Below, in pieces: positions 1 through 64,000 of a stretch of DNA of 64,000 bases. Origin of the DNA: Leptolyngbya boryana PCC 6306 (GTDB taxonomy: Bacteria; Cyanobacteriota; Cyanobacteriia; Leptolyngbyales; Leptolyngbyaceae). Numbering within the stretch: the stretch's first letter is position 1; the number at the start of each line of letters is the position of its first letter. The notes under the pieces are model-generated. The model did no database searches. It was given only the letters and a program-made list of their open reading frames with translations, and had not been told where the DNA came from. The position numbers and the translations under genes are program-made. Location: positions 73,006-137,005 of the forward strand of contig NZ_KB731325.1 in assembly GCF_000353285.1 (NCBI RefSeq), written 5' to 3'.

Positions 1-42
1 ATTTGAATTATTCACTTCTCGACTCAAGGGCGAATTTTCGCT

Positions 43-1548
43 ATGGCTAGAAGCAAGACACCATCATTTATCTTGGAACTGCCGTTAGTGGTTGATTCGC
101 AGGCGGATGCTGAATTGTTGCGTCGCTTCCAAGCTGGACGGCAACTTTACAACGGTTGCTTGACTGAAGCAATCAAACGCATGGAGGAGCTTCGCAATTC
201 AGTTGAGTATCAAGCTGCAAAACAACTTCCCCTCAAGTCAAAGCAGCGCTCAGAAGCGTTTAGCAGTGCTCGCAAACAATATCGCTTCACCGATTATGAG
301 ATGCAGGCATTTGCTACCGTAATGGGGAATCGCGCTGTTTGGATCGCCCAAAAGATTGATAGTAACTCTGTTCAAACGTTAGCGACTCGCGCCTTTAGAG
401 CGGCGGAACGAGTGTTATTTGGCAAGGCAAAGAAGGTGCGATTCAAAGTCCCAAATCGGTTCAACTCCATTGAAGGGAAGGGGAACACTCACCCTCTGAA
501 GTGGAAAAACAATCGATTACATTGGGGCAAGGGCTTTGAGTTAGAGCCAATCATCGACTGGAAAAATCCAGTTCACCAACATGGGTTGTCGAGCAAAGTG
601 AAGTACTGCCGCATCCTTAAGCGCCAACTCAACGGTAAACGTCGTTGGTTCGTTCAACTTATTCTAGAAGGGCATCCGTTCCAGAAACCCTCTAATTCTA
701 TCAGTGAGGGCATCATCGGTTTGGATCTCAACGTGAGTAACGTGGCATTTGTGGCAGATGCACAAGCAGGACTACTACCCTTTGCAAAAAATGTTCCCAC
801 CTTCGAGCAGGAGATTGCCGAGATCCAACGCCAAATGCAGCGCTCTCAGCGAGTTGCTAATCCTAACAACTATGAGCCTGACTTTGAGGTACGTCGCGGT
901 CGCAAGATAGTGAAGAAGAAAGGCAAGGTGAGAAAGGGAGCACGAAACTGGGAGCAGTCAAAGACCTACCAGAAGCTTGCTAAGAAAAAGCGCAATCTAC
1001 AACAGCGTAAAGCTGCTTACACCAAATCCCAAAATCGCAGCTTGGTGAATGAAATTTTGCGGCATGGCAAGGATATCAAAACCGAAAAGGTTTCGGTGAA
1101 GGGATGGCAGAAGCGATATGGCAAAGCGATCGCTGTAAAGTCTCCCGGATTTTTCCAGTCTGAATTGAAGCGCAAGGCTGAAAGTGCTGGCGGTTCATTC
1201 GTTATGTTTTCGACTCAAACGACGGCACTATCGCAAACGCATCTCAACGGAGACCGAATCAAGAAGTCTCTATCAGAGCGGGTACATCACGATCAAACCG
1301 GGGTAGTGATGCATCGCGATTTGTTCTCAGCGTATCTGAGTCGATTTGTCACTGACAACAGACTTGACATGCCAGTAGCGAGAGAAAGCTACGCAGGGTC
1401 GGAACCGATCCTGGTTGCCGCATGGCAAGTGTATGAATCCTCGAAACGAGTAGGCGAGTCCGAAAGTCCGCAGCGTCAGTCTCCGGCAGAGAGGATGGCA
1501 ACAAAGCTAGGAACAGTCAGCCAGGTAAAGCGGAAGCTTAGAAGCTGA
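43..1548 (+). CDS. tnpB: TnpB-family RNA-guided nuclease (IS605 OrfB group) without zinc ribbon
   Basis: A 501-residue TnpB-like protein. The C-terminal RuvC fold is recognisable: motif I 'GLDLNVSN' with D228, motif II 'KTEKVSV' with E348, and motif III 'MHRDLFSAYL' with D426, so all three catalytic acids are present. TnpB proteins are transposon-encoded RNA-guided DNA nucleases that promote retention of IS200/IS605 elements. Between motifs II and III this family normally has a four-cysteine zinc ribbon; here the aligned stretch (about residues 392-422, 'LSQTHLNG', 'HHDQTG') has no cysteine. The middle and C-terminal parts are rich in Lys and Arg. No TnpA gene is seen nearby, so the element is probably a TnpA-less relative or a remnant. 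Its 3' end overlaps a short antisense ORF. The left end may lie before the window start. Family call firm; activity unknown. Confidence 0.85.
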   Translation: MARSKTPSFILELPLVVDSQADAELLRRFQAGRQLYNGCLTEAIKRMEELRNSVEYQAAKQLPLKSKQRSEAFSSARKQYRFTDYEMQAFATVMGNRAVWIAQKIDSNSVQTLATRAFRAAERVLFGKAKKVRFKVPNRFNSIEGKGNTHPLKWKNNRLHWGKGFELEPIIDWKNPVHQHGLSSKVKYCRILKRQLNGKRRWFVQLILEGHPFQKPSNSISEGIIGLDLNVSNVAFVADAQAGLLPFAKNVPTFEQEIAEIQRQMQRSQRVANPNNYEPDFEVRRGRKIVKKKGKVRKGARNWEQSKTYQKLAKKKRNLQQRKAAYTKSQNRSLVNEILRHGKDIKTEKVSVKGWQKRYGKAIAVKSPGFFQSELKRKAESAGGSFVMFSTQTTALSQTHLNGDRIKKSLSERVHHDQTGVVMHRDLFSAYLSRFVTDNRLDMPVARESYAGSEPILVAAWQVYESSKRVGESESPQRQSPAERMATKLGTVSQVKRKLRS

Positions 1549-1708
1549 TTCCAACTCCTAGCCAGAATCTGCCTCGCTTCGGCGGGTGGAGGGGTTCAAG
1601 CCGTTCTTTCCCTTTCCGAATGATGTCTTTTGCAGATGCGTTGGAAAATTTTCCGCTGTCTGCCTGAGCTTCTGCTACGGCAAGTCGCTGTCGCAATTCT
1701 TCCAGCAT
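1538..1708 (-). CDS. Small hypothetical protein (56 aa) antisense to the tnpB 3' end
   Basis: A 56-codon ORF starting ATG at 1708 and stopping TAA at 1538, with a strong ribosome binding site (AGGAG, 7 nt spacing) just upstream. The N-terminal half is a charged, probably helical stretch ('MLEELRQRLAVAEAQ'), followed by 'DIIRKGKERLE' and a basic, proline-containing tail. This could fit a small antitoxin or DNA-binding protein, but I do not recognise a family. It overlaps the last 11 nt of tnpB on the other strand. The strong Shine-Dalgarno site is the main reason to believe it. Alternatively it is the beginning of a host gene interrupted by the TnpB element. Confidence 0.45.
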   Translation of the reverse strand: MLEELRQRLAVAEAQADSGKFSNASAKDIIRKGKERLEPLHPPKRGRFWLGVGISF

Positions 1709-1936
1709 AAGAAGTCTCCTGCCTAAAGGCTTACAGTCAGCTATCTTAGCCAGCTTATACAGAATTGAATACCGTATTCTTGGAAAGAGGCATGATTCAA
1801 TACGTGTTCACCCTGTTTTTGATAGAATGCGCCCCTTGGTCTAGATCCTCTTCCCTCAAGACCTAACGCTAGGGCTATGATTAAGAGCAAGATGGTTGAA
1901 ACCAGATTCTTCCCTTCTCTCAAAGGCGCGATCGCA

Positions 1937-2557
1937 ATGACTGCAACCTTATCAAAACTGTTTACATTTGAGGAATGGCTTGCTTATGAAGATGGCACCG
2001 ATGCCCTCTACGAGCTTGATCGTGGGGTGTTAGTTGAAATGGGACAAGCCAGAGGACGACATGGGGACATCATGGAATTCCTCAACGACCAGTTCAAAGC
2101 AGAAATTGCCAAAACCAACCTGCCTTGGATCTCTAAAATGGGTGGACAAGTTGCGGTGCGCGTTCCGCAGGTGGGAAGGCGCGATACAAGTCGGGTTCCA
2201 GACGTTGTAGTGATGGGAACTGAGCAATGGGTAGAAATGGCAGAGCGGGAAGCGGTCATTGAACTGGATGAACCCCCTCCCCCTTTGGTGGTTGAAGTAG
2301 TCAGTACAGGCACTGAGATCACTGACCACCGCAAGAAACGAGCCGAGTACAACATTTTGGGGATCGGTTGCTATATCTTGGTTGACTGGGTGAAAGTGAA
2401 CCAAAACAAGAAGCCTATGGAGCAGCGAGTCACCGTTCTTACGCTGCGTGATGGACTTTACGACGAAGCCGTTTACCGTGGAGATGAAATTGTTAATATT
2501 CCTACGTTTCCAAATCTCAAATTAACGGCAAACCAGATCATTCAGGCAAAACTGTAA
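1937..2557 (+). CDS. Uma2 family PD-(D/E)XK endonuclease
   Basis: Belongs to the Uma2 (DUF820) family, very abundant in cyanobacteria and predicted to be a restriction-endonuclease-like nuclease of unknown biological role. The opening 'FTFEEWLAYEDGTDALYELD' is characteristic. The catalytic core is visible as 'RVPDVVVMG' (about residue 87), 'PLVVEVVS' (about 118) and 'YILVDW' (about 146). I chose the ATG at 1937 because family members begin just before 'TATLSKLFTFEEW'; an upstream ATG at 1877 would add 20 residues unlike the family. The length of 206 residues is normal. It lies alone between the TnpB region and the dprA-like gene. Confidence 0.88.
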   Translation: MTATLSKLFTFEEWLAYEDGTDALYELDRGVLVEMGQARGRHGDIMEFLNDQFKAEIAKTNLPWISKMGGQVAVRVPQVGRRDTSRVPDVVVMGTEQWVEMAEREAVIELDEPPPPLVVEVVSTGTEITDHRKKRAEYNILGIGCYILVDWVKVNQNKKPMEQRVTVLTLRDGLYDEAVYRGDEIVNIPTFPNLKLTANQIIQAKL

Positions 2558-2714
2558 GGTCTGTGATTAGCGTGAAACGAACCTTTGAGGGCGTTGCTTG
2601 CAGGTGTCAAGCATCGTGCAATCGTCTCAAATTGTTTGTTATTCATCCATAAGATTACTTTTCCGCTCACGAGGATTGACATTTTGGATATGCTCAACAG
2701 CAGAAGGTTAAAAC

Positions 2715-3596
2715 ATGCTGACAGAAACGTTCAATATCGGCTTCAATGTGATTCGTCCAACTTGGGAAATTGCAGCTTATGAGTCCCTGTGGACCCGATA
2801 CTCAACTACAGTGCAAATGGCAGCTCTTTTCCAACGATACAGACATGCCTTGCCGTCACAAGTTGCCCAAGCGGAAGGATTTACGATCGCGGAGATTGAA
2901 CGAGTCAAACATGAGACGGAGCGGCTTATGCCGTTTCGGAAGTATTCTGCTTTGTTCTATGGCGATTTCGAGTACCCAACACGATTGCAGGATGCACAGT
3001 CACCCATCGAAGTACTCTACTACAGAGGCAACTTGGATCTGCTTTCCTCGCAGTCGGTGGCAGTAATTGGGTCTCGCAAAGCTACTGCGAATGGAATCGC
3101 GCGATCGCGCAAGGTTGCCCGTCTTCTCATAAAAAACGGATTCACCGTGATGTCAGGTCTCGCTGAGGGAATTGATACGGCTGCTCATCAAGAAGCGATC
3201 GCGACTGGCGGCAAAACGATCGCAGTCGTTGGCACTGCTTTGAATTGTGTATATCCACGCCAGAATACTTCTCTACACAATGAACTTGTTCGACAGCATC
3301 TGGTGGTAAGTCAAGTTCCGTTCGTTCAATATTCCCGACAGGACTATCAGCAAAATCGCGAGTTCTTCCCAGAGCGGAACAAAACAATGTCGGCGTTGAG
3401 TTTGGCAACGGTAATCGTGGAAGCGTCAGATACGAGTGGTTGCCTAATTCAAGCTCAAGCTGCGATCGCGCAAGGGCGGAAACTATTCATTCTCAAGTCT
3501 TGCTTTGAAAGCGGATTCCGGTGGACTAGGCGATTCCTAGCACTGGGCGCTATTACGATCGAAAACGGGAAAGAATTGTTGGAGCACCTACGGTGA
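2715..3596 (+). CDS. dprA: DprA/Smf-like DNA-processing protein
   Basis: A 293-residue protein with the DprA Rossmann-like domain. DprA binds incoming single-stranded DNA and loads RecA during transformation. Visible motifs are 'AVIGSRKATANG' (about residue 115), 'VMSGLAEGIDTAAHQEA' (about 143), 'VVGTALNCVYP' (about 168) and a late 'LIQAQAAIAQGRKLF'. The ATG at 2715 has a good site (AGAAGG, 7 nt spacing). The C-terminal winged-helix domain of chromosomal DprA appears to be missing. Its stop overlaps the GTG of the next gene, so the two are probably translationally coupled. A plasmid-borne DprA-like protein could act on DNA entering by conjugation, but that is inference. Confidence 0.82.
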   Translation: MLTETFNIGFNVIRPTWEIAAYESLWTRYSTTVQMAALFQRYRHALPSQVAQAEGFTIAEIERVKHETERLMPFRKYSALFYGDFEYPTRLQDAQSPIEVLYYRGNLDLLSSQSVAVIGSRKATANGIARSRKVARLLIKNGFTVMSGLAEGIDTAAHQEAIATGGKTIAVVGTALNCVYPRQNTSLHNELVRQHLVVSQVPFVQYSRQDYQQNREFFPERNKTMSALSLATVIVEASDTSGCLIQAQAAIAQGRKLFILKSCFESGFRWTRRFLALGAITIENGKELLEHLR

Positions 3597-3904
3597 TATT
3601 GGAAGTTGCTATTTTGGATGTGAAGCCGGAACTGACAGTTGAGTTTGAAACTGCTTTTGAGACCGCCTCAACTATTATTGCTTCGATGCCGGGTTATGTT
3701 TCTCATGAACTTCAGTGCTGCCTTGAAAAGCCGTCTCGTTATGTGCTGTTGGTTCGTTGGCAAACGCTGGAAGATCACATCATTGGCTTCCGCCAGTCCC
3801 CGCGGTACCAAGAATGGAGATCGCTCCTGCACCACTTCTACGATCCCTTTCCTGTGGTGGAACATTATGAGGCGATTTTCTCTAATGATTCCTCAATCGC
3901 TTGA
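3593..3904 (+). CDS. Antibiotic biosynthesis monooxygenase (ABM)-like small protein
   Basis: A 103-residue protein of the ABM/dimeric ferredoxin-like fold, seen in 'AILDVKPELTVEFETAF', 'PGYVSHELQCCLEKPSRY' and 'LLVRWQTLEDHIIGF', followed by the typical terminal strand 'PFPVVEHYEAI'. Such proteins include quinone or haem monooxygenases and signalling proteins; the substrate cannot be told here. Translation starts at a GTG whose first base is 3593, overlapping the TGA of the dprA-like gene by 4 nt, so its expression probably depends on that gene. Its last 40 bases overlap a convergent, broken minus-strand gene. Confidence 0.75.
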   Translation: MILEVAILDVKPELTVEFETAFETASTIIASMPGYVSHELQCCLEKPSRYVLLVRWQTLEDHIIGFRQSPRYQEWRSLLHHFYDPFPVVEHYEAIFSNDSSIA

Positions 3905-4438
3905 TCTCGATCAAAATGAACTTTCCACTTATTTAGAATGCGTTCTAGATTTTCAACATAGCCTAGATGCGATTCCATTTCATCAACAACATTTTTAGGA
4001 AGCTTTGCTAAAGCGAACAATAGGACATCTCTAAACTCTTCTGCGGCAGTATAGAGACTATTGACTGAATCAAGTAGATTGTCAGGCACTTCAGGGATAT
4101 CAGGCAGACTCAACGGCATTCTACCATTCACAGTGAGATATGAAACCTCAACGATTCTATTGGCATACAACGCTTCTAGCGTGATTTGTTCTGAGGCGGC
4201 TTCTCGTTGAAAGCTATCGCGTTGGGCATTGATGCCAGCCAGAACAGTACAAACTTGGTCCGCTTGCTCTGATGATACTGAAATTTCTAATTCGCTGTGG
4301 AGTCCACCTCCAATTGCTGCGGCAATTAGGCTTTCAAGTGAGGGGGCATCTTACCATCATCTGCTCAAGTGTCTGTGGGTTGTGGAGCGTAACGATTACA
4401 GAACAAATGAATTCTCGAATTGCTTCACGATTTTCCAT
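3865..4438 (-). pseudogene. Hypothetical protein gene with a single-base frameshift
   Basis: Reading from ATG 4438, preceded by AGGAG at 7 nt spacing, the first 28 codons ('MENREAIREFICSVIV...LEQMM') run into a stop. The continuation 'VDAPSLESLIAAAIGGG' and the remaining ~150 residues to the stop at 3865 lie in another frame. Removing one T from the pair at 4351-4352 joins the two parts into a continuous ~190-residue protein, consistent with the 574-nt span. The protein is acidic and largely helical; I do not recognise it. The strong ribosome binding site shows that this was a real gene. Whether it is a true mutation or a sequencing error cannot be decided from the sequence. Confidence 0.6.
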
Positions 4439-4553
4439 TTCAGTACTCCTGCCAGCAGAATTTTTGGCGTAATCATAGCGCAGTGTTTAGTTGTTATGTA
4501 CTATATTATTGTTTTTGATGTTTCCGAGGCTACTCTCGACCACAATGTTGAAA

Positions 4554-4880
4554 TCAATTACTGAAATGTATGCAGACGAATACTATGCCCCAATTCCAAA
4601 ATCCTTTTTGCTTGTCTTGGGCATCAATTCGCGATCGTACTTCATCAGCTTGCCCGACATACAGAATTGGTAGATCATCTGCCTCATCCTGTCGGTAGCC
4701 CACCAGAATCTAGACCCCTGTGCGATCGAATTCGATACGAGTGCGAGTGTCTTACCACTTCTCACGCGGAAATACGATCCCTAACCTTGTCCAGTTCATA
4801 CGATCAATGATTCGCACGCCCTCTGGATCTCCGTCAGGAACAAAAAATTGGATGGTGAAGGGATTCGACCATAGACTCTG
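4554..4880 (-). pseudogene. GIY-YIG nuclease-like gene remnant
   Basis: The minus-strand frame reads 'FTIQFFVPDGDPEGVRIID', then 'LGIVFPREKW', a TAA stop, 'DRTGV', a TAG stop, and 'ILVGYRQDEADDLPILYVGQ' up to a TGA at 4554. This matches my recollection of cyanobacterial GIY-YIG proteins, which have an N-terminal 'Q-FLPDG-P' module followed by 'GVYILVG...YVGQ'. The amber codon replaces the tyrosine of the GIY motif, and a second stop lies 15 codons before it. The C-terminal half of the family is missing. This is a dead fragment between the plasmid replication gene and the broken gene at 3865-4438. Assignment is by motif recall only. Confidence 0.6.
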
Positions 4881-4959
4881 GGGAGTGGAAGTGATAATTG
4901 ATACTCCACTGTACCTGAATTTCCTTCTGCCGCTTTGCGAAAGCGATCTCTGACCCCAC

Positions 4960-7900
4960 CTAGCCTGTTGCTTGATACAACAGTGGGTAGGCTTCAACAT
5001 TACGAATAATCTGCATGATCGCGGGAGGCAATTTCGGCAAAATCCTTGCCTTCACCGATTCCCGCATTCCCCGCCAAAGGATCGCGATGACTTCCTCGCC
5101 ATACTCCTGTGCGTCTTCGAGCAGTTCGCATTCCGGTTCGGGTGCGTCGTCTACATCTGGATCACCCGTATCATTAATTAATTCCTCACAGAGGGGCGAT
5201 CCAGCGTCTCGCCAGTGTTTGCGACGTTCTAAAATTGCCTCAACCTTTTGCCAGTGTTCTGAGTTGAGCGAGTAAACTTTGAGCTTCTCACCTTCATGTC
5301 CTGCCACCGATCTACTCCAACGAAATGTTGCTTTTAGACAAAGCTGTAGGAGAAGTTCATGAACGATTTGAGTATCGGATATTGTGGCATTGATGCTGAA
5401 GTGAAGCGCAATTTTCACCTCATGGTGAGCCTCTCTCGCCTTTTGCGCGATCTCGCTGAGGTCGTATTTTGTCCATTCCGCACCTTGAATGATGCGATCG
5501 ACAAATTTAGTGATGCCAAGCTCTTCTCGCAAGGCTCGCCGCAATTCAATTTGATTGAGATCCCATGCACACAGGGACTTCCCCCAAACTGCTTGCTGTT
5601 CCAAACTTTTGACACTGCGGTTTTGGGCAAGTGAGGGTTCAAGCTGCACTTCGAGTGAAGTAATCTCAACTCGGCGCTTGCCGTCTTGATCCCACAGCAC
5701 ATCTTCGGGAGTCACGGTTTCCAATCCATAAAACTCTTTGAGATGGAACTTACTCATTGCCTGTTGATGCTCTGGAGAAATTCGCTCGTTGGATTGTGCT
5801 CCTGGTTGGTGATCTAAGCTCATTTCCTGAATGGCTTTGATCTCAGCAAAGCTCAGATCCTGAGCATGAGAAATCGCGATCGCAGATTGTTCACGCTGCT
5901 CTTTGCGCGTTTCTTTGAATAAGGTTTGAACCGCTAAGTTCGTTGTCGCTGAACAGACGGTTACAGCATTGCCTTCTCGCCGCAGCCGAACATAGAGCGC
6001 ATCGCGAAGCTGATACATCGCAGCGTTTTGATTGGCACTCAGTTCACAAAATAGATTGAGGTGGGGATCATCGTCCCAGGAATAGCGATCGATAAACAGT
6101 GCGGTGTCTTCGCGCAGATTGGAGCGGATCAGTCGCACCATTGCTGAGGTCGAATGAAACAGGTGCTTTTTCACCTCTCGCCGATGCGTAGCGCGACTCA
6201 CCTTCGAGAAGTTACTGCCGATGCGGGTGCACCAAACGGTACGAGGAACAGGCTCTCGCACTCGGCTTAGGGCTTGAGATAAATCGGCATCAGTTCCGGC
6301 AACTCCAGTAAAAATGCCATACACTTCGCGAATCACCCCCTGAATTTCGATGCTGACCCCGGTTGCCATCGAGGGCGAGCTAATGATGACATCAAATATG
6401 CCTTGCGTCAGAACGCGATCCGGCTGCTCGATAAACTCCCGCTCGATCTGTCCCCCACTGGTTTCGGAGTTGATGACCAATACCCGTTTCTCAGGAAACG
6501 TGCGATCAAGAATTTGGGCGATCGCCTGACTCGTTGCTTTACTATCGGTAGCAACAAAGATCGTTTGTCCAGTTGGCAGATCAGAGATCGCATCGATCAG
6601 CTTCTGAGTCACGGCTGTGCGATCGGGGGCTTCGATAAGCGTCACTGGAAAACCATCAGGCTGATAGTCATTGCGAACAATAAAAGGTGGGGTACTATCA
6701 CCACGCAAATCCTGGAGATAATTGAGGACAGCATCGTTCAAGTCTGCATCGGCGACGAATACCCGTTTTGCTACCTTTAGCAGTTCTCGAAATCGTGCCA
6801 GTAGCGCAGGGCGCTTCCCGTCTTTGGCACAGGTGCTTGATGTGAGCAAATGACGAACGACTTGAATGCATTCATCGATGATTAGGTCGCAGTCTTGAAA
6901 CTGTTCTGGATCGATTGCGAGCAGGGAATCTACGCAAAACCCAACGCGTAGTGTGTAGCCTGTTCCGGTAATAAATGATCCATTCACCTTATCGAGATCG
7001 CCGCGCCAATCTAAGCCCACACGGTTTGCGAGATTTCTGCCGAGTGCAATCCGAAACGTGGCGGATAGAACTTTGGGACTTGTTTCAACGAGCGATCGCA
7101 GCAGTTTTGTTTTTCCACTTCCTTTCGGCGACACGAATGCCACAATCCCTGCTTGTGGGAATGTGGCTTGACTCAGACTCGATAAATCTGGGGCATTCAC
7201 TGATCGCGCAACCGGCGATTGAAGTGGATGAAATAAATTATGTTCCAACTTCCAGTGACAGAGCTTGAGCGCATCGGTATAAGCCGTTTCTAACGCTTTA
7301 ATGCCCTCTGCAACGATCAGATCGTCGATTCCTTTTGCCCCTTTCCAGGTCATTACAGAGACGTGACTCTGAGTTGCTTCTAGTAGATTGCCGTATCGAA
7401 TCAGCGCACACCCAACCCGCTGTCGCGTTTGAGGACTTTCATCTTGGTCAAACGCTAGGAAATGTGGTCGTCCCACCTGACAAAAGCGAATGACATCCGA
7501 GATTAAAGCGCGGCTTCCGTCGAACAAACGACGATATCCCCCATTCACGCCATATAGTGAAATTGCAATATGGCCTTGGGTAAGGAGAGCCAGCGCTTTT
7601 TTAGCGCCTTCAGTCCAAATAATCGGCAGATTAGGTCGAGCTTCTAACCACGTCCAGAATGATCCCTCCTGTGGAATTTCAACGTGATATCTTGCGGAGA
7701 TGCGATCGCGAATTGATGCTGGAATCGTTGGCAAGAAAGCACGGGAACCATTCCCGATCGGCGTTTCATATTTCCGAGGTTTACCTTTCTCGCGATCAAA
7801 ACACGGTGTTTCTAGTTTGGCTTGCCAGATGGTGCCGTCTTCGTTTGTGAACAGGGCTGCCATTTGATGGGGGCGAGCTTCGTTGCCAAACCGCTTATAG

Positions 7901-8166
7901 ACCCAGTTCAAGGCATCGGCGATCGGAGATTCGACATCCCCACCTAAACTGACCTGGATGTCAGACACAACCTTGATGGTGCTTTCAAATAGCTCTGGTG
8001 CGATCGCAGAGCCGTCTAAACATTCGCGTCGAAATACGTCGGCAAAAGAAGACTCGAATTGGGTGTCTTCTTGGGATGGCAGCACATTTGACCGAAGCGA
8101 TGTCAAAATGCCTGCATCAAAGGAATGCTCCTGCGATTGCCGAGCATCCTCATTGAAAGATGTCAT
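4960..8166 (-). CDS. cyRepA1: Plasmid replication protein, CyRepA1-like (DUF3854 + SF-type helicase)
   Basis: A 1068-residue protein matching the architecture of the CyRepA1 family, which drives replication of cyanobacterial plasmids. An N-terminal DUF3854 (primase/toprim-like) region shows 'IIWTEGAKKALALLTQGH' near residues 183-200. A helicase-like ATPase follows, with Walker A 'SPKGSGKTKLL' (about 347-357), Walker B 'DLIIDECIQVV' (about 426-436) and an arginine-rich motif 'QALSRVREPVPRTVW' (about 633-647). The C-terminal ~350 residues have no recognised motif. The ATG at 8166 has a clear site (GGGAG, 8 nt spacing). Upstream lies a long non-coding region with iteron-like repeats, as expected of an initiator next to its origin. 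Autoregulation through those repeats is plausible but not shown. Confidence 0.88.
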   Translation of the reverse strand: MTSFNEDARQSQEHSFDAGILTSLRSNVLPSQEDTQFESSFADVFRRECLDGSAIAPELFESTIKVVSDIQVSLGGDVESPIADALNWVYKRFGNEARPHQMAALFTNEDGTIWQAKLETPCFDREKGKPRKYETPIGNGSRAFLPTIPASIRDRISARYHVEIPQEGSFWTWLEARPNLPIIWTEGAKKALALLTQGHIAISLYGVNGGYRRLFDGSRALISDVIRFCQVGRPHFLAFDQDESPQTRQRVGCALIRYGNLLEATQSHVSVMTWKGAKGIDDLIVAEGIKALETAYTDALKLCHWKLEHNLFHPLQSPVARSVNAPDLSSLSQATFPQAGIVAFVSPKGSGKTKLLRSLVETSPKVLSATFRIALGRNLANRVGLDWRGDLDKVNGSFITGTGYTLRVGFCVDSLLAIDPEQFQDCDLIIDECIQVVRHLLTSSTCAKDGKRPALLARFRELLKVAKRVFVADADLNDAVLNYLQDLRGDSTPPFIVRNDYQPDGFPVTLIEAPDRTAVTQKLIDAISDLPTGQTIFVATDSKATSQAIAQILDRTFPEKRVLVINSETSGGQIEREFIEQPDRVLTQGIFDVIISSPSMATGVSIEIQGVIREVYGIFTGVAGTDADLSQALSRVREPVPRTVWCTRIGSNFSKVSRATHRREVKKHLFHSTSAMVRLIRSNLREDTALFIDRYSWDDDPHLNLFCELSANQNAAMYQLRDALYVRLRREGNAVTVCSATTNLAVQTLFKETRKEQREQSAIAISHAQDLSFAEIKAIQEMSLDHQPGAQSNERISPEHQQAMSKFHLKEFYGLETVTPEDVLWDQDGKRRVEITSLEVQLEPSLAQNRSVKSLEQQAVWGKSLCAWDLNQIELRRALREELGITKFVDRIIQGAEWTKYDLSEIAQKAREAHHEVKIALHFSINATISDTQIVHELLLQLCLKATFRWSRSVAGHEGEKLKVYSLNSEHWQKVEAILERRKHWRDAGSPLCEELINDTGDPDVDDAPEPECELLEDAQEYGEEVIAILWRGMRESVKARILPKLPPAIMQIIRNVEAYPLLYQATG

Positions 8167-8465
8167 TTTATTGCTCCCGATGAATTAAGGTTCGGGAGAT
8201 TCAAAGCGCGACTTTTCACCCTTTGAATCCCTTTCTGAAGTGCATGAAAGGGATACCAAGCGTGTCTCAACGAATTGGATCAGAAAAAATGCGCGTTCTA
8301 TCTCAACTTGTATTCCAGTGAAATCCCAAAAAACATCTCGATCGATATTGCGCTCATCTTTCGATATGACATAATAGAGACACGAAGTAACTACGGTCAC
8401 TTCTAACAATGCTCCACGAGTGTCCAATTCGTCGCAGTTAGAGTGCCCGTCAAGGTATCCTGTAC

Positions 8466-8491
8466 CTTCTCTCCGATTGGAGAAGTTTTAT
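8466..8491 (+). terminator. Terminator-like hairpin upstream of the replication gene
   Basis: CTTCTCTCC-GATT-GGAGAAG (one bulged T) followed by TTTTATT on the plus strand. It points away from the replication gene and would end a plus-strand transcript complementary to that gene's 5' leader. That is the position of a counter-transcribed copy-number RNA, but no plus-strand promoter was identified with certainty. Confidence 0.45.
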
Positions 8492-8802
8492 TAGATTAAG
8501 CTCAGCCCTACTGCCGCAAACAGTCGGGGTTTTGCTTTTTAAATAGTCCTCCTTTGTTAATTCAAAAGAACGCCTGTCCTATTGCGCTCGATCCTACCTT
8601 AGATCAAAAGATCTGCAACCGAAGGTCGTGGGATCATTAAACACCCTGTTTTTGCCCAGAATGAGCGAGTCAACAATGGAATACGAAAACTCCCTTAGAG
8701 TTGTCAATTGTTGCTGAACCTGCTTTGTTGTAAGGGTTTTGCAACTGCGATTGTTGTCAGATCCTAGTCTCTAAAATTCAGTAGTACTTTTTTTCGTGTC
8801 GC

Positions 8803-9362
8803 GATTCTAGAAGATGAGAGCGCTAAAGATTAGGCGATCGTGGCAACGTTTCAAGATGCGAGTTGTGATGGCAATTCTGTCAACGCGATCAAGAACTGGG
8901 TTGGGGTATGGCTGAGATATGTTGCGAGATTCTAGTTGGACGGTCAATTTTGTCAACACGATGGGCGGTCGCATGACTAGAACTAGGTCAAGGCAATGTT
9001 TCAAGATGCGAGTTGGACAGTCAATTCTGGCAACAGGATTGAGATGTCGGTTGGGATAGGCTGGGATATGTTGCGAGATTCTAGATGAGCGGTCAATTCT
9101 GTCAACACGGTGAGCGACCACATTAGTGGAAGTACCCGCAGGAATGTTTCTACATACGAGTCATTCAGTCAACTCTGTCAATTATTGCGATTTATTAAGA
9201 GTTTATAGAATTGATTCAACATGGAAGGTTTGTTGATTAAATTGCACAACCTGCCGCCAGAACGGTGATGAAGTTTAATTGAGCCGCGTTGACAATCAGA
9301 GCAACGATCAACAAATGCACGAAATGTTAGCGGATTCTAGAGTGAATGTTTCGCGATTCTAG
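8803..9362 (+). repeat. Five exact copies of GATTCTAG in the origin region
   Basis: The octamer GATTCTAG occurs at 8803, 8928, 9077, 9333 and 9355, usually preceded by GCG or GCGA. Two copies belong to the ~75-bp repeats, but three lie outside them, so it seems to be an independent site. Chance would give far fewer than one copy in 560 bp. Confidence 0.55.
8842..9186 (+). repeat. Five iteron-like ~75-bp repeats
   Basis: The core GTCAATTCTGTCAACA recurs with few changes; the 'caatt/caact' position falls at 8872, 8945, 9022, 9094 and 9170, giving spacings of 73, 77, 72 and 76 bp, close to seven turns of B-DNA. Two leader types alternate: TTTCAAGATGCGAGTTG (8850 and 9000) and ATGTTGCGAGATTCTAG (8919 and 9068). 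So the array is two copies of a ~150-bp double unit plus a fifth half. The position between two candidate replication proteins fits an origin with iterons. An operator array is the alternative. Confidence 0.7.
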
Positions 9363-9455
9363 TCTTTCTGAACTAGAGAAAAGACACTCGATGATCGCAT
9401 CAATCCTCTGCAGAAGCTGAACCTTACACCTACCGAGGTCACAGCATCCTGAAGC

Positions 9456-11435
9456 ATGGGTGTTGACAGTTTCGCTTTAGCAAAGTGGTTTTTAGCGCTT
9501 AGCGGTATACTTTTCCGCATGTCGATCTCTTTTACTAATGTGACTCAATTAGACAACTCCCACTCACTATCGGTATTGTCTAACTCCGATGCTTCTGAAT
9601 TGATGAGCGCTTCCCTCAATTCAGCTCGGGTGCAAGCTTATGCTGCGAAACTGAAGGGGGATAAGTCATTTTTGCGCTTGATTCTTGTGAATGTTGCAGC
9701 AGGAATTAATCAGTTCAGATTGCAGTCTGATCACTCACGCCTAGAAGGGAATAAAGATGTTGTCAATCTCTATGGAGAGACTGAGAGGATTGGAGCTTTA
9801 GACAAGCGATCGATTCAACGCCTGGAGCGACGGTTTCGTTCTGTTCTCAAGACAGATGAGTTTTGGCATCAGACAGCGACCTGGATTCTGGTTCATCTTG
9901 ATCAGTGGCAACAAGAATCACGGATGCCGTCAGAGCTTGGAGTGCTATCTATCATGTCAGAGCGTGACATGATAGATAGCGATAAGTGGCGCGAGTCTTC
10001 AGTTACGAGTGCCTGTGCTTGGCATACAGCGAGTCAGTGGTTGAGACACTTGAATCTTCCGACATACGGAGCATCTGAAATTGATAAATTGTTAGGCATT
10101 GAAACCGTTGATTCTGAGGAAACGCGAGAACCTTTATTCCAGGATGCAGATATTGAACGAGTTGCGACAGGCTACCCCATTCTCACGGGTGCTCAAGCAC
10201 TGATCAACTCTCAATGGGAAAATGGCGAATATCCTTACTGGAAAAAGCTAGTAGGTGGCGGGTTCATCCAGCACAACATTGTCCGTCAAAGCCCTTCCAG
10301 CCAGCAGATGGAATTGGTTCCAGGGCAAGCTGCTTGGGAGATTATTAAGAATTTTGGTCCTGAAGCCGCATATGTTTTTCTCATCTTCGCTTCGTATGCA
10401 ACTGACTCTGAGGAGCCGTGGGCTGACCAAATTCGGTTGCAGGGGACGGATCTGATCCGACTGTTTGGCTGGGATAAACGCACAGACATTACGATCGCGC
10501 AGAAGCTCAAAAAGATTGGCAGCTTAGTAGAATTGGTCTGTAGCCTTGCTGTGCTGGTTAGTAACATCAATATTGGTGAAAAACGGTACAACGTTGAGCG
10601 AGGTGCAATGTGGATACTCGAAGGGCTGGGGTATTCAGGTCAACTCGCTTTGACGGTCAATGCGAATCGCTCTGGTTCTCCAAGCTATGAACCAGGGGAA
10701 CCAGATGAGCTATACATCAAAGTGCGCCCTGGAATTTGGACTGAAAAGTTTTTGAATGCGAGTGATGTGAGTGCGAAGGAAGCGCTCTTTCAATATGGCT
10801 ATCTCGCAAAAAGTACCCTTCAAATTAACCCTTATCGTCAGCGCTTGGCTTCAAAGCTAGCAATTTTCCTCACAATCATGAGTCGGATTCGGGAAGAAGG
10901 TCGTTATGAAGTCAGAACTCTCCTGGAAAGACTGGAGCCAACTGAACTACTAGAAGAAATTCGAGAGAATCGGGTTCGTCGAACGAAGGTCATCAATCAA
11001 TGGGATAGTGCATTGCTAACGCTGAAAGAGCTGGGATGGGAAATTGGCTTTGATCCAGCAACGTATCCAGAGAGTATTCGACCCGCTTGGGCAGTGAGTG
11101 ATGAGGTCGATGCGACGAGCTATCGTCCTCGTAATTGGTTAGCGACCTGGCTTAAAGCGATCGTGATCATCAAGCCCTCCGAAAAAATCCAAGAAAAGCT
11201 CGAAGATCATTCTCCCGTTGCATTGAAGGCTCCTCCGGCTCCCGCTCAACCTCCGGCTCTAACAGGTGAGGCAATTCAAGCTGCACTGGATGCGAAAGGA
11301 ATGACCAAAGCAGAGTTAGCAGACAAATTGAACGTCGATCGCTCATTGGTGACACGCTGGCTTAAGGGGCAAAGAAAGATTCAGCCGAAACATCAGGCTG
11401 AAATTAAACTGATCCTCGGAGACCTTGAGAGTTAG
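9456..11435 (+). CDS. Hypothetical protein with C-terminal XRE-type HTH, next to the candidate origin
   Basis: A 659-residue protein. The last ~50 residues are a Cro/CI-type helix-turn-helix ('MTKAELADKLNVDRSLVTRW', then 'LKGQRKIQPKHQAEIKLIL'), linked by a proline-rich stretch ('PPAPAQPPALTGE') to a large helical body I do not recognise. The body contains 'RLFGWDKRTDITIAQKLKKIG' near residues 335-355. Position just downstream of the repeat array and divergent from the replication gene suggests a second initiator, a copy-number regulator or an origin-binding protein. The start is uncertain: neither ATG 9456 nor ATG 9519 (22 codons in) has a good ribosome binding site. A perfect 16-bp inverted repeat lies inside the gene at 9944-9980. 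Confidence 0.75.
   Translation: MGVDSFALAKWFLALSGILFRMSISFTNVTQLDNSHSLSVLSNSDASELMSASLNSARVQAYAAKLKGDKSFLRLILVNVAAGINQFRLQSDHSRLEGNKDVVNLYGETERIGALDKRSIQRLERRFRSVLKTDEFWHQTATWILVHLDQWQQESRMPSELGVLSIMSERDMIDSDKWRESSVTSACAWHTASQWLRHLNLPTYGASEIDKLLGIETVDSEETREPLFQDADIERVATGYPILTGAQALINSQWENGEYPYWKKLVGGGFIQHNIVRQSPSSQQMELVPGQAAWEIIKNFGPEAAYVFLIFASYATDSEEPWADQIRLQGTDLIRLFGWDKRTDITIAQKLKKIGSLVELVCSLAVLVSNINIGEKRYNVERGAMWILEGLGYSGQLALTVNANRSGSPSYEPGEPDELYIKVRPGIWTEKFLNASDVSAKEALFQYGYLAKSTLQINPYRQRLASKLAIFLTIMSRIREEGRYEVRTLLERLEPTELLEEIRENRVRRTKVINQWDSALLTLKELGWEIGFDPATYPESIRPAWAVSDEVDATSYRPRNWLATWLKAIVIIKPSEKIQEKLEDHSPVALKAPPAPAQPPALTGEAIQAALDAKGMTKAELADKLNVDRSLVTRWLKGQRKIQPKHQAEIKLILGDLES
9944..9980. 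repeat. Perfect 16-bp inverted repeat within a coding region
   Basis: Left arm GCTATCTATCATGTCA (9944-9959), loop GAGCG (9960-9964), right arm TGACATGATAGATAGC (9965-9980). It encodes 'SIMSERDMIDSD' in the HTH-protein gene. A 16-bp perfect stem with a 5-nt loop is long for coding sequence and could be a protein-binding site or a pausing or processing hairpin. Confidence 0.8.
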
Positions 11436-11460
11436 CTGAGCTAACTTCCAAATACGGGGC

Positions 11461-11510
11461 AATTTCTTGTGTAATTTAGGTACAATAAAATCATAGTTAC
11501 ACAAGAAATT
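11461..11510. promoter_or_regulatory. Palindromic element copy A, abutting a start codon
   Basis: Perfect 14-bp dyad AATTTCTTGTGTAA (11461-11474) and TTACACAAGAAATT (11497-11510) around a 22-bp spacer. The right arm ends one base before the ATG of the DUF6788-like gene, so the only ribosome-binding-like sequence (AAGAA) is inside the stem. The spacer contains TACAAT, a possible -10 box. It could be an operator, an RNA hairpin that hides the ribosome binding site, or a recombination site. Three other copies share the same spacer length. Confidence 0.75.
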
Positions 11511-11858
11511 ATGCCGCGCCGACCTACGATCACGTCTTTGCAAGCCTCCATTAATCGTCTGAGTTCCGATGAGCAGCAGCAGCTTTACATTTGGCTCGGT
11601 CAGCGGCTGCAAGAAAATTCAATGCTTGGAGCTGATGTAGCTCCAAGCGGAGTTGAGACGCGCAACTATCAAGGAAAAACCTATGTGTTGCAGAAGCGGC
11701 GCTGTGGTCGGGCGGATTGCTCGTGTATGGATGGAGAGGTTTCGGAGGTGGGGCATGGACCCTACTGGTATGCGTACTGGCATGAGAGCGGAAAAACGCA
11801 GAATCATTATGTTGGGAAACGTCCTCCTTGGATGGAAGAGGCGATGTCTGAGGGGTGA
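11511..11858 (+). CDS. DUF6788-like protein with C-x4-C-x-C cysteine cluster
   Basis: A 115-residue protein. The second half 'YVLQKRRCGRADCSCMDGE...GHGPYWYAYWHESGKT...YVGK' fits my recollection of DUF6788: a Cys cluster (C-x4-C-x-C), a 'HGPYWYxYW' strand and a terminal 'Y-GK'. The cluster could bind metal. The N-terminal part ('SLQASINRLSSDEQQQLYIWL') is helical. Function unknown; family members are found on mobile elements. The gene lies between two copies of the TTTCTTGTGTAA dyad (11461-11510 and 11921-11960), with the first touching its start codon. This suggests that it is regulated by, or travels with, those elements. Confidence 0.7.
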   Translation: MPRRPTITSLQASINRLSSDEQQQLYIWLGQRLQENSMLGADVAPSGVETRNYQGKTYVLQKRRCGRADCSCMDGEVSEVGHGPYWYAYWHESGKTQNHYVGKRPPWMEEAMSEG

Positions 11859-11920
11859 GAAATGCGATCAATGACTTGAAGATGAAGAATGCAGTTCATG
11901 GGAAACAGGTAAACTCCAAT

Positions 11921-11960
11921 CTTGTGTAAGATAGGCAAAATAAATCCCTTATTGCACAAG
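11921..11960. promoter_or_regulatory. Palindromic element copy B
   Basis: CTTGTGTAA (11921-11929), a 22-bp spacer, then TTGCACAAG (11952-11960), followed by AAAAT; one arm position is mismatched. It lies 62 bp after the DUF6788-like gene. Its spacer closely resembles that of copy C (shared CAAAATAAATCC). Confidence 0.7.
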
Positions 11961-12270
11961 AAAATTTTCCTGAAACATAGCGAGATCCTGAATGCGGTTC
12001 TCCACTCGACAGGTTCAGATCTGCATAAGAGATCTGTTGATGTGCCTAGGGACTAAACTTATCGCAATCTCTCAACAATTGATTCTCCTAGCGTTCTGCG
12101 GTTTCTTAGCTGCTATTAGATTACAGGAGTCATGCAATAGATCGTTTGTACGTCATCAATAAACGCTCCTTTACTGATGAGCTAGAAAAATGCTGTGTTA
12201 CCTTCCTTTGATTGCGTTTTTACCCCTTTTTTGACAGGGGAAGCATTTCCTAAACTTCATCAGGAATAGT

Positions 12271-12294
12271 GCGCCAACTTCGGAGAGTTGGCGC
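12271..12294 (-). terminator. Hairpin after the membrane-protein gene
   Basis: Perfect 9-bp stem GCGCCAACT / AGTTGGCGC with a 6-nt loop, 13 bp beyond the stop codon at 12307. The T-tract is weak, so intrinsic termination is uncertain. Confidence 0.45.
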
Positions 12295-12306
12295 GGGTGA
12301 GCGTAG

Positions 12307-12633
12307 CTATTCTGCGTCAGATAGGGTCGCCAGGATTTTGTCAAGGCGATCGTTAGCATCTTGAAGGCGCTTTTCTGCCTCATTTTTTAGGGTGAGAAAC
12401 CTGCTGCCTGAAACGAGTCCGCTAGCAGTTGAGATCGCGCCTTCAGACGTGCGCTCTGTGAGCAGGAGACCGACTCCGGCAATACTGATGAGGGCGCTTG
12501 CCCCTGTCATGATCAGTGCAGCTTGAAAACTCCGATGAGCTGAATTGAAGGTGATGTGGCTCTGACGCAAGATTTCTTCTGCGATTTGATGACTTAAAGA
12601 AGATTGGGTGTGAACATCATGTGGGTTTTCCAT
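12307..12633 (-). CDS. Small two-helix membrane protein, CyanoTRADDas_TM-like
   Basis: A 108-residue protein starting at ATG 12633. A hydrophobic hairpin 'AALIMTGASALISIAGVGLL' (residues ~38-57) is followed by 'TASGLVSGSRFLTL' and an amphipathic tail 'NEAEKRLQDANDRLDKIL'. This fits my recollection of the cyanobacterial 'TRADD-N-associated transmembrane' family, small membrane proteins encoded next to NB-ARC/STAND proteins in predicted conflict or immunity systems. It is divergent from the NB-ARC gene, which supports partnership: a membrane-acting effector or anchor controlled by the NTPase. A longer form starting upstream at 12702 would intrude on the NB-ARC 5' region and has no family support. 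Confidence 0.72.
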   Translation of the reverse strand: MENPHDVHTQSSLSHQIAEEILRQSHITFNSAHRSFQAALIMTGASALISIAGVGLLLTERTSEGAISTASGLVSGSRFLTLKNEAEKRLQDANDRLDKILATLSDAE

Positions 12634-12819
12634 TGTTAAAAGAACCTGAACGAAGATTACAGATTGATGTTCACGTTGCGGGTAGACCCCAATGCAAACC
12701 AAGATTCAGAGGGGCAAGTAGGTACCCTAAGCGGATGTTACAGTGGTTCGGGGTACCTGATACCCCAAGGGGGTGCCCCAAACTTTCTGTTTCCCATTCG
12801 TCGCTGCCCTTTCTATCCC

Positions 12820-15800
12820 ATGCCCAGAGCTACCTATGGTCCTCGAGTCAAATATCGAGCAAAACGCCTCTTCACTGCGATCGCAGCATTTGCCCAAGAT
12901 GAGTTAGAGGGCGTTGAGCAGATTCCAGTTCGATGCTCCTGGCAGCCAGAAGCAGACTCGCCAACGTTGATTGTGCGAACAACCCTGAGAGCACTCGAAG
13001 AACTGTGTAAAAAGGATGGATTCGGAACGCCGTTAACCAAACCCCAGATTCGAGAAGCTTTAAGCCGCATGGAAGATTTCCTGAACATTTTGGAAGATGT
13101 TCGAGAAAATCCAAAAGGAACTGAACATTGGCACTTCAAGTTAACGCTGTGGTCAAGAGATACAACTGAGAATGTAAATCAGTTTGACCAATTCTGGGAA
13201 ACTAAGCGACCACTCAAATCAAAGGAACAACAAACCGTAAATCCGATAGTTGCGTCCTCAGAACCCACGCCTATAAAGCCAGAGAAATGTGGCCTTAATT
13301 TTCTCTTTAGCAAATCACTGCAAAATCAACAAAATAATCAAGAAGGACAAGCGATTCAGATTCACGCTCCACACGTCCCTGTGTTTGTGGGGCAGGGTCG
13401 TCCGACTTTTGGCAAACCGCTACAAATGCCACCTCTTCCCGACTATTTTGTGGAACGTCCAGAGCACCAGGATGCGGTGAAATTCCTGTTAATGCGGGAA
13501 GGCCTTGATGAACCTGCCACGTTGATTGTGAGTGCAATTCATGGGTTGGGCGGCATTGGGAAGTCAGTGTTGGCGGCGTGGCTTGCCCATGATGCGGAGG
13601 TGCAAGCGCGATTCTGCGATGGCGTGCTGTGGGCAACCTTGGGGCAAGACCCTGATATTCTCTCCTTTCTCTGCGATTGGATTCAGGCATTGGGCGATCG
13701 CGACTATAAACCGACGACGATTTCGGGTGCATCAAGTCATCTGCGCACGTTGTTGTATGACAAGCGGGTGTTGCTCGTGGTGGATGATACGTGGTCGCCG
13801 GAGCATGTAGAGCCGTTTCGGGTGGGGCGATCGGGGTGTCGGGTGTTGGTGACGACAAGGGAGGCAGCGATCGCGGATGCCAAACGCTATGACCTAGAAG
13901 AGATGAAGCCGGAGCAGTCGCTGGAGCTGTTGACGAAGAAGTATCCGGGAAAGTTAATTGCGATGGAGCGATCGCAAGCGGCACAGTTGGCAGAAACCGT
14001 AGGGCATTTGCCACTGGCGTTGGAGTTGGCAGCTGCCCAGATTGATGATGGTGTGCTGTTTAGTGAGTTGTTAGAGGATCTGCAAGCGGAGACAGCACGA
14101 TTAGAGACGTTGGATCGCCCGGTGGAAGTGAGTGCCGCCTATGGTAAGCGGTATAGCCTGTTGGCATCTTTGAATTTGAGTGTGCAGCGGCTATCGTCGG
14201 AGCAACAACGGCAGTTTGCCTGGTTGGGTGTCTTGCCAGAGGATGTATTGGTAACGGAGCAGGTGACGGCAACATTGTGGCAGATGACGGCGCGGCAAGC
14301 GGGGGCGGCGCTACGGGTGTTGAGATCTCGTGCCTTGCTCCTAGCGGGCGTGCAGCAGGTGGGACAAAAGCCGACCTATCGGATTCATGACTTGATTCAT
14401 AATTTGGCAAAACGTTTACTCACAGGTAGTCCTGAACCGGAGTATGAGCAGGATCTGCCGGGATTGGGAATGACGTTAGTAGATGCCCATACTAAGTTTT
14501 TGCAGCGGTATAGGGAGAAGACGGATCAGGGAGGATGGCACAGCTTACCGGAAGATAGCTATATTCACAGTCAACTCACATGGCATTTGGAGCAGGCGGG
14601 ACAGGTTGAGGAGATTCATGCCCTGCTGAAGGAGCGTACAACAACAGGGCAAAACGGGTGGTTTGTTGCTTGCGAGTCGTTAGGGCAGACAGCGAATTTT
14701 GTCAAAGATGTAGCGCGAGCATGGCAATGGGCGGATCAGCAGTGCGAAACTAATCCGGTGGGTGCGATTTATTGGCAATGTCGCTATCTGTTGATCTATG
14801 GTTCGCTCAATAGTCTAGCGAGCAACATTCCTCCAGAATTGATTGCAGCGTTGGTGGAGAAGGGATTCTGGAAGCCGAACCAGGGGTTAGCTTATGTACA
14901 GCAAATACCAGAGGCAAGGCGGCGTGCTGATGCAATTGCGACAATTTTGCCTCATTTGCCAAAAGAGTTGATGGGCGAAGTGTTAGCAGTGACACGTGAA
15001 ATTCAGGATGAATCTGTTCGCACTGATATATTGCGTGCTTTAGTGCCTCACCTGCCAGAGTTAGTGAGTGAAACGCTGGCAGTGACACGTGAAATTCAGG
15101 ATAAGTCTGCACGTGCTCATGCGTTGTGTGCTTTAGTGCCTCACCTGCCAGAGTTGGTGAGTGAAACGCTAGCAGTGGCACGCGAAATTCAGGATAAGTC
15201 TGCACGTGCTGATGCGTTGCGTGTTTTAATACCTCACCTATCAGGAGAATGGATGGGCGAAGCGCTGGCAGTGACGCGTGAAATTCAGGATGAATTTGCC
15301 CGTGCTTCTGCATTGTGTAATTTAGTACCTTACCTACCAGGATTAGTGGGTGAAGCGCTGGCAGTGACGCGTGAAATTCAGGATGAATTTGCCCGTGCTT
15401 CTGCATTGTGCAATTTAGTACCTTACCTACCAGGATTAGTGGGTGAAGCGCTGGCAGTGACACGTGAAATTAGTAATGAGTCTAATCGCATTGATGTATT
15501 GCGTGCTTTAATACCTTACCTATCAGGAGAATGGAGGGGTGAAGTGTTGACAGTGATACGTGAAATTGGGAATGAATCTGCGCGTGCTGATGTTTTGTGT
15601 GCTTTAGTGCCTCATCTGTCGGAAGAATTGATGGGTGAGGCGCTAGCAGTGACACGCGCAATTCAGTTTGAGTACTTTCGCGCCTTTGCGTTGCGGACTT
15701 TAGTGCCTCATCTATCAGAGGAACTGTTGGACGAAGCGTTAGTAGTGATGCGCGAAATTGGGAATGAGACTATGCGTGCTGATGTTTTGTGTGCTTTAGT

Positions 15801-16737
15801 ACCTCACTTGCCGGAGCTGGTGGGTGAAGCACTTGCAGTGACACGTGAGATTGGGAATGAGTCTGCACGTGCTTCTGCGTTGTGTGCTTTAGTGCCTCAC
15901 TTGCCGGAGCTGGCGGGTGAAGCACTTTCAGTGGCACGTGAGGTTGAGGATGAATCTGCGCGCGCTCATGCTTTACGTGCCTTAGTGCCTCATCTGTCAG
16001 AGGGATTGATGAGTGAAGCGCTGGCAGTGACACGTGAAATTCAGGATAAGTTTGTGCGTGCTAATGTTTTGCGTGCCTTAGTGCCTCATCTGTCGGAAGA
16101 ATTGATGGGCGAAGCGTTGGCAATGACACGTGAAATCGGGAATAAGTCCGCACGTGCTGATGTTTTGTGTGCTTTAGTACCTCGCTTGCCGGAGCTGGCG
16201 GGTGAAGCACTTGCAGTGACACGTGAAATTGGGAACGAGTCTGCACGTAATGCTCTGCGTGCCTTAGTGCCTCATCTGTCAGAGGGATTGATGGGCGAAG
16301 CATTGGCAATAACACGTGAAATTGGGAACGAGTCTGCGCGTGCTGATGTTTTGTGTGCTTTAGTACCTCGCTTGCCGGAGCTGGCGGGTGAAGCACTTGC
16401 AGTGACACGTGAAATTGGGAACGAGTCTGCGCGTGCTTCTGCGTTGTGTGCTTTAGTGCCTCATTTGCCAGAATCATCAATCAACGAATCCTTAGAATGT
16501 GTAAAGAAGATGCGGGATCTCTACTACAAAGCAAAAGCACTTCAATGCTTTACACAACAATTGACGTGCATATCTACTACTCCACGCTTTTGGTCTGAAA
16601 CCTTACACGCTTTCTCTGCTCTACATCGCTATGAATTAATAGCAACCCTAGCGAATTTAACTTCCTTCGTCTTAACTCTTGGTGGTGTGGATTCCGGAAA
16701 TTATGGCAGAGGGAATTCCGGAAATTATGGCAGATGA
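12820..16737 (+). CDS. NB-ARC (STAND) NTPase with helical repeats; 3' end replaced by an IS21 insertion
   Basis: STAND-type signalling ATPase. The N-terminal module ('MPRATYGPRVKYRAKRLFTA' to 'HWHFKLTLWSRDT') resembles the adaptor domain that opens many cyanobacterial NB-ARC proteins. The NTPase has P-loop 'GLGGIGKSVLAAWLA' near 13545, kinase-2 'VLLVVDDTWS' near 13770, 'CRVLVTTRE' near 13840 and 'GHLPLALELAA' near 14005. The C-terminal third is about 17 HEAT-like units of 31-32 residues. I chose ATG 12820 because homologues start with 'MPRxTYG'; the open frame reaches ATG 12664, but its first 52 codons run over GC-rich palindromes (such as GGGGTACCTGATACCCC) and leave no room for a divergent promoter. 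The last 16 codons ('VDSGNYGR' and on) are IS21 end sequence; the original tail is at 19230-19295. Probably a ligand-sensing immunity or cell-death switch. Confidence 0.85.
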   Translation: MPRATYGPRVKYRAKRLFTAIAAFAQDELEGVEQIPVRCSWQPEADSPTLIVRTTLRALEELCKKDGFGTPLTKPQIREALSRMEDFLNILEDVRENPKGTEHWHFKLTLWSRDTTENVNQFDQFWETKRPLKSKEQQTVNPIVASSEPTPIKPEKCGLNFLFSKSLQNQQNNQEGQAIQIHAPHVPVFVGQGRPTFGKPLQMPPLPDYFVERPEHQDAVKFLLMREGLDEPATLIVSAIHGLGGIGKSVLAAWLAHDAEVQARFCDGVLWATLGQDPDILSFLCDWIQALGDRDYKPTTISGASSHLRTLLYDKRVLLVVDDTWSPEHVEPFRVGRSGCRVLVTTREAAIADAKRYDLEEMKPEQSLELLTKKYPGKLIAMERSQAAQLAETVGHLPLALELAAAQIDDGVLFSELLEDLQAETARLETLDRPVEVSAAYGKRYSLLASLNLSVQRLSSEQQRQFAWLGVLPEDVLVTEQVTATLWQMTARQAGAALRVLRSRALLLAGVQQVGQKPTYRIHDLIHNLAKRLLTGSPEPEYEQDLPGLGMTLVDAHTKFLQRYREKTDQGGWHSLPEDSYIHSQLTWHLEQAGQVEEIHALLKERTTTGQNGWFVACESLGQTANFVKDVARAWQWADQQCETNPVGAIYWQCRYLLIYGSLNSLASNIPPELIAALVEKGFWKPNQGLAYVQQIPEARRRADAIATILPHLPKELMGEVLAVTREIQDESVRTDILRALVPHLPELVSETLAVTREIQDKSARAHALCALVPHLPELVSETLAVAREIQDKSARADALRVLIPHLSGEWMGEALAVTREIQDEFARASALCNLVPYLPGLVGEALAVTREIQDEFARASALCNLVPYLPGLVGEALAVTREISNESNRIDVLRALIPYLSGEWRGEVLTVIREIGNESARADVLCALVPHLSEELMGEALAVTRAIQFEYFRAFALRTLVPHLSEELLDEALVVMREIGNETMRADVLCALVPHLPELVGEALAVTREIGNESARASALCALVPHLPELAGEALSVAREVEDESARAHALRALVPHLSEGLMSEALAVTREIQDKFVRANVLRALVPHLSEELMGEALAMTREIGNKSARADVLCALVPRLPELAGEALAVTREIGNESARNALRALVPHLSEGLMGEALAITREIGNESARADVLCALVPRLPELAGEALAVTREIGNESARASALCALVPHLPESSINESLECVKKMRDLYYKAKALQCFTQQLTCISTTPRFWSETLHAFSALHRYELIATLANLTSFVLTLGGVDSGNYGRGNSGNYGR
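14905..16485 (+). repeat. ~17 tandem 93-96-bp coding repeats (HEAT-like)
   Basis: Each unit encodes a helix pair close to 'ARADVLCALVPHLPEL' followed by 'VGEALAVTREIGNES'; two lengths alternate (31 residues with 'PEL', 32 with 'SEEL' or 'SEGL'). Neighbouring units are nearly identical at DNA level (for example the units around 15290-15470), a sign of recent expansion by unequal recombination. One unit near 16240 is one codon shorter. Confidence 0.85.
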
Positions 16738-16803
16738 GTTTCTCCTCAGGGACGATCGCAAAAACCCAGAAGAAGGGGAATGTGATCTCCTTGAAAAACT
16801 CAG

Positions 16804-18249
16804 ATGTACAGCCCCCTGGAGCGCTATATGGTTCAGAAATTACGGCAAGCAAAGCTGCCAGTGGCAGAAGTGAGCAAACTCACCGGAGCCAGTGAGCGAA
16901 CAATTCATCGGATTCAACACGAGCCAGAAGTTGAAGATGTAGACGAAGAGGAATTCCGGAAAAGCCGAAAGGTGGGAAGACCGAGCGGGGTCGATGAATT
17001 TGAAGCAGAGATCGCCCAATGGTTAGCAGAATCACGTAAGCCTGAAGATGGGGAAATGAAGGGCACCGAAGTCTTAGCCCGACTGCGGCAGAAAGGCTAC
17101 AAGGGTGGCAAGAGTGCGGTGTACGAAATGGTGCGACGGTTACGACCGACTGAGACCCCGATTCCCATCGTCCGCTTTGAGGGGCTACCTGGGGAGTTTT
17201 CCCAGCATGACTTTGGACAACGACGAGTGACCTATAGCGATGGGACTCAAGCGGTGGTGCGCTTCTTTGTTTCCCGATTGAAGTACTCGCGATTTGTGGA
17301 TGTGCAAGTGGTTGATAACGAGCAGCAAGAAACCGTCGTCCGAAGCTTACTACGAGCCTATGCTCATTTCGGTGGAGTGCCACTGATGAGCGTGTTTGAC
17401 AACATGAGTACGGTCGTACAGTCGCGCGAGGTACTCGATGATGGCACAATCCGGGTCAACTGGACGCAACGATTTGGGCAACTTGCGATGGACTGTGGCT
17501 TTATTCCCCTGGCTTGCTATCCCTACCGACCGCAGCAAAAAGGGTCCGTGGAGAACTTAGTGGGGTTTGTCAAAAGTAACTTCTTTTGCGGGCGCAACTT
17601 TGTAGATCGCGCCGACCTCGAAGCTCAGTTACGGAGCTGGGTTGAGTACGTCAACACTGAGCGAGTCTGTGATGCAACTGGAGAAATCCCACAAGCTCGG
17701 TTAGTGAGAGAATCCCTCAAACCCTGCGGGCATTCGGCTGACACTTATGCATTCAAAGTGAGTGTGGTCGTTCGACCGACCGCACGGGTGCATTATCGTG
17801 GGATTGAATACTCTGTTCCAGCCGAGACGATTGGACAGACGGTAACGTTGCATCTTCAACAATCGTCGATAGTGATCTACTTGGGAGAACGCAAGCTGTG
17901 CGAGCATCCGAGGATGCCAGACAATGGCAAAAGCAGTGTACAATTTGACCATGCTCAAGAGCTATTTCGATTCCGTCGCGGGAAGCCGTATGCTCAACGT
18001 CAATTACTACTAGACCTTGACCCCAGTGTAGAACCGTACTTCACAGAGCTAGTGCATCGTCGCCCCCAAGGTTGGGAGAAGGACATTGAGCAGATTTACG
18101 ATCTCTACCAGTGTATTGGGCGAGTCGATTTATTAGCGGCGATTGCATTAGCTACAGAACAACGATGCTTCGGCGCTGAGTACTTGATTGCGATAGTTCA
18201 GGAAAGCGCTTCAGTTTGCGATCTCTTATCGCTTCTCCATCAGGCTTGA
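16804..18249 (+). CDS. istA: IS21 family transposase IstA
   Basis: A 481-residue DDE transposase that cuts and joins the element ends. The N-terminal HTH 'VAEVSKLTGASERTIHRIQ' is followed by the catalytic core: D136 in 'FSQHDFGQ', D199 in 'SVFDNMST' and E250 in 'GSVENLVGFVK', all present. A C-terminal beta-barrel-like region follows ('VHYRGIEYSVPAETIG'). Length is normal and no frameshift is seen. It is followed after 82 bp by istB within the same element. Confidence 0.93.
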   Translation: MYSPLERYMVQKLRQAKLPVAEVSKLTGASERTIHRIQHEPEVEDVDEEEFRKSRKVGRPSGVDEFEAEIAQWLAESRKPEDGEMKGTEVLARLRQKGYKGGKSAVYEMVRRLRPTETPIPIVRFEGLPGEFSQHDFGQRRVTYSDGTQAVVRFFVSRLKYSRFVDVQVVDNEQQETVVRSLLRAYAHFGGVPLMSVFDNMSTVVQSREVLDDGTIRVNWTQRFGQLAMDCGFIPLACYPYRPQQKGSVENLVGFVKSNFFCGRNFVDRADLEAQLRSWVEYVNTERVCDATGEIPQARLVRESLKPCGHSADTYAFKVSVVVRPTARVHYRGIEYSVPAETIGQTVTLHLQQSSIVIYLGERKLCEHPRMPDNGKSSVQFDHAQELFRFRRGKPYAQRQLLLDLDPSVEPYFTELVHRRPQGWEKDIEQIYDLYQCIGRVDLLAAIALATEQRCFGAEYLIAIVQESASVCDLLSLLHQA

Positions 18250-18331
18250 TGGCTGATTTCCGCTCATGGGTCGCTGCTCTGCTCAATCAAAACGGAGTCA
18301 AGCTTTTTAGCCTGATTCATCGTTCTCTAGC

Positions 18332-19162
18332 ATGGATAAACACAAGCCAATGACCTTAGATATTTTGTGTAAACGATTGGGGCTAAATGCCATCCATCGC
18401 ATTCTTGACGAATTGATCCCGACAGCTGAACGGGAGCAGTGGTCTTATACTGCCTTTCTAGAACGCCTCTTGAGTGAAGAAATTGCTCAACGCACGGAAG
18501 GTCGGATTGCCAATTTAATCGCTCGTGCGAAGTTCCCCTTTCATGCCACCATCGAAACCTTTGACTTTACGTTTCGCAGTGACCTCAAGCGGCAAATGCT
18601 CGGTCGCTTTCTCGGTCCTGAATTAGTCAGTGAACATCGTTGCTTGATTTTAGAAGGTCCACCCGGAACTGGAAAAACACATCTCTGCATTGCCATTGCT
18701 TACAAAGCCATTCAAAATGGCTTCATTGCTCGATTTGCCACTGCTGCTACCTTGATCAACGAGTTGCGGATTGCTCCTGACCGCAATGCGGCTCTCAAAC
18801 CTTACCTTCAGCCCCATGTGCTGGTCATTGATGAGATGGGTTACTTGGGCTATGGAGCAGGAGCGGCTGATGTCTTGTTTCAGCTTGTAGACCATCGTTA
18901 TCATCAAGGTAAGCCCACCTTGTTCACCACCAATAAACCTTTAGCTCAATGGGGAAGAGTTTTGCATGATGAAGAACTCGCCAGAGCCATCATCGACCGC
19001 ACTCTCCATCATGGCGACTATCTCAAGCTTTCTGGTCCCTCCTATCGCTTGAAAGGGCGTAAACTTGACCTCGATCTACCTGATGCTGCACCAACCACTA
19101 AAGCTAAAAAAACTGATAGTACTGACAAAAGCCTTGACAACTCTCAACCTACTATTGCATAA
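18332..19162 (+). CDS. istB: IS21 family helper ATPase IstB
   Basis: A 276-residue AAA+ ATPase of the DnaC/IstB family that guides IstA to target DNA. Walker A is 'GPPGTGKTHLC' (residues 109-119) and Walker B is 'VLVIDEMGYLGYG' (about 167-179); the sensor region 'LFTTNKPLAQWG' is also typical. The C-terminal tail is lysine/threonine rich. It ends 67 bp before the right end of the element. Confidence 0.93.
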   Translation: MDKHKPMTLDILCKRLGLNAIHRILDELIPTAEREQWSYTAFLERLLSEEIAQRTEGRIANLIARAKFPFHATIETFDFTFRSDLKRQMLGRFLGPELVSEHRCLILEGPPGTGKTHLCIAIAYKAIQNGFIARFATAATLINELRIAPDRNAALKPYLQPHVLVIDEMGYLGYGAGAADVLFQLVDHRYHQGKPTLFTTNKPLAQWGRVLHDEELARAIIDRTLHHGDYLKLSGPSYRLKGRKLDLDLPDAAPTTKAKKTDSTDKSLDNSQPTIA

Positions 19163-19229
19163 GTAAATGGACTGCCATAATTTCCGGAATCTTTTCTCCT
19201 TTCAACTGCCATAGTTTCCGGAATCCACA

Positions 19230-19295
19230 GGTGGCAATGATGCGCTGCAAGAAATGCTAAGAGCAATGCGAGAGGTATGTCAGGAGTGGCAATAA
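19230..19295 (+). pseudogene. Detached 3' end of the NB-ARC gene
   Basis: Removing the IS21 element and one GGTGG copy joins codon 'LGG' at 16685 to 'NDALQEMLRAM' and '...EVCQEWQ' followed by TAA at 19293-19295. This is a natural amphipathic C-terminal helix, showing where the NB-ARC protein ended before the insertion. The fragment cannot be expressed alone. Confidence 0.85.
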
Positions 19296-19914
19296 AGGTC
19301 GAATGTTTAACGTTCTATCATTAAAAGCCCCCTTTATTTATAGGGCAAAATGCCCTCCTACATTTTCTATTGAAAAAGCCTCAAGGCTAGAGAGAATAAA
19401 GCTTTTGCTAAACGGATAAACTCTCTCAGAAGATGCCCCTGACAGGGATGGATGTTGGTTTTACACACTATAATGTCGGATTTATAAAACTGCTATCGCA
19501 CTGTTGATTACATTATTTCTGCTCCACGATCGCAGTTTGATCACCTCAACGATCTGATTACATCGAATAACTGGTGACGGGCGAACAGATTAGACACTGG
19601 TCAAGCCAGATCTCCAAATTTTGTCAGACGTTTGCGAACTAACTTGCCACTGTTCAATAACGCAAAATAATGGGCCGGAGACAGAATCAGCAGAAATGCT
19701 GCTCTGCTTGATCGCACCTGCATCATTCTAAGAAACTCAAATTAGCGATCGCTAAAATAGCTGTCTTGATTGCCTGTTAGGTGACAATACAACTGGCGAA
19801 CGAACGTCAGGGTATTGGCGAGCTAAACCTTTCTCCGGACGATTGCGTACTGCTTGACTCGACGAGTCAAGTGCCGAGCAAGAAAAAGACACTCTGAGAG
19901 AGTTCCATCGATAC
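19296..19914. other. Intergenic / left flank of the second IS21-like element
   Basis: No gene. A small hairpin (AGGGC-AAAAT-GCCCT, about 19342-19356) could end NB-ARC transcription. A 9-bp palindrome CTTGACTCG-A-CGAGTCAAG at 19853-19871 lies upstream of the second istA. The left end of the second element must be in this stretch, but I could not define matching terminal repeats or a target duplication. Confidence 0.4.
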
Positions 19915-21619
19915 ATGGAGACGCGAAGAGTGTCTGGAAAAGTCAAAATATATCAAGTCCAAGTGTATATGACCGCACGAGAAAAAGGCTTCACGCAAGT
20001 AGAAGCCGCAGAACTGGCTGGCTTTTCTGCCCGAACCGGACAGCGCATCGAAGCAGGCGACCATCAACCGAATCGAGGACGCATCCGTGACTGGCGCAGC
20101 ACCCCTGATCCGTTAGCAGAAGTTTGGGAATCTGAACTTGAACCCATGCTCAAAGCAAATCCTGGTCTTCAGCCGACAACGCTATTTGAATGGCTGCAAG
20201 AGCGCTATCCCGGCAAGTTATCCCCAAGTGCTTCGCACGGTGCAACGACGAGTTGCCGCCTGGAAAGCCTTGCATGGCGAACCGAAAGAGATCATGTTCG
20301 AGCTACGGCATGAACCGGGGATGATGGGCTTATCGGATTTCACCGAACTCAAAGGAATTGAGATCAGGATTGCGGGCAAGCCATTTGAGCATTTGTTGTA
20401 TCATTACCGACTGGCTTACAGTGGCTGGCAGTACGCTCAGATCATTCAGGGCGGTGAGAGCTTTATTGCATTGTCGGAAGGATTACAGAATGCGCTGTTT
20501 GCTTGTGGAGGAGTCCCGAAGCAACATCGTACCGATAGTCTCAGTGCGGCTTATCGCAACATGGGTGGAGCGCGAAATAAGCCCTTGACGCGCTTGTATG
20601 ATGACCTATGCAGTCATTACCGAATGCAACCAACGCGCAACAATACTGGTATCGCTCATGAGAATGGAGGGATAGAGTCACCGCACGGACATTTAAAGAA
20701 TCGCATCAAGCAAATGCTCTTACTTAGAGGCAGTCATGACTTTGACAGCATCGCTGACTATCAAGACCTGATCAATCGAGCGATTGCCAAATTGAACGAT
20801 CTCCATCCCAGAAAAATTGAGGAGGAGAAACAATATTTGCAACCCTTGCCTAAGTATCGAGTGCCTGACTATGAGGTGCTCACCGCAACGGTCAGTTGCC
20901 GCAGTACGATTGATGTGCGCTGTGTGCTCTACACGGTTCCATCTCGACTGATTGGACAGTCACTCGAACTGCATCTCTACCATGACCGGATTATCGGCTA
21001 CCTCAATCGTCACTCAGTCGTGGAGCTCCCTCGCATTCGAGTCAGTGATAAAGCAAAACGGCGCGCTCGGTGCATCAACTATCGGCATATTGCAGAAGGG
21101 CTACGTCTCAAGCCCAGAGCTTTCTTGTACTGTACCTGGCAACAAGAACTTCTGCCAAATCAGATATGGCGGGAGCTTTGGTCGCAACTCAAATGCCGGT
21201 TCGACCTCGACAGTGCTGCGGTGCTGATGGTAGAAGCTCTGTACATTGCGACCACGCAAGACAAAGAAATCGCAGTAGCAAGCTACCTGCAAGCACAACT
21301 CAATGCAAATAGCCTGACCCTGGCTACACTCCGCAAGCAGTTTCAACTCTTGAGCGATCTAAGCCTGCCCAATCTCACGACGACTCAACACAATTTAGAA
21401 CACTATGACCAACTCTTGCACCGAGAACCCGCCCACCAGTCCGTATCAGAATCTCAGCCTCCACCTCAAACGACTGCACCTACCTCACATGGCTGCATCA
21501 CTGGGAAACACTCGAACAACAAGCGATGCAGGAAGGCTGGTCTTACGCACAGTTCTTGCTGGTTCTGTGCGAATCGGAAGTCCAACACCGATGGAGCAAC
21601 CGTATCCAACGCGCTCTGA
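19915..21619 (+). pseudogene. istA: Second IS21-like IstA, frameshifted
   Basis: The N-terminal part 'METRRVSGKVKIYQVQVYM', an HTH ('FTQVEAAELAGFSARTGQRI') and 'TLFEWLQERYPGK' are in one frame up to 20217. The rest ('YPQVLRTVQRRVAAWK' onward) is in the next frame. Deleting one T of the pair at 20218-20219 restores a continuous reading. The catalytic acids remain visible: 'GLSDFTELKG', 'KQHRTDSLSA' and 'AHENGGIESPHGHLK'. It is clearly different from the intact istA at 16804. The downstream istB is also frameshifted by an extra T. Confidence 0.8.
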
Positions 21620-22230
21620 GAGAAGCCCAACTGCCAAGCGGAAAAACGGTTTCCAACTTTGACTTTTCCCATTGTCCGAGCTTCAACCCTGCTCCCTTGA
21701 TGCAGATGGCGGATGATCCTACTTGGCTCGGACGCGCCGAAAACCTTTTGTTGTTCGGAGCTTCAGGCGTTGGAAAGTCACATTTAGCAAGCGCTGTCTC
21801 GCGCCGCATGGTGGAGTTTGGTAAGCGAGTCAGGTTCTTTTCTGCCTTAGCTCTAGTCCAGCAATTACAGCAAGCAAAGCTGCAACTGCAATTGCAAGCA
21901 ATGCTGAAGAAGCTAGACCGCTTTGACCTACTCGTGCTTGATGATTTGGGCTATGTCAAAAAGACTGAGGCGGAAACCTCCGTGCTGTTTGAGCTAATTG
22001 CTCATCGATATGAGCGCAAAAGCTTACTGATTACTGCCAACCAGCCCTTCAGCCAATGGGATGCTATCTTCACCGATTCGATGATGACAGTCGCAGCCGT
22101 TGACCGTTTGGTGCATCATGCTTTGATTGTTGAAATTCAGACCGAGAGCTACCGCAAACAATCGGCAGTGTCTCGTTCTGAAGCATCGAAGACCGCCAAG
22201 AAAGAGACCGTTCAACCGAAACGTTCCTAG
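21405..22230 (+). pseudogene. istB: Second IS21-like IstB, frameshifted
   Basis: Begins 'MTNSCTENPP...LSLHLKRLHLPHMAA' in one frame, then continues 'HWETLEQQAMQEGWSYAQFL' in another. Dropping the T at 21498 joins them, giving a 274-residue IstB. Walker A 'GASGVGKSHLA' and Walker B 'LLVLDDLGYV' are intact downstream. The span of 826 nt (3n+1) agrees with one extra base. The part from 21526 could still be translated as a shorter protein. Confidence 0.8.
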
Positions 22231-22234
22231 CTGT

Positions 22235-22288
22235 CGTTTCGATCTTAATTGTCGTCTCGATCTTCGTTGTCATTTTGATCATCATTGT
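22235..22288 (+). repeat. Three 18-bp tandem repeats after the second istB
   Basis: CGTTTCGATCTTAATTGT, CGTCTCGATCTTCGTTGT and CATTTTGATCATCATTGT follow one another directly after the istB stop, then CGTGCAG. They are probably the internal right-end binding sites of the IS21-like element, which typically has repeated end sites. Confidence 0.5.
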
Positions 22289-23040
22289 CGTGCAGTTACC
22301 TTGAGCATTCTGCACAACTTTAATCTGTCATTCTTTAGCGATTACTGTTCTTGATCTCGCGACTAACCAAGAATGTTCTTAGTTCTTACTAGCCCGTCTT
22401 TGTCACTGTCGCGACTCGAACTTGTGCTTGACATCTAACAATTGCCTTCCCGCTGACAAAGCAATGCATCCAAGCTCATTGAAGAACAGCAGAGATAACT
22501 GTCAAGCCACTTGCTGAATGACCCTAGAGAAGAACTCAATCAATTTTTGAATAACTGAGTGCCGTTAGAGTGTCTGAACTTAGGATGGGGTAAGGAGATC
22601 GAACTCTTCTGAAAGACTCGACTTTGAATTCAGCGGAAACTTAGTTTTTGAAGCATGTATCAAATATCGATGCGATCGCTGGGGAGACGAGCAATACCTT
22701 GTAGGGAACAATAGCGTGGTCGCCAATCTAATTTTTCTTGGATTGCGACTGGATACTGAAACTCCAGGACAACCACAACTGGACAAGCGCGATCGCAGAG
22801 TAACGTGCATACTGCTGAATAGACTGGCTATCTCCCATTCGTTGCGTAAAAAACGAGGTCTGCGATGTGAGTATCTGGAAGAAGGTTTTTCAGAAACATG
22901 AGGTCTATCTCACGCTCGATAATTAAATCAACTGAGGTCATGGCAAATTGCTCGCTTCAACTTTGCCGTTTCCAGCACTGAGATTTCAGAACCAAGCGAG
23001 ACAAAAACTTTTTGAGAAGCGAAATCAGTGGGCATTATGA
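22289..23040. other. 750-bp region without a supported gene
   Basis: Short ORFs on both strands have no ribosome binding site and no family resemblance. A minus-strand reading from ATG 22941 ('MTSVDLIIEREIDLMFLKN') ends after 37 codons, and further minus-strand fragments ('CPVVVVLEFQYPVAIQEKL', about 22710-22790) look like debris of an unidentified gene. The right end of the second IS21-like element should lie in the first part. Confidence 0.35.
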
Positions 23041-23448
23041 ATGGGCAACGATGCACTCAAGCCTATGCAAAGCTTTTTTTCTCAACTTTTTTCTCGATCC
23101 TCCTCCGCTGCTCAGAGTACAACTCCAACATTGAGAAGCTATGGGCAGGATGTCTCCGGAGTTCTACCCCAAACAGTTCAAGAGGTTATCGAGTGGTTGA
23201 TGTTCAGTTTGATGCAGTACAACTATTTTGGAAAAGCGCACTTGTTCTGGATGGAAGCTGAAGATACTCCAGTTATGAGCAAGCAGCTTAAACAAGCTGC
23301 CCGCTGTCGAGAACCAATCTTTATGTACCGTTGCGACGATCGATCTCCAGCACCGCTGGATGGATATTACTGGCGGATGATGCCAGAACATCAGTCGATG
23401 AGAGTCTATCAGTTGGAGTTGAAAGAGGACGAACAATCGATGTTGTAA
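23041..23448 (+). CDS. Hypothetical protein (135 aa)
   Basis: I do not recognise this protein. A serine-rich N-terminus ('FFSQLFSRSSSAAQSTT') is followed by a globular region with many aromatic residues ('EVIEWLMFSLMQYNYFGKAH', 'GYYWRMMPEHQSMRVY'). It ends in an acidic tail. There is no signal peptide or membrane segment. The ATG at 23041 has no obvious Shine-Dalgarno site. The composition looks like real coding sequence. It is followed by palindromic copy C and the NERD-helicase gene, but is too far (278 bp) to be obviously co-transcribed. Confidence 0.5.
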   Translation: MGNDALKPMQSFFSQLFSRSSSAAQSTTPTLRSYGQDVSGVLPQTVQEVIEWLMFSLMQYNYFGKAHLFWMEAEDTPVMSKQLKQAARCREPIFMYRCDDRSPAPLDGYYWRMMPEHQSMRVYQLELKEDEQSML

Positions 23449-23517
23449 CTCTCAAAAGCGTTTAGAGAGAACGCCATCAGTTTCAGAACATTATGCTTGA
23501 CCTCATCGCGAATAATC

Positions 23518-23563
23518 TTTCTTGTGTAAGACTTGCAAAATAAATCCTTAATTACACAAGAAA
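23518..23563. promoter_or_regulatory. Palindromic element copy C
   Basis: TTTCTTGTGTAA (23518-23529), a 22-bp spacer containing CAAAATAAATCC, then TTACACAAGAAA (23552-23563); the 12-bp arms are perfect. It lies 162 bp upstream of the NERD-helicase gene, in the same orientation as copies A and B judged by spacer sequence. Confidence 0.75.
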
Positions 23564-23725
23564 ATAGATGACAACGTCTTCAGGAACAGGATTGCTTTCA
23601 AAATTGATCGAGTTCGCGCCTCAAATTTGTAGTGAATTTGTGAGGGGATTGCTTTTTTACGGTTTGTCCCCAATCCGGTATGAGCGGGAACACTTACGCT
23701 AAACGCAGCAATTTGATGAGTAGCG

Positions 23726-25966
23726 ATGGCAGATTGGGAGTTCATTGTCAGTGAGGTTTTTGGAGGACCCGGCGAGGATGGTGAGCGGCTGATCTGGGAA
23801 AAAGTTACACAGGCGCTCAAAGGGACGGGTGAAGGGATTGCCTGTCTTAACTACACCTACTTCAATCGCGATCGACAATTGCGCTATCAGCCTGACGTTC
23901 TATTAGTTAATCGTGACCAGGGCATTACCGTCATTGAGGTTAAATCCTTTGCGATCGATCAACTCGTTGAGATTCGCGCTAATCAGTGGGAGATGCAGAA
24001 CTTCTACACGCGCTATCTCTATCCGTTCCGGCAGGGAGAAAATCAACTGCGCCAAATTCTGAGAAGCTGCGATCGCCGAAAAGCACTCAGAGGTCGAATG
24101 CCAGGACGAGTGCTTGTGGCACTGCCTTGTGTTACTCGTGATGAATGGCAAGCTCGCGGATTTGACGTGGATCATCCAACTTGTCCACCGCTGATTTTTG
24201 GAGATGAGTTGGGACGACGCAGTCTTCGAGATGCCCTTGAATATCGTGCTCTTCCGATCGAGCGCGGAGAACAACCCTTGAATCTCAGTAATACTGATTG
24301 GAGAGAACTTCGACACGTTATTGTTGGCGGATCTCGTCCCGTTGTGCCAGTTCCCCCTCCATCGATTCAATCTCGATCAGATGTTCTCTCAACACTGCAA
24401 ACATTTATCGGGGAGTTTGATCAGCAGCAGGCGAAGATTGGCATTCAAATTCCGCCAGGTCCACAACGGATTCGAGGCATTGCGGGATCAGGGAAAACCT
24501 TATTGCTTTGCCAGAAAGCAGCCCGAATGCACCTTCAGCATCCGGATTGGGATATTGCATTGGTCTTTTTCACGCGAAGCCTCTATCAGCTTGTGCCAGA
24601 AATTTTGAGAACTTGGCTACACGAATGGAGTAACGGAGAGCTTGAGCCAGACTTCGTCAATGGTAAACTCAAAGTGCTTCACGCTTGGGGTGCTCGCGAT
24701 CGTGCAGGTCTCTATTCGCTGTTGCGCAATCAAGCAGGGGGAAGTGTCTTAACATCTGCGCCTGTAACGGGAAGTATTCCAGAACGACTCGCAGCAAACT
24801 GTAAACGCCTGCTTGAAAATCACCCGATTCAACCCACGTTCGATGCCATTCTCATTGATGAGGGGCAAGACCTACTGACTCGTGAAACACTGCAAATCGA
24901 AGACAAGCAAGCAATTTACTGGTTGGCTTGGCAAGCTTTACGCCCTGTTAACCCTCATTCTGATATCCGTCGTCTCATCTGGGCATATGACGAAGCTCAG
25001 AGTTTAGACTCGTTGAAAGTTCCGTCGTACCGAGAAGTGTTTGGCACGGAATTAGGAGCGTTGCTTTCGGGGCAGCGCACAGGCGGGAGCTATCCAGGTG
25101 GGATTCAAAAGAGCGAGGTGATGAAACGGTGCTACCGTACTCCTGGTCCGATTCTCGTTGCCGCTCATGCCTTGGGAATGGGCTTACTACGCCCGACAGG
25201 AATGCTCAGTGGGTTCACAACCCAACAAGATTGGCAGCAGATGGGCTACGAAGTAGAAGGAGATTTTCGTCGATCGCATCAGCCCATCAAATTGCACCGC
25301 CCTCCAGAAAATTCTCCCAATCCTGTCCCTCAGCTTTGGCAGCAACCGTTACTAGAATTTGAAGCGTACTCTGATCGTGCAATTCAATTTAACGCGATCG
25401 CGAAGCGGCTACGTCATCATATCGACGAAGAAGGCTTGCAGCCGAGTCGTGATTTACTTGTGATTGTTCTTGGTGGTGCTGAGACTGAGGAGTCATCACA
25501 GAGACATAGTGCAAGCTTTGAGCTTCAACGCCAGTTTGCCCAAACTTTGCGATCGCATGGAATCGACTACTACTTACCAGGAGCCTCGACTACTAATCAA
25601 CCTACTACCGGGATGAATCAGAATGTTGATACGTTCTGGATGTCTGGAGCAATAACCGTCTCGCGTATTCATCGCGCAAAAGGGCACGAAGCGAAATTCG
25701 TGTATATCCTTGGTCTCGAATCGGTTGCTCAACAGGAAGACAATCTTTTACTACGCAACCAGTTGTTTGTGGCATTAACGCGATCTCAAGCTTGGGTACA
25801 TTTATCGGGAATCAAAGATGCCCATACGTATTCCGATTATCTTCTCTATGACGAAGTTCGTCGGGTTATTGCCAGTGGAACAACGCTGAGATTTACCTAT
25901 CGGAAACCGTCACAGCGATCTCTTGTGGATGAAGATGAGATCGAGCCGTTGGTTGCTGTGAATTAA
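23726..25966 (+). CDS. NERD nuclease domain fused to UvrD-like SF1 helicase
   Basis: A 746-residue fusion. The N-terminal NERD nuclease-like domain shows 'YQPDVLLVNRDQGITVIEVK' (residues ~54-73) with the D and E-x-K residues of the PD-(D/E)XK core. The helicase part has Walker A 'GIAGSGKTLLL' (~248-258), 'AILIDEGQDLL' (~374-384) and the UvrD C-terminal motifs 'VSRIHRAKGHEAKFVYILG' (~645-663) and 'NQLFVALTRSQ' (~680-690). Such nuclease-helicase fusions are expected to process or degrade foreign DNA, and the neighbourhood (DISARM remnants, other nucleases) fits a defence role. I cannot match it to a named system. Start ATG 23726 gives the complete NERD domain. Confidence 0.85.
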   Translation: MADWEFIVSEVFGGPGEDGERLIWEKVTQALKGTGEGIACLNYTYFNRDRQLRYQPDVLLVNRDQGITVIEVKSFAIDQLVEIRANQWEMQNFYTRYLYPFRQGENQLRQILRSCDRRKALRGRMPGRVLVALPCVTRDEWQARGFDVDHPTCPPLIFGDELGRRSLRDALEYRALPIERGEQPLNLSNTDWRELRHVIVGGSRPVVPVPPPSIQSRSDVLSTLQTFIGEFDQQQAKIGIQIPPGPQRIRGIAGSGKTLLLCQKAARMHLQHPDWDIALVFFTRSLYQLVPEILRTWLHEWSNGELEPDFVNGKLKVLHAWGARDRAGLYSLLRNQAGGSVLTSAPVTGSIPERLAANCKRLLENHPIQPTFDAILIDEGQDLLTRETLQIEDKQAIYWLAWQALRPVNPHSDIRRLIWAYDEAQSLDSLKVPSYREVFGTELGALLSGQRTGGSYPGGIQKSEVMKRCYRTPGPILVAAHALGMGLLRPTGMLSGFTTQQDWQQMGYEVEGDFRRSHQPIKLHRPPENSPNPVPQLWQQPLLEFEAYSDRAIQFNAIAKRLRHHIDEEGLQPSRDLLVIVLGGAETEESSQRHSASFELQRQFAQTLRSHGIDYYLPGASTTNQPTTGMNQNVDTFWMSGAITVSRIHRAKGHEAKFVYILGLESVAQQEDNLLLRNQLFVALTRSQAWVHLSGIKDAHTYSDYLLYDEVRRVIASGTTLRFTYRKPSQRSLVDEDEIEPLVAVN

Positions 25967-26001
25967 TGCAAACTTGATTCATCGCCCTGGGATCTCGGGT
26001 T

Positions 26002-26401
26002 GTGTCGCAAAAGTTGGCCCAGATGTGGGACAAGTATGCCGACCCCTTGATGCAGGCGTTGGAAGTGCGGAAAGGGGAACGTAGCACGAGTCTGCAACGG
26101 GATTTGCAGAACCGGGCAGAAAAGGAAATTACCGATATCACTGCCATTCTGACGGAATTACAGAAGATCATCCTGAAGGAGTTGGAGGAACCGCAGGTCG
26201 AACAATTGACCTTATTTTAGCACGCTAGAACGGGAGCAGTTTGAGCGCAATATGAACAGTCTTAAAGCCAGGGCAGAACAAATTCCCAGAGAGATTGAAC
26301 AGGAGACGAGCCTGATTCGCAATTGGTTTGAACACCCAACGGCTTGATTATTCCCTCTAGCGGTCACATTCCTAATTCCCCACAAGCTGATCCATCCCTA
26401 G
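26002..26401 (+). pseudogene. Tail of an SNF2-type helicase, probably DISARM DrmD
   Basis: Broken C-terminal coding sequence: 'MWDKYADPLMQALEVRKGER' to 'EEPQVEQLTLF' then a stop, 'LEREQFERNMNSLKARAEQI' in another frame, 'RNWFEHPTA', a TGA, and 'LFPLAVTFLIPHKLI'. This fits my recollection of the end of the large SNF2 helicases of DISARM-like loci, where Arg or Gln stands at the TGA. At least one frameshift and one nonsense codon separate the parts, and the helicase domains themselves are gone. The family name is recalled, not searched. Confidence 0.5.
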
Positions 26402-26593
26402 TAGGCTAGAAAAGCTGATCTCTGATTCAAAGCGTTTGATTCATGCAAAAAACTCATACCTTCGCCATTCTTGCCCCGGTTCCAGAGATGCACCTGATCT
26501 CTGGATTAGAAGCCATTGCTACTCAACTGGACTCAGACGATTTGCCGTCTGACCACATGCCCAAAGTGGCATTCGGCAGTATGGACTTTGAGG

Positions 26594-27863
26594 CTTAAGG
26601 GGTGACGACACGACTGAACGGTAGAAAGGATGCCGGATAGCAGCATTGAGAGACAGAAAAAATGAGGTGATTCCACTTGTTTCACCCCATCAATCTAAAA
26701 GATGTTGCCCTCATTCTATCAAACCTGTTTACAATCGCAATTAACGGAAGCGCAATTTGTGACGCTAGAAATCTTGGTCGAACTGTTGCAAAAAGAGCGA
26801 AGAATTACGATTGAACGGATAGCGACCCTGTTTCCGCAACCGATTCTATTTGAGAGCAGACGGCGGAATATTCAGCGATTCTTGAGTCTGCCGCAACTGA
26901 CTCCACAAGCGATCTGGTTTCCGATTGTCAAGCAGTGGATCAAACGACATTACTCAGGTAGAACTCCGCTTCACCTGGTGGTTGACCGGACGCAATGGCA
27001 AAACCATAACTTGATCATGGTGAGTCTTGTATACCAGAAGCGGGCAATCCCATTGCACTGGATGTGGCTGAACAAGCAAGGACAGAGTTCGCTGGCTGAA
27101 CAACGAAAAGTGTTATGTCCGGTATTTCATCTGTTGAAAAAGTATCGCTTCATTTTGCTCGGAGACCGTGAGTTTCACAGTATCGAGCTTGCTGCTTGGT
27201 GTGTGGAAAAACAAGTCAAATTCGTGTTCCGTTTACCGAAAAGTACGACCATCAAACCGAATGACAGCGATGCGTTTACTCGCCTCGACGATTTGCCACA
27301 AACGCCCGGAATCACTGAGCAATATCTGCACATTCAAGTCACGCAAAATCGCGGGTTCGGCAAGCATAATTTAGTCTTGCGCCAAAAACGCGCCTACCGT
27401 CAATCGAATTCTGATGCTTGGTATCTGCTGACCAATCTCGTCGGTGCCGAACAAACTCTGAAAGCTTACTCTAATCGCTTCTCCATTGAGCCGCTGTTCA
27501 AAGACTACAAATCCGGTGGCTATCATCTCGAAGATTGCCATGCCGATTCACGCCGATTCAATGCACTACTGGTTCTGATTGCCATTGCTTATTCGCTCTC
27601 AACGCTTCAGGGACGACGCATTCGCCAAAAGCAAGTGCAATGCTACGTCGGTCGAGTCAAGGAGCCGAAGCGAACCCGAAACCGACATAGCAATTTCTGG
27701 ATTGGCTTGTATGGCAGGTTGTGGATTGAACCCTTGCAATTGTGGTCAACTCTGGCGACCAAGTTGATGGCACTCAAGCCGCAAAAACGTCCCTTTTTTC
27801 AGCGAGGTCTCAATGCCATTTCCTTGATCCAGTCTGCTCTCTAGCTTCGTTGTCACCCCTTGA
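26594..27863 (+). mobile_element. IS4-family insertion sequence with 10-bp target duplication
   Basis: 1270 bp bounded by AAGGGGTGACGAC near the left end and GTTGTCACCCCTT near the right end. Flanks are GACTTTGAGG at 26584-26593 and 27864-27873, a 10-bp duplication as usual for IS4. It contains one intact transposase gene. The outermost two or three bases of the ends do not match perfectly, so the boundaries are good to about 1 bp. Confidence 0.9.
26702..27844 (+). CDS. IS4 family transposase
   Basis: A 380-residue DDE transposase. Catalytic acids are visible in 'LVVDRTQWQN' (first D), 'ILLGDREFHS' (second D) and the YREK-type signature 'AYSNRFSIEPLFKDYKSGG' (E and K). The C-terminal basic tail is normal. 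Intact, so the element may be mobile. The start ATG lies 108 bp inside the left end. Confidence 0.92.
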   Translation: MLPSFYQTCLQSQLTEAQFVTLEILVELLQKERRITIERIATLFPQPILFESRRRNIQRFLSLPQLTPQAIWFPIVKQWIKRHYSGRTPLHLVVDRTQWQNHNLIMVSLVYQKRAIPLHWMWLNKQGQSSLAEQRKVLCPVFHLLKKYRFILLGDREFHSIELAAWCVEKQVKFVFRLPKSTTIKPNDSDAFTRLDDLPQTPGITEQYLHIQVTQNRGFGKHNLVLRQKRAYRQSNSDAWYLLTNLVGAEQTLKAYSNRFSIEPLFKDYKSGGYHLEDCHADSRRFNALLVLIAIAYSLSTLQGRRIRQKQVQCYVGRVKEPKRTRNRHSNFWIGLYGRLWIEPLQLWSTLATKLMALKPQKRPFFQRGLNAISLIQSAL

Positions 27864-28254
27864 GACTTTGAGGTCTTTAGCGAGGTCGAAAAGCTCCGAG
27901 GCGGAAAGGCGATCGAAGTTTTCATTTATGCGTCTCATGCCAAGGGTGAGCAACCCTTGAACCCAGAAGTCACTTGGCGAGGGCTGTATGTGGGCTATGT
28001 CGCTTCTCGTCGAGGTCGTTATCCAGGTAAATCCATCTACCGCCCTCAATCCACAGTGACGGATACGCCAACCTGGGCTGTGTTTTGGGAGGTACAGGAG
28101 TTGGAACTGCTTCAGAAATCCATTCCGATTGGTAACTTGCGTGGGAAGAATAAGAAAGCAAATTATGGAGCACGATTCATTCCAGAAGGTCCCGTTTTGA
28201 TTGAACACCCGGCAGTCCGACTCTGATGGAATTCGTAAAGTAGAAGAACCAGCC

Positions 28255-29046
28255 ATGAAAATCGCAACCTACAATCTTCGATATGGTGGAAAGGCGGGTC
28301 AGCGCGTCCACTGGAGTCAAATTTTTGAGGTTGCGAATCCCGATATCTTCCTGGTTCAGGAGACCTGTCATCCCCAACAGTACGTGACCAGCCGATTTTG
28401 GGAGAGTCACTGGCATCAGGTGCAGTGGGCAAAGGTTGGAAACAATACTTGGGGGAGCGCAGTCTTTGTCCGATCTGGCTCGGTCAAAAAGATTGAGGTT
28501 CCCCAGTTTGAGGGGAATGTGGTCGGGGTAGAGGTGGAAGGCGTTGCGTGGTCAGCTGTTCGAGCACAGAAGCTACGGGTGATTAGCATCCATGCACCAG
28601 CCCCGTATAAACCCTCCATGAATCGAATCCTTGATTGGCTTGCCACCCTCACTAATGATGCAGATCTGATCATCGGGGGTGACTTTAACCTGACGGTTGG
28701 GGTGCGTCATCCGGGTGAACAGCAACAGGATCAGGATTTATGGTTGCTGAAGCGATTGCGGAAAGAGTTTGGCTTGATGAGTTGTTGGCAGGCAGCAAAC
28801 CCGAACCGTAATCTTACTCAAACTTTACGTTGGAGCCGAGATAAAGTGACTCCCTATCACTGTGATGGCATCTTTGTTCCGGCTGCATGGTATCGCTATT
28901 TGGATAAATGTGAGGTACTGACATCTCCAATGTGGGAGGAACTGAGTGACCATAATCCGGTCATTGCAACTTTTTCTGAAGAATCGAATCCGTCTGCTGA
29001 TACTCCCCTATCTGATATAACTCTCCTTTCTACCCTGCCGTCTTAA
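28255..29046 (+). CDS. Endonuclease/exonuclease/phosphatase (EEP) family protein
   Basis: A 263-residue EEP-fold metal-dependent hydrolase from ATG 28255. Motifs are 'KIATYNLRYGG' (N), 'PDIFLVQETCH' (E), 'DLIIGGDFNLTVG' (D, N) and the C-terminal 'ELSDHNPVIATF' (D-H). This family includes DNase I-like and AP endonucleases as well as phosphoesterases. Position inside a decayed restriction/DISARM-like cluster points to DNA cleavage, but substrate is unknown. A longer frame from 28201 has no family support for its first 18 codons. No signal peptide. Confidence 0.85.
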   Translation: MKIATYNLRYGGKAGQRVHWSQIFEVANPDIFLVQETCHPQQYVTSRFWESHWHQVQWAKVGNNTWGSAVFVRSGSVKKIEVPQFEGNVVGVEVEGVAWSAVRAQKLRVISIHAPAPYKPSMNRILDWLATLTNDADLIIGGDFNLTVGVRHPGEQQQDQDLWLLKRLRKEFGLMSCWQAANPNRNLTQTLRWSRDKVTPYHCDGIFVPAAWYRYLDKCEVLTSPMWEELSDHNPVIATFSEESNPSADTPLSDITLLSTLPS

Positions 29047-29543
29047 CTGTCTAAGTCTACTGCACGTCATCACGCTGAATGGTTGTCGCTGGTTGAAGCA
29101 TCGGGTTCATTTCTGAGCCTGCCTGTGCTGCTCAAGGTATTCCCCACAGGCTTAGATGCTCATGATCCGGAGCATTTGAAGCTGCTGCGATCAACATCTG
29201 AAGAATGGTAGGACAATCAGTTTGGACTCAAGATCGAAATGAATCAAGCGGTTGAGATCGCTTATGGTTAGCAAGATCTCGACTTAGAGCACGACTTTCA
29301 CCCAACCAAGCAAGGCATCCGCTTTACCATCAGCGAGACTGCACGGTGGGAAGTGCTCGAACATGAAGTGCGTTGAAGCATCGACTGTTGGAGTTGAACC
29401 ATCAATGCTACGCCGAAGAAGTTGCCCAGAGCTTGCACGATAAAAAGAAGGCAAAAGGCAAGGGGCAGAAGGCAAAAGGGAAGACTAGTAAAAAGCAATG
29501 GCCGGATGTTGAACCAGACGAGCAACAACTCAAGCTGTTGTAA
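29047..29543 (+). pseudogene. Internally deleted DNA methylase gene, probably DISARM DrmMI/PglX-like
   Basis: The left part reads 'SKSTARHHAEWLSLVEASG' and 'LPVLLKVFPTGLDAHDPEH', then meets TAG and TAG. The middle reads 'GIRFTISETARWEVLEHEV' and the right part, in another frame, 'LLELNHQCYAEEVAQSLHDK' to 'WPDVEPDEQQLKLL' and TAA. As I recall these are the N-terminal and extreme C-terminal segments of a PglX-like adenine methylase of over 1000 residues, with the catalytic centre deleted. With the helicase tail at 26002 this suggests a dead DISARM-type locus. Dead by deletion, frameshift and nonsense codons. Confidence 0.5.
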
Positions 29544-29551
29544 CAGAGTGA

Positions 29552-30856
29552 ATGCGTATGACTGAACTAACCCGTGATTCACAAAGCGACTCCCAAAAAA
29601 CACCAGCAATTCCAGAAACAGAGCCAATTCACATGACGCTTGAAGAACAGAGAGCAATCCTTGAGAAATTTATTATCCACAATCCCGACCTGGAAGCCCT
29701 AGAAGCAAAAATATCTCAGTTCAATATTTTTGAAGCCGTTGGCATGGTTCGCCAGGAAATCAAGCATTCCAACTTCATTCAATTTCTCCTCAACCCCTCC
29801 GAGAAACATCGACTCGGTGATCTCTTCCTGAAAAAACTCCTGATCGCCATCCTCGCCGATGCCGAAAAAGCCCCTATAGATAGCCTTGATATCGCTCGCT
29901 CCGATTTCTCCGATGCCGAGATTCGGCGCGAATGGAAGAACATCGATCTCTTGATTTATTCGCCCATCAACTCCTTCGTTTGCGTCATCGAAAACAAAGT
30001 AGATGCCGTAGAAAGTCCCAATCAACTCCGCACCTACGAGGATGTGGTTGCCAAAGAGTTTCGAAACTGCAAAAAAATGTTTGTTTTTCTCACTAGAGAA
30101 GGTTCAGCAGCCTCTCGCCCTCGATGGATCTCCTTCGCTTATGGAGCGATCGCAGAGATCATCGAAACCGTATGTAACGAGCGAAGATCAAGCCTTACAG
30201 ATGATATTTACATCGCAATACGCCATTACGTTGATTTAGTCAGGAGACATATTATGCGCGAGTCCGACATTGCTGAACTGTGCCGCAAAATATACAAACA
30301 GCACCGTCAAGCGATCGATCTGATCTACGAGCATCGCCCTGATATGCGATCAGATGTCGAAGACTACATAAAACAACTTATCCAGGAGTTTTCTCAAGCA
30401 GAAAATATTGATTTAGACTCCATTGACAAACGATACATTCGAGTCGCTCCAAAGGAGTGGGATGGCATGGCATTTCAAAAGACTTGCTCTGGCTGGACAG
30501 GGAGCGATCGAATCTTCCTCTTTGAGTTTTGGAACGAGCCTCAAAATCTCTGTGTTCATCTAGTAATTGGTCCTGGAAGGATGGAAATCAAGCAAGCGAT
30601 TTATCAAGAACTAAACACGCTCAACATTAGCGGATTGAAAAGCAAATGTAAAATTGATGAATCAAAATGGAACCATATTGGTATTGTGCCAATTCTCGAC
30701 ATTTCAGACTATGAAGATGGGGATTTAGAAAGCTTACAAGAAAAAATTAGAGCATTCTGGCTGAAATACATCCAGGGCGATATGAAGGTGATCCGGGAGG
30801 CGATCGCTAATTGTGGTTTCTTGCGCTCCACAGGTAAGGCGCTGAATGAGAATTGA
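29552..30856 (+). CDS. PD-(D/E)XK nuclease superfamily protein (PDDEXK_4-like)
   Basis: A 434-residue protein. The N-terminal region carries a PD-(D/E)XK core: 'HSNFIQFLLNPSEKHRLGDL', 'IRREWKNIDLLIYSP' (D) and 'FVCVIENKVDAVESPNQL' (E-x-K), followed by 'LRTYEDVVAKEF' and 'KMFVFLTREG'. This pattern fits the PDDEXK_4 family found in defence islands. The C-terminal ~200 residues are a separate domain ending in a wHTH-like or effector-like fold I do not recognise. It is placed directly after the dead methylase and probably survived that operon. ATG 29552 or ATG 29558 are equally possible starts. Confidence 0.8.
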   Translation: MRMTELTRDSQSDSQKTPAIPETEPIHMTLEEQRAILEKFIIHNPDLEALEAKISQFNIFEAVGMVRQEIKHSNFIQFLLNPSEKHRLGDLFLKKLLIAILADAEKAPIDSLDIARSDFSDAEIRREWKNIDLLIYSPINSFVCVIENKVDAVESPNQLRTYEDVVAKEFRNCKKMFVFLTREGSAASRPRWISFAYGAIAEIIETVCNERRSSLTDDIYIAIRHYVDLVRRHIMRESDIAELCRKIYKQHRQAIDLIYEHRPDMRSDVEDYIKQLIQEFSQAENIDLDSIDKRYIRVAPKEWDGMAFQKTCSGWTGSDRIFLFEFWNEPQNLCVHLVIGPGRMEIKQAIYQELNTLNISGLKSKCKIDESKWNHIGIVPILDISDYEDGDLESLQEKIRAFWLKYIQGDMKVIREAIANCGFLRSTGKALNEN

Positions 30857-31179
30857 TCGATTGGGAATTAAATTAGCCGAGGCAAAACAGGCAATCTTTA
30901 AAGACAAACACGAATCGCACAAGAGTAACGACAGTACCAGCGTACATTCAGCAAGATGATTTCTGGCAAGAAGTGCCGCCATTTGAACAAGAAGACAGTC
31001 GTCATTTGGAGTAAGGCCAGAGAAAATTGAGCTTCCACACCCTACCATTTTTGGGACACAACCAGGATCTCGTAATTTCGCTCCTATTAAAATAGGTTGC
31101 TTTTTGACAAAATTGGGAGACAGAGTGGATAGTTTTCAAAATATGGCAATACGGTACACCTTAGAGATAACTGAGCCAA
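30857..31179. other. Intergenic region with gene debris
   Basis: No intact gene. Two plus-strand fragments in different frames ('MRIDRLGIKLAEAKQAIFK' from 30847 and 'DDFWQEVPPFEQEDSRHLE' ending at about 31014) look like a small decayed gene overlapping the end of the nuclease gene. A short hairpin CCTATT-AA-AATAGG near 31083-31096 may end transcription. Confidence 0.3.
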
Positions 31180-32124
31180 CTATTTACTACCTAGCAATAA
31201 GGAAATAGCACTGCCAGCAAGTGGAGCTAGGATTGAGATGCCTGTCTTTAAACTATCTGTTGCACCTAATTGAAGTTTGAGAAGTTCTTCTACCTTTTTC
31301 TGATTTGAATACCAATTCACCCACGAATCTGAAGCGTCTGAATTGAATGATGGCTTTGGATAGGTGGAGCCGCAAATTTCGCGCCCTTTGGACTGGAAAG
31401 CGATAAAGGTTGGGATATAAACAAGTGTCAGGAGCGCTGTCGTATATAGCCCATAAAGTAACACCATCTCGGCTGGAAAATTTACTGACTTGGCTACTTT
31501 AATACAAGCCAAAGAAAGTGTATCTGATTTTGCCCAAGCAATAAGAGTATTACGCAATGCACCTGAACCTAATGTTGCAGCACTGATGCCTGTTCCAGCA
31601 ATCACAAGAAAGAACTGTAGGCGGTCTCGAAGGTCAAGAAAATGCAAGATTGTGCTTGTAGTAGGCTGTCCAATATAACTAATTTTTCCCAGAGCAGCTT
31701 GAACAAGCTAAATCCCGACACACGCTGGAGCCATTATGAGGCAAAATGCTATTAACGTCAGGATGCTGATTTTGTAGATATGGCTCTGAAGTGGGGAGCC
31801 AGTACGAAAAGGAACTGCATAGAGTAATCCGAAAAACAATAACGCTAGTATAAAAAGAGATAGAAAAATTTCTTTGCAATTACCCTTAAAGTTTGGCTTA
31901 AGAGCAACCAACGCACTCCATAATGGCTTACTTAAAATAAACCAAAGTGCAGTCTGCATACCAATCAAGCAGTGCTATACACTGGATAATGGGTTGGTTT
32001 GAATAAAATGCTTACTACATTCCTCAGAGATAGCACCGAAACGAATTAGTTCGTAACCTATCAAAAAACCAATTGCACTCAGAATCATCACTGTAGAATT
32101 TTTGGCAGTCAAAAGCTTAGCCAT
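31180..32124 (-). pseudogene. Membrane protein gene with two in-frame amber codons
   Basis: One uninterrupted frame of 315 codons from ATG 32124 to the stop at 31180, broken only by TAG at 31975-31977 ('NPLSSV*HCLIGMQ') and TAG at 31708-31710 ('MAPACVGI*LVQAALGK'). No other frame change is needed. The product would have about six hydrophobic segments ('MILSAIGFLIGYELI', 'IFLSLFILALLFFGLL', 'ISILTLIAFCLIMAPA', 'LQFFLVIAGTGISAA', 'LLYGLYTTALLTLVYI' and a C-terminal one). Both ambers are one C-to-T step from CAG (Gln). Family unknown. The gene is either a recent pseudogene or is read through. Confidence 0.7.
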
Positions 32125-32539
32125 CTAACTCTATTTAACGCGTTTTGAACGTCATACTATTTTCTACCGAGGTTTCCCTGAATTGATTATATGGACAGAT
32201 TTTGTATCATTTCTGATTCAATCTGCTGTTTCAGTCAAGAATCAGCATAATCTCTCCAGAAGCAATTATTTCTTTAAATCATTAGATCATGATACTCATT
32301 TGGCTGTTGCGCCAATTTATTCTGAGTCATGTCTCGTATTATCTCACTCAGCGAAGTTGGCTTCCTGAACTCATTCTTTCTTCATAAAAAGGTGAAAATG
32401 CAGTTGGAACAATTAGCAGCAGTCATTTCTATGTCTGCTCAGAAGACGAGCGTTTATTGATAGATACATTCAATTTCAAGATGCGATCGCAGTTCATCGC
32501 GGTTCGTTCCATGTATTAGCAGTTAATGGGATCAACTGC
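32125..32539. other. 415-bp region without a supported gene
   Basis: A+T-rich. A 61-codon plus-strand ORF (32183-32368) lacks a ribosome binding site and resembles nothing known. It probably contains the promoter of the minus-strand membrane-protein pseudogene near its left edge. Nothing else seen. Confidence 0.3.
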
Positions 32540-33655
32540 TCAGCTTGGGTCTACATCAATCTCTGCTTCTAGGGCGGTTGCAGCAGACTCCAATTCCTGT
32601 TCCAATTCTTCGATCGAAGGCAACGTTGATTTAAACTGATCTGGTACTCGATGAGTCGAAACTCCGATCGGAGTGCTGACATTACGCAGTGCATACTCCA
32701 CAGTCGTCTTAGATTTTGAACGACAGAGAATCAGCCCGATCGTTGGTTGGTCGTCAGGATGTCGCAGCAAATCATCCACTGCGGACACATAAAAATTCAT
32801 CTGCCCTGAATACGCAGGCTCGAAATCGCCCATCTTCAACTCGATCACAATGTAACAGCGAAGCTTGACATGGTAGAAAAGCAGATCGATTTTGTACTCC
32901 TTCCCATCAACCACGATCGGGAATTGGTTGCCCATGAAAGAGAAGCCAACCCCCAACTCTAGGAGAAATTCGCGTATGTGAGAGACAAGTGCCTGCTCTA
33001 ACTCGCGCTCCAAAGCCCCTTCGCTCAGCGTGATAAAGTCCATCATGTACGGGTCTTTAATTAAGGACTGCGCGAGATCGGACTGAGATGGCGGTAGGGT
33101 TTGAGCAAAATTGGTGATGGCACTGCCCTGGCGCTGATGAAGATTGCTCTCAATCTGGTGGATTAAGACATTCCGACTCCAGCCGTATTCAATTGCTTTA
33201 CAAGCGTACCAAAGCCGCGCCTCTGGGTCTTTGACCATATCTAGAAGCCGCACGTTGTGACCCCACGGAATTTGTCCAACAACCTGTTGGACAAATTGCT
33301 CATCAGGATATGCTTCAGCAAAAGCCCGCATGTACGTGAGATTTGAGCGTGAAAACCCCTTCATCTGAGGAAAATCTCGCTTCAGGTCTTTTGCCAATCG
33401 TTCAATGACCTTTGCTCCCCAACCCTCTTGCCTCTGGCGATGGAGAATTTCTCGTCCGATATGCCAATAGAGAAGTATTAACTCACGGTTTACCGAGAGG
33501 ACGGCTCGCAGTTGCGCTGTGCGAATGCGTTCCTTCAGTAGGCGAAGAAACTCATCATAATCGTCGGGGAGAAAGGAAAGTTGTCGGGGCAAAGGAAGCT
33601 TCCTTGAATTATGGCGAACAAGCCTTTGGATCGTGCCATAGAACGGAGCCTTCAT
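32540..33655 (-). CDS. DUF1016 (YhcG-like) PD-(D/E)XK nuclease
   Basis: A 371-residue member of the DUF1016/YhcG family. The N-terminal helical domain is typical ('VNRELILLYWHIGREI', 'GWGAKVIERLAKDLKRDFP', 'GFSRSNLTYMRAFAEAYP') and the C-terminal PD-(D/E)XK nuclease domain shows 'KIDLLFYHVKLRCYIVIELK' with D and E-x-K. Family members are widespread in mobile and defence-rich regions and are predicted DNases. The C-terminal tail is acidic. The start at 33655 adds about 30 residues before the conserved 'LPDDYDEFLRLLKERIR'; a shorter start is possible. Confidence 0.88.
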   Translation of the reverse strand: MKAPFYGTIQRLVRHNSRKLPLPRQLSFLPDDYDEFLRLLKERIRTAQLRAVLSVNRELILLYWHIGREILHRQRQEGWGAKVIERLAKDLKRDFPQMKGFSRSNLTYMRAFAEAYPDEQFVQQVVGQIPWGHNVRLLDMVKDPEARLWYACKAIEYGWSRNVLIHQIESNLHQRQGSAITNFAQTLPPSQSDLAQSLIKDPYMMDFITLSEGALERELEQALVSHIREFLLELGVGFSFMGNQFPIVVDGKEYKIDLLFYHVKLRCYIVIELKMGDFEPAYSGQMNFYVSAVDDLLRHPDDQPTIGLILCRSKSKTTVEYALRNVSTPIGVSTHRVPDQFKSTLPSIEELEQELESAATALEAEIDVDPS

Positions 33656-33759
33656 TCCAGATGCGATCGCTTCTCAAGCCCGATATTTCTCCAGTCATTT
33701 CTTGCACCGTTAGTGCGAGTATTTGAGCTAGAATCTCGCCCGTTTCGCACAACATTAAG

Positions 33760-34309
33760 GTGGGATATTGGGAGAATACGATATTTTCTGCCATTCTTCT
33801 TCTCAGTGTCCTCCTTCCCTGCCCCGCAATCTCGGCTAGTCAAGTCACTGGCATAATGAGTGTGGTTGATGGAGATACGCTCAAAGTGAAAAACAAAGAA
33901 TTCGTCTCAAAGGCGTGGATAGCCCAGACCAGCAACAGATTTTCTGATTTAACAAGCGGGTCTGGAACTGCGGCAAACACGTGAAAGCTACCCTGCACGT
34001 TAATTGGTGCAAACTCTTTGCGCTGCGGGGTAACGGGCAAAGATCGATATTAAACGCTCTGTCGCGATTTGCAATGTTGGCGACCTCAACCCAATGGCTG
34101 GTTCAGAATGGTTGGGCAGTATCTTTCCCGGACTACAAGGCGAACAAACTACGAAAGCCGCACAGCGGGGCATCTAGATATCACAGTTCACTCCACCCAA
34201 AGATTGGCGTAAGCAGAATCGCCAAAATTGTCCCACCCTGGACAATTCGCGATCGCATCAACAATGGTGCAAGTGCTTCTTACGCTCGCTCGCCTTTCTA
34301 GCTGTGTGA
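33760..34309 (+). pseudogene. Secreted thermonuclease (SNase-like) gene, frameshifted
   Basis: Starts GTG 33760 with a signal-peptide-like N-terminus ('AILLLSVLLPCPAISA') and 'QVTGIMSVVDGDTLKVK', the first strands of a staphylococcal-nuclease fold. The continuation is scattered over frames: 'IRLKGVDSPDQQQIF', 'QWLVQNGWAVSFPDYKAN', 'TKAAQRGI' followed by TAG where Trp is expected, and 'QFTPPKDWRKQNRQNCP' ending at TGA 34307. At least three frameshifts and a nonsense codon show that it is dead. A second, shorter echo of the same gene lies near 37015-37095. Confidence 0.65.
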
Positions 34310-34380
34310 AAAACTAACTGTCTCTAGCTCATGAAGACCCAAAATTCGGTACGATAACCTCACTCAACATTGGCACGCCG

Positions 34381-35571
34381 TTATGAGTGAGAGAAGCAGA
34401 CGGGAAGGAACTTTGACAGATTCCCGATGACTGCATCCCCAACCCTAGCTGAAATGCCTGCGGCAACTCCATTCATTAAGAAGCATGACAGCTGCAATGT
34501 TGCTGACTCACCTTCAAGCTCTACCGTTGGTAAATCAACGTATTTCTGGTAAATCTTAGGAAAAACAGCATACTCTGCTGAAGCGTTGTAGAGGACTGCA
34601 CCTGCTTCTTTGACAATTTCCACCTCCTGTCCTTCTCTTCCAAATGTTGGCTTACTCACGTAAGGCACTGAAATCGAATCAGGAGTCATTGCCGTGGGTA
34701 GAAAATGCCGATGGACGATTGCAGAGAGTGGATGATCAATTTGATTGCCCCACGCTTCAGTAATGAGTGCTAACAATGCCTTGTTTTGCAGTACGAATGA
34801 AGAAATAGGATTAATCAAAGCAACTTTGCGATCGAAGACTAAAGGCTCTAGATAATCCCATAATCCAATTCCACTGACTGGATCTGCATCTTCAATCATC
34901 CATTCTGTTGGATAAATCCGATAAATTAAATCGACAGGTTCATCGGTTTGATCGTAGATACCGTCTTCATCCATCGACAAAAACTCGATCGCGCAAAAGT
35001 GCGCGTCATAGTCACAGAGCGATCGTAGATACTCAACCGTCCCAATATCTTCGATCGCTTGAGACAAAGCTGAAAATACAATCCGACAGTCTTCAGGTCT
35101 TTTACCAATTGAATGTGCTGCAACTTCAATGTAATGATTTAGCTCTCGCCGCAAAATCGACTCAGCATCGGTGTTTACCCCCGCTCTACCAAAGTGCTGC
35201 GCCACTAGATCATCCATCTTGAACGTCTCAACGACAAACGTTGCGACTTCTGCATTACACTCCAGAAGATAAATCCCCGTTTTCGTGACTGCGAAATCAC
35301 ATCGAGCAATAAAGGGGGGCTGAGAACTGGTCCGAATCAAATCTAAAGTCTCGATCGGATACCCATATGCCAACAGCGTCTCATCATCGAACGTTTTCAT
35401 GAATTCGCCTGCTGCCACCAAAACCCGCCAGACATCTTCTGCGGCTTGGCGAATGGCCTGAATGTTCTCAGAAGAAACAGGTAGCACATCAAAGCAAGCA
35501 TATTCGTCCGTGTCATACCAGCTAAAACAATGCTGATATTGTTCATAAAACTGCGATCGTGTGAGCATCAT
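34381..35571 (-). CDS. Glutathionylspermidine synthase-like ATP-grasp protein
   Basis: A 396-residue protein of the GSP_synth (YgiC/YjfC-like) family, an ATP-grasp fold that ligates amines to carboxylates. Recognisable segments are 'FIARCDFAVTKTGIYLLECN', 'IYRIYPTEWM', 'INPISSFVLQNKALLALI' and the ATP-binding 'YVSKPTFGREGQEVEIV'. The amidase domain of the bifunctional E. coli enzyme is absent, as in YgiC. ATG 35571 has AGGAG 7 nt upstream. The next gene upstream on the same strand encodes a secreted, serine/glycine-rich protein; YgiC-type genes commonly sit beside an envelope protein gene, so the two may form an operon acting on the envelope. Confidence 0.82.
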   Translation of the reverse strand: MMLTRSQFYEQYQHCFSWYDTDEYACFDVLPVSSENIQAIRQAAEDVWRVLVAAGEFMKTFDDETLLAYGYPIETLDLIRTSSQPPFIARCDFAVTKTGIYLLECNAEVATFVVETFKMDDLVAQHFGRAGVNTDAESILRRELNHYIEVAAHSIGKRPEDCRIVFSALSQAIEDIGTVEYLRSLCDYDAHFCAIEFLSMDEDGIYDQTDEPVDLIYRIYPTEWMIEDADPVSGIGLWDYLEPLVFDRKVALINPISSFVLQNKALLALITEAWGNQIDHPLSAIVHRHFLPTAMTPDSISVPYVSKPTFGREGQEVEIVKEAGAVLYNASAEYAVFPKIYQKYVDLPTVELEGESATLQLSCFLMNGVAAGISARVGDAVIGNLSKFLPVCFSHS

Positions 35572-35713
35572 GCACCTGCTCCTGAATCAATCGCTCCGAC
35601 ACGATCTACTTGTTCGTTTTTGCGAGAGCATTGAACGATACTCGTCCTCAGCAACTTTAACTGCATCGATTGAATTCCTCACATCACAACCTATAATTTG
35701 TCGATTGAATTCG

Positions 35714-36883
35714 CTAAGAACTTGCTCCACCAGAACGCGATGAACCCATTCCACTGACTCTAGCCCCCCCGCGATGATGGCCACGCACCGAAGTCCCGTC
35801 GCTGCGAGTATATCCTCGAACCCAGGTGGTGCTGCTTCCACTGCTTCCACGGAAGCTGCTACTTCTACGTTGGCGGTAACGGGAATAAAAGCCTGTCGAA
35901 GTATCTGGCACTGAAACGATCGTAACGTCTGTATCATCAACGAACTCTGCCCCATCGACTTCAGGCTCAGCTTGTGCTGTAAGGATATCGATTGGATTCT
36001 CCAAATCCAGACTCACATCATAGCCGCACAAACTTGTACTGGTTGAATCGACTTCAGTCAGTTGATACCGACCCTGACAATTTCTGATTTGAGTGATCGC
36101 TTCATCCAGCTTACGGATGTTAGTTTGATGTGAGGTTGCTAGGAGTTGGGCATCAGAGTAAACGGTTGTCGTTTCTGCAATCTTGTTGAGACGCTCTAGC
36201 GAGCGTTGCCACTGAGTTCGCGCATTCAAGAGTTCTACAAGTTGATAGGGGCGAGTTTGAATCGCTTTTTTTGCTTGCTCCACTGAAGCAATGACCCGAT
36301 CAACTTCCTTGAATGCCTGAGATTCAGCCATCCATTGCGTATCGGCAATCTTGAAGTTGATGCGACAGGCTTCAAGTCCTGTCTTTGCTTGTGTTGACAC
36401 AAATGAAGTGGCGGGAATCTTGTCCAGTAGAGTAATGGCTTGCTGCCATCGCTCTCTAGCTTGTTGCCACACTTCTGCTGGATGCGGCGAATTTTTGACC
36501 ATCTCTGCGGCTTCAGAGTCAAATTTGAGTGCAGCAGCAAGATCGGCTGAGGCTTTCTCCTCGCGCTGAATACGAGCGCTGACTGCCTCAAATAGTGGAC
36601 GCAATCTTGCAAGCTCAGTCTTCGCTCGATCCGACTCAAATCCTGGAAAATTTGGGATTGCCTCTAGACCTGATATCGTGCCTTGCAGCTTCGTCTGGGA
36701 CTGCTTCAAAGCGTCTAAGTTCGGGGCTTGATTTGGGTCTCCAATCTCGTTGACAAGAGAAGCGACCTGACTGAATGTTTTTTGCTGATTGGCATAAGCC
36801 TGAGCAAATCTAGTCCCTTGGGAAATACCAAACCAGCTTAGAACAGCGGCAGTTGCAATGATGACAAATTGCTTCAGTTTCAT
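35714..36883 (-). CDS. Secreted/anchored coiled-coil protein with Ser/Gly/Arg-rich tail
   Basis: A 389-residue protein. The N-terminus 'MKLKQFVIIATAAVLSWFGI' is a signal peptide or anchor. Residues ~25-270 are helical with repeated 'WQQAR...LLDKIPATS' and 'WQRSLERLNKIAETT'-type segments, suggesting a coiled-coil or TPR-like bundle. The tail is low-complexity and basic ('RQRRSSSFRGSSGSSTTW', 'RSDGTSVRGHHRGG'), a motif seen at the end of cell-surface proteins in cyanobacteria. It precedes the glutathionylspermidine synthase-like gene with a 142-bp gap, probably in one transcript. Function unknown; the periplasmic or surface location is inferred. Confidence 0.7.
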   Translation of the reverse strand: MKLKQFVIIATAAVLSWFGISQGTRFAQAYANQQKTFSQVASLVNEIGDPNQAPNLDALKQSQTKLQGTISGLEAIPNFPGFESDRAKTELARLRPLFEAVSARIQREEKASADLAAALKFDSEAAEMVKNSPHPAEVWQQARERWQQAITLLDKIPATSFVSTQAKTGLEACRINFKIADTQWMAESQAFKEVDRVIASVEQAKKAIQTRPYQLVELLNARTQWQRSLERLNKIAETTTVYSDAQLLATSHQTNIRKLDEAITQIRNCQGRYQLTEVDSTSTSLCGYDVSLDLENPIDILTAQAEPEVDGAEFVDDTDVTIVSVPDTSTGFYSRYRQRRSSSFRGSSGSSTTWVRGYTRSDGTSVRGHHRGGARVSGMGSSRSGGASS

Positions 36884-37479
36884 AGAAGCGATGAGAATTC
36901 AAGTGAACGGGGACTAAATCAGACAATTTGGATAAAACCAGCTTGTTATCTTGACACTAGGATTCCCAGTCTTTGGCTTAATCTACAGCAGTCATGAAGT
37001 GCAGGGACTCGCATCAATGTCCTATTGCAATTTGCGATGTTAGTGATCTCAATCAATAATGAGTTCAAAATGCTGGGCAGTACTCTCGGCTGATGTGGGT
37101 TGCCTACATCTACAATCAATGGCAGCGATCCGCCCGATTTTCGAGCCTGCGATCGAGCTTCGTCGAGTTACAGTGATTCACCCTTCTAAACATGATGATC
37201 CCCGAAATTAGAAGCACGACGAGGCATCGAGTGGTGCGACCGTCTTTCGATGCTGAGAAATCTGGAAACGGCAGTGAATTAGAGCATCATGACGATTGAA
37301 CATCCGATAGAAATCTCTAATCAAGCCGAGGCGCACGATTCCCAAGAGAATTGCAACTCCCCGTCGGTTTCATCAAGGCAACGATCGCTTTTCTTGTGTA
37401 ATAAGGGAGCTATTTCGGATTTATTACACAAGAAAACTGAAATTTCTTTCTCATCCCGACGAACCTCTCTGATTTCAAG
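36884..37479. other. Intergenic region with thermonuclease echo and palindromic copy D
   Basis: The stretch 37021-37082 matches 34063-34124 of the thermonuclease pseudogene closely (shared blocks such as TCAGAATG/TCAAAATG and GGGCAGTA), so it is a second, more decayed copy of the same 3' segment. The 64-codon ORF 37289-37483 spans palindromic copy D, has no ribosome binding site and is probably not a gene. Confidence 0.45.
37389..37436. promoter_or_regulatory. Palindromic element copy D (inverted orientation)
   Basis: Perfect 16-bp dyad TTTTCTTGTGTAATAA (37389-37404) and TTATTACACAAGAAAA (37421-37436). Counting from the shared core, the spacer is again 22 bp. Read on the minus strand its spacer (TAAATCCGAAATAGCTCCCTTA without the last 2) resembles those of copies A-C, so it is inverted relative to them. 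It lies 44 bp beyond the 3' end of the minus-strand gene at 37480-37842. Confidence 0.75.
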
Positions 37480-37842
37480 CTAGAGACGCTCTCCAATCAT
37501 TGACTCAACCTGCTCTGGACGCAGAAACGTCCAGCAGGGATAACTTGCCTGTAAGCGATCCCAATCAAACTCAACTTGACTATATTCGGTTTCTGAGTCT
37601 GGAAGATGCTCTATCCACGTGAGCGATCGTGGGTCGAGATTGAAATCTTTCACGACGTTGGTCGCAAGCTGCTCTGCACAATTCGTGATTATCGTGCCGT
37701 TATCGCATCTAAGGTTCGAGATAATCACGATCGAGAGTTCTGGATGAACATTGAAGATGCGTAAGCGGCAACGAGACTCCCATTCGCCAAAGCGATCGCC
37801 GAACCCCTTCCAAACACAAGTTTGATCTACTGTATTTGCCAT
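37480..37842 (-). CDS. Hypothetical protein (120 aa)
   Basis: Not recognised. A soluble, acidic protein with several beta-like stretches ('RCRLRIFNVHPELSIVIISN') and many aromatic residues near the end ('LQASYPCWTFLRPEQVESM'). ATG 37842 has a purine-rich leader (AAAGAGA, about 9 nt spacing). It is the last gene of the minus-strand run that begins at 40968, whose members are small plasmid proteins. There is no membrane segment or Cys motif. Confidence 0.6.
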   Translation of the reverse strand: MANTVDQTCVWKGFGDRFGEWESRCRLRIFNVHPELSIVIISNLRCDNGTIITNCAEQLATNVVKDFNLDPRSLTWIEHLPDSETEYSQVEFDWDRLQASYPCWTFLRPEQVESMIGERL

Positions 37843-37944
37843 TCCAGTCTCTTTCTTTTTGCGATCGCCGATTCTGATTCACAGCAATTGTGCAAGCAAG
37901 CTGCTCCAGAAACAAATGCTGTGGATGAATCGTAGAGGACTAAC

Positions 37945-38005
37945 CCAACCCTCACAATGGTGGGGGTTGGTGTTGATAGCGCCAAGTCATAATCAACACT
38001 AACCC
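37945..38005 (-). terminator. Two mutually exclusive hairpins between minus-strand genes
   Basis: GGGTTGGTGTTGAT (37964-37977) can pair with ATCAACACTAACCC (37992-38005; 13 of 14). Its GGGTTGG part can instead pair with CCAACCC (37945-37951). The pair lies 6 bp after the stop of the DUF6876 gene on the minus strand and could be a terminator with an alternative fold, as in attenuation. No clear T-run follows. Confidence 0.45.
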
Positions 38006-38010
38006 TTCTT

Positions 38011-38412
38011 CTAGTACTCGGTTGGAAGCATGATCACAACAAGTTTATTTTCCAGACAAACCCAGAGCCGTTGTATGCGAAGTGGAAAATCCGTCCACTC
38101 TAGCTTCTCTTGGTAGACTACTTCATCTGTATCCTGCTCGCATCGCAACGTTGCCGATTCATTCTCATCAACTTGCAGAGTCCAGAACTGTATCTGCTGT
38201 AGCTGGGGATGGTTGCAGATTGCTGGATGCTTCTGAAGCAATGCGATCGTATCTAGCAGCCAAAAACATTGGGCTGTTTCTGCAAGAAACCGAACTCCAT
38301 CGGTCAATAGCAAATTCGGAAAGAGGTGTGGATTGTAGCGATAGTAGATTTCATTGCCAATGAATTCAGCTAAGTGTTGGAGTTCTCGCTGTTTTTGTTC
38401 TTTGGTTTTCAT
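38011..38412 (-). CDS. DUF6876 family protein
   Basis: A 133-residue protein (ATG 38412) whose pattern fits DUF6876: 'GNEIYYRYNPHLFPNLLLTD', 'GVRFLAETAQCFWLLDTIA', then 'LQQIQFWTLQV' and the terminal 'NKLVVIMLPTEY'. Function unknown; the family is common on plasmids and phages. An in-frame TTG four codons upstream (38424) is an alternative start. The ATG lies 14 nt after the T-run of a hairpin at 38432-38466, an arrangement shared with three neighbouring genes. Confidence 0.78.
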   Translation of the reverse strand: MKTKEQKQRELQHLAEFIGNEIYYRYNPHLFPNLLLTDGVRFLAETAQCFWLLDTIALLQKHPAICNHPQLQQIQFWTLQVDENESATLRCEQDTDEVVYQEKLEWTDFPLRIQRLWVCLENKLVVIMLPTEY

Positions 38413-38431
38413 AGAATATTCCAATCAAAAG

Positions 38432-38466
38432 GGCGAGACTCCTCCCCGTTGGTCAAGCGCCTCGCC
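38432..38466 (-). terminator. Leader hairpin 1 (before DUF6876 gene)
   Basis: On the minus strand GGCGAG...CTCGCC closes a 23-nt interior, followed by TTTT, then GATTGGAATATTCT and ATG. It is the weakest of four similar hairpins. It can terminate radC transcription (stop at 38531) or act as an attenuator for the next gene. Confidence 0.5.
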
Positions 38467-38530
38467 GTAGACAGTTTCATACGATCGCATTCATTGCCGA
38501 CCGCAATCTCTACTGATTTCATCGACCTTA

Positions 38531-39250
38531 TCAACTACTGCGAAGTGCTAAACCCTGACTTTTGAAGCTGAGAAACCCTCGATGTCCAAAAATGATGTGA
38601 TCTAGCAGCGGAATGCCGATGAGGTCAGCCGCATCACCGAGTCTTTCAGTCAGCCGCATGTCTTCTTTGCTAGGCGTGGTATCCCCCGATGGATGGTTGT
38701 GAGCAACAATCAGAGAGACCGCTCGATCGCTAATGGCATGGCTGAAAACTTCGCGGGGATGAATCTGACAGACATTGACAAGCCCAACGGTCAGCACTCG
38801 AACTTGCTTGACTTCATGAGCGCCATTGAGCGAGATCGAGATGAAATGCTCCTGCTCCTTGTGATTTAAGTAAGACAGCAGTTGCACCACATCTTCTGGT
38901 CCCCTTACCTTGGATGAGTGTGCCTGTAAGCGACGGCGAACTAATTCAAATGCTGCACTCAACGACGCGGCTCGATTGCTGCCAATCTTTCTGAGTGATC
39001 GTAGCGAATCGTAGAGAGCTTCTGGGGCGATCGTATCTATTACGGCCAGAATTTCCGCAGCAACCGACGGTCGATCGCTTGGGAGCATCAATGTTAGCAA
39101 TTCAGTGTCGGATAGCCCTTCGACTCCATACCGCTCCAGCTTTTCTCTTGCAGTGAAAGGGGGTGAAGATTGACAGGTTTCTCGCTCTGCATACGCTGCA
39201 TTTTCGGCAGCAAAGAGAGGAAGTTGATTCATGGCTCGGTTTGTTTTCAT
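38531..39250 (-). CDS. radC: RadC/JAB-domain protein (first copy)
   Basis: A 239-residue RadC-family protein. The N-terminal helix-hairpin-helix-like region ('EKLERYGVEGLSDTELLTLM', 'LYDSLRSLRKIGSNRAASLS') leads to a JAB/MPN metalloprotease-like domain with the JAMM signature 'AHNHPSGDTTPSKEDMRLTE'. RadC proteins are common on plasmids and phages; the biochemical role is unproven. ATG 39250 follows TGGAACTACTC. A second copy at 57051-57872 is only distantly similar, so the two were acquired separately. The ATG lies 13 nt after the T-run of leader hairpin 2. Confidence 0.88.
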   Translation of the reverse strand: MKTNRAMNQLPLFAAENAAYAERETCQSSPPFTAREKLERYGVEGLSDTELLTLMLPSDRPSVAAEILAVIDTIAPEALYDSLRSLRKIGSNRAASLSAAFELVRRRLQAHSSKVRGPEDVVQLLSYLNHKEQEHFISISLNGAHEVKQVRVLTVGLVNVCQIHPREVFSHAISDRAVSLIVAHNHPSGDTTPSKEDMRLTERLGDAADLIGIPLLDHIIFGHRGFLSFKSQGLALRSS

Positions 39251-39263
39251 GAGTAGTTCCAAT

Positions 39264-39306
39264 AAAAAAGGCGAGCCTTCCTACAGGAGTGTAGAAAGGT
39301 CTCGCC
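39264..39306 (-). terminator. Leader hairpin 2 (before radC)
   Basis: Minus strand: GGCGAGACCTTTCTACA, loop CTCC, TGTAGGAAGGCTCGCC, then TTTTTT, ATTGGAACTACTC and ATG. This is a classic intrinsic terminator, 71 bp after the ardC stop and only 13 nt before the radC start. Confidence 0.75.
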
Positions 39307-39376
39307 AAAGTTGTTTTCTTCAGTGAGCGATCGAAGTTTGTTTCTACTTCGATCGCTCGTGATTTTTCTTCTAGGG

Positions 39377-40296
39377 TTACGCGGCTTGCACTTGATTGCG
39401 TGCTGCGATTGAGCGCAAATAATCCGCTGCTTTCTGCGCGTGCGAGGCAGCGTTAAAGATTGCTTTTTTGTCGGTTTTGAGCAGGGTCAACCAACTTTGA
39501 ATGTAAGCTGCATGGTCTGAGCGATGAGTTGTGCTAAATCCCAAAGTCGCGCAGAGAAACGCCGCTCCAAGTTCCGCAATCAATTCTTCAGCTGCATACG
39601 CTTCCGATCCAAAACGAGTACTGAGCGATCGGTTGAGCCGATGTGCCGCACCTGTCCAATGGGTGTATTCATGCGCTAGACAACTATAGTAGGGTTCAGC
39701 TGCGATGAATGCCTCAATCGGGGGCATCAATAACTCATCGGTTCTTGGTTGATAAGCGGCATGATTACTCTGACGCACTGTTCCACCCAGCGAATCAAAG
39801 AACTGATCCGCGATCGCAATCCGCTCTGGTCTCGATCTCTTCAGCGCTGATCCAAGGTCATAGCCATCCACTTGTTCTGCATTGAAAACCCTGTATCCAC
39901 GAGCGAAGAGAACTTGCTTACCGACCACAGTTTTGCTTTCAACATCGCTGCTTCATCCGCATCCGGCTTGTCATCTCGATCGATTACCTTCCAAAAGACT
40001 ACCAATGTGGATTTTTCACCCTTGCGAACCTGTGTCTTCTGTTCAGCCCACTGTTTGTATGTCCCCCATTCGGGTGATAAATACCCTCGTCGAATAGACT
40101 GACACCAGAGCATAAGCGTGTTGATGCCACGATAGTCTTTTTGACTATCAATGTTGCGAGGGAGTTCCGTAATGGAGTACCACGGCATCCTCCACCGCCC
40201 TACCCCAGCTTCGATCGCTTCAATAATCGCGTTTGTTACCTCCTGATAAATATCAAAGGTTTCTCCTTGTTTTTTTGTTGTAGTTGCAGTATCCAT
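39377..40296 (-). pseudogene. ardC: ArdC-like antirestriction protein, one-base frameshift
   Basis: Two overlapping reading frames together make an ArdC protein. The N-terminal ssDNA-binding part runs from ATG 40296 ('FDIYQEVTNAIIEAIEAG', 'YRGINTLMLW', 'EWGTYKQWAEQ', 'VRKGEKSTLVVFWK'). The C-terminal zincin part ('KQVLFARGYRVFNAEQVDGY') carries the zinc motif HEYTH in 'CLAHEYTHWTGA'. They join if one base is added to the T4 run at 39931-39934 (A4 to A5 on the coding strand); the 920-nt span (3n+2) agrees. ArdC proteins protect incoming plasmid DNA during conjugation. True mutation, slippage expression or homopolymer sequencing error are all possible. Confidence 0.8.
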
Positions 40297-40314
40297 ATTT
40301 CAGTTCCATATAAA

Positions 40315-40353
40315 GAAAAAAGGGAGACTAACGCGGCAACGTTGGTCTCCCTT
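40315..40353 (-). terminator. Leader hairpin 3 (before ardC)
   Basis: Minus strand: AAGGGAGACCAACG, loop TTGCCG, CGTTAGTCTCCC then TTTTTT, CTTTATATGGAACTGAAAT and ATG. Strong stem with one mismatch. The nearest upstream gene ends 170 bp away, so a leader (attenuator) role is more likely here than 3' termination. Confidence 0.7.
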
Positions 40354-40525
40354 GAACAATCCCAATACAAATCTCAGAGGTTGCCCGATGGCTTCCTCAA
40401 TCATTCTTTAGTTGTTTTCATCCTTCTTTTCAAAAGTTGATCAATCATTGCGGGCAGACAAACTCTACTGCATTCGTCATCCGTTCCAACGACGCGATCG
40501 CAGGATGTAGCGTTCTGTAACATCG

Positions 40526-40624
40526 CTAGTGGAACAGATTGTAAATGAGCATACTCAGTAAATCTAAAAAGAATCCCGTGACCAAGCCGCCCATATAGAT
40601 GAAGAACGATCGATCGTCATCCAT
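40526..40624 (-). CDS. Membrane microprotein (32 aa)
   Basis: ATG 40624 with an excellent site (AGGAG, 6 nt spacing) opens 'MDDDRSFFIYMGGLVTGFFL' and continues 'DLLSMLIYNLFH' to TAG at 40526: an acidic N-terminus and one transmembrane helix. The same frame is open upstream to ATG 40669, giving a 47-residue form that starts 13 nt after the T-run of leader hairpin 4. Small single-helix proteins are often toxins or membrane-complex subunits; no family recognised. The Shine-Dalgarno site argues for a real gene. Confidence 0.5.
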   Translation of the reverse strand: MDDDRSFFIYMGGLVTGFFLDLLSMLIYNLFH

Positions 40625-40682
40625 GATGTTCTCCTGAAATTGAGTAAGCCAATATCGAAGTAAATTCATAACGTACTCCACT

Positions 40683-40736
40683 AAAAAAGGCGGAAGCGAA
40701 ATTCTGCTTTACTGAAGCAAAATTCCACTTTCCGCT
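40683..40736 (-). terminator. Leader hairpin 4 (after the 72-aa membrane protein)
   Basis: Minus strand: a long imperfect stem opening AGCGGAAAGTGGAATTTTGC and closing GCAGAATTTCGCTTCCGCC, then TTTTTT, AGTGGAGTACGTT and ATG (40669). It begins 14 bp after the stop at 40750. Confidence 0.7.
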
Positions 40737-40749
40737 GAAAAGGTTATAG

Positions 40750-40968
40750 CTACTTACGACGGACATATCGCGTTAGGTGAAATCTTCGACCCACGATAAA
40801 CCATGAGAGAAGAAAGCCTAACCAGAACCCTTGAGAAATGGTCTCCCAACCATCCTCATAGAGCCAATATAATCCGGCATAAAGTTGCTGAGGGTAGGTG
40901 ACAACTAGACACAACGTGACTAGAATGCTTCCTACGAGAAAAAAGAGACGAATGTTTTGGTGTGACAT
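40750..40968 (-). CDS. Small two-helix membrane protein (72 aa)
   Basis: ATG 40968 with AAGGA 4 nt upstream. Two hydrophobic helices, 'LFFLVGSILVTLCLVVTY' and 'GFWLGFLLSWFIVG', flank an acidic/aromatic loop, and the C-terminus is strongly basic ('RRFHLTRYVRRK'), suggesting a cytoplasmic tail. No family recognised. It heads the minus-strand run of plasmid genes and is followed after 14 bp by leader hairpin 4. Confidence 0.6.
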   Translation of the reverse strand: MSHQNIRLFFLVGSILVTLCLVVTYPQQLYAGLYWLYEDGWETISQGFWLGFLLSWFIVGRRFHLTRYVRRK

Positions 40969-41589
40969 TCAATCCTTACTGAAGGGAGTCTCAGAATAGT
41001 CTCTGATGACTCTCGTTTTTGCCAAAGTCGATCGCTCCTTGAGTGCTCGTAACACTCGAAGATTGAATCGACGCTCAATTCAATTCGTCAGTGCTTTACC
41101 AAGAATCCAAATGGATTTTTAGTAGGTGCTGACTCCTCGAACTTTAATCTTGAAACTGTAGCGAAGGTGATCCAATTGTAGGACTACTTGCGCTAATCAC
41201 CTTTCATAATCAAACTGACAAGTATCACTAACATCATTGATTATAACAACAATTTTGGAATACGTTGGGTACGTGAAAACGATTTTAATGAACCGCTGTA
41301 GACACATGGAACGGTATAGAGCAGAGAGTATTTCAAGCACTAAGAAGGTGGAATTGTCTACAGGGTGTAGACACCCTCAAATCTTTTCCTGATAAGGCTT
41401 GAACGTTCATCGATCGCGCAATTTGTAAGTGCATGACGTGCCAGAGATTTTTTTCTCATTCTGTCTGAGGAAAATGGGTGAACGATCGCGGCGCTGAATT
41501 TGAAAAAAATTGAGTGAGATCGCGCTTTTCTCTTGATTCGCTGTGTCAGCTCGTTACCCTACTTGCTGTCCCTATGACAAGAGGTTTAT
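40969..41589. other. Divergent promoter region with operator-like palindrome
   Basis: No gene. The palindrome TGTCTACA-GGG-TGTAGACA at 41355-41373 overlaps GGGTGT-AG-ACACCC (41363 onward), and a partial copy (TGTAGACACA) occurs near 41298. It looks like a repressor site controlling the plus-strand gene at 41590 and possibly the minus-strand run that starts at 40968. Confidence 0.45.
41355..41373. promoter_or_regulatory. Operator-like palindrome
   Basis: Perfect 8-bp arms TGTCTACA / TGTAGACA with a GGG centre, 217 bp upstream of the start at 41590. The binding protein is unknown. Confidence 0.5.
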
Positions 41590-42126
41590 ATGGCTCATGA
41601 TCAAGTGACAGAAGGATTTCAGTTCTGCACATCAGACTTCCAACCAGAATCGGATGTGCCTAGCTATGAGGCAGCTTTTGAGTTGGTGCAGAAAAGCTTT
41701 CAGCGGTTGCTGCACTATGCGTCTGAGGCAATTTCGATCGGGAACTTCAAGGTTAAAAAAGCTCGCGCCAATAGCGATCGATCGGGTGAATTCAAACAGG
41801 AGTTACAACTCGCGAACCGCAAGGGAGTGATTGTGTATTGCCAAGAATTCGTTCGTCGCTGCTTGCTTGACTACGAAAGTAGTTCGCTCTGTCAACTAAG
41901 GGCTTGTTCGCTTTCCGAGTTTGTAGAGTCGGTCGGCGTAGAACAATATGCGCTGCTGCTGCTCGATGCGCTTGCTACGGTTGAATGTGAGGAGGATATT
42001 CAAGATGAGATTGCGATCGTGATCGTGGAATCTCTCATGACTAAGGTTGGGAGCGATCGCGCTTCATTGATGGAATGTTGTTTCGACCACGGGCAGATCC
42101 TCTTGCGGGATACGGCTGTGACATGA
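41590..42126 (+). CDS. Hypothetical protein (178 aa)
   Basis: Not recognised. ATG 41590 has AGAGG 7 nt upstream. A mostly helical, acidic protein ('YEAAFELVQKSFQRLLHYAS', 'EFVRRCLLDYESSSLCQLRA') with a Leu-rich middle ('QYALLLLDALATVE') and a C-terminal 'ECCFDHGQILLRDT'. No membrane segment or metal motif. It stands alone between the minus-strand housekeeping run and the transfer region. Confidence 0.6.
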   Translation: MAHDQVTEGFQFCTSDFQPESDVPSYEAAFELVQKSFQRLLHYASEAISIGNFKVKKARANSDRSGEFKQELQLANRKGVIVYCQEFVRRCLLDYESSSLCQLRACSLSEFVESVGVEQYALLLLDALATVECEEDIQDEIAIVIVESLMTKVGSDRASLMECCFDHGQILLRDTAVT

Positions 42127-42386
42127 GCTGGGATGATGGGGTGAGACTGTCTCATCCCATATTGGTTATTTTGGAGGGAAAGAAGTAGGGACATTTTTTG
42201 ATCAGCGTTACAGAGGAAAGCTTCAACCGTGCTACTGATCTTTTCAAGACTCGATCGAACTCGGATTACCAGATCCTAATTCAGGCTCTGATGATGCGTT
42301 TGGGCTGCCATCTGGAATCTCATCTCCTTTCAAAATGACTACTTTGCCGTCTTACTATTCTGCGAACGGCTTTGCTGAACCGAAGG

Positions 42387-42491
42387 TTACGACTCACCGA
42401 GTTTCCGGTGGCGACTCAACGCCTGTGCGATTGCATCTTTGACCGCATCCTTGATCACTTGATGCCGGATTGTAATTTCGTCCTCATTCAT
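42387..42491 (-). CDS. Small hypothetical protein (34 aa)
   Basis: ATG 42491 preceded by AAGGAAG with 5 nt spacing. The product 'MNEDEITIRHQVIKDAVKDA' plus 'IAQALSRHRKLGES' is one amphipathic helix with an acidic start and basic end. It could be a small regulator or antitoxin-like peptide; no family recognised. The frame is open further upstream to 42572, but the internal ATG has the ribosome binding site. Confidence 0.4.
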   Translation of the reverse strand: MNEDEITIRHQVIKDAVKDAIAQALSRHRKLGES

Positions 42492-42572
42492 AGGTTCTTC
42501 CTTGTATCCGAAGTCAGACTTCTTTTTTATTGTAGATAATAAGCGAACCGTGATCACTACGCTAAAAGCCAT

Positions 42573-42991
42573 TTAGGAAGCGAATTGGATAGTAGTGAAA
42601 TCAAGTGTAGGGAGGCTGGCAAGATGAATCAAGGGAGGCAGATGAAGTTGCTCAGACGTTTCTGAAATATCGACTAGATAGTGAGCGAACATCTCTTACA
42701 GGCTTCCTGCGATAGCGGGTGAGATAGCAACTGAGATACTTTTGAGGTCTCTCTGAAATGCTACAGAAGTAGTGTGTGAACCGAAACTGAGATAGTTTAA
42801 GAGATACTCTAAATGCAACCCTCCGAGAGTATTTATTATTCCTTGCTGTAACAATCCCAGCAGCATTGCTAAAGGTACTTTCTACTTCATTCGTTTAGCT
42901 AATCATCATAAATGCGATCAACTCAACTATCTTGGTAACCTCATCTCTATAGACGCTAGATTAGGTGTGACCTTTCGCGATCGCACTTCCA
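42573..42991. other. Upstream region of the relaxase gene (candidate oriT)
   Basis: No gene. Direct repeats AACTGAGATA (42729 and 42786, each followed by a similar TTT-AG stretch) and an inverted repeat ATACTCT (42804-42810) / AGAGTAT (42826-42832). MobF relaxases usually act on an oriT next to their gene, and repeats of this kind near the relaxase are typical. No nic site consensus was recognised. Confidence 0.4.
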
Positions 42992-45418
42992 ATGCTGACG
43001 GTCTCCAAGCTTAACAATGCAAATTACTATCTGCGGCAGTGCCAAACTTCAACCCAGGCTTTTGATCGAACTCAGCCTGGAGAACCTACGGGCATTTGGC
43101 TCGGCTCTGCGCCTCCGTCGCTTGGCTTACCGGAAATGGTTAAAGCAAAGCATCTGAGATTGCTGCTCGATGGGAAAGACATCTATGGTGAAAAGCTGGT
43201 CAAAGACCATCCTAATCGCGTAGCGGGATGGGACTTAGTTTTTGCAGCACCCAAATCAGTATCGCTATTTTGGGCGATCGCTCCGGAGGATGTTCAGAAC
43301 CAAATTGAAGCCTTACACACCCAAGCGATGACAAAGGCAATCACTTGGCTAGAGTCGCAAACCTTTAGCCGTCGCGGCGCAGACGGATCAGATCGACAAC
43401 CGATTAAGCTTGCGATCGCTGCCTTTGGGCATAGTACGAATCAAGATGGACAACCCCACTTACATCACCACTGTCTCGTGCCGAATATTGGACTTGGGTA
43501 TGGTTTTACAGGTGCGATCGATAGCACCACACTTTATCGTTATCAGAAAGCGGCTGGCGCATTGTATCGAGCTGAATATGCGGCAAAACTAGAATCCGAG
43601 CTTGGACTGGCAATTCGACGCACGGAGCAATCATTTGAAATTGAGCCATTCTCTCGTGCCAAGGGAATCCATCGATCGTTGATGGATACGCTGTCCTCTC
43701 GCCGTGTTGCGATCGAGCAGCAGCAGCCCAAAGATCCATCTGGAGCGGCGCATATTGCTAAGGTAACGCGATCGACGAATAAAGATCTGCGATCGCGGCA
43801 AGAGGTGTGCGAGCAAACGCGATTGCTAGCATCACGCTATGGTGTAACTCAGAAACACATTGAGCGCTTGATTCAGTCCGGTAGAGAAAGCGGCTGGTTG
43901 CGATCGCGGTGGAATGAATGGAAATGTCTCCGGGAAGCAAGAACTGATGTGGTACGATTCCAGAGCCATTTTTCTAAACGCGATCTTGTCTGTTCGTTAG
44001 CTCAGGCAGCACAAGGTAAAGGAATTAATGCCGCTCGAATCCTCGAACTTGCTGAGACAGTTCTTGCCAGTCGTTATGTGCGATCTCTAGGGGAGCATCG
44101 AGGAGAGCAACGCTTCACCACGCATCGAATGTATAAACAAGAACAATCGTTGATGCGATCAATTGAAAAAATTCAGAGTCGTTCTCCGATACTGGTGCGA
44201 TCGCGAATCATAGCTGACTCGATTCAACACTACGGATTATCCGAAGAGCAGGGGCAGTGTCTCAAGCATTTATGCCAGTCTCCGTCTGGACTCAAAGTAC
44301 TAACTGGGCTATCTGGCTCTGGAAAAACGCAGGTAGTTGCTTCCCTCTCTGATGCGCTGATTCGGGCGGGCTATCGAGTTGTCACTGTATCGAATTTCCC
44401 ACAATCCCTGAGCGATCGAATTCAGCAGACGCGATCATTGCTGTCGTCCCTATTGAAAGAAAAGCCCCAACATTTCACCGTTGGACAATTGCTGTGGCGA
44501 TTGGAGCAAGGGCAGATCTCTCTATCTCGCTCGTCGGTTGTTGTAATCGATGATGCTCATCGGCTTAGTTTGCCTCAAATGAGTAGCCTTATGGCTGCGG
44601 TAGAGCGTTCTAAAGCAAAACTAGTCCTATCGGGCGATCGGCAAGTATCTCAGTTTAGTAGTGCGTTTCAAGCAATCACTCGATCGCATCCTTCAATTGA
44701 ACTGAAAGAACTTCATCGGCAGGTGCAGGAACGTGATCGTGCTTTCATTCGAGAGATTGCTGATGGCAAAACGATGAAAGCACTCAAGAATTTATTAGAA
44801 AGGAATCAATTGACGCTCCATTCAAGCCGCCGAGAAGCAATTCACACGATCGTGGAACAATGGGCACAAAATGCCCCACAGGATTTCAGAAACCATCAAA
44901 TAATTGTTGATTCTCGCTTGCTCGCGCATGAAGTGAATCAAACAGCACAGGCTACTTTAAAGCGGCATGGATTGTTACAAGGAACACCGTTAAGCGTGGG
45001 ATCAATATTGCTTCATGTTGGCGATCGGATTCAGTTTCAGCAACATCATCGGCTAGATGGAATTTGTAAGGGAGATACTGCAACAGTTTTGAAGCTCAGT
45101 AAGTTGATGCGAACGGCAATAGTACAGCTTGATAATGGCGCTCGCCGAGTAATATCGTTACAACCTACTCAAAACGTCAAGTTAGGATATGCCGTGCAAT
45201 CGACTCAGTTGGGGACAAGAGTGCCTGCTCAGGCCTATGTGTTGACAGAGGGCGTATGTAGAGAACATACACTCGCGCAGATATCACAATTTAGTGCGAG
45301 AATGCATTTGCACAGTTGGCAGACAGGTAGCCCCATCTTGCGGGAATTCGCTCGATCAATGCAGGTTGAGCGAGATTATCAGCTTGCGGTTGAGATTGAG
45401 CAGACGCGAACTCAGTAA
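42992..45418 (+). CDS. mobF: MobF-family conjugative relaxase (TrwC/TraI-like)
   Basis: An 808-residue relaxase-helicase. The relaxase domain shows the catalytic tyrosine pair Y12-Y13 ('NNANYYLRQ') and the metal-binding histidines H156, H158-H160 ('QPHLHHHCLVPN'). The C-terminal SF1 helicase has Walker A 'GLSGSGKT' (439-446), Walker B 'VVVIDDAHRL' (~514-523) and 'LKELHRQVQERDRAFI'. MobF proteins nick oriT, stay bound to the 5' end and unwind the strand for transfer. Length is shorter than F TraI (1756) but similar to TrwC (966). Together with the coupling-protein gene at 51.6 kb, this makes the plasmid at least mobilisable. Confidence 0.92.
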   Translation: MLTVSKLNNANYYLRQCQTSTQAFDRTQPGEPTGIWLGSAPPSLGLPEMVKAKHLRLLLDGKDIYGEKLVKDHPNRVAGWDLVFAAPKSVSLFWAIAPEDVQNQIEALHTQAMTKAITWLESQTFSRRGADGSDRQPIKLAIAAFGHSTNQDGQPHLHHHCLVPNIGLGYGFTGAIDSTTLYRYQKAAGALYRAEYAAKLESELGLAIRRTEQSFEIEPFSRAKGIHRSLMDTLSSRRVAIEQQQPKDPSGAAHIAKVTRSTNKDLRSRQEVCEQTRLLASRYGVTQKHIERLIQSGRESGWLRSRWNEWKCLREARTDVVRFQSHFSKRDLVCSLAQAAQGKGINAARILELAETVLASRYVRSLGEHRGEQRFTTHRMYKQEQSLMRSIEKIQSRSPILVRSRIIADSIQHYGLSEEQGQCLKHLCQSPSGLKVLTGLSGSGKTQVVASLSDALIRAGYRVVTVSNFPQSLSDRIQQTRSLLSSLLKEKPQHFTVGQLLWRLEQGQISLSRSSVVVIDDAHRLSLPQMSSLMAAVERSKAKLVLSGDRQVSQFSSAFQAITRSHPSIELKELHRQVQERDRAFIREIADGKTMKALKNLLERNQLTLHSSRREAIHTIVEQWAQNAPQDFRNHQIIVDSRLLAHEVNQTAQATLKRHGLLQGTPLSVGSILLHVGDRIQFQQHHRLDGICKGDTATVLKLSKLMRTAIVQLDNGARRVISLQPTQNVKLGYAVQSTQLGTRVPAQAYVLTEGVCREHTLAQISQFSARMHLHSWQTGSPILREFARSMQVERDYQLAVEIEQTRTQ

Positions 45419-45441
45419 TTAGCAAGAGATAAATGAAGTCT

Positions 45442-46119
45442 TTAGATGTGCTTTTCGATAGAAACTCGCTTTAATGATGGCAGTTGAAGCTTGAGCGCTT
45501 CAACTGCTTCAATAGGATGTTGCCAACTAAATCTTCCATCATCAATCCAGGTTACTGGAGTTGTGATTGATTGATTCTCAAGCACAAGATCTGAAAGAGC
45601 TGCTCCTCGATAAAGGTGCTGAAGTTTTTGCCATCCCAGTTGATCCATTACGGATAAGATTCTAGGTTCAATCGAATCTTGAATGGTTTCTCGAAACTCC
45701 AGATACGCCTCTCTACTGATAAGTAAATCTGCAATCTCACCGTACTTCTTCTTAACAGGCTCTCTCAACACTCCAAAACGAGGTACCTGGTAGAGCAGAA
45801 TCTCCTGGATAAGTTCTGAACATTTATGATTTGCGTACAACGAGATCATGCATCCCAGTGAATTTCCCACAAGCCTTACGGTTTTTTTATGATGTAACAG
45901 TGAGTCTGCAAGCTGATCACCGTACCATTGCCATGTTAACAGAGGCAATTCTTCAACAAGATTGTTGTTATATCCTGGTAGATAGACAGTCATTGTGATG
46001 AATGACTTTAACTGTTCTGGTGGAGTAGGAGTTCCCAGAAAATCGTGAACATATAGGCTATCTCCATGCACTATGTGTGAGTGCGTGCTGTCGTTTAGCC
46101 TTCTAATCTCGATAGTCAT
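45442..46119 (-). CDS. Alpha/beta-hydrolase-like protein
   Basis: A 225-residue protein with an alpha/beta-hydrolase arrangement: 'MTVYLPGYNNNLVEELPLL' after the first strand, a nucleophile elbow 'VRLVGNSLGCMISLYA' (G-N-S-L-G), and late acid and histidine candidates in 'TPVTWIDDGRFSWQHPIEAV'. A small serine hydrolase; substrate unknown. It faces the relaxase gene tail to tail with 23 bp between the stops. No signal peptide, so it is cytoplasmic. Confidence 0.7.
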   Translation of the reverse strand: MTIEIRRLNDSTHSHIVHGDSLYVHDFLGTPTPPEQLKSFITMTVYLPGYNNNLVEELPLLTWQWYGDQLADSLLHHKKTVRLVGNSLGCMISLYANHKCSELIQEILLYQVPRFGVLREPVKKKYGEIADLLISREAYLEFRETIQDSIEPRILSVMDQLGWQKLQHLYRGAALSDLVLENQSITTPVTWIDDGRFSWQHPIEAVEALKLQLPSLKRVSIEKHI

Positions 46120-46640
46120 AGCTTGTAGATCCTACATGCTTAACGCTACCTCATTATGTCCGACAATTTCGCACTCTCTACTAAATCCGTAATACATTAT
46201 TAAGAACAAGGTGAAAGAGTTGTGTCAATTTCGAGTTGACCGCCTCTTAGAATATAGCTATTAAAGCTGGTAAGACAGTTTAGCTAGTACATTCGAATGA
46301 AGCCGTTCTTTCGCTGTCCCAAGAATGGCTTCATTTCCTCAAGGTTTTCTCCAAGGATGTCCGAATGGTTTTAATTGTTGAACTTCTTATTTTGCTTCGT
46401 GTATAAAATCTATATGAACCAAGATAAGAAGTTCAACACGAAGGTTTTACAAGCCAAGTAGCTTTCTTAAAGCCCAAATCCTTGTTAAGGAGCAGCATTA
46501 TATACTATCTTGTTGTAATATGCAAGAATTTGCTGGGGCAACGCAGAGCTGAATTCTGCCCGACCCTATTCCCCTTGCCTAAAAGAATTCGTCTACAATC
46601 TGAAGTCATATGAATGTATTAGCTGTGCGAGGTACACTCA
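46120..46640. other. Intergenic region with two long inverted repeats
   Basis: No gene. An AATGAAGCC...GGCTTCATT dyad spans about 46294-46335, and a perfect 15-bp dyad TGTTGAACTTCTTAT (46376-46390) / ATAAGAAGTTCAACA (46424-46438) has a 33-bp spacer. The second could be an operator or a bidirectional terminator-like hairpin ahead of the 412-residue protein gene. Confidence 0.5.
46376..46438. repeat. Perfect 15-bp inverted repeat, 33-bp spacer
   Basis: TGTTGAACTTCTTAT and its exact complement. It lies 200 bp upstream of the gene at 46641 and resembles a recombination or operator site more than an intrinsic terminator, because no T-run follows either arm. Confidence 0.6.
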
Positions 46641-47879
46641 ATGACTTGTCAACCTTTACCGTTAGCGTCTTCTCCTTCAACACCGAGAGAGATTGAAGAA
46701 CTGCTGCCTATCCTGAGAGAGATCGCTGAGCCAATCGATGAACTTACAAAGGCATCGAGATTGAAGATTAATCTTGAAGGTCAGCAGCACGTTTCGAGCA
46801 TTCTTGAAACACGAGGCTATCCTAGACGATCGTTAGAGATTTCTCGTCTTGCATCATTGCTTTATCTATATAGTCGCAATGATATGGAGGGAATTCAGAA
46901 GTATAACACTGGCTACGTCTGGCTCTCTTTTCCAAAAGGCTTTTCGCCTGATACTTTCAGCCGCTGGAGCAAGGGGGAATCAACAGATCGGGAAGCACAC
47001 ATTTGTTTCTGTGCAGTCGTTCAATACCTTGATTCTGTAAAGTGCAAATTTGATCCTGTGAGAGCAACAAAAGTGCCTATCGAGCATGTTGACGATCACT
47101 GTTTAAATAGAACTAGTCAAGATCACGCGCGACTTGAAACAAACATGATTTGTCGCTTGATGACTGCTTCGCATACTGATGAAGGGTTGCAGCAGATGTC
47201 TATCCTTTACGGTCATCAGTGTGCTGAATACAACCGCAACCTTCACCTTAAGAACAACGCTCTGGATGATTTCTTTAAAGCACCTCCAACCATAGTCAGA
47301 CAGGAGACGTTCGTGGAGAGCGTTAGTTCAAAGCTGGCTCATGGATTGATTGAGATCAGCTTCTATGTGGACGTTCATGATGAACAGACAAAGGAAAAGC
47401 ATCGTTTGCAGTGGGGTAAAGCAGCCTTTAGTAAAGCTTCTGGAAATGCTGAGTTACTTCTCGATAGTCGTCCTGCAATGTGGGTCGGGCGAATTGCGAA
47501 GATTAACAATCAGCCTGTTGCTCATCTCAAAGGGGAGACTTTTTCTGGTGAGCGCCTTTCCTTTACTGAGTACGCCATCAATAAATTGGAAGAGATTTCT
47601 TTGGAAGAAGGCTGCTTTTCTCCTTTAAACATGGGTGGTTTCTTGAAAGATAGTAATTGGACTAAATTCCGACACTGTTGGAAGAAATCTGTCGAAGAGT
47701 ACCCTGATTGGAGCGATGAGCAGCGTACGTTTGCTGCTTTTTACGAAACTTCATTTGGTAGAGCACGGAAAAAACTTGGATTTTCTGAGATTGAAATTCT
47801 GATTCTGAGCCGTGATAGCTGGGACTTACCTGATCAAATTTATGTACGTCGGTGCTACCGCAGCGATCAGACTAGCTAA
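46641..47879 (+). CDS. Hypothetical protein (412 aa)
   Basis: Not recognised. ATG 46641 with GAGG 8 nt upstream. An N-terminal helical part ('REIEELLPILREIAEPIDEL') is followed by 'GYVWLSFPKGFSPDTFSRW', which has an HTH-like look, and a C-terminal half with strand-rich segments ('AHGLIEISFYVDVHDEQ', 'LLLDSRPAMWVGRIAKIN'). No catalytic motif seen. Soluble. It lies at the start of the plus-strand cluster leading to the transfer genes but is separated from it by ~700 bp. It could be a regulator or an entry-exclusion or accessory protein. Confidence 0.6.
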   Translation: MTCQPLPLASSPSTPREIEELLPILREIAEPIDELTKASRLKINLEGQQHVSSILETRGYPRRSLEISRLASLLYLYSRNDMEGIQKYNTGYVWLSFPKGFSPDTFSRWSKGESTDREAHICFCAVVQYLDSVKCKFDPVRATKVPIEHVDDHCLNRTSQDHARLETNMICRLMTASHTDEGLQQMSILYGHQCAEYNRNLHLKNNALDDFFKAPPTIVRQETFVESVSSKLAHGLIEISFYVDVHDEQTKEKHRLQWGKAAFSKASGNAELLLDSRPAMWVGRIAKINNQPVAHLKGETFSGERLSFTEYAINKLEEISLEEGCFSPLNMGGFLKDSNWTKFRHCWKKSVEEYPDWSDEQRTFAAFYETSFGRARKKLGFSEIEILILSRDSWDLPDQIYVRRCYRSDQTS

Positions 47880-48146
47880 CGGCGATTTTTGGTATTCGAT
47901 GAGCTTTTCAATCATTTCAAAACTGTAGTCCGTTTGGTGAAAACTCAGGTGTCTGCGATGGATGAAGGGATCAATCCAGAACGAGTTGGGTTGTATTCTT
48001 AGCTGCATATTCGTTGTTAGTATTTTCATCTTACCGCATCTAATTCAGCCACGAAAACTCTACTTGACGAAGGACTTTGTGAGATTCAAGCGACGACGCA
48101 GCTCTCATCTAGTAGGGCGATCTCTCAATTAGGCAGTCGATCTGCT

Positions 48147-48434
48147 GTGATCGTATTAGAAAATGTTGAGTCCGCACTCAAGTATCGGACGACGGCTTGC
48201 TTGGGTTCGCTATTGATTCCAATGGGTCGATGTGTTTTAGCAAAGCAGATCAGGTTTGATCCCCGTGCTATTACTACCGTCACAATACAGTTCACTGCCC
48301 AAGCTGCTGGGAATGCATCGTTCATATCTAATGAGAAAGTAATCGTTGCAAATTTCTTGAAGGCAATTCGGACAAATCTTTTGGAGGATGTTGAGAAACG
48401 CCCTCGCAATCATTCAGCTCAACGTTCAGAGTGA
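48147..48434 (+). CDS. Possible hypothetical protein (95 aa)
   Basis: An open frame starting GTG 48147 ('MIVLENVESALKYRTTACLG' to 'FLKAIRTNLLEDVEKR'). The frame is open back to about 48028 without a good start codon, and no ribosome binding site is clear. The ending ('VIVANFLKAIRTNLL') resembles that of the next protein ('VSIVTFLSVIEVEVRRA'), hinting at a diverged duplicate. A minus-strand ORF over the same stretch is no better supported. Marginal call. Confidence 0.3.
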   Translation: MIVLENVESALKYRTTACLGSLLIPMGRCVLAKQIRFDPRAITTVTIQFTAQAAGNASFISNEKVIVANFLKAIRTNLLEDVEKRPRNHSAQRSE

Positions 48435-48564
48435 ACTGAGCTTGCGATCTCGCTCTAGGGGTTCCTACTTGAAAATCCGGCACAGTTTAGCTCTCTCATA
48501 AAACAACCTGTGCCTAATTCAAACCGCTTCACAGATCTACATTAATTTCTTAAAGGGGGTTTTG

Positions 48565-48966
48565 ATGCGCTTAGTAGCCACTGAATTTCAATCTGATCTA
48601 TCGACACTTCTGCCTAACCTTGGGGTAGTTAGTATTCGTCTGAATGCTGTGCTTTCGCAGCCTATCAAAACATCTGACTGCGCGTTGCAACCGAATTTGG
48701 TTATGTCATTTGATAGTACAATTAGCTCTCAAGCTGGATTGTACTTCAAGGAACCAATGCAGTATGTAGTAGAACCTGCTTTCATTATCACAAGTGGGTT
48801 CAATAGCTACGCCTTCACTCTTGAGAAACGGCTACCGATCAGAACTAAAGAAAACGCATTTACTGATGCAAATCAGGTTTCGATCGTAACTTTCCTATCT
48901 GTAATCGAAGTCGAAGTACGACGAGCAATTTACACTTGCCTTTCCGTTGATAAACGTTGCTCGTGA
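48565..48966 (+). CDS. Hypothetical protein (133 aa)
   Basis: ATG 48565 preceded by AAAGGGGG at 4-5 nt, a strong ribosome binding site. The product has alternating beta-like segments ('LGVVSIRLNAVLSQPI', 'LVMSFDSTISSQAGLYF', 'VEPAFIITSGFNSYAF') and a C-terminal helix ('VTFLSVIEVEVRRAIYTC'). No family recognised. It probably starts the transfer operon that continues with the HTH protein at 49087. Confidence 0.55.
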   Translation: MRLVATEFQSDLSTLLPNLGVVSIRLNAVLSQPIKTSDCALQPNLVMSFDSTISSQAGLYFKEPMQYVVEPAFIITSGFNSYAFTLEKRLPIRTKENAFTDANQVSIVTFLSVIEVEVRRAIYTCLSVDKRCS

Positions 48967-49086
48967 AGCTTTTACTAGGATTGCATCAATTTCGAGAGCA
49001 GATTTGATCCCGACTAGATTGCTGCTTCTGCTCCCATAGCTGCTCAATCTGTGCCTCTTATCAATTCAAATGGAGATGTTCAAAAT

Positions 49087-49662
49087 ATGGTTGTAGCTGC
49101 GTATCCTGACGAATCCAAGCCTGATCGCTCACATGATATAGCAAATCATGATGTCAGCAATGTTCATCGAATTGCAGCATCGAACGATAAAATTCGAGAA
49201 ACACTTCAGGCGTATGAAGTTTCCAAATGCTTTGGACGAAACTCAGATACTCTGCGGCAGCGATGCTTTCAGCTTTGTGGCGATCTTCACGATGCAAGAA
49301 GACGTGGAGTGAGTTGGAAAACAATTGCGGATCTTCTTGATCAACAAGGGTTAAGCATTCAGCACGAAACACTTCGTCGGTACATATCTGATGCCAAGCG
49401 AGTAGCTAAAAAATTTATTAAAGATCACGCTCAAGAGCTAAACGATCGCCTGGCTGAAGGCGAAACGATTGGATCGATCGTTGAAATTATCCGAGTGGAA
49501 ACGGGGATTGGGATCACAGAAGCCATGCTACATAATTGGTTGCCATCTCCATCAAGATTGGCAAAGATGCTCCCCCTTTCCAGCGTGAGTACCCTTTCAT
49601 TTTCGGATCGCATTGCAGAAGGAAACGCGCTCAACAACGCTGCGGGGCACTTTCCCGATTAG
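49087..49662 (+). CDS. HTH-containing protein of the transfer cluster
   Basis: A 191-residue protein from ATG 49087 (GGAGA about 10 nt upstream). The centre has a helix-turn-helix, 'GVSWKTIADLLDQQGLSIQ' and 'HETLRRYISDAKRVAKKF', then a second possible DNA-binding helix pair ('TGIGITEAMLHNWLPSP'). Such proteins in transfer regions are relaxosome accessory factors or operon regulators; which one cannot be told. It is followed after 71 bp by the ParA-type ATPase gene, in the same direction. Confidence 0.6.
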   Translation: MVVAAYPDESKPDRSHDIANHDVSNVHRIAASNDKIRETLQAYEVSKCFGRNSDTLRQRCFQLCGDLHDARRRGVSWKTIADLLDQQGLSIQHETLRRYISDAKRVAKKFIKDHAQELNDRLAEGETIGSIVEIIRVETGIGITEAMLHNWLPSPSRLAKMLPLSSVSTLSFSDRIAEGNALNNAAGHFPD

Positions 49663-49733
49663 TACACGAATGGGCTGGTGTGAATCTGCCAGCCTATTTC
49701 AAATTCCCAATTATTTATGAAGGAGCCTGCTTT

Positions 49734-50537
49734 ATGCCTACGAAAATGCCTTCTGAAACCAAGAAGCGAATCATACAACAGGCTATTGCCTATGTTCACC
49801 TATTTCTAAGCGAGAAAGGCGGTGAAGGGAAATCCACCCTGGCGCACTTACTCATAGAATACTTAATCTTCCTTCTAAAGACTCTAGTCATAATTGTAGA
49901 AGGCGATCGCTCCCAACCGGATATCAAGCGATTATTTCAGAATTTGGTTGGACATCCTGATTATTCAACTCTAGTAGAGATCACTCACGGTTTTTACAGC
50001 GAAGATATTCGACTTCGTGGAATGGGTGATCAAATTTGGGAGAGTGCGTTAAAAACTCCAAACTCTCATGTTATTTGGAACACTCCAGCCAATGTCTCTA
50101 CCGCTTTATTTCAGGCACTTCATGAAGATGGATTGATTGAATTTGCTGCCGACAATCGAATTGGCATCATCAACTGGTGCGTAACCTCCGGTAACTCTGA
50201 TGCAATCCGGCACTTTCTGCGTTGTCTAAAAGAGTTCCCAACAATGACACATATTTTGGTCAAGAACTATGGACTCAACGATGACTTTACTGATTTAGAG
50301 CGCAACGATGAGCTACAAGCTGCGATCAAAGCCCATCGTGTCCCAGTCATCGAACTACCTGCAATCCCTTATGAGGAACTCAAAATTATTAAGGCTCATA
50401 ACCTGACCTTTACTCAAGGAATCAAAGTCATTCGCCAAACTAAGGGGGCGATCTCATCTCATCGTTTGCAACGATTTTTCAACCAAGCTTGTGCCCAAAT
50501 TGAAGCTTCAGGAGTATTTCATGCCCCTCAATCATGA
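49734..50537 (+). CDS. ParA/MinD-type ATPase of the transfer cluster
   Basis: A 267-residue P-loop ATPase. ATG 49734 has AGGAG 8 nt upstream, so the longer frame from 49536 is rejected. The deviant Walker A 'LSEKGGEGKSTLAHLLIE' has the signature lysine of the ParA/MinD class; 'VIIVEGDRSQPDIKRLF' holds the switch Asp. The rest is diverged from chromosomal ParA. Similar ATPases in conjugation clusters may position transfer machinery, as TraL-like proteins do. It overlaps the next gene by 17 nt, indicating coupling. It is distinct from the parA at 60 kb. Confidence 0.7.
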   Translation: MPTKMPSETKKRIIQQAIAYVHLFLSEKGGEGKSTLAHLLIEYLIFLLKTLVIIVEGDRSQPDIKRLFQNLVGHPDYSTLVEITHGFYSEDIRLRGMGDQIWESALKTPNSHVIWNTPANVSTALFQALHEDGLIEFAADNRIGIINWCVTSGNSDAIRHFLRCLKEFPTMTHILVKNYGLNDDFTDLERNDELQAAIKAHRVPVIELPAIPYEELKIIKAHNLTFTQGIKVIRQTKGAISSHRLQRFFNQACAQIEASGVFHAPQS

Positions 50538-51024
50538 GCAAGAACAGCAGCAATTCATTGCGGATATCAATGCTTCACTTCCTCCAGAGATTCGCACTGA
50601 TTTGGAGAAGTTACGCCGTCTCTATGATTTGAATCCAGGAGATTCTGTCTGGGCAATTGCTGCGATCGCGATGAAGCAAACTGCCTCTCACGCAGATATC
50701 TATGACCATATTCAACAAACTCGTTCAGATATTGAGGCAATCAAGGTGCGGATCGACCTTACCCTTAGCGGTCTGTCAACGAAAGCGGATGAGTTTGTCA
50801 TTCGTAGCCATGAGGTCATAGAAGCGCTCCACACCTCCGATAACCTGAATCGACAACTCACTTACCTTGATCGCCATCGTGAACTAACTCATCGCCCATC
50901 TGCTGCTAAAAGCCTCGCCACAAAAGTTCCCGTGCAATTTCTTCCGATTGTTCTCGCTGCGATCGCGATCGCGTTTGTGCTGGGATTGTTGTTTGCCTGC
51001 TTACTTTTTTCGCTAGCTCGATAG
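50521..51024 (+). CDS. C-terminally membrane-anchored protein of the transfer cluster
   Basis: A 167-residue protein, ATG 50521 with AGGAG 6 nt upstream, overlapping the ATPase gene. It has a helical cytoplasmic part ('TRSDIEAIKVRIDLTLSGL' suggests a coiled coil) and a single C-terminal transmembrane helix ('FLPIVLAAIAIAFVLGLL'). Not recognised. It probably pairs with the upstream ATPase or links the relaxosome to the membrane. Confidence 0.6.
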   Translation: MPLNHEQEQQQFIADINASLPPEIRTDLEKLRRLYDLNPGDSVWAIAAIAMKQTASHADIYDHIQQTRSDIEAIKVRIDLTLSGLSTKADEFVIRSHEVIEALHTSDNLNRQLTYLDRHRELTHRPSAAKSLATKVPVQFLPIVLAAIAIAFVLGLLFACLLFSLAR

Positions 51025-51053
51025 GTGATGCACACCTTACTCTTATCAACTCT

Positions 51054-51530
51054 ATGTTGCTCCCACATTCGTCCTTTTTCTGGCTGTTTCCTATCGCAAT
51101 TCTTCACCTGGCGGTTTTATGGATGATCCCTCTAATGATCATCCAACTGGCCTTCCAAATTTTCTCTACAAAAACAACGCTCGGATTTGGTGATATCTAT
51201 TCCTTATTCGCATCATTCGGTTATACCCAATGTTTTGTCCAAGAAGTTCGTTGCCTGAACTCACCGCTTTCAATCGCGGTACGGGCTTTCATCCGCTATG
51301 CCTTTTTGTTTTGGCGCAATGTGATCTTTTGCTGGCTCTCCCCATTAGCTGCAAAGATCATTTTCCAAGCCATCATTCGTGCCCTTGGAGGTTCATTTCC
51401 AATATTGGTTTTGGCTGAGGAATGGCTAGTTAACATCGCCATGTTTGCGGTGGTGATCTTCGGACTCGCAAATTTATTTAACTCGCCTGGGATTCAACTT
51501 AGCAATCGAATTGTTGCTTTGTACTTTTAA
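51054..51530 (+). CDS. Polytopic membrane protein of the transfer cluster
   Basis: A 158-residue protein with four hydrophobic segments ('FFWLFPIAILHLAVLWMI', 'AFIRYAFLFWRNVIFCWL', 'IIFQAIIRALGG' and 'AMFAVVIFGLANLF'). No family recognised. It overlaps the 5' part of the coupling-protein frame. Its position between a membrane-anchored protein and the coupling protein suggests an inner-membrane transfer component. Confidence 0.55.
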   Translation: MLLPHSSFFWLFPIAILHLAVLWMIPLMIIQLAFQIFSTKTTLGFGDIYSLFASFGYTQCFVQEVRCLNSPLSIAVRAFIRYAFLFWRNVIFCWLSPLAAKIIFQAIIRALGGSFPILVLAEEWLVNIAMFAVVIFGLANLFNSPGIQLSNRIVALYF

Positions 51531-51600
51531 CGATCCGCTTTCAGCTTTCAGCTCTATTGGTGCTGTTGTTTGCTTAGTTCACTTCATTAGTTCACATACT

Positions 51601-53511
51601 ATGAACTTTCTTCGCTCGGCTTCTAATGCGATCGCGATTCTTGCGATTCTGATTTCTAGTTTTGTTGTCTCCTACTTAATTGTGCTTTTTCTCAGCGGAA
51701 ATTATGCTCTTGCCCAACTTGTTGGATTTATGGCTGCTCTGGTTCTCACTTGGTGGGGGCTTGCTGCGATCGATGCTTTGAAGCGTAAGACTCGACTCGC
51801 ACTGAAGCCACTGTTGAGTGTGATTCTCATTGCAATGCTTGCCTCAATTATTATTGTCGTCGCCGTTCAGTTCTTTGCGGCTTCTCTTCTTTTCGTAGCA
51901 GTCGTCGCAGGCTGGGTCGCCTTAGCAATGATTGCCAAATCGTTTGAAACTCACGCAACGACTGCAAATAGACGTGCCGAATCTCCCAATTCATCCGTTA
52001 CAGGAATTGTGCAGACAGCGATCCGATCCTCCCCCATTCCTAATCTACTGGAGTTCGGCTGGGGAAATGTTCTAGTGCCATTTCTCGAACAACCGCATCA
52101 CTTCCTCTTTTTAGGAACGACGGGATCAGGGAAGTCTGTCAGAATTAGACATTTGCTGCGATCAGTGATTGGAGGGATTGGCGTTTTGCCAAAGTGGGGC
52201 GCACTGATTCTGGATGCGAAGCGCGATATGGTGCCTTGGCTTGAGGGGCAACAGATCAAATACTACATTCTCAACCCTCTAGATTCACGTTTCGTTGCTT
52301 GGGACATTGCTAGGGACATTGTGGGACCATTCCGTGCTAAACAATTTGCAGTTGGCATTATCTTTGATGAGATACCGACCAAACATAACCAAAATCAATT
52401 CTTCTACGATGTAGCAGTCATTCTTCTTGCCAATATCCTTGAGGCTCTGCACGATGCTTTCGGCATATACTGGACTTTATTAGATCTAGTGAGAATCTGT
52501 GCTAGTTCTCAAACAATGGAGAATTTTTTGAGAACGCATCATCGCAACTTTGAGAAGGTTGCAGACTACTTCAAAGCAGGCAAGAAAGACAAGAATGATG
52601 CGGTTCTTACCGTCAAATCAAGAGTAGACTTACTCGATCCGATTGCTGCAATTTGGCAGCATTGCCCTAAGATCTCTTTGACCGAAATCTTGAACGGTAA
52701 CGCCGTTGGCTTGCTTGGAGTAGATGAAGAAGCCAGCGAGACAGTAGAAGTTGCAAACACCTTAATCTCCCGATTTTTAATGGGATGTCTTCAGAGCTTG
52801 CCGGACGATAAAACTCGGCGCTTCTGGCTTGTTTTAGATGAATTGCCAAAAGCAGGATCTATTCATCGGGGTCTTGAGGCAGCGATGGCGATTGGTCGCT
52901 CGAAAGGCGTTGTCGTGATTCTCGGTTTACAGGATGTTGCTCAAGGCATCGAAACGTTTGGAGAAAATGTTTTCAAGTCCATTTTTGGGCTTGCTCGGTA
53001 TCACGCTTACTGCGGTCTGGATGATTCATCAGCGCAATGGGTTTCAACCCAGTATGGTCAATTTGAAGTTGAGCTACGCTCAAACAGTACCAGCCTAGGA
53101 GCAGATGGAAGCATCTCACAATCGATTAATTACTCAACGGGGCAACGCCCCTGTTTGCCCCCTCAAATGCTTTCGGACGTAAACTATCTAACCGCTCAAG
53201 GTCTTTGGGCAGTGTTCAGAGTGCCAAAACAAGGACTGCATCGTCATTTTGATTCTTGGGAATTTCTCAATCGCTTTGAGGTTATTCCAACGTCTACACC
53301 AGGCTATCTGCGCTTTGCTCATGACGATCCCCGTCTTCGAGTTCCGAAAATGACCGATGCTGAGCGCATTCGTTTATGCTATCCCCCTGCTGATAGTCAG
53401 CATGAGGTGAACTATCAACCCAGTCAGCGCAAGCGCGATCGTGCTCAGAATTCCCAGTCCAAGTCTAAAAGGCTAGGGATAGTAAAACGTCAACATGCTC
53501 CGGAGCAGTAA
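51601..53511 (+). CDS. Type IV coupling protein (VirD4/TraD/TrwB-like)
   Basis: A 636-residue hexameric ATPase that links the relaxosome to the secretion channel. Two N-terminal transmembrane segments ('AIAILAILISSFVVSYLIVL', 'SVILIAMLASIIIVVAVQFF') are followed by Walker A 'LGTTGSGKS' (171-179), 'GALILDAKRDMVPWLEG', Walker B 'WLVLDELPKAGS' (D413, E414) and the TraD/TraG-type C-terminus ('VVILGLQDVAQGIETFGENV', 'YCGLDDSSAQWVSTQYG'). I chose ATG 51601; the frame is open upstream to a TTG at 51511. The tail is basic. Presence of MobF plus a coupling protein without VirB4 in view suggests mobilisable DNA or that mating genes lie outside the window. Confidence 0.88.
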   Translation: MNFLRSASNAIAILAILISSFVVSYLIVLFLSGNYALAQLVGFMAALVLTWWGLAAIDALKRKTRLALKPLLSVILIAMLASIIIVVAVQFFAASLLFVAVVAGWVALAMIAKSFETHATTANRRAESPNSSVTGIVQTAIRSSPIPNLLEFGWGNVLVPFLEQPHHFLFLGTTGSGKSVRIRHLLRSVIGGIGVLPKWGALILDAKRDMVPWLEGQQIKYYILNPLDSRFVAWDIARDIVGPFRAKQFAVGIIFDEIPTKHNQNQFFYDVAVILLANILEALHDAFGIYWTLLDLVRICASSQTMENFLRTHHRNFEKVADYFKAGKKDKNDAVLTVKSRVDLLDPIAAIWQHCPKISLTEILNGNAVGLLGVDEEASETVEVANTLISRFLMGCLQSLPDDKTRRFWLVLDELPKAGSIHRGLEAAMAIGRSKGVVVILGLQDVAQGIETFGENVFKSIFGLARYHAYCGLDDSSAQWVSTQYGQFEVELRSNSTSLGADGSISQSINYSTGQRPCLPPQMLSDVNYLTAQGLWAVFRVPKQGLHRHFDSWEFLNRFEVIPTSTPGYLRFAHDDPRLRVPKMTDAERIRLCYPPADSQHEVNYQPSQRKRDRAQNSQSKSKRLGIVKRQHAPEQ

Positions 53512-53590
53512 GTTCAGTTTCGTTTCTTACAGTGATTTATATCCCGATACGGATGTATCTAATTAGTTTGCCGTTTACTATCATCAAAGC

Positions 53591-53953
53591 ATGTCCAAAG
53601 TCATTTCTTTTCGCGTTTCGGATCAGACCGCAAAATTAGCTTTGAAATCGTTTCAGGATCACAATCCAAACGATAATGCCAGCATTAACACTATCTTTCG
53701 TCGGCTCGCGCTTCATGCTTTAGCAACTCAGTCTCAAGAAGCGCAACTTTCAGAAATTAGACAAACGGTTGCTTCTACTCAAGCAGAGCTAGTTCAAATT
53801 CGACAATTGCTTCACTTGGTTTTGAGCGCGCTTCAGTTGCTTTGGAAAACGTTTCTCGATCGCTTTGTTGAAGTTGACGACACCGAATTTACCGAACTCA
53901 CCAATCTCCTCAATTTTTTTGATGATGAAGAGGTCATTGACCATGAAATTTAA
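53591..53953 (+). CDS. Small ribbon-helix-helix-like protein with coiled coil
   Basis: A 120-residue protein. The N-terminus 'MSKVISFRVSDQTAKLALKS' has the beta strand and helix of a ribbon-helix-helix DNA-binding domain, followed by a coiled coil ('QTVASTQAELVQIRQLLHLV') and an acidic end ('LLNFFDDEEVIDHEI'). This is the usual architecture of relaxosome accessory proteins such as MobC/TraY-like factors. Its stop overlaps the ATG of the lipoprotein gene by 11 nt, so they are coupled. Confidence 0.65.
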   Translation: MSKVISFRVSDQTAKLALKSFQDHNPNDNASINTIFRRLALHALATQSQEAQLSEIRQTVASTQAELVQIRQLLHLVLSALQLLWKTFLDRFVEVDDTEFTELTNLLNFFDDEEVIDHEI

Positions 53954-54566
53954 ATTGTCTGCTGTCTTATTTGTAGGAATGCTTTGCCTGCTCGGACTGT
54001 CGGCTTGTCGATCAATTGGAAAAGCCCAAGAGTTACCCAAGAGCGTCATTATCGTCTCAGAAAACAAAACGGCTGATCAAGTTGAGTTGTTTAAGATTGC
54101 GATCGATGATGCTCTGAAAACGCTTACTGAAACTGATGAACTAACGCTTGGCGAAGTTAAGGGTAATGGGATCGCAAAGCGTTATTCCAACAAAGTTGTT
54201 GAGTCTGATATTCAAGACGCAATTCAAGACTTACAGCCGAGTAAATCAACTAATGAACGTGCTTTAGTTGATGCGCTTGCTTCCATTAGTCAAAAATGCC
54301 GTAACACTCGGAATACGCAGGTTCGAGCCATCGTCATCACTGAGGGTACGGCAAATCCGACGATCCTGCGACAGATGCGAGCCATTGTTGAGAAAGACTT
54401 GGTGCAGTGCCCACGGCTGGTGGTTGCTTTTGTCGGGTTATCTCCTGATCTGAGCGATGCAACAGTTAGTCCCCTTCATGCAATTTCCGATCGCGCCAAG
54501 AGCGGTCGAAAAGCTGGGCAATCAATGAGTGACTCAATTACCGCAATCCACGACACTTTGGAGTAG
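53943..54566 (+). CDS. Lipoprotein of the transfer cluster
   Basis: A 207-residue protein with a lipoprotein signal: 'MKFKLSAVLFVGMLCLLGLS' followed by the lipobox cysteine (LGLSAC). The mature part has alternating strands and helices ('KSVIIVSENKTADQVELFKI', 'TQVRAIVITEGTANPTILRQ', 'PRLVVAFVGLSPDLSD') suggesting a vWA- or Rossmann-like fold, but no MIDAS motif is evident. Conjugation systems usually have a lipoprotein (TraV/VirB7-like), though this one is larger. I chose ATG 53943, overlapping the previous stop, because of the signal peptide. Confidence 0.65.
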   Translation: MKFKLSAVLFVGMLCLLGLSACRSIGKAQELPKSVIIVSENKTADQVELFKIAIDDALKTLTETDELTLGEVKGNGIAKRYSNKVVESDIQDAIQDLQPSKSTNERALVDALASISQKCRNTRNTQVRAIVITEGTANPTILRQMRAIVEKDLVQCPRLVVAFVGLSPDLSDATVSPLHAISDRAKSGRKAGQSMSDSITAIHDTLE

Positions 54567-54572
54567 TATCCT

Positions 54573-55763
54573 ATGATTTTGCGTAATATCAAGTCCGCTT
54601 TGGGTATCAAACCTTCTTATCTTATCAGCTTGGGACTTCAAGACCCAGAAGCTTTTTTGAGCGATCCCGATGTTAAACAATTGCTCGATGAACTGAGGAA
54701 TTGGAACGAGAATGAACTAGTCTTCAAATTTACCCAAAACATTGCGCCGCTCTTACGACACTGCGCCGCAATGATGAAATTAATCGCGCAGCTTCGATCG
54801 GATCGTGAGGTTCTGGGTGCGTGGCGCGATCAATGTAAGATTTCAATTGGAGAACTTCCCAAGCAGGCTAAGCGAAAAAGTCAGAATCAAAGAGCCATGA
54901 TTTCAGATGTAATCGGGCTGCATGACATTTTACCCTCGATAAAAGAACTTTTATCGCTGTTACTAGTTAGTATTTGGTTACTAAGTGGGACTCTGCCATT
55001 CCTTGCAGGTATTTCTTTTCGTAAGGCGCTTGACGGTGTGATTGATGGACAGCTACAACTAATTCCAAGGATTGGAATTGGACTAGTAGGTGCGATTGCG
55101 TTTGCCTTTGTTAGCAAGCGGCTCCAAGTTCTCGCATTCACCTATCTCCGTCCGAAATTCGCTTGGCTGGTGCCTTGCTTTTTAATCACAATCGAAGTCC
55201 TCCTGGTCTATCAAGGTTCGCTGCAACACTATAGCTACCTTGAGAAGAAGCAGATCACAACGCACATTGCTGCGATTGCGTTTTCAATGTTCGGCGGGAT
55301 CATGAGTGCGGGGTTAGCTGCAATTACGCTGGATCGAATTAAAAAAGCGAAATCTCATTCAACGGTAACGATCGTGGAAGAAAACCTGCAATCGAATTCA
55401 ACGATTCGTTCCCTAGACGATTACAAAGCTAGCGATGAAGCTCGTCAACGAATTTATCGAGCGGTGCTGAAAATTCGCGATCGTCGCTCTTCAAACAATG
55501 ACTCTACACCGTCTGAGGTTGCTTCAGGACAACTCATTCCCATGAATGACTTTCTATTTTGGAAGCAGGAGCTGGCCAATACAACCAGCCAAATTGCAGA
55601 GATTTCTCGTCAGCTCAATGGAGCAATGATTGCTCTCAAGAAAGCTCAAGGTGAGGCTGCTTTGCAACTCGATTCGTTTTTCAGGCAGTATCGCTTTCTT
55701 AAACGGATGCGCCGATTCGTGTCATTCTTTAATGATCTTAAAGGCAATGCGCCCTTGCCCTAA
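54573..55763 (+). CDS. Polytopic membrane protein of the transfer cluster
   Basis: A 396-residue protein. ATG 54573 has GGAG in the end of the previous gene (9 nt spacing), so the two are likely co-translated. A helical N-terminal ~120 residues is followed by four hydrophobic segments between residues ~125 and 265 ('LLSLLLVSIWLLSGTLPFLA', 'RIGIGLVGAIAFAFVS', 'LVPCFLITIEVLLVYQG', 'AIAFSMFGGIMSAGLAAITL'). The C-terminal ~130 residues are charged with coiled-coil character ('ELANTTSQIAEISRQLNGAM'). No family recognised. Last gene of the plus-strand transfer cluster. Confidence 0.65.
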   Translation: MILRNIKSALGIKPSYLISLGLQDPEAFLSDPDVKQLLDELRNWNENELVFKFTQNIAPLLRHCAAMMKLIAQLRSDREVLGAWRDQCKISIGELPKQAKRKSQNQRAMISDVIGLHDILPSIKELLSLLLVSIWLLSGTLPFLAGISFRKALDGVIDGQLQLIPRIGIGLVGAIAFAFVSKRLQVLAFTYLRPKFAWLVPCFLITIEVLLVYQGSLQHYSYLEKKQITTHIAAIAFSMFGGIMSAGLAAITLDRIKKAKSHSTVTIVEENLQSNSTIRSLDDYKASDEARQRIYRAVLKIRDRRSSNNDSTPSEVASGQLIPMNDFLFWKQELANTTSQIAEISRQLNGAMIALKKAQGEAALQLDSFFRQYRFLKRMRRFVSFFNDLKGNAPLP

Positions 55764-55798
55764 TTGCGTTCTGATTCTTTAGCTCTGCCCCGTTGTCT

Positions 55799-56015
55799 AA
55801 TCGAGTTCCCATCTCACAGGAGTTAGGAACTCGATTGGTCTGCGGAGGAACGCTCGTTAATGAAGTGGCAATGAGCGTCCCGCAAATTGCGCTTATTGTA
55901 AAGTGGGGCTAAATGGAATCAACGCTTCAGCGATGTGAGGCGTACTTTTCATCTGGACAAACCTTCGAGGGGACTGCTTCTCTATGAGGCAATTGCTTAA
56001 TAAAGAAGCAGTCCC
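55799..56015. terminator. Hairpins between convergent genes
   Basis: AATCGAGTTCC (55799-55809) / GGAACTCGATT (55826-55836), then an imperfect GGAACGCTC...GAGCGTCC, then GGGACTGCTTCT (55970-55981) / AGAAGCAGTCCC (56004-56015). All lie between the ends of the transfer cluster and the minus-strand methylase-like gene and would stop or stabilise transcripts from both sides. T-runs are weak. Confidence 0.5.
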
Positions 56016-56056
56016 GCGATCAAAACCATTATAGATTTCGAGCGGGATTGCTTGAC

Positions 56057-56956
56057 TCACTCAAACAGCTTGAGCTGTTGTGGAGTAAAGGTAACATCAG
56101 CTTCAGATGCTTCCAATTTCGATGCTGCCACAGCCTCTTCCGCGATCGCATCTCCATCATTCGGTTGTTCTATTAAGCGATTCGCGCAAGTTTCCTGCTC
56201 TAACTGCCGTAGAAACAATAGCATCCGAAGTGCTGGATCAGTTCGGCACTGGTGTCTCCAGAGGGCTAATGCAGGTGTATCTCGATGCTCGAACGTTTCC
56301 AGCGTTAATGTATTGCCGTGGTAGATGTCTGCCATCACTCCAAGCAATCCAAGCTGGATCACGCACATATTAAAAGCGTTGCGCGATACATCGACCGCGT
56401 GAAACAAGACGCGATCGCTCGCATCATCAATCTGAAGCTCCTCTTTGATGACCTGGTACGCCTCGATCAAAAGTCCACCAGAGCCGCAAGCTGGATCAGA
56501 AATCGTAATTAGTTTCTTTTGGTTCAAAATAGACTCTAAAAACGATCGAGTTAACGTCATCCGAGCCATTGTAATTCCTAACGACTCAGGTGTGTAAAAC
56601 TCTCCATTTCGCTCATTTGCTCCAAAGTCCATATAGATTGGACCCAGAAAATCCCTCTCAAAGGTTTGCACCGCAAATGTTGTCATTCCTAAAAGTGATG
56701 CAAATGCATTCATCTCTTTTTCGGAATGCCGTTTCGCGATCGCAAAGTATTGAGCTTCGCGTTCATTGAACCTTTCATCTTTCGGGATCGCCCCTGCGTT
56801 GTAAGGCATTTGCGAAACCACGATCGAAGCAACCTCTAAAAAATCCCTGAATAAATCCCTCGGTGCCCGATGTGCGGAGACCTCTTCGAGAATTGAACGA
56901 AACGACCGCTGCGCGTCCTCAAACGTCGCAATAACCTTCTGCTTTTTCCCACTCAA
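56057..56956 (-). CDS. N-6 DNA methylase-like protein lacking the NPPY motif
   Basis: A 299-residue SAM-dependent methylase-like protein. The HsdM-type core is clear: 'MDFGANERNGEFYTPESLG', motif I 'ISDPACGSGGLLIEAYQ', 'VLFHAVDVSRNAFNMC' and 'GVMADIYHGNTLTLETFEH'. The catalytic motif IV (N/D-P-P-Y/F), expected soon after 'HGNTL', is missing; the chain continues 'RDTPALALWRH'. So it may bind SAM but not methylate adenine, or act as a regulator or decoy carried by plasmids. Start is a TTG at 56956 (GAGG 10 nt upstream); an in-frame stop lies three codons before it. Confidence 0.75.
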   Translation of the reverse strand: MSGKKQKVIATFEDAQRSFRSILEEVSAHRAPRDLFRDFLEVASIVVSQMPYNAGAIPKDERFNEREAQYFAIAKRHSEKEMNAFASLLGMTTFAVQTFERDFLGPIYMDFGANERNGEFYTPESLGITMARMTLTRSFLESILNQKKLITISDPACGSGGLLIEAYQVIKEELQIDDASDRVLFHAVDVSRNAFNMCVIQLGLLGVMADIYHGNTLTLETFEHRDTPALALWRHQCRTDPALRMLLFLRQLEQETCANRLIEQPNDGDAIAEEAVAASKLEASEADVTFTPQQLKLFE

Positions 56957-57050
56957 AATTGATCAACCTCAATTCAGCGAGGAGTATCGCTATCAAAGGC
57001 AACCGTTCAGGTCAATCAAAATCGTCATGTGGGAAAGCGGAGAGCGCAAC

Positions 57051-57872
57051 CTACGATGAAATTTCGCTCCATAGTGTTGTTGTGGTCCGAAGGCTCAAGA
57101 AATCGCCATTTCCAAGAATAAGATGATCTAGAACTGGCAGCATGAGAAGCTGTCCCGCATCGAGCAGTTGTTTTGTCAGTGCGATATCTTCTGAACTAGG
57201 AGTAAGATTTCCAGACGGATGATTATGGGCGATAATCAAGCGGGCCGCGTTTTGTCGAATCGCTTCTCGAAATACATCCGGCGGATGTACGCAAGTCTGA
57301 TTCCCACTTCCGATCGCGATCAGTTGCTGCCCTAGCAGCTGATGCTTGATATTGAGCAGCAGAACAGCGAACCGCTCCTGGGGTTGAAACATTAGATTTT
57401 TCGACAAAGCTTGGGCTGCGAGTTCAGGCGAATCAATCACTGTTCCAATGGGAGGTGACTGTAGAAATAATCGTCGTCCTAGCTCGATCGCGGCAAGAAT
57501 CGTCGCCGCCTTCGCTTCTCCAATGCCATTGACCTGCATTAATATTTCCGGCTTGGCCTCTCTCAGCGATCGCGTTGCATCATCTAGATGATTTTGTAGA
57601 TGAGCGAGCAGCTTTTGAGCGAGAGCGACTGCGGACTCTCCTTGAGAGGCATTGCCGCTTCCCAGTAGAATTGCGAGTAGCTCTGTATTTGAAAGATGTC
57701 CTGCTCCTTCGGTGAGTAAGCGCTCCCGTGGTGTTTCACCCTGTGGATAATGACGAAGCGTCAGGGTAGGATCTGACGATCGTTTTGCTGCGGCATACGA
57801 AGACTTGAGTGTCGGTGAAATGCTGAAGTCAGCCCAATCAGTCTCTAATGAATGATGAATCTCTTCGCGCAT
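57051..57872 (-). CDS. radC: RadC/JAB-domain protein (second copy)
   Basis: A 273-residue RadC-family protein from ATG 57872. N-terminal 'PRERLLTEGAGHLSNTELLA' and 'ILMQVNGIGEAKAATILAAI' (helix-hairpin-helix), C-terminal JAB domain with JAMM motif 'IAHNHPSGNLTPSSEDIALT'. This is the more standard RadC length. The frame is open upstream into the next gene, so a shorter start is chosen. Compared with the copy at 38.5 kb it keeps the full HhH region. Function in DNA repair is unproven. Confidence 0.88.
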   Translation of the reverse strand: MREEIHHSLETDWADFSISPTLKSSYAAAKRSSDPTLTLRHYPQGETPRERLLTEGAGHLSNTELLAILLGSGNASQGESAVALAQKLLAHLQNHLDDATRSLREAKPEILMQVNGIGEAKAATILAAIELGRRLFLQSPPIGTVIDSPELAAQALSKNLMFQPQERFAVLLLNIKHQLLGQQLIAIGSGNQTCVHPPDVFREAIRQNAARLIIAHNHPSGNLTPSSEDIALTKQLLDAGQLLMLPVLDHLILGNGDFLSLRTTTTLWSEISS

Positions 57873-57897
57873 TTTTGAAGTACGACTATGCAAGCCC

Positions 57898-58386
57898 TCA
57901 ATTATCGAATCGCTGTTCTGCTGCCCAAAGCAGGCGAGATGCACTGGAATTGATGTATCCTTCTGACTGCAACCAACTGAGATATTGATGTTGATCGAAT
58001 GGCACTCGGTAAGCATTGAAGCCAAGATGCCTTAGCTCTGAAATGACGCGCATCACAAAGCCCTGATGAATGCCGACTGATCCGAGAATCTGGGCATCCT
58101 CACAGTAGATCTGAAAATCGCTTTCGGTCAGGTAGGTAATGATTGGAATCGTAGATAGCGGCATTGTGGCTGTACTCTGCGATCGCGCTGTTTGAATGAC
58201 ATGCTCACATGCTTGCGAAAGTAATGAGTCAAGCTGCATCAATAGCATGATTGCAGCATCAGGAATTGCAGCTTGATCATTGATCCACGCTTCGATAACG
58301 CTGACATCAACTTTGAGATAACGGCTCATTGTTTCAGCATTCAAAAAGTTGCGGATCACAATCGCTTCAAATTGGTCTCTACTCAT
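57898..58386 (-). CDS. Hypothetical protein with HTH-like N-terminus (162 aa)
   Basis: The N-terminus 'FEAIVIRNFLNAETMSRYLK' and 'VDVSVIEAWINDQAAIPDAA' resembles a small helix-turn-helix of the type in YdiL/Aca-like regulators. The rest is alpha/beta with 'IPIITYLTESDFQIYCEDAQ' and 'FNAYRVPFDQHQYLSWL', not recognised. It ends 26 bp before the second radC, so the two are likely one operon. The IS982 element lies 78 bp upstream and may affect its promoter. Confidence 0.6.
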   Translation of the reverse strand: MSRDQFEAIVIRNFLNAETMSRYLKVDVSVIEAWINDQAAIPDAAIMLLMQLDSLLSQACEHVIQTARSQSTATMPLSTIPIITYLTESDFQIYCEDAQILGSVGIHQGFVMRVISELRHLGFNAYRVPFDQHQYLSWLQSEGYINSSASRLLWAAEQRFDN

Positions 58387-58463
58387 CGTGCCAGTGGCTC
58401 AAGCATGTTCTACAACTTTCTACGAATCGTTCGCCTCTGTCAGTCCCGATCTTACTCAATCTG

Positions 58464-59477
58464 ACGTGAGTTCGACGAGGGAAAGTAGCGCAAAAGAAAA
58501 GCTGAGACTACGTTTGAAAGAGTAATCAAAATCTTTCGAGTCTCAGCTTATGGAACCTATCGTATCGCGCCTCGACCTGACAGCTTTGTTCTGCGACGTA
58601 GACGACTTCTGCCAGACCTTTGAATGGGCATGGGCACACCAGCCCCAACTGCCGTCGATGCCTGGAGAGAAACGCAGTCGTTCCCGGTTGCGCTTGAGTG
58701 AAGTGATGACCATCGTGATTGCCTTTCATGCTTCTGGTGCAAGGACATTCAAGGATTTCTATACCCTGACCGTTCTACCGCATTGGCGCAAAGCGTTTCC
58801 GAATTTGGTGAGCTACACCCGATTTGTGGAACTGATGCCTTGGTGCTTGATGCTGTTGTGTTGCTTCCTGATGACCCGACGCGGCGAGATGACGGGGATT
58901 GCCTTTGTCGATTCCACTCCAATTGAGGTGTGCCATCCCGCCCGTGCCCACAGTCACAAGGTGTTCAAACATCAAGTGGGTTGGGGCAAAAGCTCAACGG
59001 GCTGGAAGTTCGGCTTCAAGTTGCATCTGATCATCAACGAACACGGAGAACTCCTGGCGTTCAAGCTGACTCCTGCCAATACTGACGACCGTGCTCCTGT
59101 GGCTGAAATGACCGAAGGCATCTTCGGCAAGCTGTTTGGAGACCGGGGCTATATCTCACAGAAGTTGTTTGAGGAACTGTACGAGCGCGGCTTGAAACTG
59201 ATCACCAAACGCAAGCGCAATATGAAACAGAAGCTCGTCACGCTGATGGATAAGATTCTGCTGCGAAAGCGTTCCCTCATTGAGTCAGTGAATGACCAAT
59301 TGAAGAACATTTGTCAGATTGAGCATTCTCGTCATCGCAGTTATTGGAATTTTCTGGTCAACCTGATGGCCGGGTTGATTGCTTACACCTATCAGCCCAA
59401 GTTACCGTCGCTCGATTTGCAACCGAAAGGGTTGCCTGCTTTGCCTCCTGCCATCTTTTAGCGTGTCGAACTCACGT
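58464..59477 (+). mobile_element. IS982-family insertion sequence with 7-bp target duplication
   Basis: 1014 bp with ends ACGTGAGTTCGAC and GTCGAACTCACGT as perfect inverted repeats. Target duplication CAATCTG at 58457-58463 and 59478-59484. It inserted between genes, in the presumed promoter region of the minus-strand 57898-58386 / radC operon. Outward promoter activity from its ends is possible but not shown. Confidence 0.92.
58550..59461 (+). CDS. IS982 family transposase
   Basis: A 303-residue DDE transposase. Recognisable are 'RLRLSEVMTIVIAFHASG', 'TGIAFVDSTPIEVCHPAR' (first D), 'LFGDRGYISQKLFEEL' (second D) and the C-terminal 'RSLIESVNDQLKNICQIEH' with the catalytic Glu. Length and layout are typical of IS982 and there is no frameshift, so it is probably functional. 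Confidence 0.92.
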   Translation: MEPIVSRLDLTALFCDVDDFCQTFEWAWAHQPQLPSMPGEKRSRSRLRLSEVMTIVIAFHASGARTFKDFYTLTVLPHWRKAFPNLVSYTRFVELMPWCLMLLCCFLMTRRGEMTGIAFVDSTPIEVCHPARAHSHKVFKHQVGWGKSSTGWKFGFKLHLIINEHGELLAFKLTPANTDDRAPVAEMTEGIFGKLFGDRGYISQKLFEELYERGLKLITKRKRNMKQKLVTLMDKILLRKRSLIESVNDQLKNICQIEHSRHRSYWNFLVNLMAGLIAYTYQPKLPSLDLQPKGLPALPPAIF

Positions 59478-59549
59478 CAATCTGACGCTCGAAACCTAGC
59501 AAAAACTGCGATCGCGGTTGACTAGGGCCGTACTTTTTCTTGCCAGCGC

Positions 59550-60065
59550 TTATTTTCGCTCTACTCGTCCTGAACGGCGCATCGATTCCCAAAGGATCTG
59601 AGCTATCTTATGCTCGAAAAGAGCGACCTGAAGTGGATCATTTTTAGGTGGTTTTGTGAGAAGGCGAACCAGCTCACTCATTCTTCCAAAGTCTTCCTCT
59701 GCATGTTCAAGCAGAACTAATAAGGCTCGAAAAATGTGACTAAAAGTATTGGGTTCACCTGTGAGGCGGTATGCAAAGTCCTGCCATTTTTTCCGCTCTG
59801 AATTTGTGCAGCGAACCCGGATTTCACTCGACATGATTTCTCGGCGTTCTCCGGCTTTGGGCTGAGATCTTGCCATCGCAGTGAGTGAACTTTGTGAATT
59901 CCCTGCCCCTTCATCAAGTTCAGTTGGCTTGCTCTGATCAAGGGGCTCAGAATCTTGAGGAACGGTTAAGGATTGATCTAAATCGCTGAGTGGGGAGATG
60001 ACCCGCTGCAAGCGTGAGCCAACAGGATTGTAGTTAACATCGAGGACTGTTGCTCGCTTACCCAT
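59550..60065 (-). CDS. Plasmid partition partner protein (RHH-like, downstream of parA)
   Basis: A 171-residue protein whose ATG 60065 overlaps the parA stop by 8 nt, so they are translationally coupled. The first ~85 residues look disordered ('SEPLDQSKPTELDEGAGNSQ'). The C-terminal part 'SSEIRVRCTNSERKKWQDFA' and on to 'TFSHIFRALLVLLEHAEEDF' has the beta-helix-helix layout of a ribbon-helix-helix DNA-binding domain. In type Ib partition systems ParA is followed by a small RHH protein that binds the centromere and represses the operon; that is the likely role. The longer frame from 60275 is rejected. Confidence 0.7.
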   Translation of the reverse strand: MGKRATVLDVNYNPVGSRLQRVISPLSDLDQSLTVPQDSEPLDQSKPTELDEGAGNSQSSLTAMARSQPKAGERREIMSSEIRVRCTNSERKKWQDFAYRLTGEPNTFSHIFRALLVLLEHAEEDFGRMSELVRLLTKPPKNDPLQVALFEHKIAQILWESMRRSGRVERK

Positions 60066-60912
60066 GATCAACCTCATCAAAAGTTTGACGATCGAAAAAA
60101 CGAGCAATCTTTGCCTTAAACTCTTGCGCCATATCACGGAAGCACTGAGTAATGGCATGATCAGGATGCGTTTGGAAGATCGACTTCTGTTGGGTCTGGG
60201 CGGTGGGGATAATGGTAGAGCGCTGAATGACAGGTTTGAGGACGTATTCTTTGAATTCCTTATCCACATAGGCAATGAGTTCCCGACTTAGCCGAGTGCG
60301 GGCATCGACTGCTCCGATCGCTAACCCTACGAGCTGTAAATCTGGATTGCCGTATTTTCTCACTTCTTCAATGTCATGCAGCGCTTCTTGCAGACCTTGA
60401 ATTGCCAGCCCTTCTGGAATGGCAACGAGCAAGAAACCATCCGCTGCTTTATAGGCCGCCACGATGGGTAGTGGAGCGCTAGGAGGCGTATCAAGAAAGA
60501 TAAAGTCGTAGTAACCCCGTAGTTTCTTGATCACAGGCTTGAGGACATCATGAAGAGGCGTATCGTCAAACTTTGACTTCTTGGCTCGAAGCCGCTCCTC
60601 TAGCTCTTCTAGCTTGCGTGAGCCCGTCAGAAGATGAAGAGACTCTGGTAGGGAATGACCTTCATCTTCATGCGTCACGATCGCGGTTAGTGGATCTTCA
60701 TCTCCAAGCAATACTTCAAACGTTCCCAGATAAGCACGAGGGTCGATGCCTAGATGCTTTGTTGAGCCCGCATTTACATCCAGGTCAATGATCAGCACCT
60801 TATGTCCCTGCTCTGCGAGCGCATAGGCAAGCTGAATGGTCATGGTGGTCTTGCCGACTCCTCCTTTTTGGTTGCCGATGCCAATTACAAGGGTTTGATG
60901 TTGGCGTTTCAT
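60058..60912 (-). CDS. parA: ParA family partition ATPase
   Basis: A 284-residue ParA. The deviant Walker A 'GIGNQKGGVGKTTMTIQLA' (residues ~11-29), switch I 'LIIDLDVNAGSTKHLGID' and Walker B-like 'YYDFIFLDTPPSAPLPIV' are all present. There is no N-terminal HTH, so it is a small type Ib ParA. It drives segregation with the RHH protein encoded just downstream. A cluster of short palindromic repeats at 60962-61170, upstream of the start, is the likely centromere and operator. Confidence 0.92.
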   Translation of the reverse strand: MKRQHQTLVIGIGNQKGGVGKTTMTIQLAYALAEQGHKVLIIDLDVNAGSTKHLGIDPRAYLGTFEVLLGDEDPLTAIVTHEDEGHSLPESLHLLTGSRKLEELEERLRAKKSKFDDTPLHDVLKPVIKKLRGYYDFIFLDTPPSAPLPIVAAYKAADGFLLVAIPEGLAIQGLQEALHDIEEVRKYGNPDLQLVGLAIGAVDARTRLSRELIAYVDKEFKEYVLKPVIQRSTIIPTAQTQQKSIFQTHPDHAITQCFRDMAQEFKAKIARFFDRQTFDEVDHG

Positions 60913-60961
60913 ACGGTGTTATGCAAAAAAAGTAGATAAAATCTTGCAGCGATAACTGACG

Positions 60962-61170
60962 TTGTTCCTACGTCGCGATGTAGGAACGTAGGAATGTTGT
61001 TACCGGAACTCTCTCAAACGGCTTCAGTTTAGACAAGCTCAAAAGCCCATTAAAACAGTGAAAAATCTAATCCTCTTGCTATCGCGCTCGCGTGGTGATG
61101 CTCCGCAATGTCCCTACGTAGGCATGTAGGCATGTAGGAACGTTCCTACGTCGCGACGATGTAGGACGCT
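60962..61170. repeat. Centromere-like repeats upstream of parA
   Basis: Repeats built on GTAGGAACG / CGTTCCTAC: TTCCTACGTCGCGATG with TAGGAACGTAGGAATG at 60964-60995, and at 61110-61170 a run of CTACGTAGG, ATGTAGG, ATGTAGG, then the perfect palindrome GTAGGAACGTTCCTAC (61134-61149), CGTCGCGACGATGTAGG. Two clusters 115 bp apart on one side of a ParA operon are the expected layout of a parS/parC centromere that the RHH protein binds. Confidence 0.7.
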
Positions 61171-61609
61171 CTTCGGGGATCGATTGAGCTAATACTGCGA
61201 TATTGCAAACTCTTCTAAGCTATTGTCGAATGATGATAGGGCACGCTCAGGTCTAAGATGACGCTTTGATGACAAAGCATCCGCCGGTTTCACCTTTCTT
61301 GAGATCAGGAGAAACGAGCAGTGCAGGGGTGAGCTTGTGATGAAAAAAGAAGGCTCCCGCACTCAAAGATGATTCGATGAAAATGAGAGAGCCAAAAAGA
61401 TCAGTCAGGTCTAACGATCGAAAATCAATTCCAAAGAAGAAAGCAAATGCCTAGCCCGCATCTGCTTCTTTCGTTCTCTGAAGGTTCAGAATGAATTTCT
61501 CCGGTTAGCTTCTAGGTAGACTAGAACGACACATTTGGTTCGTCAAGAGATTAACTCTGAGTGGGTTTGTGCGGTTTGATTTTCGATCTCCACGTTTGGA
61601 GGTATCGAA
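61171..61609. other. Divergent promoter region (parA side and replication-like gene)
   Basis: No gene seen. Contains a purine-rich leader and the site GGAGG (61598-61602) of the next gene. Minus-strand ORF 61505-61849 is a shadow of that gene and lacks a ribosome binding site. Confidence 0.4.
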
Positions 61610-62815
61610 ATGCATTCTACTCAATCTTCTTCGCCCATTGAAGGGGGATACTGCCTGCTTTCCCAAGCGACCCTTACGAATGTCTTGGGCGCACTCATCG
61701 ATCGCGCCATTTCCTATCGAGCGGCACGAGTCTTTTTTGCCTGCTGTTCGATGCGATCGATTCGAGAAGCAGCGGCTCGTTGTCAGATCCGAAAGCACCA
61801 GAAGATTCAGTTTCGATTCGACGAGATTCGCCAACGTGTCGGCACTCAATCTGAGAAACTGATTCGAGCGGATTTAAAGCAGCTTGAGCGATCGGGCCTT
61901 CTCTCTTTTACTCAAGATGCGATCGAGGTTGTGACCGTTCCAATCAACTTCACGCAATCGTTCGATCTAGGTCGCTCGATGCGACGACTCATTCCAGTTC
62001 CCCGGCGCATTCTAGAATATCTCGCCCAATGTCCCAGTCCTTCCGTACTGCGTGGCATCATCGTTTATGTGCTCAGAGGTCTCACGCTTCGTCAAGGGAT
62101 TGTTTATGCCTGCGGCTCAGTTAAATCCTCTTGGGTCGCTCAGATTGCTCATATCAGCCTTCGCGCAGCGAAATCAGTTCGTGCTCATTTGATTGAGATT
62201 GGGTGGCTAACCAAAGATACTGGCTCCACTCAGCGAAAGCTCAATGCTACAGGTGCTTTTTTCCGCATCAATACTCAATGGAGGCGATCGTCTTCTACAA
62301 CGAAGCAACCTCGGGCTGTGGATAACTCGACAACTTCAGATTCTCAATCTGCACCCCTGATCGCAAAATTGGGGAGTAAATCTGCACCCCCAATACAAGA
62401 CTTAAAAACTTCTACGAACTCTAAAGACCAGAAATCTTCCAAATCACTTCCTGGTGTTTATCAACAAACTCAAAAAATTTCGCCACCGATACTCCACAAC
62501 ATCCAGGCAAACGACCTGTATCATTTTCACCGCTTGGAGCTTCTGTATTGGCAAGCGATTGCGGCGAAATGGCTGATCCACTCTGAAGCGAGTACACTCA
62601 ATTGGATCTGTGCAGCAGTCAGGGCGCGAGAAGTTGTCAAGCGTTCAGGCGGCAATGCCGTCAAAGTTTTTGTCACGATTGTCCGCCGCAAACTCTGGAA
62701 TACAATTACAGGAACGCAGGAAGACTACGCTCGCAAAAGCCTGGTTCGATTTCGAGAGACCTGTCCACAACTTTTTCGTCACAGGAGCGAGAGCGATCGC
62801 AGGATTTCTGTTTGA
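61610..62815 (+). CDS. Winged-helix protein, possible second plasmid replication initiator
   Basis: A 401-residue protein with ATG 61610 behind a very strong site (GGAGG, 7 nt). Residues ~20-120 contain 'VLGALIDRAISYRAARVFFA' and 'IRADLKQLERSGLLSFTQ', a winged-helix look. A second HTH-like segment follows ('AQIAHISLRAAKSVRAHLIE' then 'IGWLTKDTGS'). A low-complexity linker (~240-290) leads to 'WIHSEASTLNW'-like helices. Position beside parA and its centromere is that of a Rep protein, but I do not recognise a Rep family. It could also be a transcription factor. Confidence 0.6.
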   Translation: MHSTQSSSPIEGGYCLLSQATLTNVLGALIDRAISYRAARVFFACCSMRSIREAAARCQIRKHQKIQFRFDEIRQRVGTQSEKLIRADLKQLERSGLLSFTQDAIEVVTVPINFTQSFDLGRSMRRLIPVPRRILEYLAQCPSPSVLRGIIVYVLRGLTLRQGIVYACGSVKSSWVAQIAHISLRAAKSVRAHLIEIGWLTKDTGSTQRKLNATGAFFRINTQWRRSSSTTKQPRAVDNSTTSDSQSAPLIAKLGSKSAPPIQDLKTSTNSKDQKSSKSLPGVYQQTQKISPPILHNIQANDLYHFHRLELLYWQAIAAKWLIHSEASTLNWICAAVRAREVVKRSGGNAVKVFVTIVRRKLWNTITGTQEDYARKSLVRFRETCPQLFRHRSESDRRISV

Positions 62816-62862
62816 GCTTTTCTGACTCAATTTTAGGAGATTTACATTTCGTTGCTACATCG

Positions 62863-63084
62863 CTACGGAGCTTCCGCAACTGCCTGATAACTTGCAAGCT
62901 CACTGAGCGAACAGTCCAGCTTCTCACAAAGAATCTGCATCTGGAGTGGAGTCAGTTTGGGAAAGCTTTCCCCTGTTTCCCAGGAACTAATGGTCTGCTT
63001 GCTTAAACCCAAGGCTGATGCCAAATCCTTTTGTCGAATTTGACTCCGTTTTCGTTTGAAACAGAGCCACTCACTAAAAGTCAT
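62863..63084 (-). CDS. XRE-family transcriptional regulator
   Basis: A 73-residue Cro/CI-type regulator, 'RSQIRQKDLASALGLSKQTI' then 'SSWETGESFPKLTPLQMQIL', a complete five-helix HTH with 'CEKLDCSLSELASY' at the end. The start may be ATG 63084 (chosen because the domain begins at once) or ATG 63117. It ends 48 bp after the stop of the winged-helix gene, tail to tail. It is a likely regulator of the nearby replication/partition genes, though this is inference. Confidence 0.78.
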   Translation of the reverse strand: MTFSEWLCFKRKRSQIRQKDLASALGLSKQTISSWETGESFPKLTPLQMQILCEKLDCSLSELASYQAVAEAP

Positions 63085-63345
63085 CGTAGATCCAGGAAGG
63101 GTCATAGCTGGAGTCACTGAGCGAAAGACGTGGAATAAGAATACCTCAAATTTCAGATGAGTAGGTCAACTTCTTGACCGTTTTCAAGATGAGCTGTCTG
63201 ATCCACTGGACAAGTCCAGAAAATCATTCTTTGTCTGGCTGTGTGGATCAAAACAGGGATTTATGGATTTGTCCGCTTTAGGATTACTTTCGTAACCCGT
63301 GATCGCAGCAGCTCAAAGGATTAAAATAGAAGCTGCCAATAGATA

Positions 63346-63369
63346 CCGATGCTGCAATTGCAGCATCGG
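63346..63369. repeat. 24-bp perfect palindrome
   Basis: Each 12-bp half reads CCGATGCTGCAA / TTGCAGCATCGG. It lies 39 bp after the stop of the ParB-like gene and could be its terminator hairpin or a binding site. It is in a 290-bp gap (63118-63407) with nothing else recognised. Confidence 0.55.
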
Positions 63370-63407
63370 GTTTGCCTGAAGAGATATCAAAACTCCTTCA
63401 GAGCATA

Positions 63408-64000
63408 TCAGACCATTTTTTCTAATTGCGCTAAAACATTTTTCAACACTGTTTTAAGCTCGTTCCGCTGCTCTACAGGAAGTGCATCTTTAAGGCTTAA
63501 ATCGCGGATAACGTGAATCACTTGGTCAACCTGTTCATTGCGATGTTCGCCGGATGAATCTTCTGCTTCCCCACTTTTAGAGGATTGTTTTCTTTGTTCA
63601 GCTACCCATCGTCTTGTTTCGATCGTCGATAAGTTCCGAGAGGTCACTTCTTTGATTGCTTTCTGTCGCAACTTTAAAGCTTGTTTTTCTGTGATTCCAA
63701 GCTTTTGAGCAGACAGCCCATTGAGAAGTAATGCTTGAGGACAGCCTAGCCGTTGAGTTCGGATTGCTGCTTTTAAGTCATCAAACAGGTTGAGTGTAGG
63801 AAAAATGTTGCGATTGAGAGAAGCTGGGTGTTCCTGTAGACCAAGAAAGACCAAAAACGTTTGAACTTCGATTTCCTCAAGCCCAAGCTCTTCCAGTACT
63901 CTCTGTTGTTCTTCCTGGGGTTGAAGATGTAAACGATCTCCAAGGGATTGATTTTTACGCTTCAGCCGAATCAATACTCGATTTACGATGCGGGATACAT
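63408..64000 (-). CDS. ParB/Spo0J-like partition protein, partial (5' end outside window)
   Basis: The frame is open to the window edge, reading 'VSRIVNRVLIRLKRKNQSLG' before the first Met-like codon at 63974, so this is probably the C-terminal ~197 residues of a longer protein. 'VSRIVNRV' fits the recognition helix of a ParB-type HTH; 'LFDDLKAAIRTQRLGCPQAL' and 'ITEKQALKLRQKAIKEVTSR' resemble the ParB/KorB central region. The C-terminal ~60 residues are charged and helical. If ParB, the plasmid has a second partition factor in addition to the RHH partner of ParA. Confidence 0.5.
   Translation of the reverse strand, partial: VSRIVNRVLIRLKRKNQSLGDRLHLQPQEEQQRVLEELGLEEIEVQTFLVFLGLQEHPASLNRNIFPTLNLFDDLKAAIRTQRLGCPQALLLNGLSAQKLGITEKQALKLRQKAIKEVTSRNLSTIETRRWVAEQRKQSSKSGEAEDSSGEHRNEQVDQVIHVIRDLSLKDALPVEQRNELKTVLKNVLAQLEKMV

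Follow-up and report, generated by a model that had tools for sequence, protein, structure and literature searches.

Plasmids of the RK2, F, R6K, and pSC101 type are iteron-regulated theta replicons, and a DnaA box is not universal among iteron plasmids. How replication is initiated on large cyanobacterial plasmids is little known. In passages of a study of pSYSX (PMC10899382), information on the Rep proteins of such plasmids is called limited, and CyRepX1 and CyRepX2 are presented as helicase-like products of Rep genes that lack Pfam domains. For pSYSA, passages of PMC9978351 state that the RNA of ssr7036 is thought to prime replication, and the word iteron is absent from the main text of that paper. 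Among literature titles and abstract openings, together with passages of a few papers, we found no description of the helix-turn-helix (HTH) protein family or of the iterons treated here. The GATTCTAGA iterons would provide a concrete, testable origin signature along with an initiator candidate.

The window, a 64,000-nucleotide stretch of DNA from Leptolyngbya boryana PCC 6306, is located on the large plasmid of this species (e.g., AP018205.1, 553 kb) and falls on contig C2 (521 kb) of the 7.26-Mb genome. A sequence-only reading had described helically phased 75-bp iterons between a CyRepA1-like gene and a divergent gene for a 659-residue HTH protein. Both flanking genes were as that reading had them (Table 1). 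The CyRepA1 protein belongs to its family by NCBIfam NF042913 (341.4 bits against a cut-off of 200) and carries Pfam DUF3854 (E 6e-35, 120.5 bits against 23). The HTH protein has an Xre/lambda-repressor HTH at its C-terminus (residues about 603-655; Pfam HTH_3), and an alternative start of its gene at 9519 is possible. The HTH gene, the CyRepA1 gene, and the array between them are identical across four L. boryana records.

Table 1. Positions of the features of the replication locus, numbered from the first letter of the window.
Feature	Position	Strand	Basis or remark
CyRepA1-family plasmid replication protein, partner gene	4960..8166	-	1068 aa; DUF3854 and helicase part
80-aa ORF in CyRepA1 leader	8185..8427	-	ORF list; placed as pSYSA ssr7036, by position only
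Candidate antisense RNA to CyRepA1 leader	8376..8545	+	RNA fold; promoter and ends by eye
Single iteron core GTTGTCAGATCCTAG	8753..8767	+	Site list
Single iteron core with GATTCTAG at 8803	8796..8810	+	Site list
Composite element 1, GATGCGAG type	8848..8883 (C2 81853)	+	Pattern search, whole genome
Composite element 2, GATTCTAG type	8921..8956 (C2 81926)	+	Pattern search; leftward TTGACA-N16-TAGAAT
Composite element 3, GATGCGAG type	8998..9033 (C2 82003)	+	Pattern search
Composite element 4, GATTCTAG type	9070..9105 (C2 82075)	+	Pattern search; leftward TTGACA-N16-TAGAAT
Composite element 5, decayed, HTH-proximal	9146..9181 (C2 82151)	+	Pattern search, 1 mismatch
A+T-rich stretch (76%), unwinding-element candidate	9190..9239		Adjoins proximal element
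Tandem pair of 22-bp iterons, GATTCTAG at 9333 and 9355	9326..9369	+	Alignment, 10 orthologous regions
659-aa HTH protein, proposed iteron-binding initiator	9456..11435	+	Pfam HTH_3 (C-terminal)

The locus resembles iteron theta plasmids in its 21/22-bp direct repeats beside the gene of a DNA-binding protein, the further sites near the start of that gene, and, more tentatively, its A+T-rich flank. It differs from them in that Pfam and NCBIfam recognize no known Rep domain in the HTH protein, which has an HTH of the Xre type, and is accompanied by a separate and varying partner, and in that no DnaA box was found at the window locus. The CyRepA1 leader, with its small ORF and a candidate antisense RNA comparable in place and size to asRNA1, may be like that of the pSYSA replicon as portrayed in passages of PMC9978351. 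The examined flank of pSYSA holds no HTH-family gene, no tandem repeats, and no GATnCTAG in the 1.5 kb upstream; the iteron part is additional here. The HTH protein and c1, a protein family that takes the place of CyRepA1 at many related loci, can be likened to CyRepX1 and CyRepX2 by description only, as those proteins are characterized in passages of PMC10899382.

The five repeats, spaced 73, 77, 72, and 76 bp, were recovered exactly as conserved elements of about 36 bp. Their two alternating leaders (GTTTCAAGATGCGAG and GTTGCGAGATTCTAG; decayed to GTTTCTACATACGAG in the fifth) and the five exact GATTCTAG octamers (at 8803, 8928, 9077, 9333, and 9355) were likewise present as had been reported. 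On both strands of the window GATTCTAG occurs 8 times compared to 2.0 in shuffled sequence, with 0 of 100 shuffles reaching 8, and it has been lost from alternate units of the array. A pattern built from the window's own composite elements, with up to 2 mismatches allowed, has 5 sites in the whole 7.26-Mb genome, all at this locus (reversed control, 0). A direct-repeat tool grouped the window array into families spaced 149-150 and 72 bp, and Tandem Repeats Finder reported no array at the window's elements. The 22-bp pair is conserved about 200 bp before the HTH gene, and it and the five composite elements together constitute the multiple direct repeats of about 17-22 bp with one core that are expected of an iteron origin.

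Helical phasing of 75-bp units did not hold up, as the observed value (R = 0.35 at 10.5 bp per turn) is matched by 66% of random spacings. The 75 bp is also not the repeat unit: relatives carry the same core in tandem 22-bp copies, and 75 bp is a duplication distance that is clear, among 22 regions, only in the window and in L012 (genome G009; 73 bp). Three tandem 22-bp copies lie between the HTH and CyRepA1 genes of three Nostocales-type relatives (L020, L021, and L022; 41-43% identity), with a fourth such relative (L023) being cut by a contig end, so the iteron is ordinary in length. Spacings of 22 and 44 bp are favored in 20 other loci, with 31 of 107 spacings between neighboring sites being multiples of 11, but no phase is evident among the 71 that exceed 50 bp (p 0.79 at 10.5).

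Upstream of the HTH gene, GATTCTAG was identified on the HTH strand in 19 of 22 regions (21 orthologues and the window) in 67 copies, against 0.003-0.04 expected in each; on the opposite strand it occurs in 6 of the 22. With GTCAA-like pairs, and not GATTCTAG, taken as the anchor, 61 of 65 TGTCAA pairs had GATTCTAG (up to 2 mismatches) exactly 15 bp upstream. L062, a near-copy of L061, was excluded from these geometry counts and from the spacing-phase counts. Among anchored elements, the C and G of GATTCTAG are 97-98% conserved, as are (97% each) a G and a T a further 7 bp upstream (-7/-6). Since the next GTC sits one 22-bp step past this GT, the element looks like a 22-bp iteron joined to a second, altered half. 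These comparisons identify GTYnnnnGATTCTAGA-n5-TGTCAAnnnTGTCAAC as the conserved unit, a fixed element whose core is also a tandem 22-bp repeat in relatives. The suggestion of a two-sub-site array for two proteins survives in part: the sub-sites, GATTCTAGA and the paired TGTCAA, are real and held at a fixed distance, whereas the allotment of one to CyRepA1 and one to the HTH protein found no support, both persisting where c1 replaces CyRepA1.

Screening of 388 genomes revealed 63 near-exact sites (up to 1 mismatch), 59 of which lie within 2 kb of an HTH orthologue, such that the repeats both adjoin and co-occur with the gene of the proposed binding protein. With up to 2 mismatches, 83 sites were detected in 29 genomes (reversed control, 2), 69 of them with an HTH orthologue no more than 2 kb away; since HTH upstream regions supplied the pattern, the informative part of these counts is its rarity elsewhere. 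Three of the four near-exact sites away from the HTH gene are directly upstream of c1 genes (two in G208; the third in G185, with a short c1 and an adjoining ORF that appears transposase-like by eye), and the fourth, on G009:C78, is beside none of the three families. In 16 of 21 HTH orthologues c1 replaces CyRepA1 (in one, L058, as a fragment at a contig end), and 15 of these 16 have an exact GATTCTAG. The HTH protein of G009 is better conserved relative to the window than is its CyRepA1 (81% against 55% identity).

The sequence-only reading had also advised a search for the array near cyRepA1 genes of other plasmids, and the array proved to be no general feature of CyRepA1 loci. Of eight CyRepA1 loci that lack an HTH-family gene, among which are pSYSA and the 46-kb plasmid of Synechococcus elongatus PCC 7942, none has GATnCTAG on either strand in the upstream 1.5 kb, and the sites adjoin HTH genes that have partners other than CyRepA1. 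Tandem repeats of 18-25 bp were equally absent (0 of 8), a result that is not decisive alone in that the window fails the same test; the missing GATnCTAG is the telling part. At one of the eight (L197), a different annotated helix-turn-helix gene adjoins CyRepA1, unlike the HTH family by tblastn. Collectively, these comparisons indicate that the sites go with the 659-residue HTH protein and not with CyRepA1, and the HTH protein is the predicted binder of the sites.

Six closed plasmids of 29-55 kb, from Calothrix, Aulosira, Fremyella, Nostoc, Geminocystis, and Gloeothece, were chosen for their small size, with the arrays in Calothrix and Geminocystis known before selection. In all six, the interval that separates the HTH gene from a replication-type gene contains 21/22-bp tandem repeats (2.6-4.6 copies); of 360 random 800-bp stretches of the same plasmids, 5 hold such a repeat. 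The core is ATnCTAG in four; Aulosira has the variant ATCCTAT, with ATTCTAG nearby, and Gloeothece has another core. Tandem arrays (85% identity) occur near the HTH gene in 22 of 67 loci, 10 with a CTAG core, and the window is without one by this test. At the other HTH loci, sites are dispersed, changed, or absent. In the tandem gene layout, arrays are downstream of the HTH gene.

The partner of the HTH gene varies. A replication-type gene was identified within 3.5 kb, a limit of our choosing, at 52 of the 67 HTH loci (c1 at 30, CyRepA1 at 15, c10 at 5, and c44 at 2). No recognized partner was detected within that distance at 15, among them L054, which stops at a contig end, and L140, scored as none with a c1 piece at 3.85 kb. 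The counts include L015 (the same place as L144), L062, and L023 (a fragment), and the 40 distant HTH loci were hand-picked from a ranked match list, not drawn at random. On a tree of 64 HTH proteins, which leaves out L015, L062, and L023 and on which twelve rows with long branches are unsure in placement, the partner label ('none' being one label) needs 22 changes, compared to a minimum of 4 and a shuffled mean of 31.1. CyRepA1 alone requires 8 gains or losses, 6 of them forced by well supported branches. The two genes are divergent in the window's group and mostly in tandem elsewhere.

Partner domains include PriCT-2 (L112 and L117) and AEP-TOTE with DnaB (L137), as well as Prim-Pol, PriCT-2, and DUF3987 together (Gloeothece), PriCT-2 (Nostoc), and CyRepA1 (Aulosira and Spirirestis). 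The Fremyella partner had no family match and is a c1 relative, and Pfam revealed no primase domain in two c10 members (L110 and L128). For c1, a match to Prim-Pol PF09250 (E 0.0012, 1 of 16 members) suggests a possible primase; an hhalign comparison with an AEP-DnaB protein gave a probability of 8.6% with co-linear motifs (0.2% against A4), and a fold model from a single sequence was discarded (pLDDT 38.2). A role for c1 in replication is suggested by the gene content of L. boryana plasmid 3 (L101, AP018206.1, 13,170 bp). The seven genes in its table, which may be incomplete, are c1, ParA, ParB, three transposition genes, and one unknown, leaving c1 as the only listed gene of replication type. 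Synechocystis pSYSG (L103, NC_005231.1), the Rep of which is termed unknown in a passage of PMC10899382, encodes a c1 relative of about 32% identity. An 818-aa protein divergent from CyRepA1 on plasmid 1 had no convincing Pfam match, and no relative of the HTH protein or c1 was confirmed on viral contigs.

Other marks of an origin are mixed. In 8 of 10 close orthologous regions, the 50-bp stretch richest in A+T (74-78%) coincides with the proximal element or adjoins it; in 8 more distant ones its placement is inconsistent. On the 521-kb contig, detrended GC skew is lowest 11 kb from the locus, a weak signal (p 0.03), and on seven smaller plasmids (L. boryana plasmid 3 and six that carry iterons) it is lowest 0.16-0.48 of the circle away. 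No DnaA box TTATCCACA was detected in 8167-9455 with 0-1 mismatch. The window has 15 DnaA boxes in total, which is not above chance, and three of its four exact ones are at 57742, 60260, and 62317. In that part of the window are a ParA gene (60058-60912, -) and a 401-aa ORF (61610-62815, +) with weak, below-cut-off matches to helix-turn-helix families, separated by palindromic CCTACGT/ACGTAGG repeats seen by eye; the region 60058-62815 could be either a partition locus or a second replicon.

Searches of Pfam and NCBIfam identified HTH families and no initiator (Rep, winged-helix) domain in the HTH protein, and in a profile search of the PDB its C-terminal HTH alone was matched. Fold matches were to SinR, C.Esp1396I, and HigA, all with E > 0.1 and over 50-60 columns, which correspond to the HTH only. 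The fold model (pLDDT 49.7) is interpretable at the C-terminal HTH and too poor for residues 440-580, where predicted secondary structure only suggests a winged helix.

Sequence comparison establishes the elements and how rigidly they are built, shows that they are linked to the HTH gene, and documents how varied its partners are; from this we infer HTH binding, DNA opening, CyRepA1 loading, and autoregulation. Positions 8750-9370 probably, with restrained confidence on our part, hold the iteron-type origin of a plasmid replicon together with its control region, the 659-aa HTH protein being the site-specific protein of that replicon. The HTH protein would bind the repeated element GTYnnnnGATTCTAGA, then TGTCAAnnnTGTCAAC at one 22-bp step, help to open the A+T-rich stretch at 9190-9239, and direct a replicative primase/helicase, here the divergently encoded CyRepA1, to the opened DNA. 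By the same binding it would be predicted to govern the amounts of both proteins, in the manner of classical iteron plasmids, since some elements coincide with a promoter-like sequence facing CyRepA1 and the 22-bp pair is upstream of the HTH gene. On other plasmids, the HTH-iteron part would have been kept and the partner swapped. Counting against an origin are the GC skew, the missing DnaA box, the promoter-like elements, the presence of tandem arrays in only 22 of 67 loci, the 15 of 67 HTH loci that have no recognized partner, the sites beside c1 where no HTH gene adjoins, the G009:C78 site beside none of the three families, the poor fold model with no recognized initiator domain, and the replication of pSYSA by CyRepA1 with no adjoining HTH-family gene.

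More tentatively, and at odds that we would put a little short of even, the locus may represent an undescribed class of bacterial replicon, in which one family of iteron-binding HTH initiators has been combined by repeated exchange with at least four kinds of replication protein, making recognition and priming interchangeable cassettes. The four would be CyRepA1, the c1 family, PriCT-2/Prim-Pol-DUF3987 proteins, and AEP-DnaB fusions, most of them recognizable primases or primase-helicases. If the partners are truly exchangeable, nature would have run, many times over, an experiment that separates origin recognition from priming. The iterons and HTH protein indicate the likely recognition half of this CyRepA1 locus and suggest small vector modules.

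An alternative that we regard as rather unlikely, and yet as deserving weight, is that the array is regulatory only, comprising HTH-controlled promoters and operators of CyRepA1 (or c1) and the HTH gene that control copy number, with the origin at another place, such as the CyRepA1 leader, the location proposed for pSYSA. Composite elements 2 and 4, read leftward, match 11 of 12 sigma-70 consensus bases; 47 of 61 elements have a perfect TTGACA at the 16-bp spacer, partly by construction from the GTCAA-like anchoring, and 38 of 61 have 5 of the 6 bases of TATAAT. Promoters would also account for the elements just upstream of c1 in G208 and G185, where no HTH gene adjoins, and the CyRepA1 leader has its antisense RNA candidate, as in pSYSA (passages of PMC9978351). 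However, 61 of 65 pairs share a single distance, and the C and G of GATTCTAG, which a -10 box does not need, are almost invariant; this constancy, and the conservation of bases that no promoter needs, argue for a protein site. In the 22-bp tandem copies, moreover, the next GATTCTAG by geometry occupies the -35 place, several copies are present per region, and arrays in the tandem layout are downstream of the HTH gene. Protein site and promoter may both hold, with an initiator covering the promoter of its partner.

Par systems typically combine a repeat array with a protein that binds DNA, and the plasmids are large; the array could be a centromere-like partition site that ensures segregation, with the HTH protein as a centromere-binding adaptor. 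We consider this very improbable, given that the HTH gene neighbors a replication-type gene and not a ParA-type ATPase, that 6 of 6 closed plasmids encode a ParA-type ATPase elsewhere (annotated as ParA, AAA family ATPase, or cobyrinic acid synthase) and 5 of 6 a ParB by annotation, and that the window has its own ParA at 60058-60912 with adjoining palindromic repeats by eye. Less credible still is an array that serves as the origin of CyRepA1 with the HTH protein as a bystander: it adjoins CyRepA1 in the window, G009, and G149, yet none of the eight HTH-less CyRepA1 loci has GATnCTAG upstream, and most HTH orthologues keep GATTCTAG with c1 in place of CyRepA1. We give equally slight credence to the array being a fossil, a decayed duplication on a plasmid that now replicates from 61-62 kb, as the loss of GATTCTAG from alternate units and the ParA gene, 401-aa ORF, palindromic repeats, and exact TTATCCACA boxes at 57.7-62.8 kb might indicate. 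The HTH and CyRepA1 frames are open, the array does not vary among the four L. boryana records, and G009 retains five elements without mismatch, all of which speak against decay.

An RNA layer may be superimposed on the proposed iteron-type origin. The fold of 8376-8545 is more stable than in any of 200 shuffles (z -4.4), as is that of the corresponding stretch of L012 (z -3.6; 0 of 200), and a terminator-like site is found at 8466-8485; Rfam had no match in 8000-9560. Because this stretch is placed as is asRNA1 of pSYSA, the locus may combine control of CyRepA1 by RNA with control by the HTH protein through the iterons.

A chromosomal role through loss of DnaA was considered and rejected, DnaA being kept in 4 of 4 genomes queried. 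In G208, a single chromosome-sized contig of 5.8 Mb, c1 (L179) at 3.42 Mb is accompanied by an identical pair of composite elements, and an HTH orthologue (L071) that lies apart from it, at 0.17 Mb, has no GATTCTAG upstream; the two are possibly an integrated or domesticated replicon. Near the locus in the window, a small DUF6788 protein (11511-11858) adjoins the HTH gene and has relatives near other loci (8 in one count and 11 in another). Beyond it, a large ORF (12664-16737), annotated in strain NIES-2135 as apoptotic protease-activating factor 1 like, contains a tandem repeat of 16 copies with a 93-bp period at 14948-16473.
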